Assembly: GCA_020831485.1 (NCBI GenBank)
Contig: JAFIGG010000028.1
Span: forward strand, 1-43,954
Source of the DNA: Opitutales bacterium
Lineage (GTDB): Bacteria > Verrucomicrobiota > Verrucomicrobiia > Opitutales > Oceanipulchritudinaceae
Length of the DNA: 43,954 bases
Direction of reading: 5' to 3'
Position 1 is the first letter of the stretch, and each line of letters starts with the position of its first letter. Positions 1-43,954 of the stretch are shown one piece after another. Under the pieces are notes generated by a model. The model was not told the origin of the DNA, searched no databases, and was given only the letters and a program-made list of their open reading frames with translations. A program made the translations under genes and the position numbers.

Positions 1-58
1 GATGTCAAATAACTATTTTGTAAAATTTTCTCTCATTCTCAGCTAAATTAAAAATTAG

Positions 59-120
59 GGTGCCTGGCACCAAGGATTGGAGTTGAGCCGCGAGGCGGAA
101 AGAGCAAGGTGCCTGGCACC
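59..120. repeat. Two copies of a 13-bp palindrome 49 bp apart
   Basis: GGTGCCTGGCACC occurs at 59-71 and again at 108-120. Each copy is a perfect 6-bp inverted repeat around a central T, and each is followed by AA. Between them lies a short CCGC-gag-GCGG hairpin. The pair sits in the 245-bp stretch upstream of ychF, which otherwise shows no gene. Identical short palindromes repeated around a hairpin suggest a dispersed intergenic element rather than a ychF operator; which of the two is inference. Confidence 0.6.
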
Positions 121-245
121 AAAAAACGAAACGGTCACTCAGCGAAAGCCAAATTGGCGATTCATAGGTATTCGGCGTTCAAGGATAAATGTGAATTGGA
201 TTAATGCTTGCTCCCCAAAGTCTTCCGCGCATGTTTGGACTGCTT

Positions 246-1346
246 ATGCAAGCTGGTATTGTCGGTCTACCCAATGTGGGCAAAAGCACTTTGTTCAATG
301 CGGTTACTCGGTCGCGTAAGGCTGAGGCTGCGAACTATCCTTTCTGCACGATTGAACCCAATGTTGGGGTCGTGCAGGTTCCCGATGCGCGGTTACAGCC
401 GCTGAAGGACCTGGCTAAGGCGCAGAAAATAATCCCTGCAATCATCGAGATGGTTGACATTGCCGGATTGGTGGCGGGAGCTTCCAAAGGAGAAGGCCTG
501 GGCAATCAGTTCTTGGCCAACATACGGGAAGTGGATGCTATTATTCAGGTCGTGCGTTGTTTTGACGACAGCGATATCATTCACAGCATGGGTTCGGTCG
601 ATCCTGTGCGCGATATTGAGGTGATCATGACAGAGCTGGTGCTTGCTGATCTCCAGTCCGTGGAGAGCCAAATTGAGCGTCAACGCAGGCGGGCAAAAGG
701 CCAGGACAAAGAGGCTCAGGCCAATGTCAACCTGCTCGAAAAGCTAATCCCCCACCTCAATGAAGGCAAACCCGCCAATCGCTTCCCACTGAACGAAGAA
801 GAATTGCCGCGCCTGAAATCTTTCTGTCTCTTAAGCTCAAAACCCGTCATTTTCGCCTGCAATGTAAAGGAGGACGACCTACTGGATCCGGGGGCCAATC
901 CTTACGTTCAGAAAGTCCGCGCATACGTGAAGGAACAACACGACGCAGCGGTCTGCGTCATCTCCTCCCGACTTGAGGAGGAGCTCAGTGAAATGGAGCC
1001 TGAAGAGGCCCGAAGTTTCCTCGAAGAAATGGGTGTCAACGACTCTGGAGTCAGCCAGTTAATCCAAGCGACATACGACCTGCTCGGCCTGGCATCATAC
1101 CTGACCGCAGGGGAAAAAGAAGTCCGCGCCTGGACCTTCCGTAAGGGGATGAAAGCTCCAGAGTGCGCCGGAATTATTCACACCGATTTTGAAAAGGGTT
1201 TCATCAAAGCGGAGGTCGTTGCCTACGACGAACTCATCGCCGCTGGATCTAAAGCGGCCGCTCGCGATGCGGGCAAAATGCGAATAGAAGGCAAGGAATA
1301 CGTCTTTAAGGATGGCGACGTCGTGGAATTCAGGTTCAACAAGTAA
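246..1346 (+). CDS. ychF: Redox-regulated ATPase YchF (Obg-family)
   Basis: This is a 366-residue protein of the universal YchF/OLA1 family, a TRAFAC P-loop NTPase that prefers ATP and associates with ribosomes. The start at 246 gives the family N-terminus with the Walker A motif GLPNVGKST at residues 7-15. The G3-type motif [19 protein letters not shown], which replaces the usual DxxG catalytic arrangement, follows. The C-terminal TGS domain ends in [11 protein letters not shown], typical of the family. Upstream in-frame starts at 204 and 231 would add 14 or 5 non-family residues, and none of the three has a clear Shine-Dalgarno sequence. The length matches the usual 360-365 residues. The gene is convergent with the exonuclease gene that ends at 1388. 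Confidence 0.95.
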
Positions 1347-1359
1347 TATTCCGAGGGGC

Positions 1360-1375
1360 TGGCGCCCGGACGCCA
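1360..1375. other. Short hairpin between convergent genes
   Basis: TGGCG and CGCCA (1360-1364, 1371-1375) form a 5-bp stem with a 6-nt loop in the 41-bp gap between the ychF and exonuclease stop codons. There is no T-run, so a terminator role is only possible; it may be a remnant of a dispersed repeat. Confidence 0.25.
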
Positions 1376-1387
1376 CATATCAGCCGT

Positions 1388-2065
1388 CTACTGTTCACCC
1401 TTTTCAGCCTCAAACTTTGCAGTGAGATCGCCGACCGTCAAAAAGTCTGCGCTCCATGCTTTGCGCAGCAAACGAATGAAAATCTGCGCGGTAATAAAAG
1501 CATCGCCGGCAGCCGTGTGACGGTCGTGCGGGACAATATGAAAATGCCGGCACAGCCCGTCCAAACTAAAATTCTCCAGTTTAGGCATTGAGTTGAATGC
1601 ACCCACCGCCTCAAGCCGAAGATACAGGTCCATGGTATCCACAGACTCGTTCTCCAAACGGAAGCCAAAGTGGCGTTCACAAGCGCTGCTCAGCATCTCT
1701 ATATCGTGACCAATGTGGTGGCCAACAATGATTCCATCCCGCAGGTAATCCAAGAACTGGGCCAGGGCCTCGTCCTCAGGAACGCCGGCCTCCTCAGCTT
1801 CCTCCTTGGTGATACCGTGGACGGTTACCGAGGATGTGTTGTAGGCGATCGGCATCATGATCTCAAACGAATCCACAAGCTCTATCTCACGGCGGAAAAT
1901 CCCGACTGCGCCTATCGAAATCAGTCGGTCGCGGCGAACATCCAATCCAGTTGTCTCGGTGTCCAAGACCACAAAGCGCGCATGCTCCCAACTAAACGCC
2001 TGCAGCGAAACCCCGGAAAAATGCTCCCGGTAGTTCTTAGCAATCGACTGTGGATCCAGACCCAT
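1388..2065 (-). CDS. DnaQ-like 3'-5' exonuclease (DEDDh family)
   Basis: This 225-residue protein has the three DEDDh exonuclease motifs: Exo I as VLDTETTGLD, Exo II as GHHIGHDIEML, and Exo III with the HTAAGDA box near the C-terminus. It is a stand-alone relative of the polymerase III epsilon subunit and probably degrades single-stranded DNA or RNA ends. The longest reading frame begins at 2128, inside the preceding gene. The ATG at 2065 is preferred because GGGAG lies 5 nt upstream and it begins 23 bp after the preceding stop. Pairing with a cyclic-nucleotide/CBS/DUF294 protein directly upstream is a recurrent arrangement in bacteria, so the two are probably functionally linked; the shared role is not known. 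Confidence 0.85.
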   Translation of the reverse strand: MGLDPQSIAKNYREHFSGVSLQAFSWEHARFVVLDTETTGLDVRRDRLISIGAVGIFRREIELVDSFEIMMPIAYNTSSVTVHGITKEEAEEAGVPEDEALAQFLDYLRDGIIVGHHIGHDIEMLSSACERHFGFRLENESVDTMDLYLRLEAVGAFNSMPKLENFSLDGLCRHFHIVPHDRHTAAGDAFITAQIFIRLLRKAWSADFLTVGDLTAKFEAEKGEQ

Positions 2066-2088
2066 AAATACTCCCAAAGAAGCAACTC

Positions 2089-4047
2089 TTATGAACGCAA
2101 AGTTAATCCATAGCGACTTGCCATCCATTCGAGCGTGTTGAGGATCGCCCGAAATGCAGTCACCAGCAGCGCTCTGGTTTCAGCATCCAAGTCCGATGCC
2201 CGAATAACGGCACCATCCGTTCCAGCACGTAATCCCCGGCTTATCCGCGCATATTGCGCGACTAAAAACGCTTCCGCAGCCTCGTGCAGGACATCGGCCG
2301 TCGCTGGGTCAGAATTCCGTAGATTCTCAGCCGCCCGCTCAAGGCGCTGCCAGGTCGTTGTAGTGTCAAGGTCCTCCGACTCAAGAGCCAAAACCCGGCC
2401 AACATCCACCAGAGGCAAAAGAGCATGGAATTTCAAAGCCAACTCCTCCCTTTGAATGCCCATGTTATCGACAACGTAGCCCTGAAAAATAGTTCTTGGC
2501 GGTTGGTTCAGCAGGGAGTCGCTGGCCATGTACCTTATGAAATTCGGATTCGCACCAATGGTTTCACGAATTGTATTTCGCAATGCAGTGGCAATCGGGC
2601 AATCTGTCGTCAGCGATCGAAAATCAAAGGCGTCTCGGGCAGAATAGACATGGGTGGATGAGGGCTCTTCAATGAATTTCCTGAAACGTTCCTTCATTGC
2701 TGACAAGGGAAGACACCAGCCCGGATTCTTCGCCAGAACGCCCTGAACGCTCTCGTGAAAACCGCATTGACGCAGTCCATTGCTGACGCGTTTTGCCATT
2801 TCATTAAAATACAGCTCTGCACTCTCGACCTGAGACTTGTCTGGATCCGCATAGACTAGAGCGTGGTAAACAGCCGAGCGAATCAACAGCTCATCCCGTC
2901 CTCCACTACCCATCATCAACCAGGTAAAATCCAATTCAGGCGGCGTCATGCCGGCACTGTGCATTTCCTGTTGCGCCAGCTCAATGATGCGCTGTGTCAT
3001 CTTCCGATTCAGGACCCCGGTCATTTCCATCAACCACTTCAAGGTACCCCGATTTTCAATGAACTCGAGGATCAAGGACTCCATGCGGTCACGCAAGGTG
3101 CGCAAAGTCCGGATGTCCGGAGCGTAGGCTATCGCCTCTCCGACTACAGTCGGGAAACGACCGTATTGCAGGAAAAGATTGCGCTCCGATACAATGCCAA
3201 CCACCCGCGAATCGGTACCACCGTTTTCTGTCACCAATAAAAACTGGCGTTCACCCTGCGCCAGCTTCAAAAGCAATTGCCCAGTCGAATCTTCAGGCGG
3301 CGCAGTGCCAAGACTATGCTGCATCCAGTCTGCGGCCGTCCCGCCAAGTGACGCACCCTCTGCAATGCGGTCGCGAAGTACGGCATCAGTGACTTTGCCC
3401 AAAGGGTGCCCGTTCTTGTCGACAATGGCCACACAATCGATCCGTTTGGATCTCAGCATCCCCGCAATCTCGCGAATCGAACAATCCGCTGTTGCGGTAA
3501 CAAGATGATCTTTTGCAATTGATTGAGGAGGTCCAACCTCAAGGAGACCACCCTTGCGCAAGGTAATGGGGTGGTCGCTTCCTTTAACCGAGGTCGATCC
3601 GTCGCCGTGCTCACTCCAATGATAGGCCGGATTCAAACTGAAATATGCCGCAAGGTAGCGGCGCGCTTCAACCGACTGGTCAATTAGGTCTGTAAACTTT
3701 TTGCGCGGCAGGGCATACAGAATCGTCTCCATCTCCGTCTGTCCTGTGTGCACATAAGGATCCTCATTGAATACGCCCTGGAGGCCTAGAAGATCCCCTC
3801 TTCCCCGTAGATCTATCAGTTTTTCTCCTTTTGGAGTAGATTCCAGGATCTTCACGCGCCCTTGCTGGACCACATGGATGAACTGGTTGCGCGGGTGCCC
3901 CTGGCTAAAGATTATTTCATCGGCCTCATGAAACTTAACGCGGCCGCCGGACGCGAGGTCGACCAAGTCATCCTTTTGCAGAAACTTAAAGGGTGGGTAG
4001 TCCTTCAGAAAATCCGCGATGCGTATGGCAATCGTCTCGGCTTTCAT
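2089..4047 (-). CDS. cNMP-binding/CBS/DUF294 protein with degenerate nucleotidyltransferase site
   Basis: This 652-residue cytoplasmic regulator has a cyclic-nucleotide-binding-like domain at residues ~15-135 and two CBS repeats at ~175-295. A DUF294 nucleotidyltransferase-like domain (~325-470) and the DUF294 C-terminal domain (~480-650) follow. Family members normally carry a GSxGRxE...TDQDN-type metal-binding box. Here GSGGRDE (380-386) is kept, but the TDQDN equivalent at 391-395 reads SAVYH, so both metal-binding aspartates are missing. The protein may therefore sense nucleotides without transferring them. Its ATG overlaps the psd stop as ATGA, which implies translational coupling, and the exonuclease gene follows 23 bp downstream. 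Confidence 0.85.
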   Translation of the reverse strand: MKAETIAIRIADFLKDYPPFKFLQKDDLVDLASGGRVKFHEADEIIFSQGHPRNQFIHVVQQGRVKILESTPKGEKLIDLRGRGDLLGLQGVFNEDPYVHTGQTEMETILYALPRKKFTDLIDQSVEARRYLAAYFSLNPAYHWSEHGDGSTSVKGSDHPITLRKGGLLEVGPPQSIAKDHLVTATADCSIREIAGMLRSKRIDCVAIVDKNGHPLGKVTDAVLRDRIAEGASLGGTAADWMQHSLGTAPPEDSTGQLLLKLAQGERQFLLVTENGGTDSRVVGIVSERNLFLQYGRFPTVVGEAIAYAPDIRTLRTLRDRMESLILEFIENRGTLKWLMEMTGVLNRKMTQRIIELAQQEMHSAGMTPPELDFTWLMMGSGGRDELLIRSAVYHALVYADPDKSQVESAELYFNEMAKRVSNGLRQCGFHESVQGVLAKNPGWCLPLSAMKERFRKFIEEPSSTHVYSARDAFDFRSLTTDCPIATALRNTIRETIGANPNFIRYMASDSLLNQPPRTIFQGYVVDNMGIQREELALKFHALLPLVDVGRVLALESEDLDTTTTWQRLERAAENLRNSDPATADVLHEAAEAFLVAQYARISRGLRAGTDGAVIRASDLDAETRALLVTAFRAILNTLEWMASRYGLTLRS

Positions 4048-4952
4048 ACCATCACCCCCATCTGATCACCCATGTGGGCATAAATTTCTGTAAACACACA
4101 GGAATGATCAAGCAAATCCGCTGCCAACTCAACACTGCCTTTAGGAAAAATCGTAATGGTCGAAGAACCGCCGAATTCGAACCAGCCCTTGTGTGCGCCC
4201 TTTTCAACGGAGACATCCGGTTTAAACGCTGATTGAATACTGCCGACATTTGTTGCCCCGATTTCAATCTGGTAATAGCGCCCAATCCGAGGGTGCTCGA
4301 TTGGCGTCACTCTTCGATAGTTCCGCCACAGGTAGGCAAGTTCACGCCGCAGCGCGATCGGGTTCACTGAATACAGTGGTCCGAAAAGCTCATAGGCTGC
4401 TTTAGGTACGCCCTCAGCGGCAAAGTGAAAATGGTGGTAGTCAACCGGACACAAGCGTGACAGCACGAGCACACCTTCACGTATTCGCTCGGCTTCGGTT
4501 TCATCGCCGAGCAGCTGCACAAGGTCCCAACGTTGACCTTTGACGAAGACGCCACTGATATCCTCAGCATTGGTGAAGCCAAGGTGACGTCCATCTGCGG
4601 GGAATACTACCGCGTCCGGATCCTCAGCCAATGGCCGCGCTTCGGGCTTCAAGCGTCGGGTGAAAAAATCATTAAAGGACCTGAACCCGCCCCCCGGAGT
4701 CTCCCATTCACTCGGCTCCAGTTGGTATTTCTCAATGAATGGAACAATATTCCGGGTGCTCGCCGGACGGGACATCCAATAGCCATACCAGCGGGAAAAC
4801 CACGGTCGAGCCACCAATGCGGGCAAACTCAAACGGCCCAGTTTAGTCTCGTAAGCCCAGCGCAGCCACTTTTCGCCATAGATTGCCTCAGTTTCGATGC
4901 GGCCTGTGTATCGATTATAAAACTGTACCGGTTCAGACTTCACGTTTACCAT
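4044..4952 (-). CDS. psd: Phosphatidylserine decarboxylase proenzyme
   Basis: The enzyme converts phosphatidylserine to phosphatidylethanolamine at the inner membrane and matures by self-cleavage to a pyruvoyl enzyme. The 302-residue product has FRSFNDFFTR at ~90-99, PADG at 118-121, the DYHHFH box at 171-176, and a C-terminal GGSST at 261-265 where cleavage before serine is expected. The N-terminal YNRYTGRIETE resembles the start of longer bacterial homologues. An alternative ATG at 4970 would add six residues; the start at 4952 gives a 7-bp overlap with the upstream gene. The stop overlaps the DUF294 start as ATGA. No phosphatidylserine synthase gene lies in the window. Confidence 0.93.
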   Translation of the reverse strand: MVNVKSEPVQFYNRYTGRIETEAIYGEKWLRWAYETKLGRLSLPALVARPWFSRWYGYWMSRPASTRNIVPFIEKYQLEPSEWETPGGGFRSFNDFFTRRLKPEARPLAEDPDAVVFPADGRHLGFTNAEDISGVFVKGQRWDLVQLLGDETEAERIREGVLVLSRLCPVDYHHFHFAAEGVPKAAYELFGPLYSVNPIALRRELAYLWRNYRRVTPIEHPRIGRYYQIEIGATNVGSIQSAFKPDVSVEKGAHKGWFEFGGSSTITIFPKGSVELAADLLDHSCVFTEIYAHMGDQMGVMV

Positions 4953-5263
4953 TCCTCTATTTGGTCCCATTCACACTGCTCTAGTTTCTTCACCGAGCCC
5001 GCTGCCAGCATTAACCAGCGCTTCAAAACTTCATCCGGATCGCAGTCATCCACAACCCGGACTTTCTCGCCCAGCTGAGGGTCTTCCCATATCAGTTTCC
5101 GACTCAAAGTATAGGTAAGCACATGGCCGTTCTCGTGATGCAGACTCACCTCCGGGAAGGCCTCATCATCCGCGAATGGCAATTGGGCAATCGATTGCTT
5201 TAACGCATTCGCGGATGGTGCGATGCGGGTAATGCCGTAAGCATCCGTAGTGTGATAGGACAT
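4946..5263 (-). CDS. Small protein of unknown function
   Basis: This 105-residue soluble, acidic protein has no signal peptide or membrane segment. The C-terminal half carries VRVVDDCDPDEVLKRWLML and ends in a tryptophan-containing acidic tail. I do not recognise a family. It is almost certainly a real gene: it starts 8 bp after the methyltransferase stop and its last codons overlap the psd start by 7 bp, so it sits inside a translationally coupled operon. Two tryptophans in the last ten residues and an even charge distribution suggest a small folded adaptor, but that is only a guess. Confidence 0.7.
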   Translation of the reverse strand: MSYHTTDAYGITRIAPSANALKQSIAQLPFADDEAFPEVSLHHENGHVLTYTLSRKLIWEDPQLGEKVRVVDDCDPDEVLKRWLMLAAGSVKKLEQCEWDQIEEW

Positions 5264-5271
5264 ATTCGATC

Positions 5272-6159
5272 TCAGATATCCCGACTCCAGCGGGCAAACA
5301 GGGAAAGCGGTAAAATACGCCCGGCATGCGTTTCGCGCAAGGTCAGCTCACCGCATTCCAACCGGCCGGGCTGAAAGGCGTCACCCAAAAGGTTCGCAAG
5401 CATGAAGGCCGAAGCTTCGAGGTTATAAAGCGTCATGATCACCATGGCTGAGCCCGGTGCAATCAGCTGCTTCAATTGATCCAGCAACTGCACAATTTGC
5501 TGCTCCACCTTCCAAACTTCACCCTTGGGGCCTCGTCCAAAACTCGGTGGATCCAGTAGTATCGCCTGATACTGGTGACCCCGCCGCACTTCGCGCGCCA
5601 CGAACTTAAAAGCATCATCCAGCAACCAGCGAATGGGTGCGTCGTCCATCCGTGAAAGGCTTTGATGCTGGCGTCCCCAGGCAATCGATGGCTTAGATGC
5701 GTCGACATGTGTCACCTGAGCTCCGGCAGAGGCAGCCACCAGACTGGCGACCCCGGTATAGCCAAACAAATTCAATACCCGAGGGTTCTTCATCGCCTGC
5801 AAACGAGGCACCATCCAGCGCCAATGGGGCTCCTGCTCCGGAAAAACGCCAACGTGCTTGGACATATCCGTTAACCGTGCCTCCAACGTCAGTTGCTTCA
5901 GAGGAATCGACCAGCTGCGCGCCTGTTCACGGTTGCGTAACCGCCAAACCCCATTGTTGCGAAACTCAGCATCCGCTCGAGGCCACAATTCCGGGCGGGC
6001 GGGCTGCCACCAGGCCTTCGTCTCCGGTCGCACCAAAATGGATTCCCCAAACTGCTCCAACTTGCGCCCTCCGCCCGAATCAAGCAACGCATAGCCGTCC
6101 CAACGACACTGTTGTACAGTGAAAGGAATCGAAGTTGGCGAGTCGTCAATTGTTTCCAC
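5272..6159 (-). CDS. Class I SAM-dependent RNA methyltransferase-like protein
   Basis: This 295-residue Rossmann-fold methyltransferase resembles the catalytic half of RlmI/RlmK-type 23S rRNA enzymes. Motif I is VLNLFGYTGVASL (residues 128-140), followed by the acidic ribose-binding loop HVDASK, and motif IV is LLDPPSFGRGPKG (201-213). The DPPSF form is typical of RNA base methyltransferases. There is no PUA domain at the N-terminus, so it is shorter than RlmI (about 395 residues) and the substrate cannot be assigned. It lies 26 bp after the cyclophilin gene and 8 bp before the small unknown gene, as the second gene of the psd operon. Confidence 0.85.
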   Translation of the reverse strand: METIDDSPTSIPFTVQQCRWDGYALLDSGGGRKLEQFGESILVRPETKAWWQPARPELWPRADAEFRNNGVWRLRNREQARSWSIPLKQLTLEARLTDMSKHVGVFPEQEPHWRWMVPRLQAMKNPRVLNLFGYTGVASLVAASAGAQVTHVDASKPSIAWGRQHQSLSRMDDAPIRWLLDDAFKFVAREVRRGHQYQAILLDPPSFGRGPKGEVWKVEQQIVQLLDQLKQLIAPGSAMVIMTLYNLEASAFMLANLLGDAFQPGRLECGELTLRETHAGRILPLSLFARWSRDI

Positions 6160-6185
6160 AGAAAGGAAGCCTTAAACGCCCGAAC

Positions 6186-6824
6186 TCAATCAATGCGACG
6201 AACGTTCACGATCAAAATAGGTTCAACCGGAACATCCCCGTGCCCATTCACCGTATCGGTGTCTACGTCGGCCATCGCATCAACGACACTCATTCCACTG
6301 ACGACCCGACCAAACACCGCATAACCGCCCGACTCTCCGTCTCCGTTCAGGAAAGGGTTATCGGTCAGGTTGACGAAAAATTGCGCCGTGGCGCTGTCGA
6401 TGTCATCCGTCCTGGCCATGGCCAGCGTACCACGGGTATTGCGCAGGCCGTTTCCGGCCTCATTGCGGATGGCATCCCGGGTCGGCTGTTCCTCCATCTC
6501 ACGATTGAAGCCGCCGCCTTGAACCATGAAGCCGGGGATCACGCGGTGAAAAATCAGGCCATCATAGAAACCGTCCTCTACATAGCGCAAAAAGTTGGCA
6601 ACCGTAATAGGAGACTCGGACTCGAACAGCTCCACAACAAAGCCCCCCATGCTGGTCTCAATCTCAACCTGCGGGCGGTCCACCTCATCAGCACTGGGCA
6701 ACTGCACCGTTCGCCAAACCGGCACGTCACCGGGACGAAACAAAACCAAGTCGTCTTTGGTGCGGCAACCGCTAAACAGAATAAGGAGAATCGCACTGAG
6801 GCATAAAATCGTTTTTCGGGTCAT
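6186..6824 (-). CDS. Cyclophilin-type peptidyl-prolyl isomerase, lipoprotein
   Basis: This 212-residue protein begins with a short lipoprotein signal ending LFSGC, with the lipidated cysteine at residue 20, so it should be anchored in the periplasm. The cyclophilin fold is clear: VVELFESESPITVANFLRYV, then FYDGLIFHRVIPGFMVQGG containing the catalytic Arg of the FHRVI box, then ATAQFFVNLTDN and YAVFGRVVSGM. It would catalyse cis-trans isomerisation of prolyl bonds in exported proteins. It is the promoter-proximal gene of the six-gene operon running down to 1388. No promoter was convincingly seen in the 140 bp upstream. Confidence 0.93.
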   Translation of the reverse strand: MTRKTILCLSAILLILFSGCRTKDDLVLFRPGDVPVWRTVQLPSADEVDRPQVEIETSMGGFVVELFESESPITVANFLRYVEDGFYDGLIFHRVIPGFMVQGGGFNREMEEQPTRDAIRNEAGNGLRNTRGTLAMARTDDIDSATAQFFVNLTDNPFLNGDGESGGYAVFGRVVSGMSVVDAMADVDTDTVNGHGDVPVEPILIVNVRRID

Positions 6825-6907
6825 TGGTCGGGCATTATCCGAGAGAGCTCAGCAATTTCAACCCAAACATTCTTGAATCAGGGCGGTCGTTGAAGAAGGT
6901 CTGACAA

Positions 6908-6929
6908 GAGGGCACGAGGGCGTGCCCTC
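6908..6929. repeat. Perfect 9-bp stem hairpin, ACG-AGGG-CGT class
   Basis: GAGGGCACG (6908-6916) and CGTGCCCTC (6921-6929) flank the loop AGGG. A closely related hairpin at 24344-24365 has the same core and loop but an exchanged, still complementary outer pair of bases, and a third of the same style is at 43927-43947. It lies 3' of kamA and could act as a weak terminator, but there is no T-run; a dispersed intergenic repeat is more likely. Confidence 0.65.
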
Positions 6930-6964
6930 CCCCTGAGACAGACGCTATCGGGCACATCCCGTTT

Positions 6965-8152
6965 TTAGGCCAGAACTGGCTCGATTCCGGCTTTTTCGAA
7001 ATCAAAGGGGACTTTCGCCTTGTCCGACAGCGGGTAGCGATACTGCTTCCCTTCGTAATTCCGGATCACAATCTCCTCGTCATTGATCTCCTCAATGTAT
7101 TCCGGATTGATCGGCACCTTACCGCCGCCACCGGGCGCATCGATGACAAACTGAGGCACAGAGTAGCCTGTGCTGTGGCCACGCAGTGCTTTAATGATTT
7201 CGATTCCCTTGCGCACGTCGGTGCGCAAATGCCGGGATCCGGTGATCAGGTCGCACTGATACAGGTAATAAGGTCGCACGCGCATCATCAACAGGCGGTG
7301 AACCAGCGACTTCATGGTCTCCACATCGTCGTTGATTCCCCGCAGGAGCACACTCTGATTGCCGAGGGGCACGCCAGCGAAACTGAGGCGTTCACAGGCC
7401 TGGGAAAGCTCTTCGGTGCACTCCTTGGGATGATTCACGTGAATGCTCATCCAAACGGGGCCATGTTTACGAAGGACTTCCTGCAGTTCCGGTGTGATCC
7501 GCTGCGGCAAAAAGATTGGCACCCGAGTGCCAATGCGAATGAATTCGACATGCGGAATCTGACGCAAACGCCCGAGCAGGTAGTCGAGTTTTTTGTCCGA
7601 CAACAGCAGCGGATCGCCACCGCTCAACAGCACATCCCGAATCTCCGGATGCTCTTCAATGTATTTGATGGCATTCTTGAAGTTGGGATGAAAATCGTAA
7701 CCCTGCGCGTTGGAGACCAAGCGACTGCGCGTACAATAGCGGCAGTAGGCTGCACAGACATTCGTGACCAGGAAAAGGCAGCGGTCAGGGTAGCGGTGAA
7801 CGAGGCCATCAACGCCCATCGCGCCTTCCTCACCGACTGGATCGAGCATTTCCTCGGGGGACACCTGCATCTCCTCGCTCCGCGGGATCACCTGACGGCG
7901 GATCGGGCAATCCGGATCGTCGCGATCGATCAGATTGAAAAAATACGGGGTAATCGCCAAGGCCAGTTTGCGGTTGGCAAAAAGGCAGCCCTCTTTCTCT
8001 TCCTTCGTTAAAGTCATGTAGCGCTCCAAGTCCTCCACCTTGGTAAGGCGGTTGCGGAGCTGCCACTTTGAGCTGGCCCAGTCCTCCGGTGAAACATGAG
8101 ACCAAAGTCCCTGACCGGTGTGCCAGTTTGCGCGCGCGTCTTGCGGATACAT
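6965..8152 (-). CDS. kamA: L-lysine 2,3-aminomutase (radical SAM)
   Basis: This 395-residue radical-SAM, PLP-dependent enzyme converts L-lysine to L-beta-lysine. The radical-SAM cluster motif CxxxCxxC is at C133, C137 and C140. Residues known in clostridial enzymes to bind the substrate amine and PLP are kept: D301 in YQCDL, D338 and K345 in DAPGGGGK. This favours a true lysine aminomutase over the shorter EpmB-type enzymes. Beta-lysine is used for osmolyte synthesis or for modifying elongation factor P. No acetyltransferase or EpmA gene is adjacent, so the pathway is open. It is divergent from an ArsR-type regulator with only about 59 bp between, so regulation by that protein is likely. Confidence 0.92.
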   Translation of the reverse strand: MYPQDARANWHTGQGLWSHVSPEDWASSKWQLRNRLTKVEDLERYMTLTKEEKEGCLFANRKLALAITPYFFNLIDRDDPDCPIRRQVIPRSEEMQVSPEEMLDPVGEEGAMGVDGLVHRYPDRCLFLVTNVCAAYCRYCTRSRLVSNAQGYDFHPNFKNAIKYIEEHPEIRDVLLSGGDPLLLSDKKLDYLLGRLRQIPHVEFIRIGTRVPIFLPQRITPELQEVLRKHGPVWMSIHVNHPKECTEELSQACERLSFAGVPLGNQSVLLRGINDDVETMKSLVHRLLMMRVRPYYLYQCDLITGSRHLRTDVRKGIEIIKALRGHSTGYSVPQFVIDAPGGGGKVPINPEYIEEINDEEIVIRNYEGKQYRYPLSDKAKVPFDFEKAGIEPVLA

Positions 8153-8202
8153 AAAAGTGGTTAAAATTTGAGTTCGTCGAAAAGACTAATTATCTTGATA
8201 TC

Positions 8203-8216
8203 TTCATATATTTGAA
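8203..8216. promoter_or_regulatory. Candidate operator in the kamA/arsR divergent region
   Basis: TTCATATATTTGAA is a 14-bp palindrome matching its reverse complement at 12 of 14 positions. It lies in the AT-rich gap between the divergent kamA and ArsR-type genes and overlaps the TTG start proposed at 8212. ArsR-family proteins commonly bind AT-rich dyads of this kind; binding here is inference. Confidence 0.35.
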
Positions 8217-8547
8217 TTTGTCAATAAGTGTGCCGAAAAATCCTGAAATTACAACTGAGCTGGATCTGGACCTGCTTGCCCGCCAGCTCTGGACTATCGG
8301 AGACGTCAACCGTCTCCGCCTCCTCCAGTTGTTGCCAGACTCCCCGGATTGCGAGCACAACAACAATGTATCCCAACTGGCAGAAAAGCTGGGGCTGAGC
8401 CAGCCCTGCGTCTCCAACCACCTCGCCCGCCTGCGCACTCTGGGCATTGTTCGCCACCGCCGCATGTGCCGGGATGTGTTTTACTGGATCGACCGCGAAG
8501 TCGCGGACGAGATCGTGGCCAAACTGCAGGATAGTTTTAAGCGGTAG
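8212..8547 (+). CDS. ArsR-family winged-helix transcriptional regulator
   Basis: This 111-residue ArsR/SmtB-like repressor has a winged helix of about residues 25-95. LWTIGDVNRLRLLQLL leads into the helix-turn-helix VSQLAEKLGLSQPCVSNHLARLRTLGIV, followed by the wing RHRRMCRDVFYWI. The classical ELCVCDL metal-binding motif is absent. Cysteines are present in the recognition helix (QPC) and in the wing (RRMC), so a thiol-based or unusual ligand is possible. Start choice is uncertain: TTG at 8212, TTG at 8218 or GTG at 8230. Its TAG stop is part of a GTAG-headed palindromic repeat. Divergence from kamA suggests it controls lysine aminomutase and perhaps itself. Confidence 0.85.
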   Translation: MNLSISVPKNPEITTELDLDLLARQLWTIGDVNRLRLLQLLPDSPDCEHNNNVSQLAEKLGLSQPCVSNHLARLRTLGIVRHRRMCRDVFYWIDREVADEIVAKLQDSFKR

Positions 8548-8568
8548 GGCGGTTTCGCCGAAACCGCC
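8544..8568 (+). repeat. GTAG-headed palindrome (REP-like), copy 1
   Basis: GTAG (8544-8547) is followed by GGCGGTTTC, GCC and GAAACCGCC (to 8568). The last three bases of GTAG are the stop codon of the ArsR-type gene. A GTAG tetranucleotide 5' of a short palindrome is the known signature of REP elements mobilised by RAYT transposases; no RAYT gene is in the window. Confidence 0.65.
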
Positions 8569-8602
8569 GCAGATTGGATAGGAACTCTCTGCCTTACGCA
8601 GC

Positions 8603-8627
8603 GGCGGTCTCGGCGAGACCGCCCTAC
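8603..8627 (-). repeat. GTAG-headed palindrome (REP-like), copy 2
   Basis: GGCGGTCTC, GGC and GAGACCGCC (8603-8623) are followed by CTAC (8624-8627), so the GTAG head lies on the minus strand, opposite to copy 1. Copies 1 and 2 thus form an inverted pair like a BIME/REPIN unit. Confidence 0.65.
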
Positions 8628-8674
8628 CCGATTGGCGCGGCGGAATCGCGGTATTACGTCTTTGGCTTTCCAGC

Positions 8675-8699
8675 GGCGGTCTCGGCGAGACCGCCCTAC
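8675..8699 (-). repeat. GTAG-headed palindrome (REP-like), copy 3
   Basis: This copy is identical in stem, loop and head to copy 2 (8603-8627) and shares the flanking ATTGG on its 3' side. It is repeated 72 bp away in the same orientation, just past the stop of the lipoprotein hydrolase gene. Confidence 0.65.
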
Positions 8700-8711
8700 C
8701 CAATTGGTGGC

Positions 8712-11063
8712 CTACTCGATCGCCAGCAGCCTCGGGCCTGTTGCGTCGGTGCGCCATATGGCCTTTCGAAACCAGCCTTCCTCAGGCAAGGCGGGGCGAT
8801 CCAGGCGGATGTGGGCCAGTTCGTCGGCACGGATCCAGAGGATCAAGCGCTCTGGGAACAGCGGGTTGCGCAGGACTTCGTAAACTAAGGGTCCGTCTTC
8901 CGGATCGACCAATTCATCCAATGCCAGTTCAGCAGCTGTCCGATTGTGATGCGGACTTCCCAGAATCAGGAGATTCTGATCCAAGTCCGTGAGTTCGGCA
9001 TCTGTTTCGACACGGCATTCGGCGAAATGCATCGCTTGCCAGCTCTGCTCGAACTCAGCGACCAAACGATTCATCTGCGCTTCGTCCGACCCACTACCGG
9101 CGGTTCCGGAAACGACGGTAAAGCTATCCGCGAAAACATCGAATACGGTCGGCGTAGCGACCAGACTCGGCTGCGCTTCATTTGAAGCAGTCGGATTCTG
9201 ATCCCGACGCATTTGCGCCAACATCTCCACTAACTGCCGCAATGCCCCGTAGTGTTCCGACCAGGTCTGATGCACGCGCAGTAGCTCGACCGGATAATCA
9301 TTCGCCCTCGCTTCGTTCACAAAGCGCATGGCGACATGCAATTCTCCGTGGCCGGGCTCGCCACCATCGTGGACAATGACGATGGGCGGCCCACCGGTCT
9401 CAAAGATTGCGTCAAAGCCGTCCACCGAGCGCCGCCATTCCTGATAGGCGGGGAAGCGCCCAAAAGCGCGTTCAGACGGGAAGTTGCGCTCAAAGCCATA
9501 CATCGGGTTCATCCAGCCGATGCCGGCAAAGCGCTCAGGCATGGCCGCAATTGCGTCGATCGACAAACCCGCCCCGCTACAGCCGCCCAGTAGAGTAATC
9601 CGCCCGGGATCTATCCGGTAATGGCTCTCCACATTCGCCAGCACCTCGCGCAGGTGTGTGACTTCGCAGGGCTGTCGGGCCAGGTTATTGCGAAAGCCAC
9701 TCCACAACAAAGCCACCTGATTCGCCTCGGCAATCGCAGCCATGCGTTCAGCATCGACAATGCCGGCCATGTAGACACTGCGAATAAACGGACGCTCTTC
9801 ATAAGTTCGGGCCGGCAAGAGAACAACCATCGGCAAAGTCCCATCTCCGTCTGGGTCGTAACCTGACGGCAGATACAGTCGATAGGCCTGATCCTGAGAA
9901 TCGATATCGGAAACAAAACCACGAATTTGTAAGCCAGTGCGATCCCGATAAGGATCCTCATCCAACCCATAAGACCGCAGAACCTGCTCCAGCTCAGCCA
10001 ATGTGTAAATGAGATTGCGTTGAGCCTGCCAGACAGAGCTGGCGGTTTCCAACATGATGGCAATGCGTTCAAGCAGAACCCGGTCATTGACGTTCCCGTT
10101 TTCGGACAGGACCCGACGAGCTTCCTCCAGCCGCGTCGCCGCGGATTCCATCAAACCTCCGACAAATACCCACTCGTAATAATCCTTTGCGTTCGCAGAC
10201 ACGACGCTCCGATAAAGGCCCTCTTCCAGAAATCCGGGGATCATCCAGTATTCCCCGGCACGGGCCGTAAATTCGTGCACGACTTCAGCATCGCTGCGCT
10301 CCAGGCGAAAATCCAACTCCGCTCCCGGCGGCACACCCCGAGGGCGCAGTTCAACCCCCTCCCCTGGCGTCCACACCGCTCCCGCCCACAGGAAAGACTG
10401 CAGGCTGGCCTGTTCGCTCAGGGCGTGGTCGATGGCATCCTGCAGATTTGGCTCCGCGCGCACGCGCAGTCCCCAGTGATGCCGCAGGCGTGGAACCTTA
10501 AACAGCAGGCGGTTCTCTCCCTTGTGCAAGTCGATGCGAATGGCGTCGTCATACGGAAACAAACTCCGACTCACGGGTTGTTGATAAATCAACTCCCCAT
10601 TCAACCAGACCACCGGCCCGGCAGAGGAAGCGATCAGCAGATATACCGATTGCGCTTCGTCCACGGCCAGGGTGGTCTCAGCGAAGGCAACCGGCTGGAC
10701 CTCATCGCGCGAAGCCTGCATGCCAAACTGGTTATAAAAATCCACATACACCGTTTCGCTCAGCCTGACCCCGAAGGCATCCGGATGCTGTGCATACAAG
10801 CTGTCCGCAGGGGCCTCATCCAGAGTGTTGGCCAGGCCCCTGGCGACGAGCAACGATTCCTCCAGCCCAACCAGACTGGCCGCATCCGCATCGTAGGGAT
10901 CCTGTTCTGCATCGACCGGCAGGGGCCCTAAAAGCGTCCACTCCGTCAGGTCGAAACCAGCGGTATTCTCTGGATCCTCGCTCCGGCAAGCGGTCAATCC
11001 GAGCAGACCGATGCAAAGCCAGAAAAGGCCGAGTGTTATTTTTATATCAGTATTCATTTTCAA
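8712..11063 (-). CDS. Lipoprotein alpha/beta hydrolase with apparent Cys nucleophile
   Basis: This 783-residue lipoprotein has a lipobox LTAC with C26, an N-terminal beta-rich region (~35-205), a middle region, and an alpha/beta hydrolase domain (~375-620). The hydrolase begins YRLYLPSGYDPDGDGTLPMVVLLP. The nucleophile elbow LLGGCSGAGLS (491-501) places Cys495 where GxSxG families have serine, giving GxCxG as in dienelactone hydrolases. Asp566 (IVIVHDGG) and His604 (WSEHYG) could complete the triad. The C-terminal part (~630-783) resembles extensions seen on some esterase or prolyl-oligopeptidase-like proteins, but I cannot name it. The start overlaps the end of the YD-repeat-like gene by 17 bp, so the two are probably co-expressed at the cell envelope. 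The substrate is unknown. Confidence 0.7.
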   Translation of the reverse strand: MKMNTDIKITLGLFWLCIGLLGLTACRSEDPENTAGFDLTEWTLLGPLPVDAEQDPYDADAASLVGLEESLLVARGLANTLDEAPADSLYAQHPDAFGVRLSETVYVDFYNQFGMQASRDEVQPVAFAETTLAVDEAQSVYLLIASSAGPVVWLNGELIYQQPVSRSLFPYDDAIRIDLHKGENRLLFKVPRLRHHWGLRVRAEPNLQDAIDHALSEQASLQSFLWAGAVWTPGEGVELRPRGVPPGAELDFRLERSDAEVVHEFTARAGEYWMIPGFLEEGLYRSVVSANAKDYYEWVFVGGLMESAATRLEEARRVLSENGNVNDRVLLERIAIMLETASSVWQAQRNLIYTLAELEQVLRSYGLDEDPYRDRTGLQIRGFVSDIDSQDQAYRLYLPSGYDPDGDGTLPMVVLLPARTYEERPFIRSVYMAGIVDAERMAAIAEANQVALLWSGFRNNLARQPCEVTHLREVLANVESHYRIDPGRITLLGGCSGAGLSIDAIAAMPERFAGIGWMNPMYGFERNFPSERAFGRFPAYQEWRRSVDGFDAIFETGGPPIVIVHDGGEPGHGELHVAMRFVNEARANDYPVELLRVHQTWSEHYGALRQLVEMLAQMRRDQNPTASNEAQPSLVATPTVFDVFADSFTVVSGTAGSGSDEAQMNRLVAEFEQSWQAMHFAECRVETDAELTDLDQNLLILGSPHHNRTAAELALDELVDPEDGPLVYEVLRNPLFPERLILWIRADELAHIRLDRPALPEEGWFRKAIWRTDATGPRLLAIE

Positions 11064-12258
11064 TCGTCTCCCTTTCGGCGGATTGCATATTCACGATTCG
11101 CCCCAGGCTGTCATAGCGCAGCTGCATGCGTTCACCTTGCCGATCTGCGCTCAGCATGCGGCCAATGTTATCAAACTCATAGGACTCCAAAACCCTGCCA
11201 TTCTCATCCTCGACCCGCTCCAACTGGCCCATACCGGCCCCCATCCCACGGAAGTAAAAATTACGACGCGATTCGCCATTGCTAAACACCAGCCGCCGAC
11301 GCTGTGGATTCAGTACCATCACTGCGGAGGTTTCAGCATCGTCCCGCAGCTCAATCCGGTATCCCTTCTGGCTGATCGAAAAGACAAACCGCAGTTCATC
11401 CACCGCACTCAAATGAACCGGGGCCGGCCAACGCGAGTCTCCCCGCCACCAGCCAGGATTATACGTCCAAGCGTAGCGCTGCACTGCCCCATCCTCAGAC
11501 AGGACTGCTGTCAATAAACCGGCATCGTATTCAAAACTACGCGCGGAATCGTCCCCACTCTGCCAGCGTAGCAACTGTCCCTCCTCGCTCCATTCGAAGC
11601 GATGGCTTTCCTCCCCTTTCAAAGTCATTGCGATGGGTTGCCCCCAGTTGTCGAACTTCAAATCAAGCAGGGTTTCCCCCGCCACGCCACCCGTCAAGGG
11701 CACCAGACGCTGAATCCAGACTCCCTGGCTTTCAATCCGGAACGTGCCAAGCACCGGATGCAGGATCGATTGTAACTGACCGGCCTCATAGATCCAGCGA
11801 AGGCCATCGCTGGCGCTGATTTCGAAACGATTCGGGCTCAGCTCACGAACCCTCCAGGACCCACCCGCGCCTGCCGAGGACCGGGCAGGCCCAACCCGAT
11901 CCCGCTCAAAGCGAATCTGTCGTCCATCCGGCAGACGCCATAAATAATACTCACGACCCGATCGAACGAAATAGGAACGCAGCCCCGACAACCGCCACTG
12001 AGACCGCGGGCGAAGATCCGCATCCACCTCAATGCCATGCACCCACGTCGGCACAATTCCCAGCGCTGCGAGCTGCGGATGCTCAGCGACAACAATGCGC
12101 AAACGCAGAGTTCCATCCAATGCGATCGGATCGAATTGCTGCTCGAATTCCGTCCACTCCGGCGAGTGCCATGGCAAACGCGCGTCCGCAAATCCACAAG
12201 ACCCAGCAAGAACGCTGCATCCCAACAGGCACAGAATCCTGTAACTCCAAAATCGCAT
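11047..12258 (-). CDS. Exported YD/RHS-repeat-like protein
   Basis: This is a 403-residue exported protein. The ATG at 12258 (MRFWSYRIL...) gives a basic N-terminus, a hydrophobic core and a Cys-containing end around SCGFADA, with GAG five to seven bases upstream; a longer frame from 12309 would bury the signal peptide. The second half shows degenerate YD-type repeats such as SFEYDAGLLTAV, SYEFDNIGRMLSA and LRYDSLGRIV. There is no RHS core and no DPxGL cleavage box, so it is not a complete Rhs toxin. It sits between the ligase-like membrane protein and the lipoprotein hydrolase on the same strand and overlaps the latter by 17 bp. The role is unknown; a structural envelope protein or a decayed Rhs relative is possible. 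Confidence 0.65.
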   Translation of the reverse strand: MRFWSYRILCLLGCSVLAGSCGFADARLPWHSPEWTEFEQQFDPIALDGTLRLRIVVAEHPQLAALGIVPTWVHGIEVDADLRPRSQWRLSGLRSYFVRSGREYYLWRLPDGRQIRFERDRVGPARSSAGAGGSWRVRELSPNRFEISASDGLRWIYEAGQLQSILHPVLGTFRIESQGVWIQRLVPLTGGVAGETLLDLKFDNWGQPIAMTLKGEESHRFEWSEEGQLLRWQSGDDSARSFEYDAGLLTAVLSEDGAVQRYAWTYNPGWWRGDSRWPAPVHLSAVDELRFVFSISQKGYRIELRDDAETSAVMVLNPQRRRLVFSNGESRRNFYFRGMGAGMGQLERVEDENGRVLESYEFDNIGRMLSADRQGERMQLRYDSLGRIVNMQSAERETIENEY

Positions 12259-12353
12259 CCGTCTCACTGCTGCGTCTACGACTTCTTTTGCTATTGTATT
12301 CTCTTCCATCTTGGGGTCTTTGGGTCTTAAGCGAAGCGGGTGTGAAATTTATT

Positions 12354-13763
12354 TTATCGGGGGTTATCGAGACGCATCACTGCTGGCCATGCCGCGCGGA
12401 TATCCTGTCCAAGCCGTGGATTGAGGCGCAGTTCTGCGTTCACTGAATCGGCCCAGTCACGCCACATGCGACTCTTGCCAAGGGTATCCACTCCCGGCAG
12501 GATAAGCACCCAACGGGCATTGATTTCGGTAGCGGGTGGACGTCCAGCGGGATGGATCAGGTAGATGGCATGGTCCTCCAGTGGAAGATCGTTCAAGCGG
12601 GCGGTCTGCCGTCCGAATAAAACCACTACATCTCCCTGTTCCGGAAAACTCAGACCCTCCCAGGGTCGATCCTGAACCCGAACTCCTGCCGGGGCCCAAT
12701 CTTTGTCCATCCATTCCCGAATCGCCTTGCCCGGCGAGCGCCCCAGAACCCGTTCATCCGGCCAGACCCAGTAGGTATTCTGCGGCCGCTCTCCGGTCCC
12801 TTCGCCCTGCTTTTCAATCAACACCCCGGCTGGGTGGTGACGGATGTTGAGGTCCTCAGTTTGCTTTAGTGCCCAGCCTGCGGTGCAAAACAGTCCAGTG
12901 GCAAGCAATCCAGCTCCCAAAGCCAATGCACCCGAACCACAGCAAAGCCGCCACCCCAGGCGCGGCGTCAGCAGGACGATCAGGGCCAATGCCGCTCCAG
13001 GTATCAGCCATAGTTTCCAATCGATCCATAAGGTCGTAAACACATTGGCCAAAGCCCAGGCCGCCAATGAGGTACCCGCACAGCCCGCCAAAGTCGCTTT
13101 CCAGCCAGGCTTCATTCCCGGCTGGAAACTCAGCATCATGAAAAAGAGCAAACAACTCAGAACCAGGGCCAATGCTGGCGATCCCCGCTCCACCCCGACA
13201 TGCAAGTAGCTATTTACCATGGTCGCGTAGCCTTCATCGCGATCTATCGCCTGAAACCAGTTCATGTATGCCCGACCCGATTCGCCCGCACCCCAGCCGG
13301 ACAAGGGAGCCGCAGCCATCATTTGCAATCCCCCCTGCCAGAGGTCCAAACGGTTAACTACCGCTCCATCACTGCGCGCATACTCCGGCGTTACCCGATC
13401 CCAGAACCCCGTAAAACCCAGCAGCAATCCGACCCCCAGAACCCGAAGCAACGCCCAGCCCAGCCAGCCCTTCCAGTCAGCTCTATTGTTTAGGATCCTA
13501 AGGGTTACAAAAAAGCCCAAGCCCCCCAAGGCTGCAAGCAATCCACCCCGGGAAAAGGTCATGCACAGTGCTAGCCAAACCCCTGCTTCGAGTAAGCAGA
13601 GTGCAACTTTGAGGAAACGCTGATAGCCCAGCCAACGGAGTCCACAAGCCATCCACAACCAAGGCAAAACCGTCGCCAACCAAGCCCCCGCATAATTTGG
13701 AGTCGGCCAACCGAGATTCCAACGTCGGATTTCGTTGAAGAAGAAGTCGGATTCGAAGATCAT
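12354..13763 (-). pseudogene. O-antigen ligase/polymerase-like membrane protein, probably 5'-truncated
   Basis: This 469-residue frame has several membrane helices and the Wzy/WaaL-type signature CMTFSRGGLLAALGGLG near residue 70. PLSGWGAGESGRAYMNWF and VNSYLHVGVERGSPALALVL follow, with a hydrophilic C-terminal region from ~300. In the O-antigen ligase family the SRG signature normally follows several transmembrane helices (typically residue ~150-250). Here only about 70 residues precede it, and the upstream DNA turns at once into the octamer array at 13769-13848. I infer loss of the N-terminal half. It could still be a real short protein, because the frame itself is intact. The substrate, whether capsule, lipopolysaccharide or glycan, is unknown. 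Confidence 0.55.
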
Positions 13764-13768
13764 GGAGG

Positions 13769-13848
13769 TGGAAGAATGGATGGGTGGAGTGATGGAAGAA
13801 TGGTATATTGGAAGAGTGGAATATTGGAATGCTGGATATATGGGGATG
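13769..13848 (+). repeat. Octamer array 1 (TGGaagaa-type, 10 units)
   Basis: Ten consecutive 8-bp units each begin with TGG (TGGAAGAA, TGGATGGG, TGGAGTGA ... TGGGGATG). The period is exactly 8 although the other five bases vary. It is inverted relative to arrays 2-4 and directly abuts the 5' end of the ligase-like frame. Confidence 0.85.
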
Positions 13849-13940
13849 AGGCTGTTGGAGCACGGCCCTTTAGGCCGAACACAGCGACAGGGCTAACTCC
13901 TCCGCGGGAGGCAGTATAAATGTTCCTGCAACACAATTTT

Positions 13941-14004
13941 CCAACACTCCAACACTCCAACATTCCAACATTCCAACATTCCATTCTTCCACTATTCCAA
14001 CACT
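13941..14004 (-). repeat. Octamer array 2 (CCAACATT-type, 8 units)
   Basis: Eight units of 8 bp each begin with CCA (CCAACACT twice, CCAACATT three times, CCATTCTT, CCACTATT, CCAACACT). Read on the minus strand the unit is TGGAATGT-like, so arrays 1 and 2 form a large imperfect inverted repeat around a spacer of about 92 bp. Confidence 0.9.
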
Positions 14005-14109
14005 CCAGCCCACTCCCCAGTCAACCATCCAGACTCATCATATTTCAGCAATTATTGTACTTTACTTTGCGTGCAACCGTTGCCCGGCATACTCGCTTCA
14101 CAGCGTCGG

Positions 14110-14123
14110 CAAACTAAAGTTTG
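14110..14123. repeat. CAAACT-aa-AGTTTG hairpin, composite-element head
   Basis: A perfect 6-bp stem with a 2-nt loop is followed by GGGCTCC. Similarly built hairpins followed by GGCT occur at 22803-22816 and, less perfectly, at 14849-14864. In each place an octamer or nonamer array follows within 100 bp, which suggests a composite repeat of hairpin plus array. Confidence 0.55.
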
Positions 14124-14162
14124 GGCTCCAGCGAGTCCCCAGCCCTATCCTGGAAACCAAAT

Positions 14163-14202
14163 CCAATATTCCAGCAATCCAGTCTTCCACTCTCCCAGCA
14201 CA
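14163..14202 (-). repeat. Octamer array 3 (CCA-phase, 5 units)
   Basis: Five units keep the 8-bp phase (CCAATATT, CCAGCAAT, CCAGTCTT, CCACTCTC, CCAGCACA). It ends 20 bp before the stop codon of the small secreted protein encoded at 14222-14653. Confidence 0.75.
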
Positions 14203-14221
14203 CTGGCCTTCTACCCATTTC

Positions 14222-14653
14222 TCACTCCCCTCCAGCCAGTTGTTTTGCAAACCCAAGCGCTTCATCCATTGTCGGAAAGCCATAATTGAGCTTTTTACGG
14301 ACTAAGTATCTGGAGGCCGACCCTTCAATAGCTTCCATAAATCCAATAGTGACGACCGCAATAGGCTCATCTCCTCGAGTCTCGTATTCTCGAATACGAA
14401 CACTTGAAATAAGATCCGTCCGCAGAAGCTGATATTCCTTACCTTTCGACAAAGATACCATCCAAAAATCACCCACACGGACAAGATCACCAGGAACATC
14501 GACTATCCTGAAGTTCTGAGGAGAGCCCTCTCCTCTAAGTTCGATAGATCCGGAAACAACCTCAAATTGATTAGGCGTCGTCGCAGATGCAGCGAGGCAA
14601 AGTCCGATCCACGCACACGCTAAAAATACAGTATTTTTCATTCTATTTCTCAT
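14222..14653 (-). CDS. Small secreted protein of unknown function
   Basis: The 143-residue product has a Sec signal (basic MRNRMKNT, then a hydrophobic core ending CLAASA), leaving a mature domain of about 115 residues. The start may be at 14653 or four codons later at 14641; neither has a clear ribosome site. I recognise no domain. The gene is AT-richer than the housekeeping genes and lies between octamer arrays 3 and 4, downstream of the Rhs cassettes on the same strand. By position it could be a spare immunity or accessory protein of the Rhs locus, but nothing in the protein proves this. Confidence 0.6.
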   Translation of the reverse strand: MRNRMKNTVFLACAWIGLCLAASATTPNQFEVVSGSIELRGEGSPQNFRIVDVPGDLVRVGDFWMVSLSKGKEYQLLRTDLISSVRIREYETRGDEPIAVVTIGFMEAIEGSASRYLVRKKLNYGFPTMDEALGFAKQLAGGE

Positions 14654-14933
14654 GATTTAAGTGATATTCAATCACACATAGTTAAAGCCTGGATTGAGAC
14701 TCTGCTTTATCCAATCCCCCAACCAAGACAAAGCAAGACACCAGCGAGCAGAGCAAGAATAGGAGAAATATCCTTTCCGTATTGAAAGACTCTTAAAACA
14801 AGCTCCGACTCGCCAGGGAAAGCAGGACCTGGCTTTGGCGCTCCGTTCGCCCTGAAGGTCGGGCTCCAACAGGGCCCATCTCCATATATCCACCAATCCA
14901 AAATTCCATTCTTCCGACCTTCCACACATCCTC
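14654..14933. other. 280-bp gene-poor spacer with hairpin and array
   Basis: This holds a GCCC-tgaaggtc-GGGC hairpin at 14849-14864 followed by octamer array 4. Short minus-strand frames cross it; one at 14707-14937 ends in a hydrophobic segment (ISPILALLAGVLLCLGWGI), but its N-terminal half is translated repeat DNA. It may hide the remnant of a small membrane protein. Confidence 0.5.
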
Positions 14934-14936
14934 TCA
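14881..14936 (-). repeat. Octamer array 4 (TCC-phase, 7 units)
   Basis: Seven 8-bp units each begin with TCC (TCCATATA, TCCACCAA, TCCAAAAT, TCCATTCT, TCCGACCT, TCCACACA, TCCTCTCA). The array runs into the stop codon (14934-14936) of the next gene, so the array and the gene end are contiguous. Confidence 0.75.
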
Positions 14937-15386
14937 CCCCTCCCCGCGATGCTTTTCAAACGCTTGTAGGACCTTCATCAGAATCGAAACCTCATCGTCA
15001 GGATAAGCACCTTTATTCTGCTTCAGCCAATTTCGAAGCTCGGATTCAAGATGCTTCCCCAGTTCAGAATTTGGATCCAGAGGCACTCTTCTGTCGAAAG
15101 CTTCATCACCCCAATACGAGTGACCGTCCTTAGTGCGCTCAGCTCGCCCTACGGGATTTCCGTCTTCATCAAATTCCTTCCGCGGCAGAAACGACCGATC
15201 CAAATACAACACCTTTTCACCTCCTTCTTCACAGTCGAAAAACAAGGAATATGAGCCACCATCCAAAACAATCGCCCGCTTATAGAGACCGTCGTCCTGA
15301 ACACTTAACCTCAAAGACGGAACTGCTTCAGCAAATGTGCAACCGATGACAAATAAGAGAACAAGGGGATTATAGAAATTGGCCAT
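14934..15386 (-). CDS. Small secreted protein of unknown function
   Basis: This 150-residue protein has an N-terminal signal peptide (hydrophobic stretch LVLLFVIGCTFAEA) and a charged mature part containing YSLFFDCEEGGEKVLYLDRSFLPR and a helical C-terminus rich in Glu and Lys. I recognise no family. It starts 21 bp after the stop of the 231-residue secreted protein and is presumably co-transcribed with it and with the orphan Rhs module upstream. The position in an Rhs cassette suggests an immunity or accessory role in the periplasm; this is inference from context only. Confidence 0.6.
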   Translation of the reverse strand: MANFYNPLVLLFVIGCTFAEAVPSLRLSVQDDGLYKRAIVLDGGSYSLFFDCEEGGEKVLYLDRSFLPRKEFDEDGNPVGRAERTKDGHSYWGDEAFDRRVPLDPNSELGKHLESELRNWLKQNKGAYPDDEVSILMKVLQAFEKHRGEG

Positions 15387-15407
15387 TACATTTCGACTTT
15401 CTGCAAC

Positions 15408-16103
15408 TCATTCAGCCATCCCCTTGCTATTTCTTTCGTCAACCGCAACCTCGATAATTCTTCCATGCCTTAGACCAGTCCGTAGTCTTGATTCAAAAAT
15501 TCCCCATTCTAACTCAGAGGATTCTGGAAGAGCGACGAGCCGCCGATCCGGAACAATTATTTCCATCATATGCTCCGGGCCATAATTTCCATCCTCGAAA
15601 AGTGGCAAATAATAAAAGCTCCCTCCAATCAAAGGCTGAAGATAGGACGCAACGAAATCAACTGATTCTCTTCCATATCCCAACTCAATTCTAAAGCGGA
15701 AATAAAGAACATCAACCCCATCCGGAACCCCAAATTCAGCTCTATTTTTTCCCATCAGCATTGGCATTTCATCGGGCATATTAGTGACCCCATCCAATTC
15801 AATCCTAGCCGAGATATCTTCGACCGCCTCAAAATCTCCTGAAAACAACCCCTTTTCCACAAAGACCGGTAGCACCACATAGAGATAATACGAATCCATC
15901 GGTTCAGATCTTGCAGAAAGCTGATACTCAACATAGATTGACACGTGTGCATCCGTATCGTCAAGAACCACAACGCAAAGCTCAGCTTCTTTTCGGGCTT
16001 TATAGAAAGTTCCTTTATCCAGTATAACAATTGGATTTCCAGCAACTTGGATTACCCCGAAGATCAGCCCCAAGATTAGACTATTCCTTATCGTCTTCAT
16101 CAT
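15408..16103 (-). CDS. Secreted protein, candidate immunity protein for the orphan Rhs tip
   Basis: This 231-residue product begins with a Sec signal (MMKTIRNSLILGLIFGVIQVAGN) and has a beta-rich mature part with no recognised domain. It starts 15 bp after the stop of the orphan Rhs C-terminal module. In Rhs, CDI and related polymorphic-toxin loci the gene immediately 3' of each toxin tip usually encodes its specific immunity protein. A periplasmic location would suit protection against a peptidase-like tip acting outside the cytoplasm. The sequence itself does not show immunity activity. Base composition is AT-rich like the neighbouring cassettes. Confidence 0.6.
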   Translation of the reverse strand: MMKTIRNSLILGLIFGVIQVAGNPIVILDKGTFYKARKEAELCVVVLDDTDAHVSIYVEYQLSARSEPMDSYYLYVVLPVFVEKGLFSGDFEAVEDISARIELDGVTNMPDEMPMLMGKNRAEFGVPDGVDVLYFRFRIELGYGRESVDFVASYLQPLIGGSFYYLPLFEDGNYGPEHMMEIIVPDRRLVALPESSELEWGIFESRLRTGLRHGRIIEVAVDERNSKGMAE

Positions 16104-16118
16104 TCATATAGTTATTAT

Positions 16119-17078
16119 TTATTCCATGTCCCAATCCCAATTGTCCCACACCCAGGAGCCACCGCTTTGATATGACAATTCACCAGCCACATTCACGTAT
16201 ACCTCTCTTGAATAAATATATACAGTTCCGCTTCCTAATTGCTCGGCAACCGAGCTTCCGTAGAATCCCGAGCCAACATCACAAGCTAAGATTCTTACGT
16301 CCATCCCGGGGGTATAATTCGGATGGTTAGAAATCATATTCGCGAGTTCCGAAGCAGGGATCATGTTATTATAAGCGTCTCCGACCCCTTGGCTGTTTCC
16401 GTGTGCCCCGACAACAAACACATTCGAGTCGGGGTCAATGTTACTAAATCCAGTGTATTCATTAGTCCAATCCCCAACCAATATCAAGTCCGCGCTCAAC
16501 CCCATCGGATCCACCCACCGTAGCGGATTATTGAACACATACCGATAGATATTCACATCGCCCGCATCAAAGCGGATCGGATCCGTTTGCACAAATCGCC
16601 CCAGATCCGCTGAATAGATCCTATTGCGGTAGTCGTAGAGGCCCAGTTCGGGGAGGTATTCGCGGCCAGTGAAGAGAAAGCGGTTGTTAATGGCGGAGGT
16701 CTCGAGAAAATCATCGGATCCGTCAAAAATGGTGACGTTTCCGTAGACGTCATATTGATAGCTCTCAACGACCACCCCATTGACATCCGTCAACTGGGTC
16801 ACGCTGCCAAGGGCGTCGTGGTGGTGGAAGAAGGTTCCATGGTCGTTGACGGTGAGGATGACTTCGTCGATTCTCAGACCATGGACGTAGCGGGCTTTCA
16901 ATTGGCCGCTAGCATCGTATTCAGCGATGAGGCTCCACTCGTCGTAGACGAGGAAAGTGGTTTCGCCATTGTAAGGTCGACTGGTGACGCCGGCTATCGC
17001 TCCTTCACTCAGAATTAAACCAATAAGGTCCATGCATTTATAGTGGAAACTCACTCGTTCTTTAGTTTTCTGTGTCAA
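16119..17078 (-). CDS. Orphan Rhs C-terminal module with clan-CD-peptidase-like tip
   Basis: This 319-residue frame lacks the signal peptide and nearly all YD repeats of a full Rhs protein. Residues ~31-194 reproduce the conserved Rhs core of the neighbouring full-length protein up to the DPMGL cleavage box (190-194), and then a unique 125-residue tip begins. The tip has NVFVVGAHGNSQG with His226 and DVRILACDVGSG with Cys266. A hydrophobic strand-His-Gly block followed by a hydrophobic strand-Cys block is the layout of caspase-like (clan CD) cysteine peptidases. The first ~30 residues match nothing, and the start at 17078 is uncertain. It is most likely a silent or recombination-ready tip cassette. 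Confidence 0.75.
   Translation of the reverse strand: MTQKTKERVSFHYKCMDLIGLILSEGAIAGVTSRPYNGETTFLVYDEWSLIAEYDASGQLKARYVHGLRIDEVILTVNDHGTFFHHHDALGSVTQLTDVNGVVVESYQYDVYGNVTIFDGSDDFLETSAINNRFLFTGREYLPELGLYDYRNRIYSADLGRFVQTDPIRFDAGDVNIYRYVFNNPLRWVDPMGLSADLILVGDWTNEYTGFSNIDPDSNVFVVGAHGNSQGVGDAYNNMIPASELANMISNHPNYTPGMDVRILACDVGSGFYGSSVAEQLGSGTVYIYSREVYVNVAGELSYQSGGSWVWDNWDWDME
16496..16990 (-). repeat. Rhs core duplication, copy in orphan module
   Basis: This roughly 500-bp stretch is a near-identical copy of about 17621-18115 in the full-length rhs gene, at a constant offset of 1125 bp where I compared them. Differences are mostly scattered single bases. The match breaks off upstream of the VTSR codons and downstream of the DPMGL codons, so it covers the conserved core but neither tip. 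Confidence 0.85.
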
Positions 17079-17149
17079 TGGTCAAATCGTTTCATTGCAC
17101 AAATCTCTTCCCTTCGATCCAAGGAGGCAGGAGCCTGGTAATTCGATCA

Positions 17150-17296
17150 CTATTTGGGGAGCAGTGATAACCATCGTAAAACTCTAATTAAAATGTAGGA
17201 TAGTATACCCACACAAACCAAGATTCCAAGTAGGTTGAGGGCCTGAAAGACCAAAATTGTTTTGGGGATATCGAATTGTATGGTGATGTCATTCAT
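17150..17296 (-). CDS. 48-residue membrane protein overlapping the rhs stop; candidate immunity protein
   Basis: ATG at 17296 lies inside the last codons of the full-length rhs gene (stop at 17289-17291), an 8-bp overlap that favours translational coupling. The 48-residue product starts MNDITIQFDIPK. It has one hydrophobic segment (about residues 14-38, including LNLLGILVCVGILSYILI) and ends with basic residues and a TAG at 17150. Genes directly 3' of Rhs tips usually encode cognate immunity proteins, and small membrane proteins are common where the toxin attacks the envelope. It is absent from the orphan cassette, which has a different partner. Function is inferred from position only, but the coupling makes a chance frame less likely. 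Confidence 0.55.
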   Translation of the reverse strand: MNDITIQFDIPKTILVFQALNLLGILVCVGILSYILIRVLRWLSLLPK

Positions 17297-20200
17297 CTTG
17301 ATCAAAATAGTTTCCGTAATAATGGTATGGGGTAGTCGCCGTACTGCCGAATGGAGTCCCCCAGTTACTTGAGGATATTATAAGAACAAAAGAATAGTTC
17401 CCATTAGAGCCGGAGGATACATCTTGAACCGAAACACTAAGTGATCCTCCAACTCCATAACCAAATCCACCCGAAGTTCCACCTACTCCCCACTGATCGT
17501 GTGTGTCCCCATCGATAGTTACACTGTATGAACCGTCCGCTGTAGGCGCGACAACTATATCACCTTGTAAATTTAGGTCGACCCAACCCGTGCTGGTTAC
17601 ATTGTAGGGGATCCTGACCTCTAACCCCATCGGGTCCACCCACCGCAAAGGATTATTAAATACGTACCGATAGATATTCACATCTCCCGCATCGAAACGG
17701 ATTGGGTCGGCTTGGATAAATCGGCCCAGATCCGCTGAGTAAATTCGATTGCGGTAGTCATATAGATCCAGCTCTGAAAGATATTCGCGGCCAGTGAAGA
17801 GAAAGCGGTTATTAATGGCGGAGGTCTCAAGGAAATCATCGGAGCCGTCAAAAATGGTCACGTTTCCGTAGACGTCGTATTGATAGCTCTCAACGACCAC
17901 GCCATTGACATCCGTCAACTGGGTCACGCTGCCAAGGGCGTCGTGGTGATGAAAGAAGGTTCCGTGGTCGTTGACGGTAAGGATGACTTCATCGATTCTC
18001 GGACCGTGGACGTAACGGGCTTTCAATTGGCCGGCTGCATCGTATTCAGCGATGAGGTTCCAGTCGTCGTAGACAAGAAAAGTGATTTCACCGTTGAATG
18101 TCCGACTGGTGACACGGTTGCGGTAGTCGTAGGTAAAACGGGCTTCGATGGCAGGGCCAGAGACTGATATCAGACGATTCATGGCGTCGTAGCGCAAGCC
18201 GAGGCCATTGTAACGACTGAGGTTGCCGTTTTCGTCCCATTCGGGCTCTTCAGTGCTCGCACTGCCGTCGGAGAAAATACTTTGAACCCGGGTATACTGA
18301 TTCAATTCATTGGCTTCGTAGGTGGTGACACCGCTGGAGCTGTCTTCAATGCGTTCGCGGTTGCCGACGGCGTCGTAGTCGAACCAGGTGCTGCGTTCGG
18401 GACTGTCACCCAGTCCAAACTGATGAACTTCCACCAATTGGTTAACCGCGTCGTAGCCGTAGGCTTCGGCACGGTCTTCGGCGAAAATTGTAGCAGTGCG
18501 GTTGCCAGCGGGATCGAACTGGTATTCCTCGCTGGAGATCGCTTGTTCGGCACGACTGCGCTCGCGGTAGATAAGCTGGCCAACGGCGTCGTATTCAGAG
18601 GCGCTGAAAACCTGATTTGCATAGGGCTTGCGGATGACCCGACCGCTTGCATCCCGCTCATAGCGCACAAATGGATCCGCATTGGGAGCACCGATGGCCT
18701 CGACTTCACCGCGGGCATTGTAAGCGTAGGCGATTTCGGTGCCGTCAGGGTACCGCAACGTATCGCGCTTGCCGCCGGGGGTATGGCTATAGGCAACCTT
18801 GCGGGCTTCGCCTGCAGCAAAGATTTTCTGGGTCTCACTGATTAGGAGACCGGCGGCATCGTAGGCGTAGCGATGAAGGCTTTCACCTTCCTGCTCGACC
18901 TCCAACAAACGACCCATGGCATCGTAGCTGCGGGATTCTGCCGGGGAACCATCATCCCAGGCGCTGGCAATCAGGCGATTGCGGACGTCGTAAGAGCGGG
19001 TGCGGACATTTCCGGCGCGATTCACGTAGGTGATTTCATTGCCATTGGCGTCGTATGTCCAGCTTTCTGTTGATCCATTCGGATATTGTTTGGCAATTTG
19101 CCGGCCAAGTTCGTCGTATTTGAAACGGTAATGGTTGCCGCGATCATCAATGATTGCCGTACGCCGACCATGACTATCGTAAAGGTAGCGCGTCACATAG
19201 CCCATGGCGTTCGTTTCGGCGATCAAACGCCCTCGGGTGTCATAGCTGTAGAGGGATTTATGGCCGTTGGCATCTATTGTCTCGGTTCGACGACCCGCTT
19301 CGTCGTAGCGGTAGTGGGTTTCGTGGCCGAGGGCAGACACACTTTTAAGGAGGCGTCCGCGTTCATTGTAGGCACGCAGGGTGACACTTTCCCGTGCATC
19401 GGTGGTCGCAATCCGGCGGCCTACCGGATCGTAGGCATGGCGGATGGTAGCGGCGTATTCGGTGCCGGGTGCCACGGTTTGCTCAATCAGTTGTCCACGT
19501 TCATCATAAATCCATACCGTTTCCTCACCATCGGGCTGCTGTTGCCAGACCGGTTGGTAACCGGTGGCAGTGCCGATCTCGCCATAGGCGATTTCCGTCC
19601 GGGCACCAGCAGCATTGACGATGGCTGTCCGGCGGCCAAAGCGGTCATATTCATAGGTGGTGGAATGGCCAAGGGCATCAAGGCTCTCAACCACCTGACC
19701 CCACTCGTTATAAATAAAACGTTCTTCAGCCCCGTCCGGATGCTTCACCACAGTGCGTTGCCCTGCGTCGTTGTATGCGAAGTGGGTGCTGTTGCCGAGG
19801 GGATCGGTAACTTCGACGAGATTGCCTCGCTCATCGTATGCAAACGAGCTAACGTTGCCAAGGGCATCAATGCGCTGCTCGAGTTGACCTGCGGCATTGT
19901 AGGTATTTGTCTGGCGCACACCCTGACGCTCCTGCTCAACGGGCTGACCAAAGTCATTATAGCGGGTCCAGTCCCGGGCTCCATCCGGATGCACGGTCGC
20001 TGTGCGACGGCCGTCGGAATCGCGTTCAAAGACGGTTGTGTGGCCCAGTTCATCGGTTTCACTCAGGATGCGGCCCTGGCTGTCGTGCGTCCAGCTACGG
20101 CTGGTGCCGTCGAGGTAGATTTCACGCACGACGTTCCCATGCACATCCCGCTCGTAAACGAATACCTGCCCAAGGGGATCCGTTTCCGAAGTACGGTGAC

Positions 20201-21290
20201 CGCGACCATCGGCATCGTAGCCGTATTGATGCGCGTGGCCCAGGGGATCGACTTTTTCTTCGAGATTTCCACCGGGCAGGAAAGATTCATAGGTCGCGGC
20301 ACCCTCATTGTCGCGGCGAACAAAACCACGAGGGTCCGAACCTTGGAACAAAGCGTCGATGAGCTGGCCATCTTCGGCATCATAGACCCGTGCTACCTGA
20401 CCGAGGGCGGCTCCCTCGCCCTCCTGATAGGCAAACTGACGTCCCCTCACTTCAGCATCCGCGCGAGGGTCGTCGATTTCGGTCAACAGCAGTCGGCGAC
20501 CATCAGCTGGCGCAGCATATCGATAGCTGGCCTCGTATCCGCCCGGGTAGGAGGCTCCAACTAAGATCGGATAATTGCTGTTATCGACGGAATCGTAGTG
20601 ATAAACAACCTCATCGCCGTTGCTTCCAAGCACACCGGCAATCACTGTGTGTACGAGCCCATCTGTCCCCTCTATACTTTGATAGCCAATCTCCAGCCAG
20701 CGGCCAGCGGGCTCATGAATACGGTGTAGACGGCCATCGCTCCACTCAAAGCTCCAGCTCAGACCAAAGTCATCGTTCAGGCTCTCCAATTGGTAACCCT
20801 GTCCGCCTGAAAGACGGCGGAAGCTGACCGATCCGCCCTTGGGGAAATTGACCGTCACACGGTCGGAACTCCATTCCATGCGTTCACGCGCAGCGGCCTC
20901 CGGCCACCAGTCTTCAGGGCCGACCTCGGTGAAGCGCTGAACCAGGCCTTCGGGCCGACGCAGGGACAGCACCCGGTGGCCTTCACTGTTGCGGCCAGCA
21001 TCGACCAATTCCCATTGCCAGTTGTGCGACCAGTTGTGTCCGAGGCCAAAATGGGCTTCAAGCCGGGTTGAACGACTATTGGCAATCCGCCCCCAGGAGA
21101 GGCCGTGCAGGCCGACCGCACCGGCAATGTCGAGGTCGTGGGTTTGAAAGGATAGATTGCCGGTATAAGCATCCAGCGTGCCGGCGGAACGGGAGACGCC
21201 GTGATCGGCATCGTTACCCGGATAAGGTCCGGCAGCGTGGAGACAAACGGCACAGAAGAATACGAGGAGGCTTGCGACAGTGTATTTCAT
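17289..21290 (-). CDS. Full-length Rhs/YD-repeat protein with variable C-terminal tip
   Basis: This 1333-residue protein is exported by a Sec signal (MKYTVASLLVFFCAVCLHAAG). An N-terminal region (~25-300) is followed by about 800 residues of YD repeats, which form the hollow cocoon shell known for Rhs/Tc proteins. The RHS-associated core ends in NNPLRWVDPMGL at ~1223. The last 110 residues (1224-1333) form a unique tip: hydrophobic and polar strands, a Gly-rich run GVGGTSGGFGYGVGGS, and a Tyr-rich end. The tip matches no toxin family I recognise. Known Rhs proteins cleave at the DPxGL box and release the tip. The tip-encoding end overlaps a 48-residue membrane protein gene, and a membrane-anchored protein gene lies 41 bp upstream of the start. 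Confidence 0.92.
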   Translation of the reverse strand: MKYTVASLLVFFCAVCLHAAGPYPGNDADHGVSRSAGTLDAYTGNLSFQTHDLDIAGAVGLHGLSWGRIANSRSTRLEAHFGLGHNWSHNWQWELVDAGRNSEGHRVLSLRRPEGLVQRFTEVGPEDWWPEAAARERMEWSSDRVTVNFPKGGSVSFRRLSGGQGYQLESLNDDFGLSWSFEWSDGRLHRIHEPAGRWLEIGYQSIEGTDGLVHTVIAGVLGSNGDEVVYHYDSVDNSNYPILVGASYPGGYEASYRYAAPADGRRLLLTEIDDPRADAEVRGRQFAYQEGEGAALGQVARVYDAEDGQLIDALFQGSDPRGFVRRDNEGAATYESFLPGGNLEEKVDPLGHAHQYGYDADGRGHRTSETDPLGQVFVYERDVHGNVVREIYLDGTSRSWTHDSQGRILSETDELGHTTVFERDSDGRRTATVHPDGARDWTRYNDFGQPVEQERQGVRQTNTYNAAGQLEQRIDALGNVSSFAYDERGNLVEVTDPLGNSTHFAYNDAGQRTVVKHPDGAEERFIYNEWGQVVESLDALGHSTTYEYDRFGRRTAIVNAAGARTEIAYGEIGTATGYQPVWQQQPDGEETVWIYDERGQLIEQTVAPGTEYAATIRHAYDPVGRRIATTDARESVTLRAYNERGRLLKSVSALGHETHYRYDEAGRRTETIDANGHKSLYSYDTRGRLIAETNAMGYVTRYLYDSHGRRTAIIDDRGNHYRFKYDELGRQIAKQYPNGSTESWTYDANGNEITYVNRAGNVRTRSYDVRNRLIASAWDDGSPAESRSYDAMGRLLEVEQEGESLHRYAYDAAGLLISETQKIFAAGEARKVAYSHTPGGKRDTLRYPDGTEIAYAYNARGEVEAIGAPNADPFVRYERDASGRVIRKPYANQVFSASEYDAVGQLIYRERSRAEQAISSEEYQFDPAGNRTATIFAEDRAEAYGYDAVNQLVEVHQFGLGDSPERSTWFDYDAVGNRERIEDSSSGVTTYEANELNQYTRVQSIFSDGSASTEEPEWDENGNLSRYNGLGLRYDAMNRLISVSGPAIEARFTYDYRNRVTSRTFNGEITFLVYDDWNLIAEYDAAGQLKARYVHGPRIDEVILTVNDHGTFFHHHDALGSVTQLTDVNGVVVESYQYDVYGNVTIFDGSDDFLETSAINNRFLFTGREYLSELDLYDYRNRIYSADLGRFIQADPIRFDAGDVNIYRYVFNNPLRWVDPMGLEVRIPYNVTSTGWVDLNLQGDIVVAPTADGSYSVTIDGDTHDQWGVGGTSGGFGYGVGGSLSVSVQDVSSGSNGNYSFVLIISSSNWGTPFGSTATTPYHYYGNYFDQDE
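17621..18115 (-). repeat. Rhs core duplication, copy in full-length rhs
   Basis: This is the second copy of the core segment also present at about 16496-16990. Because both copies are in the same orientation, recombination between them would delete 1125 bp. That would remove the current tip and the 48-residue partner and join the long Rhs body to the orphan tip in frame. Confidence 0.85.
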
Positions 21291-21331
21291 GACAGAGGTA
21301 AAGGGGGTGAGGGGGTGAGGAGCTGGGGACG

Positions 21332-21880
21332 TCAGTCACGACGGACGATGACTGGGGGCTCTTCACCGACCCAAAATTCGAAGGTGCGTGTTTCGGAGCC
21401 GTTGCGGAGGGTGACGCGGTGGGCACCTTCGTGGTTAGGGAGTTCAAGTTGAAACGAAACGCGCCGGTCTTCATTCAGTGTTCCGGTATTCGCGTCCAGA
21501 TAGCCGCCGTCATCCGCATCGATGGAAATATGTGAGCCAGGAACGGCGGTTGAAAACGTCACTGTCCCTTCGACTCGACCGCCCGAGTCGACGTAGAATC
21601 GGGGAAATTCTCCCCGAGGGTTAGCGGCGAGAGTATACGATGAATCATTTACGACAACGGATCCAATGCGGTCATCGCTTATTCCCGCGACACGGACCTC
21701 CTTGGTGTTCGCCACGTTCGGCTCCTGTATCGTTGGCAGCGGTTCGGAACTTCGCTGATCTTCAACAAAAGAAGCATCCGGCTCAGGCAGCCACCGCAGG
21801 GTGAGAACCAGGACCAGAGCGCCGATCAAAACGATAGAAGCGCCGCCAATCAAAAATCGTGCAGGGGTAGGTTTTTCCAT
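21332..21880 (-). CDS. Membrane-anchored beta-rich protein upstream of rhs
   Basis: The 182-residue protein has a single N-terminal transmembrane anchor (RFLIGGASIVLIGALVLVL). A flexible linker (~30-70) and a beta-rich periplasmic domain (~70-182) follow, the latter containing HRVTLRNGSETRTFEFWVG. The ATG at 21880 (MEKPTPARF) is preferred over 21919, which would add an unusual N-terminus. The domain looks immunoglobulin- or FlgD-like by strand pattern, which is a weak guess. It ends 41 bp before the rhs start on the same strand and is probably the first gene of the rhs operon, perhaps helping to export or anchor the Rhs protein. Confidence 0.65.
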   Translation of the reverse strand: MEKPTPARFLIGGASIVLIGALVLVLTLRWLPEPDASFVEDQRSSEPLPTIQEPNVANTKEVRVAGISDDRIGSVVVNDSSYTLAANPRGEFPRFYVDSGGRVEGTVTFSTAVPGSHISIDADDGGYLDANTGTLNEDRRVSFQLELPNHEGAHRVTLRNGSETRTFEFWVGEEPPVIVRRD

Positions 21881-21936
21881 TTCGCTTAAAATCCCAGCCG
21901 TCCAAAGACAGAACAACAAGGAATATTTTTACGCAA

Positions 21937-22056
21937 TTTATCGTATTTATTGTATTCTATAACCGACTCATATGCATAGACTTATAGTTATTTTATCTTT
22001 TTTTTACTTTTAAAACTGACTGTCAGAGCGTTTAACAGTCCGTATTTTACGATAAA
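21937..22056. promoter_or_regulatory. AT-rich divergent promoter region with a 9-bp long-range inverted repeat
   Basis: TTTATCGTA at 21937-21945 recurs inverted as TACGATAAA at 22048-22056, bracketing the AT-rich spacer between the rhs operon and the LuxR-type gene. It could be a pair of operator half-sites, though an AT-rich 9-mer can arise by chance. Promoters for both directions should lie here; I could not fix -10 and -35 boxes. Confidence 0.35.
22018..22040. promoter_or_regulatory. Candidate operator dyad GACTGT-N11-ACAGTC
   Basis: GACTGT (22018-22023) and ACAGTC (22035-22040) form a perfect 6-bp dyad around 11 nt in the divergent gap, 48 bp before the LuxR-type start. Dyads of this size fit a dimeric LuxR/NarL-type helix-turn-helix. 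Assignment to the adjacent regulator is inference. Confidence 0.4.
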
Positions 22057-22087
22057 AATATAAAACAAAAATACCCAAACTACTCCC

Positions 22088-22783
22088 ATGCATTTCCTCG
22101 TTCTCAAATCCCAGCGTTGTTATTCCTCATTGATCGGAATGGAAGTTCAGAAGCTTTTTCCAAAGGCGTGGGTGCACTGCGTGGAGGATGCGTCGGGAGC
22201 CCTGCGAATCTGCGCGAAGCACCCGATTCAATTGGCCATTGTGGGTGCACGGACAGAAGCATTGGATGGGCTCGATTACCTTCCCAAGCTCATTGCCAGC
22301 CCTTACCCCAGACAGATTGTCGTCCTGACGGAAAGGAAGGACCAGCGGCTGTTGGCATTCTTTGAAAAGCACAAACTGGATGGATTCATCGATGCAAACA
22401 CGGAAGATCCTCATAGCGTAAACAAAGCCCTGCAAAAGGTCATGCAAGGAGAGCGCTACCGCAGCAAAAGTTTAATTCCTGAAATTCAAAAAGCCCGCCG
22501 ACAACAGTCCTTGCTTTCGGAAACCGAACAGCGGGTGCTCTCCGTCCTCGGCGCCGCCGTAGACAACGCGACCGCCGGTCTACTTCTTGGCGTCTCCGAG
22601 CACACCGCCCGCACCCACCGCAACCGCATCCAGAACAAACTCAACATCGCCAGCAAGGCCGACTTGATTCATTATGCAATGGACAATTACTACACACGGA
22701 TATCGTCCAATCGCATACAATTTCCCGGATTCGAAGAACAGCTTGATCGTTCCGTATTACCGAGAGGCGATCCGCTGAGGTAA
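22088..22783 (+). CDS. LuxR/NarL-type regulator with degenerate receiver domain
   Basis: The 231-residue protein has a receiver-like N-terminal domain (~1-125) and a clear LuxR helix-turn-helix at ~142-198 (LLSETEQRVLSVLG ... SEHTARTHRNRIQNKLNIASKADLI). In the receiver, the phosphoacceptor aspartate position falls at Gly53 (AIVGARTEALDGL), and the conserved lysine position falls at Ala103. Thr81 is retained. It therefore cannot be a standard phosphorylated response regulator and may be constitutive or respond to another signal. It has a C-terminal extension of ~30 residues after the helix-turn-helix. It is transcribed away from the rhs operon across a shared AT-rich spacer, which makes it the best candidate regulator of that operon. 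Confidence 0.85.
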   Translation: MHFLVLKSQRCYSSLIGMEVQKLFPKAWVHCVEDASGALRICAKHPIQLAIVGARTEALDGLDYLPKLIASPYPRQIVVLTERKDQRLLAFFEKHKLDGFIDANTEDPHSVNKALQKVMQGERYRSKSLIPEIQKARRQQSLLSETEQRVLSVLGAAVDNATAGLLLGVSEHTARTHRNRIQNKLNIASKADLIHYAMDNYYTRISSNRIQFPGFEEQLDRSVLPRGDPLR

Positions 22784-22802
22784 GGGAATCACAGCTGGAG
22801 AC

Positions 22803-22936
22803 CAAGCTTCAGCTTGAGGCTGCGACTCTTGTTGGCATCGGCCCAGCCGATGATCCGTGTTCGGACTGAAGGCCGGGCTCAAGAGGTGGTTCTGTTTTTG
22901 TGGACGAGGTGGACGGAGGGGACGCGGTGGACGATG
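22803..22936. repeat. Composite repeat: CAAGCT-tc-AGCTTG hairpin plus nonamer array
   Basis: A perfect 6-bp hairpin at 22803-22816 followed by AGGCTGC is succeeded by a GGACTGAAGGCCGGGCTC segment near 22863. Then comes a period-9 array at 22901-22936 (GTGGACGAG, GTGGACGGA, GGGGACGCG, GTGGACGAT). It fills most of the 240-bp gap before the next gene and has the same hairpin-then-array order as the octamer elements at 14.1 and 14.8 kb. Confidence 0.6.
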
Positions 22937-23023
22937 GACAGAAAAAACTTCTTGATTTTTTATTTTCCATAACGTTATTTCGCTATTTTTATTTTTGTTA
23001 TTATTTCAACGAATTATTCCTCT

Positions 23024-23590
23024 ATGAACGATAAACATATCGAAAAACGCATTGCTGAACTGGAATCCATTATCCGCAAACGGGGCGGGTTGTTTAGTCG
23101 TCATGCGAAGATGCCGGCGGGGCTGTATCTATCTTTTCTGGAACAGACAATTGCTTTTGACGACGCCTATTCCAAGGATGGGATAACGGGCATTGACATG
23201 AAGGCTGAGGTCCATGCCCATCTTGAGCTGCCGCCGGAAGGCAAACTGGACGACCATTGCCTGACTGAGAAGCTGCACGTCCTGATCGATTTGTTGGCCC
23301 GTTTTCATATCTTCCTGAGTTTCACCGACCACCTGACGGATCGTGAACTCTACAACAGGGTGCTCGGTTCACTGCTCGATGAGCCTTTTGAGCTGTCGAT
23401 TTTCACCCCTGGTGCTCTCCAACACATCGACCTGTGCAATGACCCCGATCTCTATGAAGAATTCTACGATTTCGGATCGGTGACGCCTGCCAACCGAGAC
23501 GAATGGATCAAAGTGCTGGTGGAAAAATACCGCAATGAACCCGTTCCCGAATTCAAATCCGCCCAGGCACGGGAGTATTTCAAGGACTGA
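23024..23590 (+). CDS. Protein of unknown function
   Basis: This 188-residue, mostly helical, soluble and acidic protein has no signal peptide. The N-terminus (HIEKRIAELESIIRKRGG) looks like an amphipathic helix. Later segments (LHVLIDLLARFHIFLSFTDHLTDRELYNRVLGSLLDEPFEL) also appear helical. I do not recognise the family. The upstream 50 bp are extremely AT-rich and may hold its promoter. The VapBC-like pair begins 53 bp downstream on the same strand but has its own operator-like palindromes, so this gene is probably a separate unit. Confidence 0.65.
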   Translation: MNDKHIEKRIAELESIIRKRGGLFSRHAKMPAGLYLSFLEQTIAFDDAYSKDGITGIDMKAEVHAHLELPPEGKLDDHCLTEKLHVLIDLLARFHIFLSFTDHLTDRELYNRVLGSLLDEPFELSIFTPGALQHIDLCNDPDLYEEFYDFGSVTPANRDEWIKVLVEKYRNEPVPEFKSAQAREYFKD

Positions 23591-23597
23591 TCTACAG

Positions 23598-23614
23598 GGT
23601 CAAGTGACTTGACC
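23598..23614. promoter_or_regulatory. Perfect 17-bp palindrome upstream of vapB, site 1
   Basis: GGTCAAGT-g-ACTTGACC is a perfect 8-1-8 palindrome. Its centre lies 26 bp from that of the second palindrome at 23624-23640. It is a candidate operator for autoregulation by the VapBC complex; it could also be a hairpin after the preceding gene, but it lacks a T-run. Confidence 0.5.
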
Positions 23615-23623
23615 TTGCACAGC

Positions 23624-23640
23624 TGCACAGTTACTGTGCA
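23624..23640. promoter_or_regulatory. Perfect 17-bp palindrome upstream of vapB, site 2
   Basis: TGCACAGT-t-ACTGTGCA is a perfect 8-1-8 palindrome ending 3 bp before the vapB ATG. Ribbon-helix-helix antitoxins bind palindromes in this position and repress their own operon. Its arm sequence differs from site 1 (GGTCAAGT versus TGCACAGT), so the two sites may not bind equally. Confidence 0.55.
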
Positions 23641-23643
23641 CAC

Positions 23644-23907
23644 ATGAAAACAACGAACATCACTGTCCGGGTCGACGAGCAAACCTATCAGAATGCTCGC
23701 ATAGCAGCGGCGAAGCGCGGGACTTCAGTCAGTGCGATGGTTCGGGAGTTTCTTGTTTCGCAGAGTCAGCAAGAGGAGAATCCGGAAGTTCAAAGGGTTG
23801 CCGAACTTCAAACCCTCTATCGCAAGGCTGAAAAACGGGCGAAGAACACGAAGCGTACAACAAAACCACTAAAACGCGACGAGATCTATGCCGAACGCCT
23901 TCGTTGA
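23644..23907 (+). CDS. vapB: VapB-like ribbon-helix-helix antitoxin
   Basis: This 87-residue protein has an N-terminal ribbon-helix-helix DNA-binding domain: the strand NITVRVDEQTY, then the helices QNARIAAAKRG and SVSAMVREFLVSQ (residues ~5-43). A basic, flexible C-terminal half would wrap the toxin. It overlaps the PIN-domain gene by 20 bp, the classic antitoxin-first arrangement. Two perfect 17-bp palindromes directly upstream fit autoregulation. The symbol denotes the VapBC class only; I cannot assign a subfamily. Confidence 0.88.
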   Translation: MKTTNITVRVDEQTYQNARIAAAKRGTSVSAMVREFLVSQSQQEENPEVQRVAELQTLYRKAEKRAKNTKRTTKPLKRDEIYAERLR

Positions 23908-24298
23908 TACAAATATCCTGGTATACGCCGCAGAGGAAAGCGTTCCCACCTGCCGAAAAACCGGCATTGCCCGTGAGTTGTTGCTGCAGCCCAATCTACA
24001 CCTCTCGATTCAGGTGTTAAACGAATTCACTGCCAACGCACGGCACCCAGGCAAACTGAACCTAAGCGTGGAGGAGGAAGAGGACTGGTTAAGCCAATGG
24101 TTACGATTGACCATCCTACCGCTGACCATCGAAACCTACCTCAATGCTTTGCGCATTCACCTGAATCATGGCCTTTCCCACTGGGACAGCCTGATTGTCG
24201 CTTCCGCAATGCTCGCCAAGTGCGGTGTGCTTTACACAGAAGACCTCAACCCTGGCCAGGAGATTCAAGGCGTTCGCGTTATCAATCCTTTTGCTTGA
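23888..24298 (+). CDS. vapC: VapC-like PIN-domain ribonuclease toxin
   Basis: This 136-residue PIN-domain protein has the acidic residues that bind Mg in VapC nucleases: D7 in FVDTN, E46 in VLNEF, D100 in HWDSLI and an acidic residue in YTEDL (~118-119). The GLSHWDSLIVASAM segment is typical of the family. It would cleave RNA when released from the antitoxin encoded by the overlapping upstream gene. All catalytic positions appear intact, so the module is probably active. Such pairs often sit near accessory regions, here between the Rhs locus and the lut operon. Confidence 0.9.
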   Translation: MPNAFVDTNILVYAAEESVPTCRKTGIARELLLQPNLHLSIQVLNEFTANARHPGKLNLSVEEEEDWLSQWLRLTILPLTIETYLNALRIHLNHGLSHWDSLIVASAMLAKCGVLYTEDLNPGQEIQGVRVINPFA

Positions 24299-24343
24299 GT
24301 TTGTCGATTTCGATTTTCAGCACAGGTTTGTTGGGTCCGCAGA

Positions 24344-24365
24344 TCGGGCACGAGGGCGTGCCCGA
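24344..24365. repeat. Perfect 9-bp stem hairpin, ACG-AGGG-CGT class, second copy
   Basis: TCGGGCACG (24344-24352), AGGG and CGTGCCCGA (24357-24365). It shares the core GGGCACG-AGGG-CGTGCCC with 6908-6929, while the outer bases TC/GA replace GA/TC and still pair. It lies between the convergent vapC and truA genes, 25 bp from a GTAG-headed palindrome. Confidence 0.65.
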
Positions 24366-24389
24366 CCCCGGGGGAAGTTGGTTCGGGTT

Positions 24390-24414
24390 CCGCACTCGGG
24401 ACGAGTGCGGCTAC
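24390..24414 (-). repeat. GTAG-headed palindrome after truA
   Basis: CCGCACTC (24390-24397), GGGAC and GAGTGCGG (24403-24410) are followed by CTAC, so GTAG heads the hairpin on the minus strand, 1 bp beyond the truA stop codon. The stem sequence differs from the GGCGG-type copies, but head, stem length and position at a gene end are shared. Confidence 0.6.
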
Positions 24415-24415
24415 T

Positions 24416-25153
24416 TTAATAAAAGACCTTTTCGAGGCAAAGGCCGCGGGCGGGGGCGGTTTGCACGGAATCGCTGCGTTTGCAGGCGGCGAGGATGTCT
24501 ATGAGGTCGTCGGGCTTGAGCTTGCCGATGCCGACGGCGAGGAGACAGCCGGCGAGGCTGCGGACCATGCGGAAGAGGTAGCCGTCTGCCTCGGTGATTA
24601 AGCGGATACGGGGACCGTCGCGGATGACTTCGAGGCGGCGGAGGTCTTTGACGGGTTGATCCTCACGGTCGTCGTGGGGGTTCGCGGTGAAAGAACTGAA
24701 ATCGTGTTTGCCAAGCAGGTAGACGGCGCCAGCGTTCATGGCGTCGACGTCCAGTTTACGGTTCTGCAAGGACCAGCAATAGCGGGTTTCAAAGGGATCC
24801 GCATAGCCTTCAAAAAAACTATAGGAGTAACGTTTGCCAATGGCTGAATAGCGGGCATGGAAATCCTCATCAACCTGTTCGGCGGCGTAGATCTGCATGC
24901 TGTCGGGATGTCCGATGCGCAGTGCTCTAATCAGGGTATCGGAGCCGTGAGGCCAGTCGCCATCGAAGTGAAAGACTTGGCCCTTTGCATGGACGCCACT
25001 GTCGGTGCGGCCCGATCCGTGAATCCGGGTTGGCCGCTCAAATAGCACCTCGAGCCTGCGTTCCACAAAGTCCTGAATCGTCATGCCGCTGGGTTGGGAC
25101 TGCCAGCCGTCGTATTGGGTGCCGTCATAGGCAATGCTGCATTTCCAGCGCAT
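24416..25153 (-). CDS. truA: tRNA pseudouridine(38-40) synthase TruA
   Basis: The 245-residue enzyme converts uridines 38-40 of tRNA anticodon stems to pseudouridine. The catalytic aspartate lies in GRTDSGVHA (D51 from this start), preceded by the family N-terminus CSIAYDGTQYDGWQ. Further conserved blocks are FHARYSAIGKRYSY and GYLFRMVRSLAGCLLAVG. The ATG at 25153 was chosen because it follows the ruvX stop by 2 bp and has GGAGGAG about 10 nt upstream; the longer frame from 25174 would overlap ruvX. It is the last gene of the lut-manC operon and ends at a GTAG-headed palindrome. Confidence 0.95.
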   Translation of the reverse strand: MRWKCSIAYDGTQYDGWQSQPSGMTIQDFVERRLEVLFERPTRIHGSGRTDSGVHAKGQVFHFDGDWPHGSDTLIRALRIGHPDSMQIYAAEQVDEDFHARYSAIGKRYSYSFFEGYADPFETRYCWSLQNRKLDVDAMNAGAVYLLGKHDFSSFTANPHDDREDQPVKDLRRLEVIRDGPRIRLITEADGYLFRMVRSLAGCLLAVGIGKLKPDDLIDILAACKRSDSVQTAPARGLCLEKVFY

Positions 25154-25155
25154 GC

Positions 25156-25635
25156 CTATCGCTCCTCCTCCCACTCTTCTTCGTCCTCAAAACCCTCAGG
25201 ATCAAAAGTCGGCGGAAAGCGTTGGTTAAGAAAATCCTGCAGAATCAGCGCAGCTGCCTGGGAATCAATTATGCCCTCCGCACGCACACTGCGAGGGTCG
25301 CGGCGGTAGCGTTTGCTGCCTCGGAGAGTCTGCTCGACCGCGTGTGAGGTCAGGCGCTCATCAATACGGTGAACCGGCAGCTTAAAGCGCTTCTCCAATT
25401 CCACAATGAAGGCATCAACCTCCTTTGCCTTGAAACCGACGGAGCCATCCATATTGTAGGGATAACCCACGACAAGCTCCCGAATCCTTCGGCGGACAAT
25501 TGCATCCTCAATGAAGGCAAAACGCTGTTCTACCTCCGGCTGTACCGCCGGAGCAATCGGCGTGGCCACACCCAGATCGTCGCCGTAGGCAAGGCCAATG
25601 CGTTTCTCTCCGTAGTCAATGCCGAGAAAGGCCAT
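25156..25635 (-). CDS. ruvX: Holliday junction resolvase-like / pre-16S rRNA nuclease YqgF
   Basis: This 159-residue RNase H-fold protein of the YqgF/RuvX family is linked in other bacteria to 16S rRNA 5'-end maturation. The N-terminal strand FLGIDYGEKRIGLA holds the first catalytic aspartate. VVGYPYNMDGS is the family's substrate loop, RIDERLTSH contains the second acidic site, and the third lies near GIIDSQAAALIL. The C-terminus carries an unusual acidic tail (rich in Glu, ~145-159). It begins 9 bp after the manC stop, and its own stop is 2 bp before truA. Confidence 0.93.
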   Translation of the reverse strand: MAFLGIDYGEKRIGLAYGDDLGVATPIAPAVQPEVEQRFAFIEDAIVRRRIRELVVGYPYNMDGSVGFKAKEVDAFIVELEKRFKLPVHRIDERLTSHAVEQTLRGSKRYRRDPRSVRAEGIIDSQAAALILQDFLNQRFPPTFDPEGFEDEEEWEEER

Positions 25636-25644
25636 GCCGCTCCG

Positions 25645-26733
25645 TTAAACCAAGTGTTGATAGCGGGGATCGTCCCCGAGCTTTTTGACCAGAGCCTTGA
25701 TGTCCTGGGCCTTATCGCGCGGGCAGACCAAGGTGGCATCAGCAGTCTGGATCACCATCAGGTTGTCGACACCCACCAGAGTGATCACATGCCCCGGTTC
25801 GGAGCGGACGATGTTTTTGTGGCTGTCGAGGGCAACGGCATTGCCCCGCACCACATTGCCATTGGCGTCTTTCGGGTAGTGGCGTGCCACCGCCGGCCAT
25901 TCGCCCACATCGTCCCAATCGAAGTCTGCTTCCAGCACCCGCACCACGGGGGCTTTCTCCATAATCGCGTAGTCTACGGAAATCTTCTCCATGCCCGGGT
26001 AATAGCGCTCCAGCAAGGCGTCTATCGGGTTACCCGGGAGCCATTCGGAAACCATTTGCTCCATGCTCTGCCAGAGTTCCGGAGTCAGTTCCTCAAAAGC
26101 CTTCTGGATCGACGTAACGGTCCAGAAGAACATACCGGCATTCCAGTAGAAGTCACCAGACTGAAGGTATTCCTCCGCCGTTGCGGCATCCGGCTTCTCG
26201 CGGAACTGATGGACATCATAAACAGATTGCCCTTCCCTCTCGGCGACTGAATCTCCCCGCTGGATATAACCATAACCAGTGGCGGGATAGGCGGGGCGGA
26301 TACCCACAGTGACCAGGGCCGTCTCGGCTTCGGCGGCAGCGAAGGCAGCCTGCAGCACCTTCTGAAATGCCGGCTTGTCGTAAATCACATGATCGGCTGG
26401 CAGCATCGCAAAGCTGGCATCCGGGTCCCTGCGCCGCACCAGCACGGTTGCAAGTGCCACGGCTGCAGCGGTGTCCCGTCCGACCGGTTCCGCGATCACA
26501 TTCTCCTCAGGCAGTTGAGGGCAGATCCGCAGGACCGCATCCCGCTGCTCGACATTGGTGATGACCAGAATCCGGCCTGCCGGATAGTCACTGCCCAGGC
26601 GTTCGATGGTCTGCACCAGCATCGCCTGGTCGCCGACCACCGGAAGCAAATGTTTCGGACAGGCCAGGCGGCTCAGCGGCCAGAATCGCTCCCCGCGGCC
26701 GCCAGCCATAATCACTACGTAACGTGAACTCAT
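25645..26733 (-). CDS. manC: Mannose-1-phosphate guanylyltransferase
   Basis: This 362-residue nucleotidyltransferase makes GDP-mannose from GTP and mannose-1-phosphate. It has the signature MAGGRGERFWPLSR at residues ~8-21, the PADHVI block, the FREKPD motif at ~170, and FYWNAGMFFW. There is no C-terminal isomerase domain, so it is the single-function form. The ATG at 26733 overlaps the lutC stop as ATGA, which settles the start over the frame from 26745. GDP-mannose feeds glycans. The reason for its place in a lactate-utilisation operon is unclear. Confidence 0.93.
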   Translation of the reverse strand: MSSRYVVIMAGGRGERFWPLSRLACPKHLLPVVGDQAMLVQTIERLGSDYPAGRILVITNVEQRDAVLRICPQLPEENVIAEPVGRDTAAAVALATVLVRRRDPDASFAMLPADHVIYDKPAFQKVLQAAFAAAEAETALVTVGIRPAYPATGYGYIQRGDSVAEREGQSVYDVHQFREKPDAATAEEYLQSGDFYWNAGMFFWTVTSIQKAFEELTPELWQSMEQMVSEWLPGNPIDALLERYYPGMEKISVDYAIMEKAPVVRVLEADFDWDDVGEWPAVARHYPKDANGNVVRGNAVALDSHKNIVRSEPGHVITLVGVDNLMVIQTADATLVCPRDKAQDIKALVKKLGDDPRYQHLV

Positions 26734-27341
26734 ATCAGACAGCAAAGTTGTTTACCGGGGCCATGGACCCCTTCGATCAAAATGCCTTCGACGTCCGCGG
26801 TTTTGCTTGGACCGGTGACAAAAACAATGGAAGGGTCGTCGTCAAACGCCGCAACCGCAGCAGGCACATCGGGATAGATCTCATCCTCCTTGATCAAGGC
26901 AACGTGTACCCACGGGGCCAAGGCGCCGAGGCGGGAGGACGTTTTGCGATCGGTCAGTATGATGGTTCCGGTTTCGGCAATGCCACCCGTTCCCCGGGTA
27001 ATGCCAAAGGTATAATCATCGATGCGCGAGCGGTCTAATTCCGTCTCCAGCTCAAGGCCCTCCAGGTCGGCAGCAAACTGTTCCTTCAGAGTTGGATCGA
27101 TGTAGCCCTTGGTTAAGCCTTCCGCTTTCAGCCAATCGCGCAGCGCGGGCATGCCCTGGACAAAAGTCCCGTGCACGGCTTCGAGCCGGTATTTAAAACG
27201 GTCTACCCGCTTGTCGAGTCCGGCCGGATGGTTCTCGGTGACCACTAGTTCGTCTGCCCATTCAGGATAGGGCGTCTGTTTGCCCTCAAGCGGTGCCAAA
27301 GCGGCACGGATGTCCTTAAAAATTGCTTCGCGGTCACTCAT
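26730..27341 (-). CDS. lutC: L-lactate utilisation protein LutC (LUD domain)
   Basis: The 203-residue LUD-domain protein is the third subunit of the LutABC L-lactate oxidation system. Typical blocks are GITRGTGGIAETGTIIL and VFVTGPSKTADVEGILIEGVHGPG near the C-terminus. The ATG at 27341 overlaps the lutB stop as ATGA; the longer frame from 27371 would lie inside lutB. Its own stop overlaps the manC start in the same way. In other bacteria LutC is essential for growth on lactate, but its exact biochemical role is not established. Confidence 0.93.
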   Translation of the reverse strand: MSDREAIFKDIRAALAPLEGKQTPYPEWADELVVTENHPAGLDKRVDRFKYRLEAVHGTFVQGMPALRDWLKAEGLTKGYIDPTLKEQFAADLEGLELETELDRSRIDDYTFGITRGTGGIAETGTIILTDRKTSSRLGALAPWVHVALIKEDEIYPDVPAAVAAFDDDPSIVFVTGPSKTADVEGILIEGVHGPGKQLCCLI

Positions 27342-28741
27342 GATTTTTTCGCACTCCTTTGTTTCATCCACTTGCGAAAAGAGCCACCCTTAAACGTCGG
27401 CAAGGTGCGCGAAGATTGCCAGGCCTTGGCCGCGGGCGCTGCATTGAGCAAGGCGTGAGGCGTGAGGTTCATGGCATGGCCCAACTTCATCGCGGTCTTC
27501 CAGGCAGCAGGTTGGGTCGCGAGATAGGACCACATTTTAAAGCCCGGCGTATTGACACTGGCCTTTTTGGCCCCCTCTTTTTTCGCCTTGTTGCGCAGGC
27601 GCAGCAGCAGGTCCGGAATCGGAATATTCACCGGGCAAACCTCATTGCAGGCGCCGCAGAGGCTGGAGGCCTTAGGCAAATCGGCGTATTCGGGAAAGTT
27701 CTTGCCGTGCAGCAAGGGGCTCAACACCGCTCCCACCGGGCCCGGATAGACGCTACGATAGGCGTGGCCGCTGGCCTGGCGGTAGACAGGGCAAACATTC
27801 AGGCAGGCGCCACAGCGGATGCAGCGGAGAATTTCACGACAATCAGAGGCGAGGACTTCCGTGCGCCGGTTGTCGAGAAAGATCACGTGCATCTGCTCAG
27901 GGCCATCCGGTTGATTCAGCGCGTGCGGACCGCCGATGAACTGGGTGTATACCGTTAATTGCTGACCTGTGGCCGAACGCCCCAGCAGGGACATGAACAG
28001 CGCCAGGTCGCGGTCTTTTGGAATCAGCTTTTCAATGCCAACGATGGCAATGTGTATTTTTGGGGCCGCCATGGAGAAGCGGGCGTTGCCTTCGTTGGTG
28101 ACGAGGGCGATGCGGCCGCTCTCGGCGACGACAAAATTGGCGCCTGTGAGACCGACATCGGCCTCAAGGTATTTTTTACGCAGGTGGACTCTGGCCCGCT
28201 GGGTGATGGTCTGCGGGTCATCGTTGTAGTCACCCAGGCCCTCGCGCTCGAAACTGGCCGCGATCTGGCGACGGTTCTTGTGAACAATGGGCGTCACGAT
28301 GTGGCTCGGATGGTCGCCGTCGATCTGGAGGATGAACTCTCCCAAGTCGGTTTCGATAGCTTCCATGCCATTTTTCTCGAGAAAAGGCACCAGCTCGGTT
28401 TCCTCACTGACCATGCTTTTCGACTTCACCATCTTGCGCGCATTGTTCTGGCGCATGATGTCGAGAATGACCTGATTGGCGGTATCCCCGTCCTTGGCAA
28501 AATAAACCTGAGCCCCATTGCGCTTCAGCGAGGCCTCGGCTTCTTCCAAATAGGTATCGAGGTGCTCTAAAGTGTGCTGTTTAACCAGTCCTGCGGTTTT
28601 GCGAAGCTTATCGGGATCCGGATAATCGCTGCCGAGAATCGCGTAACGCTTCTCGGTTTTGACCTTGGAACCCGAATGCACCGACTGCGCCACCTCGGGC
28701 GACAGATCCTTGGCGAACTTATCGATCAATTGAACGCTCAC
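27338..28741 (-). CDS. lutB: L-lactate dehydrogenase iron-sulfur subunit LutB
   Basis: This 467-residue protein has an N-terminal LUD domain and two ferredoxin-type 4Fe-4S motifs, CIRCGACLNVCPVY (~residue 310) and CGACNEVCPVN (~365). It would pass electrons from lactate oxidation to the respiratory chain with LutA and LutC. The length fits the family (~470). The start overlaps the lutA stop as ATGA and the stop overlaps the lutC start, so the three are tightly coupled and probably made in equal amounts. Confidence 0.94.
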   Translation of the reverse strand: MSVQLIDKFAKDLSPEVAQSVHSGSKVKTEKRYAILGSDYPDPDKLRKTAGLVKQHTLEHLDTYLEEAEASLKRNGAQVYFAKDGDTANQVILDIMRQNNARKMVKSKSMVSEETELVPFLEKNGMEAIETDLGEFILQIDGDHPSHIVTPIVHKNRRQIAASFEREGLGDYNDDPQTITQRARVHLRKKYLEADVGLTGANFVVAESGRIALVTNEGNARFSMAAPKIHIAIVGIEKLIPKDRDLALFMSLLGRSATGQQLTVYTQFIGGPHALNQPDGPEQMHVIFLDNRRTEVLASDCREILRCIRCGACLNVCPVYRQASGHAYRSVYPGPVGAVLSPLLHGKNFPEYADLPKASSLCGACNEVCPVNIPIPDLLLRLRNKAKKEGAKKASVNTPGFKMWSYLATQPAAWKTAMKLGHAMNLTPHALLNAAPAAKAWQSSRTLPTFKGGSFRKWMKQRSAKKS

Positions 28742-29505
28742 AACAGCCCTCCATTTTTGAGCGCGTCGCGCAGGATCTGCGAGATGTGGACCCGCTCTAG
28801 TTTGCAGCCCTCTTTTTCCATGATCCCACCAAAGTGCATCATGCAGGCCATGTCGAGCGAGGCGACCACATCCGGCTTGTGCTCCGTCAGGTGCTCTACC
28901 TTAAGCTGGCCCATTTTAGTGGAAATATTCGGAAAGCTCACCGAGAAGGTCCCGCCGAATCCGCAGCACTGTTCCAATTCGCCAACGGGCACCAATTCGA
29001 GGCCCTCGATCGATTCGAGCAATTTGACCGCACTCGGGAAACAATCGCTACCCCGCGTGTGGCAACTGCGGTGAAGTGCCACCTTGGCGGGGTATTTACC
29101 CGGCCATTTGTCGACGCCAAGGGCGTTGACAATGTAGTCGGCCAGCTCCCAAGTCCTGCCCGCGAGGGCCTTTACATCGCCCAGATCGGACTGATCCTCG
29201 AAAGCCAACAAGGCCCCATGGTAGATCATCGCGGCGCAGGAGCCAGAGGGAATAACCACCGGCTGCTCACCGGAAAACGCCTTCACCGTGTGCCGAACCA
29301 CCTTGCGGGCGGAGTCCCAGTCCCCTGAGTTGAAGGCCGGCTGGCCACAGCAGGTCTGGTTTTCAGGGAAATCGATTTCACATCCCAAATGCTCCAGGAC
29401 TTCGACGGTTGCTTTCGCGGTCTCGTCAAAAAAGGCGTCGCAAAGGCAGGTCGACATCAATTGGAGGCGTTTGGAACGGGGGCGCTGGGCGGGAATACCT
29501 TCCAT
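28738..29505 (-). CDS. lutA: L-lactate dehydrogenase subunit LutA (CCG domains)
   Basis: This 255-residue protein with two cysteine-rich CCG domains (CCGQPAFNSG near residue 55 and CCGFGGTFSV near 185) binds iron-sulfur or other cofactors like heterodisulfide reductase subunits. Family members begin close to the TCLCDAFF segment; the start at 29505 gives about ten extra residues, and M17 at 29457 is an alternative. It is the first gene of a six-gene operon to truA and is divergent from a receiver-only response regulator across 89 bp. Confidence 0.92.
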   Translation of the reverse strand: MEGIPAQRPRSKRLQLMSTCLCDAFFDETAKATVEVLEHLGCEIDFPENQTCCGQPAFNSGDWDSARKVVRHTVKAFSGEQPVVIPSGSCAAMIYHGALLAFEDQSDLGDVKALAGRTWELADYIVNALGVDKWPGKYPAKVALHRSCHTRGSDCFPSAVKLLESIEGLELVPVGELEQCCGFGGTFSVSFPNISTKMGQLKVEHLTEHKPDVVASLDMACMMHFGGIMEKEGCKLERVHISQILRDALKNGGLL

Positions 29506-29558
29506 ATGAGGACCATTGAAAATCGCGTCGCATAAAAGGCAATGCGGATATTGGCATT

Positions 29559-29577
29559 TACATCGATTCCTACATCG
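29559..29577. promoter_or_regulatory. Direct repeat TACATCG in the lutA/response-regulator gap
   Basis: TACATCG occurs at 29559-29565 and 29571-29577, a 12-bp spacing in the 89-bp divergent gap. Direct repeats at about one helical turn can be binding sites for a regulator. No lut repressor gene is in the window, so this is a weak candidate. Confidence 0.25.
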
Positions 29578-29594
29578 TTCACATTGTTTTCATC

Positions 29595-30020
29595 ATGGCC
29601 GATCGTAAAACCCTCTTAATGATAGAGGATGAACCTTTGCTCTGCGACCTGTTCGCGGAATACATAAAAACCATACCGGAAGTTGAGTTCCTCGGCGACG
29701 AGCGGGACGGCTCAATGGCCATGAAGCGAAGCCTCGAGCTTAAGCCCGATATCATCGTGCTCGACATCCGCCTGCCAGAGGTCAACGGGCTGGAGATTCT
29801 CACCCTGCTTCACCGCAAGCTGCCGGAGACAGCCGTGATCATCTTCACCGGCTCCCTTTCCGAGGAGACCCTGCGCATCACCCTGAGCAACGGAGCTCTT
29901 GGTTATGTTGAGAAGTCATACGGACTCGAAGAGCTGCACAAGGCTATCAACGCCGCCATGAAGGGTGAAAAGCACTATAGCCCGGGTGTGCAGCAGTTGA
30001 TGCGGAACTATCGGTTCTGA
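29595..30020 (+). CDS. Stand-alone receiver-domain response regulator
   Basis: This 141-residue protein is only a CheY-like receiver. It has acidic residues E11-D12 (IEDEP), phosphoacceptor D57 (IIVLDIRLPEVNGLE), T85 and K107 all in place, so it should be phosphorylated normally. The sequence resembles the NarL subfamily up to HYSPGVQQLM, where such proteins continue into a LuxR helix-turn-helix, but here the frame ends. It may be a genuine single-domain regulator or a truncated NarL-type protein. No histidine kinase gene is nearby. It is divergent from lutA and ends before a GTAG-headed palindrome. Confidence 0.9.
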   Translation: MADRKTLLMIEDEPLLCDLFAEYIKTIPEVEFLGDERDGSMAMKRSLELKPDIIVLDIRLPEVNGLEILTLLHRKLPETAVIIFTGSLSEETLRITLSNGALGYVEKSYGLEELHKAINAAMKGEKHYSPGVQQLMRNYRF

Positions 30021-30050
30021 GTGGGCGGCGAAACTGGTTGGCAGAGAAGC

Positions 30051-30075
30051 GGCGGCCTCGGCGAGGCCGCCCTAC
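30051..30075 (-). repeat. GTAG-headed palindrome between convergent genes
   Basis: GGCGGCCTC (30051-30059), GGC and GAGGCCGCC (30063-30071) are followed by CTAC (30072-30075). Relative to the copies at 8.6 kb the stem changes one base pair with compensation (CCTC/GAGG for TCTC/GAGA), and the 3' flank CCCAATT is shared with copy 3. It lies between the response-regulator and cysH stop codons. Confidence 0.65.
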
Positions 30076-30090
30076 CCAATTTTTTCGGGG

Positions 30091-30828
30091 TCAAATCTGC
30101 CAGTCGCCGTTGTTCGACAATTCGTGCAGGCCGCATTCGCGTTTCACGCCGTTGAAGCGGGTTTCCTCGGCCTCCATGCCTGCTTCGAGCGGGCGGCTGC
30201 TGTGCCAGTCACCGACACTGGCGTAATTCTTTTCCCATAGGGGATGATAGGGCAAGTCGTTGTCCTTCAAGTAATAATAAACATCCTTATCATTCAGGTC
30301 GATAATGGGATGAATCTTCGAGGTTCGCTTTTGAATCTTTAATACCGGCAATTCCTTGCGGCTGCTGGCCTGACTGCGGCGCAGGCCACTGAGCCAGGCG
30401 CTGGCGCCGAGTTCCTGCAGGGCTCGATTCATCGGCTCCACTTTGTTCTCGGTGTTATAAGCTTCCAAAGCCTCTTTGTCCTGCTCCCAGCGTTTACCAT
30501 GCAAAGCTTCCTGATAGGCGGCCGTGGTGCGGGGAGTGTAAATTTTCAGGTTGAGGTCCAGGCGCTGGCGCAGATCCTCGGCGAACTGATAGGTCTCTGG
30601 AAAAAGATAGCCTGTATCGATGAAAACTACTGGAATATCCGCACGCACGCGGGTCACCAGATGCAGCATCACGGCCGACTGAATGCCAAAGCTGGTCGAC
30701 AGAACGAGCCGGTCACCGTACGTGTCTACGGCCCACTGCACCCGCTCGATCGGAGATTTCGATTCCAAATCGGCGTTCAATTGTGCAAGGTCGCTGGTTT
30801 CTGGATTGCTGGAAATACTTGCTGTCAT
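30091..30828 (-). CDS. cysH: Phosphoadenylyl-sulfate (PAPS) reductase
   Basis: The 245-residue enzyme reduces activated sulfate to sulfite with thioredoxin or glutaredoxin. It has the P-loop-like [12 protein letters not shown] (~43-54), [26 protein letters not shown], and the catalytic cysteine in KRECGLH near the C-terminus (C232). The paired cysteines (CCxxRK) that hold the iron-sulfur cluster of APS reductases are replaced by KVEPMNR, so PAPS is the expected substrate. It is divergent from a siroheme-pathway methyltransferase, consistent with the need for sulfite reductase; no sulfite reductase or cysDN genes are in the window. Confidence 0.92.
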
Positions 30829-30836
30829 CTTATTTA

Positions 30837-30858
30837 TAGTATTTTAGGCAACATACTA
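30837..30858. promoter_or_regulatory. Dyad TAGTAT-N10-ATACTA between cysH and cobA
   Basis: TAGTAT (30837-30842) and ATACTA (30853-30858) form a perfect 6-bp dyad centred in the 53-bp divergent gap. It could serve both genes as an operator for a sulfur regulator, or overlap their promoters. The regulator is not in the window. Confidence 0.35.
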
Positions 30859-30881
30859 CAATTAAAGCGGTTTAAATCAAC

Positions 30882-31637
30882 ATGAAAAGCAAAGGAAGCG
30901 TTTTTCTGGTCGGCGCGGGCCCAGGAGATCCGGAACTCATAACGGTGAAAGGCAAGCGCCTGCTCGAAGAATGCGACGCCCTGGTCTACGATTATCTGGT
31001 CGACAAGCAGCTGCTCGAATGGGTTCGCCCAGACTGTGAGCGCCATTATGTCGGCAAACGGGCCGGCTTTCACGCCCTGCCGCAGGAGGCGATTGAGCAA
31101 TTATTGGTCCGGCTCGCCAACGAGGGCAAACGCGTGGTTCGACTCAAAGGCGGAGATCCCTTTATTTTCGGACGGGGCGGCGAAGAGGCGCTGGCACTGA
31201 AGCAGGATGGCATCCGCTACGAGGTCGTTCCGGCGGTCACTGCAGCGCTGGGCTGCGCAGCCTACAGCGGCATCCCCCTGACCCACCGCGAACACAGTGC
31301 CGCGGTCACCTTTATCAGCGGCCACGAGCGCCCGGACAAAGCGGAGAGTGATCTGGTCAACTGGGAAGCCCATGCCGCCACAGGCGGGACTTTGGTTCTC
31401 TACATGGCAATGGGGCGCCTCAAAGCAATCACCCAGCGCCTTATCGACGCTGGAAGGCCAGCGACCACACCTGTCTGTGTCGTGCAATGGGGCACGACAG
31501 CCCGCCAGCAGTCGCTGCAGGCAACCTTGGCTGATGCGGCCGAACGTGTCGTAGAGAGTGGACTCGGGCCGCCGGCAATCGTCATCATTGGGGATGTGGC
31601 GGGACTCGGGGAGACGCTGGCCTGGTATGATATTTAG
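30882..31637 (+). CDS. cobA: Uroporphyrinogen-III C-methyltransferase (SUMT)
   Basis: This 251-residue SAM-dependent enzyme methylates uroporphyrinogen III to precorrin-2, leading to siroheme or cobalamin. The family motifs are VFLVGAGPGDPELIT (~7-21), RLKGGDPFIFGRGGEEA (~88-104), GIPLTHRE and LYMAMG. There is no CysG-type dehydrogenase/ferrochelatase domain, so it is the single-function form. The divergent cysH gene argues for a siroheme role in sulfite reduction. Its stop overlaps the convergent mgtE stop by 4 bp. Confidence 0.93.
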   Translation: MKSKGSVFLVGAGPGDPELITVKGKRLLEECDALVYDYLVDKQLLEWVRPDCERHYVGKRAGFHALPQEAIEQLLVRLANEGKRVVRLKGGDPFIFGRGGEEALALKQDGIRYEVVPAVTAALGCAAYSGIPLTHREHSAAVTFISGHERPDKAESDLVNWEAHAATGGTLVLYMAMGRLKAITQRLIDAGRPATTPVCVVQWGTTARQQSLQATLADAAERVVESGLGPPAIVIIGDVAGLGETLAWYDI

Positions 31638-32998
31638 CCCAAGATCTGCGTCAAAAACAGTGTGCTGAGGCCGAGGTATATGGTGACCCCGGTGATATCC
31701 GTAATCGTCGTCAACACAGGCCCCGTCATCATCGCCGGATCCTTGCCCAGGCGTTTAATCAGGAAAGGCAGGGTTCCACCAATCACGCCTGCCATCAAAA
31801 CATTTACCCCCAGTGCGGTTCCTGCGACCAGGCCCAGCCAGCCATTGCCTTTGATTACATAGGCTACGAGGGCAAACAGGCAGCCCAGAGCCACCCCGTT
31901 GACGAGCCCTATAGTCAACTCCTTGCGGGTGGCCTTCCAAAATTCCTGCAAACGGACTTCGCCAAGAGCAATACTTCGGATAGCCACCGAGAGGGCCTGA
32001 ATACCCACGTTGCCTCCCATATCGGTAATCATTGGCAGGAAAACCGCCAACAAGGCCACTTGGGCTATGGTATCCTCAAAACTGGAAATCACAAAAACGG
32101 CACCAAGATTGAGGAAAATATTCGCGGCCATCCAGGGCAGGCGCATGCGCACGGACCCCATCGGCGGCGTGTAGAAGCTTTCTTCGGTGGAAGCACCACC
32201 CATCGTCACAAACTGGTCCGCCACGTTTTGCGCGAGAATAGAGATCGCAACGTCCATCTCCAGGATACCTACCAGGCGTCCGGATTCTTCAATCACCGGC
32301 AAGGCGAGATAACCCCGATTGCGCAGCATTTCGGCGGCATAGGTGGCTTCAGTATCAACTTCGACCACGATCAGGTTCTTGCCCATGACATCCTTGACCA
32401 CCGAGGCACGGTCCTGCCGCAAAATATCGCGCAGGGAAAGGACCCCAACGGGTTTATCATCCTTGTCGAGAATGTAGATGTAATTGCGCGTCTCGGTGTG
32501 GGACGGCGCTTCACGAATGGCCTCGCGCGTTTCTCCGATCGTGGTGTCCTCGCGAATCGCCAGAAAATTGGTGGTCATAACGGCCCCGACACTGCCAGCT
32601 TTGTGGGAAGAAAGTTCACGGATCTCGACAGCATCTTCCTTGTTCAGTTGACACAAATAAGCCTTCTGGCGTTCCTCGGGGAAAAGCGCATATATGTCAG
32701 CCGCACGGTCTACAGCAATCTCCTGCATCCAGCCAAAGGCCTCTGTATCGCTGAGGTCGTTCAGCAGCGAGGCAACAAGATCGGGTGACATATCCGTCAA
32801 AATACGCCCAGCTCGATCCCGCTTCATCTTTTCCAATGTGGGAAAAATATGCGGTCTCGGGGCTTCCGTTAATAATTCCGCACAGCGCCCTGTCGAGAGC
32901 CTTACTGAGGCTGCTGCAGCCTCTTCTGTTTTTCCAGCGGCCAATGCGGCAGACATCTGCTCGCGATAGCCTTTGAGCGTTTCGGGAACGAGTAGCAT
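31634..32998 (-). CDS. mgtE: Magnesium transporter MgtE
   Basis: The 454-residue homodimeric Mg2+ channel/transporter has a cytoplasmic N-domain (~1-130), a CBS pair (~135-260) that senses Mg2+, and a C-terminal pore of five helices. The pore includes the selectivity region FLPMITDMGGNVGIQALSVAIRSIALGEV (~335-365), with the conserved Asp-Met-Gly-Gly-Asn box. The length equals the family norm. It is convergent with cobA (4-bp overlap of stops) and does not form an obvious operon with the YihY gene, which ends 93 bp upstream of its start on the same strand. Confidence 0.95.
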   Translation of the reverse strand: MLLVPETLKGYREQMSAALAAGKTEEAAAASVRLSTGRCAELLTEAPRPHIFPTLEKMKRDRAGRILTDMSPDLVASLLNDLSDTEAFGWMQEIAVDRAADIYALFPEERQKAYLCQLNKEDAVEIRELSSHKAGSVGAVMTTNFLAIREDTTIGETREAIREAPSHTETRNYIYILDKDDKPVGVLSLRDILRQDRASVVKDVMGKNLIVVEVDTEATYAAEMLRNRGYLALPVIEESGRLVGILEMDVAISILAQNVADQFVTMGGASTEESFYTPPMGSVRMRLPWMAANIFLNLGAVFVISSFEDTIAQVALLAVFLPMITDMGGNVGIQALSVAIRSIALGEVRLQEFWKATRKELTIGLVNGVALGCLFALVAYVIKGNGWLGLVAGTALGVNVLMAGVIGGTLPFLIKRLGKDPAMMTGPVLTTITDITGVTIYLGLSTLFLTQILG

Positions 32999-33091
32999 CC
33001 GCTTATGCTCGCAAACAATAAAACTTATTGAAAGCGAATTATTGTAGCATATGGACAGGCTACTCCAAACACCTCTGTCCAGAACTGGCCA

Positions 33092-34000
33092 TCAGCCATC
33101 GTCTTCAACCGGGTGATAAGTCATTCTGATCGCAGTCGATTTGGGAAGGATCGGCACCCCCCTTTCGAGTGCGTAGGATTTAGTTACCTGAACACCGAAA
33201 AACAGAATTAGGCCTGAGTAATTCACCCAAATAAGAATGGCCACGAGAGAGCCCGCGGCACCGTAGGCTGAGGTGGCACCGGTTTGAGTAATGTAGATCG
33301 CAATCAGGTATTTCCCCAAAATAAACAATGCTGCGGTGATGGCGCTGCCATAAAGGGCCTCCCGCCAAGGCAAGTGAACATCGGGTAGAACTTTGAAGAT
33401 CGCGGCAAACAATCCGGAAATAATCAAAAAGGAAACAATAATGTCCGCCAGCTTCAGCAAGCCTCCAGGCATCGGCACATAATCGCTGAAAAAGATTACC
33501 AAAGTGCTCAAAGTTGCTGTCAAAAGAAAGGAAACCAACAAAAGAAAACCGATGGTCAAAACCAGAGTCAGCGATAACAACCGTGTTTTGAGCAGCATCA
33601 GCACCCCACTCTTTTTGGGACTCGGGGCCACTTCCCAAATTTGATTCAGCGACAATTGCAACTGACCGAATACGGTCGTCGCGCCAACCGCCAACAGACA
33701 GAATCCGAGAAATGTTGCCAGCCAGCCGCTCTGCTGTGGATTCATCTCAGCTATGGCCTTCTGCACCGTAACCGCGCCTTCAGCACCGATCCAGGCCTCC
33801 AGTGTTTCCAACAACTGTCCCTCCGCGGCATCCTGCCCGAACAACAGCCCGGTAACTGTAATGACCAGGATTAACAAAGGTGCCATTGAAAACAGGGTGT
33901 AAAAAGCTAGGGCCGCTGCATGCTGAAAGGCTTTGTCCGCCAGCCAACCTTTACCCGCCCGGGCCAGAATCCGAAGGTGTTGTCGAATCGAAAGCGCCAT
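33092..34000 (-). CDS. YihY/BrkB-family inner-membrane protein
   Basis: This 302-residue integral membrane protein has about six helices. It has the family features DKAFQHAAALAFYTLFSMAPLLIL near the N-terminus, the VFGQLQLSLNQIWEV block at ~110, and ATSAYGAAGSLVAILIWVNYSGLILFFGVQ in the last third. The family was once called ribonuclease BN, an assignment that was withdrawn; its function is not established, although roles in lipid or envelope transport have been proposed. An inverted repeat TGGACAG/CTGTCCA (33052-33058, 33075-33081) lies just after its stop. Confidence 0.92.
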   Translation of the reverse strand: MALSIRQHLRILARAGKGWLADKAFQHAAALAFYTLFSMAPLLILVITVTGLLFGQDAAEGQLLETLEAWIGAEGAVTVQKAIAEMNPQQSGWLATFLGFCLLAVGATTVFGQLQLSLNQIWEVAPSPKKSGVLMLLKTRLLSLTLVLTIGFLLLVSFLLTATLSTLVIFFSDYVPMPGGLLKLADIIVSFLIISGLFAAIFKVLPDVHLPWREALYGSAITAALFILGKYLIAIYITQTGATSAYGAAGSLVAILIWVNYSGLILFFGVQVTKSYALERGVPILPKSTAIRMTYHPVEDDG

Positions 34001-34109
34001 TCGGTTAATTTGTCACAGGGAGCGCCATTCCGCCAATAATTTATGCAAAGAATCCCAAACAGCTTTGTTCGCTTGAATCCAGTCCCCATGAGACGCTAAG
34101 TTTATCGGC

Positions 34110-35336
34110 TTGAACGCACAAACAAGAAGCCATGAGGTCATTGTTATCGGTGCCGGTGCAGCCGGCTGCTTCGGGGCAATCCGTGCGGCCGAGGCGGGTG
34201 CACGGGTCACCGTGCTCGAAAGCGGTCGTATGCCACTGCGCAAAGTGAAGATTTCGGGCGGAGGCCGGTGCAATGTCACCCATGCCTGTTTCGATCCGGC
34301 CCAACTGATCCAAAACTATCCGCGGGGCAACAAAGAGCTCAGAGGTCCCTTTCACCATTTTCAGCCCAGGGATACGGTGGCCTGGTTCCAGGAGCGGGGC
34401 GTTGATATAAAAACGGAAGCCGATGGCCGCATGTTTCCGGTCAGCAATACCTCCGCAACCATTATCGATTGCCTGCTCGGCGAAATGAATCGCCTGGGGG
34501 TGCAGGTGCAATACGGAGTGCGCCTTACGGACATTCGCCGAACTTCAGACGGGCAGCTCGAATTGGAACTCGCCGACGGGAACCGGATGCTGACAAAGGC
34601 CTGCCTGCTGGCAACCGGATCCCTGGTGCAGTCGAGCCTGCCGGACACATTGCAAGCTTTGGGCCACCGCATGGTGGCTCCGGTGCCCTCTTTGTTCAGT
34701 TTCAAGATCCCCGGCCCCGAACTGAAGGACCTTGCAGGTGTATCCGTGCCGGAGGCAACCGTGCGCTTGCCCGGTTCCAAAATGCAGCAATCCGGCCCGA
34801 TGCTAATTACCCACACAGGCCTCAGTGGACCTGCCATTCTAAAGCTGTCGGCCTGGGCCGCGCGCAGGCTGCACGAATCCAACTACCACTTCCCTGTCCA
34901 CATTCAATGGGTGCCGGGCAGCTTCGATGAAATCCGCCAAAGCTTTGAGACCATGCGTCGAGAACATCCCAAGAAACGCGTCGATAATCTTGGACCGCTT
35001 TCTGTGCCGAAACGCCTGTGGCAGCGTTTCGTGGACATGGCAGGCGCCGGCAGCTACATCTGGAGCCAGCTGCCGGCTCATTGCCGCGACCGCCTGATCG
35101 AGCTGATGTATCGCCAGGAATTGCAAGTGCAGGGAAAAAGCACCCACAAAGAAGAGTTTGTCACCTGTGGTGGAGTCTCTTTAAAGGACGTCAACTTCCG
35201 TACAATGGAAAGCCGCCGATGCCCGGGCCTCTACTTTGCAGGTGAGACTCTGGACCTCGACGGCGTTACCGGCGGATTCAATTTTCAAGCCGCCTGGACC
35301 ACCGGCTATCTGGCGGGATCGGCGATGGCGCAGTAA
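34110..35336 (+). CDS. BaiN/RdsA-like (HI0933-family) flavoprotein oxidoreductase
   Basis: This 408-residue FAD-dependent protein has the dinucleotide-binding motif VIVIGAGAAGCFGA (~10-23), the family block KVKISGGGRCNVTHA (~45-60), and the C-terminal GETLDLDGVTGGFNFQAAWTTG box (~375-397). The substrate is unknown for most members of this family. TTG at 34110 is the only reasonable start before the Rossmann motif; the nearby ATG is out of frame and quickly stopped. It is divergent from the YihY gene and convergent with the secreted-protein gene ending at 35355. Confidence 0.9.
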   Translation: MNAQTRSHEVIVIGAGAAGCFGAIRAAEAGARVTVLESGRMPLRKVKISGGGRCNVTHACFDPAQLIQNYPRGNKELRGPFHHFQPRDTVAWFQERGVDIKTEADGRMFPVSNTSATIIDCLLGEMNRLGVQVQYGVRLTDIRRTSDGQLELELADGNRMLTKACLLATGSLVQSSLPDTLQALGHRMVAPVPSLFSFKIPGPELKDLAGVSVPEATVRLPGSKMQQSGPMLITHTGLSGPAILKLSAWAARRLHESNYHFPVHIQWVPGSFDEIRQSFETMRREHPKKRVDNLGPLSVPKRLWQRFVDMAGAGSYIWSQLPAHCRDRLIELMYRQELQVQGKSTHKEEFVTCGGVSLKDVNFRTMESRRCPGLYFAGETLDLDGVTGGFNFQAAWTTGYLAGSAMAQ

Positions 35337-35380
35337 AACAGCGCCTGTCCAAACCTATTCAGGTTGAATCCAGCGCTGTT
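35337..35380. terminator. Nested inverted repeat at convergent gene ends
   Basis: AACAGCGC (35337-35344) pairs with GCGCTGTT (35373-35380), enclosing an inner AACCT-attc-AGGTT hairpin (35352-35365). The outer arm starts right after the flavoprotein stop, and the inner part contains the last codons of the opposite gene. It may be a bidirectional terminator; there is no long T-run. Confidence 0.35.
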
Positions 35381-36833
35381 CTTCAAATCCATATACCCAG
35401 CGGCTTGATACCGTTGAGCGACTAAGATCGAAGTAGAAGACATCGCTCGCAGTGCTACCAAAGAAAAACGGAAAGATAGCTGCATCCGTGCCCAGGTAAG
35501 CTGCCATTCCTAGATCGTGGAACCAGGCAAACCGTCCATCGCCTTCAAAGGCAAACATCCAGCCAAGGTGTTCGAAATAGACCCAGGGCCAGTGAGCGGT
35601 ATAAATGCGTTCCTTGTTCCCGAACCAAGAGCCCCAATAGTCAACGGCCGGGGTGAACACTGGAAGGTATTTGACCTCCGGCTGAATCAGCACATCCACC
35701 TTGACCAAATACTCAATCATCAAGATCGAATCGTCACCCGATACTTCATAGTCGATGGTACGCATGATTTCCTTGCTTGCACCGATGGTAAAAACAGGCG
35801 CGTCATCTCCAAGGGGGTAGCCGTTAGCACTGTCGATGGTCAGGTGCGGCCCGTCCAGGCTCCATTCGAAGTGAACGACGGCTTCATGCTGTGAATCCTC
35901 CGCATCAAACAGAGAGGATTGCATGAAGAACAGGCTTCCGGACCCGTCCTCACGGAGTTCCAACAAGCCCGTTTCCGTATCGATCGCAGCCCATTCCGTC
36001 AAATTCCCCTGGCCAAACTCGAGCGTGCTCAAAACCCAAGTCCCGGCAATGTCCTGAAAACTAACCGAGTCGGCTTCTTTCAAGAAGGTATTCACTAGGA
36101 AATCTCCATCTTCCTCTGCCATCCGAAACACCATTAAGTCTCCGGACGAAGACAACTGAAACTCAACTTCTTCGGTTTCGTCGTCCTCAATGATGGTAAA
36201 GGTAACGACTCCCACATCCTCAGCATAAGACCCTGAAAAAACTTCCCCTACTTCATCCGGATTAGGTGTAGAGACCAGAATTTCAACATCCACAGTGCCA
36301 TCGCTGTTAAGGTCCGCACGCATCAATTCATAACCCCAGGAATAGATGCTTTCTGTACCCATTTGGATTTCATACTGAAGCCCTTCCCAGCGACCTTCAA
36401 GAGAACCCACACTGCCTGCAGCCTTGCGAAAGCCAAATACGCCAGCTCCACCGTCCACGGGCCCGTCTTCGCCAGGCAAGGCATTGCGGTTGGAGACCAT
36501 AAAATCTCCTGAATAACTGAAAAACGTGAGCGGAAAATAGGCACCAGTTGCCCCGCTCAAGCGGTAGAACTGATTACCGGATTCCACCGACAGGCTGTAA
36601 TCCGTGGCACCATTGTCAGCACTAGTTTCGACAACCAGCGCATTAACGGCATCCATTTCGGCGTTTAAAGTCCAGTCCTCAAAACTTACACTTGAGCGGC
36701 TGAACGTATATTCCTTCCATTCGTGTTCGAGCAGGACAACCTGCCAATCGGTTTGAGCCTTGAGGGCAGTGCCCATACAGGCAAATACAAGCAAGGCGGT
36801 AACAGTAGAAACAAGCGAGAGATTTGTTTTCAT
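35355..36833 (-). CDS. Secreted protein with aromatic-rich C-terminal module
   Basis: The 492-residue acidic protein has a Sec signal (MKTNLSLVSTVTALLVFACMGTALKAQ). The mature part is beta-rich with a repeated lipocalin-like pattern (GRWEGLQYEIQ, GTWVLSTLEF, GSLFF). The last ~94 residues (399-492) are exceptionally rich in Trp, Tyr and Phe, with spaced WFGN, WPWVYFEHLGW, AWFHDLG and RWVYGF motifs. I know similar endings on several verrucomicrobial secreted proteins, but no function is assigned; cell-surface binding or a sorting tail is a guess. The leader contains a CCCGGA/TCCGGG hairpin at 36851-36871. Confidence 0.7.
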   Translation of the reverse strand: MKTNLSLVSTVTALLVFACMGTALKAQTDWQVVLLEHEWKEYTFSRSSVSFEDWTLNAEMDAVNALVVETSADNGATDYSLSVESGNQFYRLSGATGAYFPLTFFSYSGDFMVSNRNALPGEDGPVDGGAGVFGFRKAAGSVGSLEGRWEGLQYEIQMGTESIYSWGYELMRADLNSDGTVDVEILVSTPNPDEVGEVFSGSYAEDVGVVTFTIIEDDETEEVEFQLSSSGDLMVFRMAEEDGDFLVNTFLKEADSVSFQDIAGTWVLSTLEFGQGNLTEWAAIDTETGLLELREDGSGSLFFMQSSLFDAEDSQHEAVVHFEWSLDGPHLTIDSANGYPLGDDAPVFTIGASKEIMRTIDYEVSGDDSILMIEYLVKVDVLIQPEVKYLPVFTPAVDYWGSWFGNKERIYTAHWPWVYFEHLGWMFAFEGDGRFAWFHDLGMAAYLGTDAAIFPFFFGSTASDVFYFDLSRSTVSSRWVYGFEEQRWIQPE

Positions 36834-37133
36834 AGCGGTTTAGGTTGAGACCCGGAAACATACGATCCGGGCCATTATTTGACCTGAGACAGACCACCAT
36901 TGAAACCAATGCCGAAAAGAACATCAATCTTTATTTACAGCAACTTTGAACATAACTAGCTGACAACAGGAACTTTACCAATGATTGACAGCGAGGCGCC
37001 AGGTTAAGTCTGTAAAAAAAGCATTGTATTTACCCATAAACGGATACACCCCTAGGCGCAGCTATCAGGGCAAGATCTCCCTGACAACGTCCGCGGTAAA
37101 ACCAGAATAGAGTCCCCAGCATGAATGCTGGGG
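36834..37133. other. 300-bp intergenic region with three hairpins
   Basis: No gene is seen. It holds a 6-bp hairpin CCCGGA/TCCGGG at 36851-36871 in the leader of the secreted-protein gene and a TCAGGG/CCCTGA hairpin at 37065-37084. A GTAG-headed palindrome lies at 37114-37137. A promoter for the minus-strand secreted-protein gene must lie in 36840-36990 but was not resolved. Confidence 0.6.
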
Positions 37134-37137
37134 CTAC
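37114..37137 (-). repeat. GTAG-headed palindrome at the end of fabF
   Basis: CCCCAGCAT (37114-37122), GA and ATGCTGGGG (37125-37133) are followed by CTAC (37134-37137). On the minus strand the TAG of GTAG is the fabF stop codon, the same arrangement as at the ArsR-type gene (8544-8547). Confidence 0.6.
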
Positions 37138-38378
37138 TGGTAGCGTTTGAAAACCAGTGCAGCGTTGTGGCCGCCGAAGCCAAGGTTGGTGCTCATGGCG
37201 ATGTTTACCTGGTGCTCGATTGCAACGTTGGGCACGTAATCCAGATCGCAGTCGGAATCCGGATTCTCATAATTGATCGTTGGAGCGATGCGGCCTTCGC
37301 GGATGGAAAGAATGCAGGCAATCGCTTCAATGCCGCCGGCTGCGCCCAGAAGGTGCCCGGTCATTGACTTGGTCGAGCTGATTTTCATCCGGTAGGCGTG
37401 CTTTCCGAATACTTTGCGGATCGCTGCGGATTCAGTCTTGTCGTTGTAAGGAGTCGATGTGCCGTGGGCGTTGATGTAGTCGACCGTCTCGGTCTCGATT
37501 TCGGCATCCTTCAAGGCATTGCGGAGGCACAGGCCAAGGCCTTTGCCTTCCGGATCCGGGGAAGTGATGTGATAGGCATCGCAGGTCGCCGAATGGCCGA
37601 CAAGCTCGGCATAAATTTTAGCGCCACGGGCCTGGGCGTGCTCAAGTGTCTCCATTACCAGAACACCGGCACCCTCTCCCATCACAAAACCGTCACGGCG
37701 GGCATCAAAGGGGCGGCTGCCACGCTCAGGTTCATCATTGAAAGCGGTAGCCATGGCTTTCATATTGCAGAAGCCCGCATAGCCCAGACGGGTCACACTG
37801 GCCTCACTGCCGCCGGCGAGCATCACATCCGCCTCACCGGCCCGCAGGATGCGAATCGCATCCCCAATGGCATGGCTGGCAGTGGCACAGGCGCTGACAA
37901 TGCCATAATTAGGACCCATCGCCTTGAATTCAATGGCGACCACGCCGCTGGCCATGTTGGTAATCAGCATGGGGATCATGAAGGGAGAGACCTTGCGCGG
38001 CCCTCCGTCCCAAAGGCGAAAGGTCTGTTTTTCGATGGTATCGAGTCCGCCGATGCCAGAACCAATCAAGCAACCAAAGCGCTCTGGGTCACGCTGATCT
38101 TCGCCCAGCTTTGCGTCCTCAAGCGCCATCCGCGATGCGGCAACAGCAAACTGGGTATAGCGGTCGTTACGCCGAGCGTCCTTTGGATCCATGTAATCAC
38201 CAGGTTCAAAACCGACGACTTCGCCGCCGATCTGACAAGGCAAATCACTTGGGTCAAAGCCTTCGATGCGACGGATTCCGCTGCGACCGGCCAACAGGCC
38301 TTCCCAGAAAGAGTCCACCGTCAGTCCCAGAGGCGTTACAGCCCCCATCCCGGTCACAACTATGCGTTTCTTGTTCAT
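37134..38378 (-). CDS. fabF: Beta-ketoacyl-[acyl-carrier-protein] synthase II
   Basis: This 414-residue condensing enzyme of fatty-acid elongation joins malonyl-ACP to acyl-ACP. The catalytic triad is intact: C164 in VSACATASHA, H305 in NAHGTSTP and H342 in KSMTGHLLGAAG, with K337. The N-terminus RIVVTGMGAVTPLG and the length match FabF. It follows acpP on the same strand, but a strong terminator (38416-38441) separates them, so fabF probably has its own promoter in 38379-38486. Its stop codon is embedded in a GTAG-headed palindrome. Confidence 0.95.
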   Translation of the reverse strand: MNKKRIVVTGMGAVTPLGLTVDSFWEGLLAGRSGIRRIEGFDPSDLPCQIGGEVVGFEPGDYMDPKDARRNDRYTQFAVAASRMALEDAKLGEDQRDPERFGCLIGSGIGGLDTIEKQTFRLWDGGPRKVSPFMIPMLITNMASGVVAIEFKAMGPNYGIVSACATASHAIGDAIRILRAGEADVMLAGGSEASVTRLGYAGFCNMKAMATAFNDEPERGSRPFDARRDGFVMGEGAGVLVMETLEHAQARGAKIYAELVGHSATCDAYHITSPDPEGKGLGLCLRNALKDAEIETETVDYINAHGTSTPYNDKTESAAIRKVFGKHAYRMKISSTKSMTGHLLGAAGGIEAIACILSIREGRIAPTINYENPDSDCDLDYVPNVAIEHQVNIAMSTNLGFGGHNAALVFKRYQ

Positions 38379-38415
38379 CGTTACAGATGCTGAAATGAGA
38401 TCACCAAAAAAGAAA

Positions 38416-38441
38416 GGGAGACCTTATTAAAAAGGTCTCCC
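38416..38441 (-). terminator. Intrinsic terminator after acpP
   Basis: GGGAGACCTT (38416-38425) and AAGGTCTCCC (38432-38441) form a perfect 10-bp stem with loop ATTAAA. On the minus strand it is followed by TTTCTTTTTT. It should end the fabG-acpP transcript just before fabF. Confidence 0.85.
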
Positions 38442-38486
38442 GAAAATGAAACTAATGGAGGCGGGTTGGACAAGAGCCAAATGGCC

Positions 38487-38741
38487 TCATCCAGCTTTCG
38501 ACTTGATGAATTCGATCACCGCACCCACGGTCTGGAGCTTTTCAGCTTCGGACTCCGGGATTTCGCCGTCGATTTCTTCGCTGAATTCCTCCTCAAAGGC
38601 CATGATCAGCTCGACAGTGTCGAGTGAATCGGCCCCGAGATCTTCAAGAAAAGATGCCTCAGGGGTAACTTGCTCTTCGTTTACGTTGAGCTGATTGACA
38701 ATAATGTCTTTTACACGTTCTTCGATGCTCTTGTCTGCCAT
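38487..38741 (-). CDS. acpP: Acyl carrier protein
   Basis: The 84-residue acidic carrier protein of fatty-acid synthesis has the phosphopantetheine attachment serine S39 in [12 protein letters not shown]. The length is slightly above the usual ~78 residues because of a C-terminal extension ([13 protein letters not shown]). It lies 41 bp downstream of fabG on the same strand, a widely conserved gene order, and is followed by a strong intrinsic terminator. Confidence 0.96.
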
Positions 38742-38782
38742 TTTAGATGCTATTCAAGGGTTAAATTAAAAATGTTCTGATT

Positions 38783-39529
38783 TCACATCACCATGCCGCC
38801 GTCAACCGTAAAAGTCTGGCCGGTGATGTAGCCGGCTTCATCAGAAGCCAAGTAAACAACCATATTAGCGATTTCATCGGCCCGACCCAGGCGCCGCAAG
38901 GGGATCTGGGAAGCGATGGTTTCGCGGGTTTTTTCATCCAGCACCGAGGTCATATCGGTCTCGATAAAACCTGGGGACACCGCATTGACGGTAATGCTGC
39001 GCTTGGCGAACTCGCGGGCAAGGCTCTTGGTGAGGCCAAATACGCCGGCTTTCGCCGCCGCGTAGTTGGCCTGTCCTGCATTGCCCATCTGTCCAACCAC
39101 TGATGAAATATTAATGATCCGCCCCCAACGGCCACGGGCCATCATCTGCACGAGGCCGCGGGACCAATAAAAACAGCTATTCAGATTGGTGCGAATTACA
39201 TCGTCCCAGTCACTGTCTTTCATCCGCATAAGCAAGGTATCGCGGGTGATGCCCGCGTTGTTGACCAGAATGTCTACCCGGCCATGTTCACTCTGGATGG
39301 CCTCACAGGCTGCGTTGACGGCTTCGGATGAGGAAACATCCACCGGCATCGCAGTGGCCTTGCCTCCCTGCTGCTGAATCGCCTCTGCGGCAGCGCCACA
39401 GGAGTCGGGGTTCTTGCTGACACAAATCACGTGAACGCCTTCGGCTGCCAGCTTTTCCGCAATCGCTTTACCGATACCGCGACCGGCTCCGGTCACGACG
39501 GCAATTCGGTTGTCAAATGTCAAATCCAT
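38783..39529 (-). CDS. fabG: 3-oxoacyl-[acyl-carrier-protein] reductase
   Basis: This 248-residue short-chain dehydrogenase reduces 3-ketoacyl-ACP with NADPH. It has the cofactor motif TGAGRGIGKA (~13-22), NNAG (90-93), and the catalytic N115, S143, Y156 and K160 (YAAAK). The end GYITGQTFTVDGGMVM is typical of FabG. It starts 52 bp after the pheT stop and precedes acpP, so it may be read through from the phe genes or have its own promoter. Confidence 0.95.
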   Translation of the reverse strand: MDLTFDNRIAVVTGAGRGIGKAIAEKLAAEGVHVICVSKNPDSCGAAAEAIQQQGGKATAMPVDVSSSEAVNAACEAIQSEHGRVDILVNNAGITRDTLLMRMKDSDWDDVIRTNLNSCFYWSRGLVQMMARGRWGRIINISSVVGQMGNAGQANYAAAKAGVFGLTKSLAREFAKRSITVNAVSPGFIETDMTSVLDEKTRETIASQIPLRRLGRADEIANMVVYLASDEAGYITGQTFTVDGGMVM

Positions 39530-39581
39530 GTGGTTCTCAATGGGATACAGCCTGCCGCCATTGGCAAGCCTATTCTGGTAT

Positions 39582-42029
39582 TCAAGCGCCTCTCAGCTCC
39601 ATTCCGTCCTGACGGGCCACCGCCTTCTGGATACGGTCGAAGACTTCGTTGACCTCTTTATCCGTGAGGGTGCGATCGGTGCTGCGAAAAGTGAAGGCAC
39701 AGGCGATGGACTTGGATTCCTCAGCCACGCCCTTGCCACTGTAAACGTCAAATACGTCAACCGACTCCAGCTCAATGTGCTTACCGCATTCCTTACGCGC
39801 CAGGCGTTCGAGTGTCGAACGGACCTTACCTGCGGGGAGCTCTTTGGGGACCACAACGGCGAGGTCGCGTACGGTCGGCGGGAATGCGCTGAAAGGCTTG
39901 TAGCTTTTGCGTTTTTTACCGCGCTTGAGGAAGTCTGGTCGACAGGTCACCAGGCCGGCGTAGACCCGGCCAGTGATGTCCCATTGCTGAGTCATCACCG
40001 GATTGAGCAAGCCGGCGCGGGCTTGGAAGCCCATGCGGAAGTTGCCCAGTTCGGCGGCGTGGCCGTCCTGCCACGCATTCTCACCCTGAATCGGCACAAA
40101 CGCGTCAGTGGTCATCTGCACTCCGGCCTTGGCCAGGAGGTCCAGCACCAGGCGGGAAAGGTGGTAAAAGTCCGTCGACTCACGCGCCTTCCAAAGTGGC
40201 TGATCGGTTTCCAGAATCACAAAGCTGATGCTTACCATCTCGTAAATTCGGCCGTTCTCCTCGCGGAAAACCCGACCGGTCTCAAAGAGCTGGCGGGGAT
40301 TGTTGTGGCGGGACTGATTGAGTGCTAGTGCATCGAGTAATCCGGGAATCAGCGAAGGGCGCAGGTGCGAAGCGTCATTGGACAGCGGATTGGTCAATTT
40401 CAGCGCTGAGGCCGATATATTGGTGTACCATTGCCGCAGCTCCCCTTCGTTGCGCAGGCTGTAATGCAGGGCTTCGTTGAATCCGCGTCCCGAAAGGAGT
40501 GCGTTCGCAGCCTGAATGAATTGTGGCACTGGGTCGTCCTCAGCCAGCAAGCCAGCCGGACGCACGCGCGCCTTCGGAATCTTGTCGCAGCCGTAGATGC
40601 GGAGAAACTCCTCCACCAGGTCGATGGGACGATAGAGGTCGAGGCGATAGCTCGGGATACCTACCCGAAACTGTATGTTGCCATCGTCATCGTAGCCGTT
40701 CTCGCGCACATCCAGCTCGAGTGCCGACAAAGTCTCATCGATATCCTTGTCGCTGACCTCAAAACCGAGACGCTCGCGGATGAACTGTCCGGAAATCTCA
40801 ATTTCCTTCTCCACCGAAGGCGCCTCCCCAAAAACAACCGGAGGCCCCATCAATTCGCCATCGGCAAGTTGCAGGATCAGGCTCAGGCAGCGCAGTGCAG
40901 CGTATTCGACGCCTTTTGGATCCACTCCGCGCTCAAAGCGGTAGGAACTGTCCGTAGACAGCCCGAGGCGCCGGGCAGTGCGGCGAACCGAAGAGGGCTC
41001 AAAATAAGCGGCTTCGAGAAAGATATTCTCGGTGGTCTGGTCCACTTCTGCATCCACCGCACCCATAACTCCGGCAATGACGAGCCCACGTTCACAGTCG
41101 GCGATGACCATCATCGAAGGATCCAGCTCGCGCTGTTTATCGTCGAGCGTCACCAGTTTCTCGCCGCGGTGTGCGGGCCGCACGACGATGCGCCCGCCAC
41201 GGACCTTCGAGGCATCGAAGGCGTGCAAGGGCTGACCGGTCTCGTGAAGGACAAAGTTGGTGATGTCTACAATATTGTTGATCGGACGCAGGCCAATGGC
41301 CTTGAGGCGTTTCTTCAACCAGTCCGGACTCTCCGCTACGCGGACGTTCTTGACCGAATAGCCGCGGTAATGCGGACACAACTCGGGCACTTCGGAACTC
41401 ACCTCTCCGACAAGGCTGCCGCGGGTCGCTTCGTTGAAGTTGACCGTGATCTCAGGGTAATTTAGGTCGCGGCGAAACCAGGCGGCCATCTCGCGGGCGA
41501 TGCCGATGTGGCTGAGGGCATCCGGACGGTTCGGGGTGACCTCGACATCGAAAATAACATCACTATCGGCAAATACCTTTTCCACCGGAGTGCCGATTTC
41601 GGGCCTACCCTCCAGAATGGAGATACCCGCATGGTCTTCGCCCATACCCAGCTCGCGTTCGGAGCACATCATGCCCTCCGAGGCGACGCCGCGCAGTTTG
41701 GACTTCTTTATCTCGAAGTCTCCGGGTAGTACGGCACCCGGCAGGGCGACTATGACACGATCGTTCTGCTTGAAATTCTTTGCCCCGCATACGATGGTGC
41801 GCGGCTCGCCGTCGTCGACCCTGACCTGACAGACCGACAGGCGGTCGGCATTCGGGTGCTGTTCGTAGGAGAGGATCTCGCCGACGACCACATGCTCCAG
41901 CGGTGGCAAGCCGGTTTGCTCGACGCCTTCGACCTCGAAGCCGACCATAGTCAAAGCGTGTGAAATGTCGTCGACCGTGATATCACTCAGGTCGACGTAT
42001 TCTTGAAGCCAGTTTAAACTGATTTTCAT
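39582..42029 (-). CDS. pheT: Phenylalanyl-tRNA synthetase beta subunit
   Basis: The 815-residue beta chain of the (alpha-beta)2 enzyme has an EMAP-II-like tRNA-binding domain at ~40-150 (VVGEILSYEQHPNADRL) and B3/B4 editing domains at ~205-375. The B5 domain lies at ~400-475, the catalytic-like core at ~480-690, and an FDX-ACB anticodon-binding domain at ~720-815. The N-terminus MKISLNWLQEYVDL is standard. It starts 32 bp after the pheS stop, forming the usual pheST pair. Confidence 0.96.
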   Translation of the reverse strand: MKISLNWLQEYVDLSDITVDDISHALTMVGFEVEGVEQTGLPPLEHVVVGEILSYEQHPNADRLSVCQVRVDDGEPRTIVCGAKNFKQNDRVIVALPGAVLPGDFEIKKSKLRGVASEGMMCSERELGMGEDHAGISILEGRPEIGTPVEKVFADSDVIFDVEVTPNRPDALSHIGIAREMAAWFRRDLNYPEITVNFNEATRGSLVGEVSSEVPELCPHYRGYSVKNVRVAESPDWLKKRLKAIGLRPINNIVDITNFVLHETGQPLHAFDASKVRGGRIVVRPAHRGEKLVTLDDKQRELDPSMMVIADCERGLVIAGVMGAVDAEVDQTTENIFLEAAYFEPSSVRRTARRLGLSTDSSYRFERGVDPKGVEYAALRCLSLILQLADGELMGPPVVFGEAPSVEKEIEISGQFIRERLGFEVSDKDIDETLSALELDVRENGYDDDGNIQFRVGIPSYRLDLYRPIDLVEEFLRIYGCDKIPKARVRPAGLLAEDDPVPQFIQAANALLSGRGFNEALHYSLRNEGELRQWYTNISASALKLTNPLSNDASHLRPSLIPGLLDALALNQSRHNNPRQLFETGRVFREENGRIYEMVSISFVILETDQPLWKARESTDFYHLSRLVLDLLAKAGVQMTTDAFVPIQGENAWQDGHAAELGNFRMGFQARAGLLNPVMTQQWDITGRVYAGLVTCRPDFLKRGKKRKSYKPFSAFPPTVRDLAVVVPKELPAGKVRSTLERLARKECGKHIELESVDVFDVYSGKGVAEESKSIACAFTFRSTDRTLTDKEVNEVFDRIQKAVARQDGMELRGA

Positions 42030-42061
42030 GGAAACTGAATCTGCTGTGTAGGTTTGGCGCT

Positions 42062-43102
42062 TCAGGAGAACTGAGACAGAAGCCGCAGGTCGTTTTGATA
42101 GAGGTAACGGATGTCGTCGACCCCGTAGAGGGTCATCGCAATGCGCTCAATGCCGAGGCCAAAGGCGTAGCCGCTCCAGATATTCGGATCGTAGCCCATT
42201 TCCTCAAAAACCGCTGGGTCGACCATGCCGCAACCCATGATCTCCATCCAGTCGGAGCCCACCTTACCCAGGTGGCCAACCTTGAAATCGACCTCGAAGC
42301 TGGGTTCGGTATAGCTGAAATAGTGCGGACGAAAGCGAATTTCCGCATCCGGGCCCAGAAGCGAGCGAAACAGATAGTCGAGGTCAGCCTTGAGGTCCTT
42401 CACGGTGACCCCCTTGTCGACATACAGCGCCTCGATCTGGTGGAAGTTCGCCGAGTGGGTCGCGTCTGCAGTGTCGCGGCGAAAACAGCGTCCGGGAGCA
42501 ATGATGCGGATCGGCGGTTGCTGCTGGAGCATGGTGCGAATCTGCACGCTGCTGGTGTGCGTGCGCAACAGGTAGCGCTCGTCCTCCTTGCGCTCGACGT
42601 TGCCGATCTTGGCATCGCTGTCCAAATAGTAGGTGTCCTGCAAATCCCGCGCCGGGTGATCCTGAGGCGTATTGAGGGCGTCAAAGCAGTAGTATTCGGT
42701 CTCGATTTCGGTGCCGTCAGCGACCACAAACCCGATCTTGCGCAGCACCGAGGCAATTTCATCGCGCACTTGAGTCAGCAGGTGCAAGCTGCCCGGACCA
42801 GCGTCTGGAGACGGCAGGGTCGGATCAATAGGAGGCCCAATCAAGGCCGCGAGGCGCTCCTTTTCGAGGCGTTCCAACACCTTGTCGTACTGCTCCTGCA
42901 GGGCATTTTTATACTGATTGATCAGTTTGCCGGCCTTGGGTCGCTCTTCGGGAGCAAGCTTACCAATTTGCTTAGTGATCGCGGTGAAACTGCCATTCGG
43001 CCCGGAAACCCGGGCCTTGAACTGCTCAAATTCCGCGGCGGTGCGGATACCTTCAATATCCTTACCTACCTGCTCCAGTATTGCTTTGAGATCGTCTTCC
43101 AT
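42062..43102 (-). CDS. pheS: Phenylalanyl-tRNA synthetase alpha subunit
   Basis: This 346-residue catalytic chain has a coiled-coil N-terminal part (~1-95) followed by a class II synthetase core. Motif 2 is in the CFRRDTADATHSANFHQIEALYVD block (~208-231), and motif 3 is GYAFGLGIERIAMTLYGVDDIR near 310-330. FSYTEPSFEVDF is the Phe-pocket region. It lies downstream of rpmI-rplT, an order common in bacteria, but a terminator-like hairpin intervenes, so expression may be attenuated or independently started. Confidence 0.96.
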   Translation of the reverse strand: MEDDLKAILEQVGKDIEGIRTAAEFEQFKARVSGPNGSFTAITKQIGKLAPEERPKAGKLINQYKNALQEQYDKVLERLEKERLAALIGPPIDPTLPSPDAGPGSLHLLTQVRDEIASVLRKIGFVVADGTEIETEYYCFDALNTPQDHPARDLQDTYYLDSDAKIGNVERKEDERYLLRTHTSSVQIRTMLQQQPPIRIIAPGRCFRRDTADATHSANFHQIEALYVDKGVTVKDLKADLDYLFRSLLGPDAEIRFRPHYFSYTEPSFEVDFKVGHLGKVGSDWMEIMGCGMVDPAVFEEMGYDPNIWSGYAFGLGIERIAMTLYGVDDIRYLYQNDLRLLSQFS

Positions 43103-43157
43103 AGTGCTGGGGAAATAAAAGAAACAAGCTGCGCTGAATGCGCGTTGTAATCAAACA

Positions 43158-43191
43158 AAAAGCCCTCGTTCCGAAAGGAACGAAGGCTTTT
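43158..43191 (-). terminator. Intrinsic terminator or attenuator between rplT and pheS
   Basis: Arms 43158-43172 and 43177-43191 pair over about 14 positions with one mismatch and a GAAA/TTTC loop, the core being CGTTCC/GGAACG. On the minus strand the stem is followed by TTTTTGTTT. It should stop rplT transcripts and may act as an attenuator for pheST. Confidence 0.8.
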
Positions 43192-43214
43192 GAAAAATTC
43201 AGTTAATCGACCAA

Positions 43215-43574
43215 TCAGGCCTTCACTTCCGGGCGAACCTTCTCGATCAGGGCCTTAAAGGCTTCCGGATCGTGAATTGCCAGTTCCGACAGGGCCTTGC
43301 GGTCCATTTCGATTCCGGCGTTCTTGAGACCATTCATGAAGCGGCTGTAGGAAATGCCCTCTGCGCGGCAGGCGGCATTGATACGGACGATCCACAGTCT
43401 GCGGAATTCGCGCTTTTTGTTGCGACGGTCGCGGTAAGCATAGGCACCGGCGCGGGCTACAGCCTGTTTGGCGTAGCGATAGAGACGGCTGGCGTTACCG
43501 AAGTAACCCTTGGCCTCGCGTTTGACGCGCTGGTGGCGCTTGCGGGTCGCTGCAGTGTTTCGTGTTTTAGGCAT
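43215..43574 (-). CDS. rplT: 50S ribosomal protein L20
   Basis: The 119-residue, strongly basic protein of the large subunit is needed early in assembly and represses the rpmI-rplT operon in several bacteria. The family pattern is clear: RHQRVKREAKGYFGNASRLYR at ~13-33 and RRNKKREFRRLWIVRINAACR at ~50-70. It lies 82 bp after rpmI and is followed by an intrinsic terminator before pheS. Confidence 0.97.
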   Translation of the reverse strand: MPKTRNTAATRKRHQRVKREAKGYFGNASRLYRYAKQAVARAGAYAYRDRRNKKREFRRLWIVRINAACRAEGISYSRFMNGLKNAGIEMDRKALSELAIHDPEAFKALIEKVRPEVKA

Positions 43575-43656
43575 GTTATATAATTAAGTTTCGGGCCGCC
43601 GGGTCGCCTTGAGGAATCACCCGGCACAGCCAATTAATATCGAAGCCGAAGGGCTA

Positions 43657-43851
43657 TTAGAACTTGTTCGGGCAACCGATTTTGACAAACCGGGTAACGC
43701 CAGCGGAACAAGCCTGATCCTGGCTCATTGAACGCTTTTGTTTCACCGATTTGTTGCGCAAAAAGTGGCGCTTGCCGGGCTTGCGCCGGAGCACCTTGCC
43801 GGTACCGGTTACCTTGAACTTCTTGGCAATTGATTTACGTGTCTTGATCAT
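43657..43851 (-). CDS. rpmI: 50S ribosomal protein L35
   Basis: The 64-residue basic protein starts at the ATG at 43851 (MIKTRKSIAKKFKVTGTGK); a TTG farther upstream would add only six unlike residues. The family signature KVLRRKPGKRHFLRNKS is present. The C-terminus after RSMSQDQACSAG is cysteine-containing and a little longer than usual. It precedes rplT as in nearly all bacteria; the expected infC would lie beyond the end of the window. Confidence 0.94.
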   Translation of the reverse strand: MIKTRKSIAKKFKVTGTGKVLRRKPGKRHFLRNKSVKQKRSMSQDQACSAGVTRFVKIGCPNKF

Positions 43852-43926
43852 GAGAAAGCCGACCAGCAAAGCAGATTGGCTGGCCTTGTAAAGGAGAAAA
43901 TCGGGATTGAAAGGATTCAGAGATTT

Positions 43927-43947
43927 GGGTGGACGAGGCGTCCACCC
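43927..43947. repeat. Perfect 9-bp stem hairpin, ACG-AGG-CGT class, third copy
   Basis: GGGTGGACG (43927-43935), AGG and CGTCCACCC (43939-43947). It resembles the hairpins at 6908 and 24344 in having ACG-AGG(G)-CGT at the tip, and it uses the GTGGAC word of the nonamer array at 22901. It lies upstream of rpmI at the window edge. Confidence 0.55.
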
Positions 43948-43954
43948 TCCCGGG

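Follow-up and report, generated by a model that had tools for sequence, protein, structure and literature searches.

A probable displaced tip behind a full-length rhs gene in an Opitutales bacterium, and the recurrence of this layout across the order

Why does a single stretch of DNA from an Opitutales bacterium encode the conserved core of an Rhs protein twice in direct orientation, each time followed by a different tip? The window, i.e. the whole stretch analyzed (43,954 nt), is contig C85 of an assembly of 142 contigs that is 97% complete; the nearest named relatives of one protein encoded in it come from Verrucomicrobiota MAGs of the Opitutales/Puniceicoccaceae. The first-pass annotation had regarded the two cores as a nearly identical tandem duplication forming a ready tip-switching cassette. 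Our analysis indicated with good confidence that this is an ordinary polymorphic-toxin locus, in which a Sec-exported YD-repeat (Rhs) carrier with its current tip is accompanied by a displaced tip. The features of the locus are as follows.

17289..21290, minus strand: main rhs gene, 1333 aa (open reading frame with Pfam and NCBIfam matches)
17622..18113, minus strand: core copy of the main gene (VTSR...DPMGL, 164 codons; gapless alignment with 16497-16988)
17292..17621, minus strand: tip 1, the 110-aa C-terminal tip that the main gene now carries (from the translation)
17150..17296, minus strand: open reading frame for a 48-aa hydrophobic product, overlapping the main gene at its 3' end (the same stop/start overlap occurs at the second rhs locus)
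16119..17078, minus strand: orphan (putatively displaced) rhs fragment, an open reading frame of 319 codons from TTG (Rhs_assc_core, E 7e-21)
16497..16988, minus strand: core copy of the orphan fragment (gapless alignment with 17622-18113)
16122..16496, minus strand: tip 2, the 125-aa tip carried by the orphan, bearing an invariant His and an invariant Cys (distantly related sequences occur in other families of the class)
15408..16103, minus strand: open reading frame starting about 15 nt past the orphan stop; its 231-aa product has a leader at the N-terminus

The main gene product is composed, in order, of a Sec-type leader (recognized by eye at the N-terminus), DUF6531, RHS/YD repeats, the Rhs-associated core and a variable tip; Pfam returned RHS_repeat at 304 bits plus DUF6531, and NCBIfam returned Rhs_assc_core (E 2e-19). 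This is the build of a full-length Rhs protein, with repeats, a core closing at DPxGL and a variable tip behind it. Tip 1 matched no family in Pfam or NCBIfam, and its comparison with 388 genomes of the phylum gave a single weak, uninformative match. A search for the type VI secretion (T6SS) sheath gene VipB (PF05943) matched the E. coli control and found nothing in this genome, which is 97% complete. Delivery of the main Rhs protein by a T6SS is unlikely, since the genome lacks VipB and the protein carries a Sec-type leader, as seen by eye. Scans of the locus for promoters and terminators revealed no excess over shuffled sequences. Elsewhere in the window, a 420-aa protein encoded downstream of the rhs locus (11047-12309, minus strand) has an RHS-repeat match of 40.8 bits and a leader-like N-terminus, with neither core nor tip, and a putative VapBC-like pair of an antitoxin and a PIN-domain toxin was recognized by eye near the rhs locus (23644-24298, plus strand).

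Alignment of the two cores confirmed the direct repeat with the geometry previously described: 492 nt without gaps, in a single frame, at an offset of 1125 bp (16497-16988 versus 17622-18113). The copies share 87.8% of their nucleotides, above the lower limit of 85% set in the first-pass annotation, and about 92–93% of their amino acids, and a blastn E-value of 5e-171 places the similarity far beyond chance. The limits of homology are sharp, running from the VTSR codons to DPMGL with unrelated sequence on both flanks, and no similarity between tip 1 and tip 2 was detectable over their 110 and 125 aa, in agreement with the claim that unrelated tips follow the two copies. The orphan consists of a partial core with the same closing motif and an unrelated tip, lying downstream of the main gene. 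The description of the cores as nearly identical was overstated: their longest exact run is 47 bp, and dS reaches 0.63, which marks an old divergence. With dN at 0.034, dN/dS is about 0.05, indicating strong purifying selection between the two window cores. The divergence most likely took place inside working Rhs genes, with recombination later placing the two cores side by side, because dN/dS is about 0.05 while dS is 0.63.

Two further patterns in the core pair were considered and dropped. The middle of the alignment appeared more similar (about 95%) than its ends (about 80%), as a gene-conversion mosaic might, and a permutation scan over the variable third positions of the window core pair gave p of about 0.4. 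The offset of 1125, which equals 3 x 375, was likewise set aside as evidence of switching; it says nothing on the matter because any exchange between aligned cores preserves the frame at every offset, and in several relatives the offset is not a multiple of three. Core exchange at the window locus may be rare, given that no significant mosaic was found and that no exact run exceeds 47 bp. The assembly of the window shows one arrangement, and no recombinant form is seen in it.

A small open reading frame lies directly 3' of each of the four tips in the genome, and three of the four encode hydrophobic products. We infer that the 48-aa product is a candidate immunity protein for tip 1 and that the 231-aa protein is a candidate immunity protein or partner of tip 2, presumably exported. 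Neither matched an immunity family or any other known family, and neither these two proteins nor the 150-aa and 143-aa proteins had homologues in the other fetched loci. Short repeats, imperfect and in both direct and inverted orientation, occur in the spacers flanking the 143-aa open reading frame, at about 13778-14018 and 14836-14945 of the window; they read as repetitive peptides in several frames.

A search of the genome with the orphan revealed that contig C8 bears another main-plus-orphan pair, whose genes lie in the interval L006 (G000:C8:8000-18780).

L006 6552-10448, minus strand: main rhs gene of the second locus
L006 4827-5762, minus strand: orphan of the second locus

At this locus the cores match perfectly for about 532 nt (L006 about 5751-5220 versus a copy 1638 bp further on). 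The identity is lost suddenly in the final stretch ahead of the tips and starts, on the other side, where the orphan joins the end of a GxxExxY gene. Judged from this pattern, an exchange or duplication through the core took place recently at the second locus. Core identity between the two loci is 81–84%, below the 87.8% within the window locus, and on these comparisons the window pair diverged long ago relative to the pair of the second locus. The genome has just two GxxExxY genes, and they flank the orphan of the second locus (L006 3242-3625 and 5707-6048, minus strand); one of them runs at its end directly into the beginning of the orphan core, and a short stretch of similarity is present where they meet. 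A further putative VapBC-like pair was recognized by eye near this locus (L006 1872-2558, minus strand).

Relatives of the core were recognizable in 29 of the 55 genomes searched, often several on one contig and strand. Twenty further loci were fetched and the open reading frames of their arrays were mapped by tblastn. In most of them, direct core repeats of 85–98% identity end at or near DPxGL before different tips. Such repeats occur in 18 of 22 loci from 12 genomes, the window and C8 included, a count that is uninformative on frequency because nearly all of the fetched loci were picked for at least two close core hits. Arrays with three or four core copies were observed in four genomes (G010, G018, G051 and G053), and inside a single array the tips are unrelated to one another, apart from one weak similarity. 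One genome, G029, contains three arrays (L045, L046 and L047) with 95–97% identity within each locus and no nucleotide match between loci, suggesting locus-specific homogenization of the cores. The window locus is typical, since repeats of the same form recur across the order, and a main gene with an orphan appears to be a common state of rhs genes there. The earlier suggestion that the layout may be special to this kind of organism did not hold: it recurs within the same genome and in many genera of the order.

Our preferred explanation of the window locus is displacement. An incoming tip would have recombined through the core into the 3' end of rhs, leaving the previous tip and part of its core downstream as the orphan. 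A later exchange between the cores could then re-load the orphan tip and delete tip 1 together with its neighbor; the geometry proposed for this crossover, which would place the orphan tip on the long Rhs body in frame at the cost of tip 1 and the 48-aa neighbor, agrees with our coordinates. Displacement as the origin and the toxin and immunity functions are what we infer here, and the switching step is, by analogy with a related system, possible at the window locus. The tip-switching reading of the first-pass annotation was accordingly right in kind, and its suggestion of rarity was wrong.

Other origins were weighed against displacement. Local duplication of the rhs 3' end in tandem, with tips that later diverged or were replaced, would fit the higher identity within the locus (87.8%) than to the cores of the other locus (81–84%), and a recent local copy would likewise produce the roughly 532 identical bp of the second locus. 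A dS of 0.63, however, leaves no room for a recent copy in the window, and the tips are wholly unrelated with an abrupt change at DPMGL, whereas a copy of the whole 3' end would include the tip; we regard this origin as improbable. The duplication named in the first-pass annotation thus gives way to divergence in working Rhs genes followed by displacement, which dS and dN/dS favor. A mis-joining of reads from different rhs genes or strains is still far less probable: the assembly is fragmented (142 contigs) and rhs cores are repetitive, but the genome's four core copies differ from one another in sequence, each of the two loci carries the layout independently, and other genomes of the order share it, including G051, which is assembled in three contigs.

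The present role of the orphan allows more than one reading. It may be a decaying remnant without such a role, with a core that looks conserved only because its separation is functionally recent, a reading we consider possible though doubtful. Its start (TTG, GTG and ATG are candidates) has no convincing ribosome-binding site, given the weak duplex energies at the start sites, and no leader; this is a weak argument, as the start of the main rhs gene also lacks a strong site, and it is opposed by the intact 319-codon frame, the intact partner gene and the dN/dS of about 0.05. The same continuous frame with its three candidate starts could instead encode a small Rhs protein that is separately translated and works alone, and RHS elements of Salmonella, one of them an orphan, are reported to be toxin–antitoxin modules (PMC7043789). 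This is very unlikely here, as the orphan has neither an export signal nor a strong initiation site, and the 30 codons preceding its core match nothing elsewhere in the window or L006. A broader proposal is that the Sec-exported Rhs loci of the order, without a T6SS, are active tip-switching arrays maintained by repeated core exchange within each locus, with the second locus caught just after an event and the flanking GxxExxY pair perhaps related to cassette mobility; we consider it unlikely.

Distant relatives of tip 2 form the ends of Rhs open reading frames of 1700–1850 codons, after DPxGL, at three loci (L065, L066 and L069; BLASTP against L066, E 2e-7), and relatives also occur on shorter core-bearing open reading frames. 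By these contexts, tip 2 is a genuine class of Rhs tip. H33 and C73 (P0001 numbering) are invariant in all eight sequences, with the dyad spacing HG ... (S/A)C; in the alignment (A2), a few residues of the L068 row are wrong at the extreme N-terminus, and the His and Cys columns are unaffected. Family members gave sub-threshold Pfam matches to Peptidase C13, DUF4347 and Peptidase C80 (E 0.01–0.02), families that belong to or resemble clan CD. Tip 2 is probably a caspase-like (clan CD) peptidase domain, as far as these motifs and matches can indicate. The family reached no curated family above cut-off, neither tip 2 nor its family had a meaningful match among PDB sequences, a contig scan of genomes with the tip 2 family found no relative, and a single-sequence AlphaFold model of tip 2 had a mean pLDDT of 49. 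Behind five of the relatives comes a small protein whose N-terminus looks like a leader or like that of a lipoprotein. Across the window (16122-16496) and seven fetched loci (L063 and L065-L070), His/Cys-invariant Rhs tips are usually followed by a small exported-looking protein; the family may represent a caspase-like class of tips not yet described, with partners in the periplasm.

The locus closely resembles that of Salmonella Typhimurium LT2, where the main gene and the orphan share 522 bp at 95% identity and recombine (Koskiniemi 2014, PMC3967940). In both, a full-length rhs gene and its neighbor are followed by an orphan tip with about 500 bp of core and its own partner gene. The LT2 cores are more similar than the 87.8% of the window pair, and the joining of the orphan tip to the main gene by core exchange was shown by experiment in LT2 only. 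What also sets the window locus apart is the Sec-type leader of its main protein, together with the negative search for a T6SS sheath gene. Orphan rhs-CT/rhsI modules occur commonly (PMC3150448); as described for orphan cdiA-CT/cdiI and rhs-CT/rhsI modules (Poole 2011), the window orphan is a tip with a partial conserved region, no convincing initiation signals and a small gene next to it. For CDI modules the boundary is VENN and delivery is by CdiB, whereas here the boundary is DPxGL and the carrier is a YD-repeat protein with a Sec leader.

More generally, recombination with stand-alone cassettes diversifies polymorphic toxins in all major lineages, Tox-Caspase domains occur among them, and Verrucomicrobia are among the phyla listed (PMC3482391). 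Variable C-terminal domains swapped onto a constant carrier are shared by those toxins and the window locus; in contrast to the toxins cataloged there (Zhang 2012), the tip 2 family has no curated family above cut-off. The published cases cover the arrangement fully, and the known mechanism is neither overturned nor added to. For seeking switching in read data, the second locus, with its roughly 532 identical bases, is a better place than the window locus. The layout tested experimentally in Enterobacteriaceae is now extended to a little-studied order of Verrucomicrobiota.
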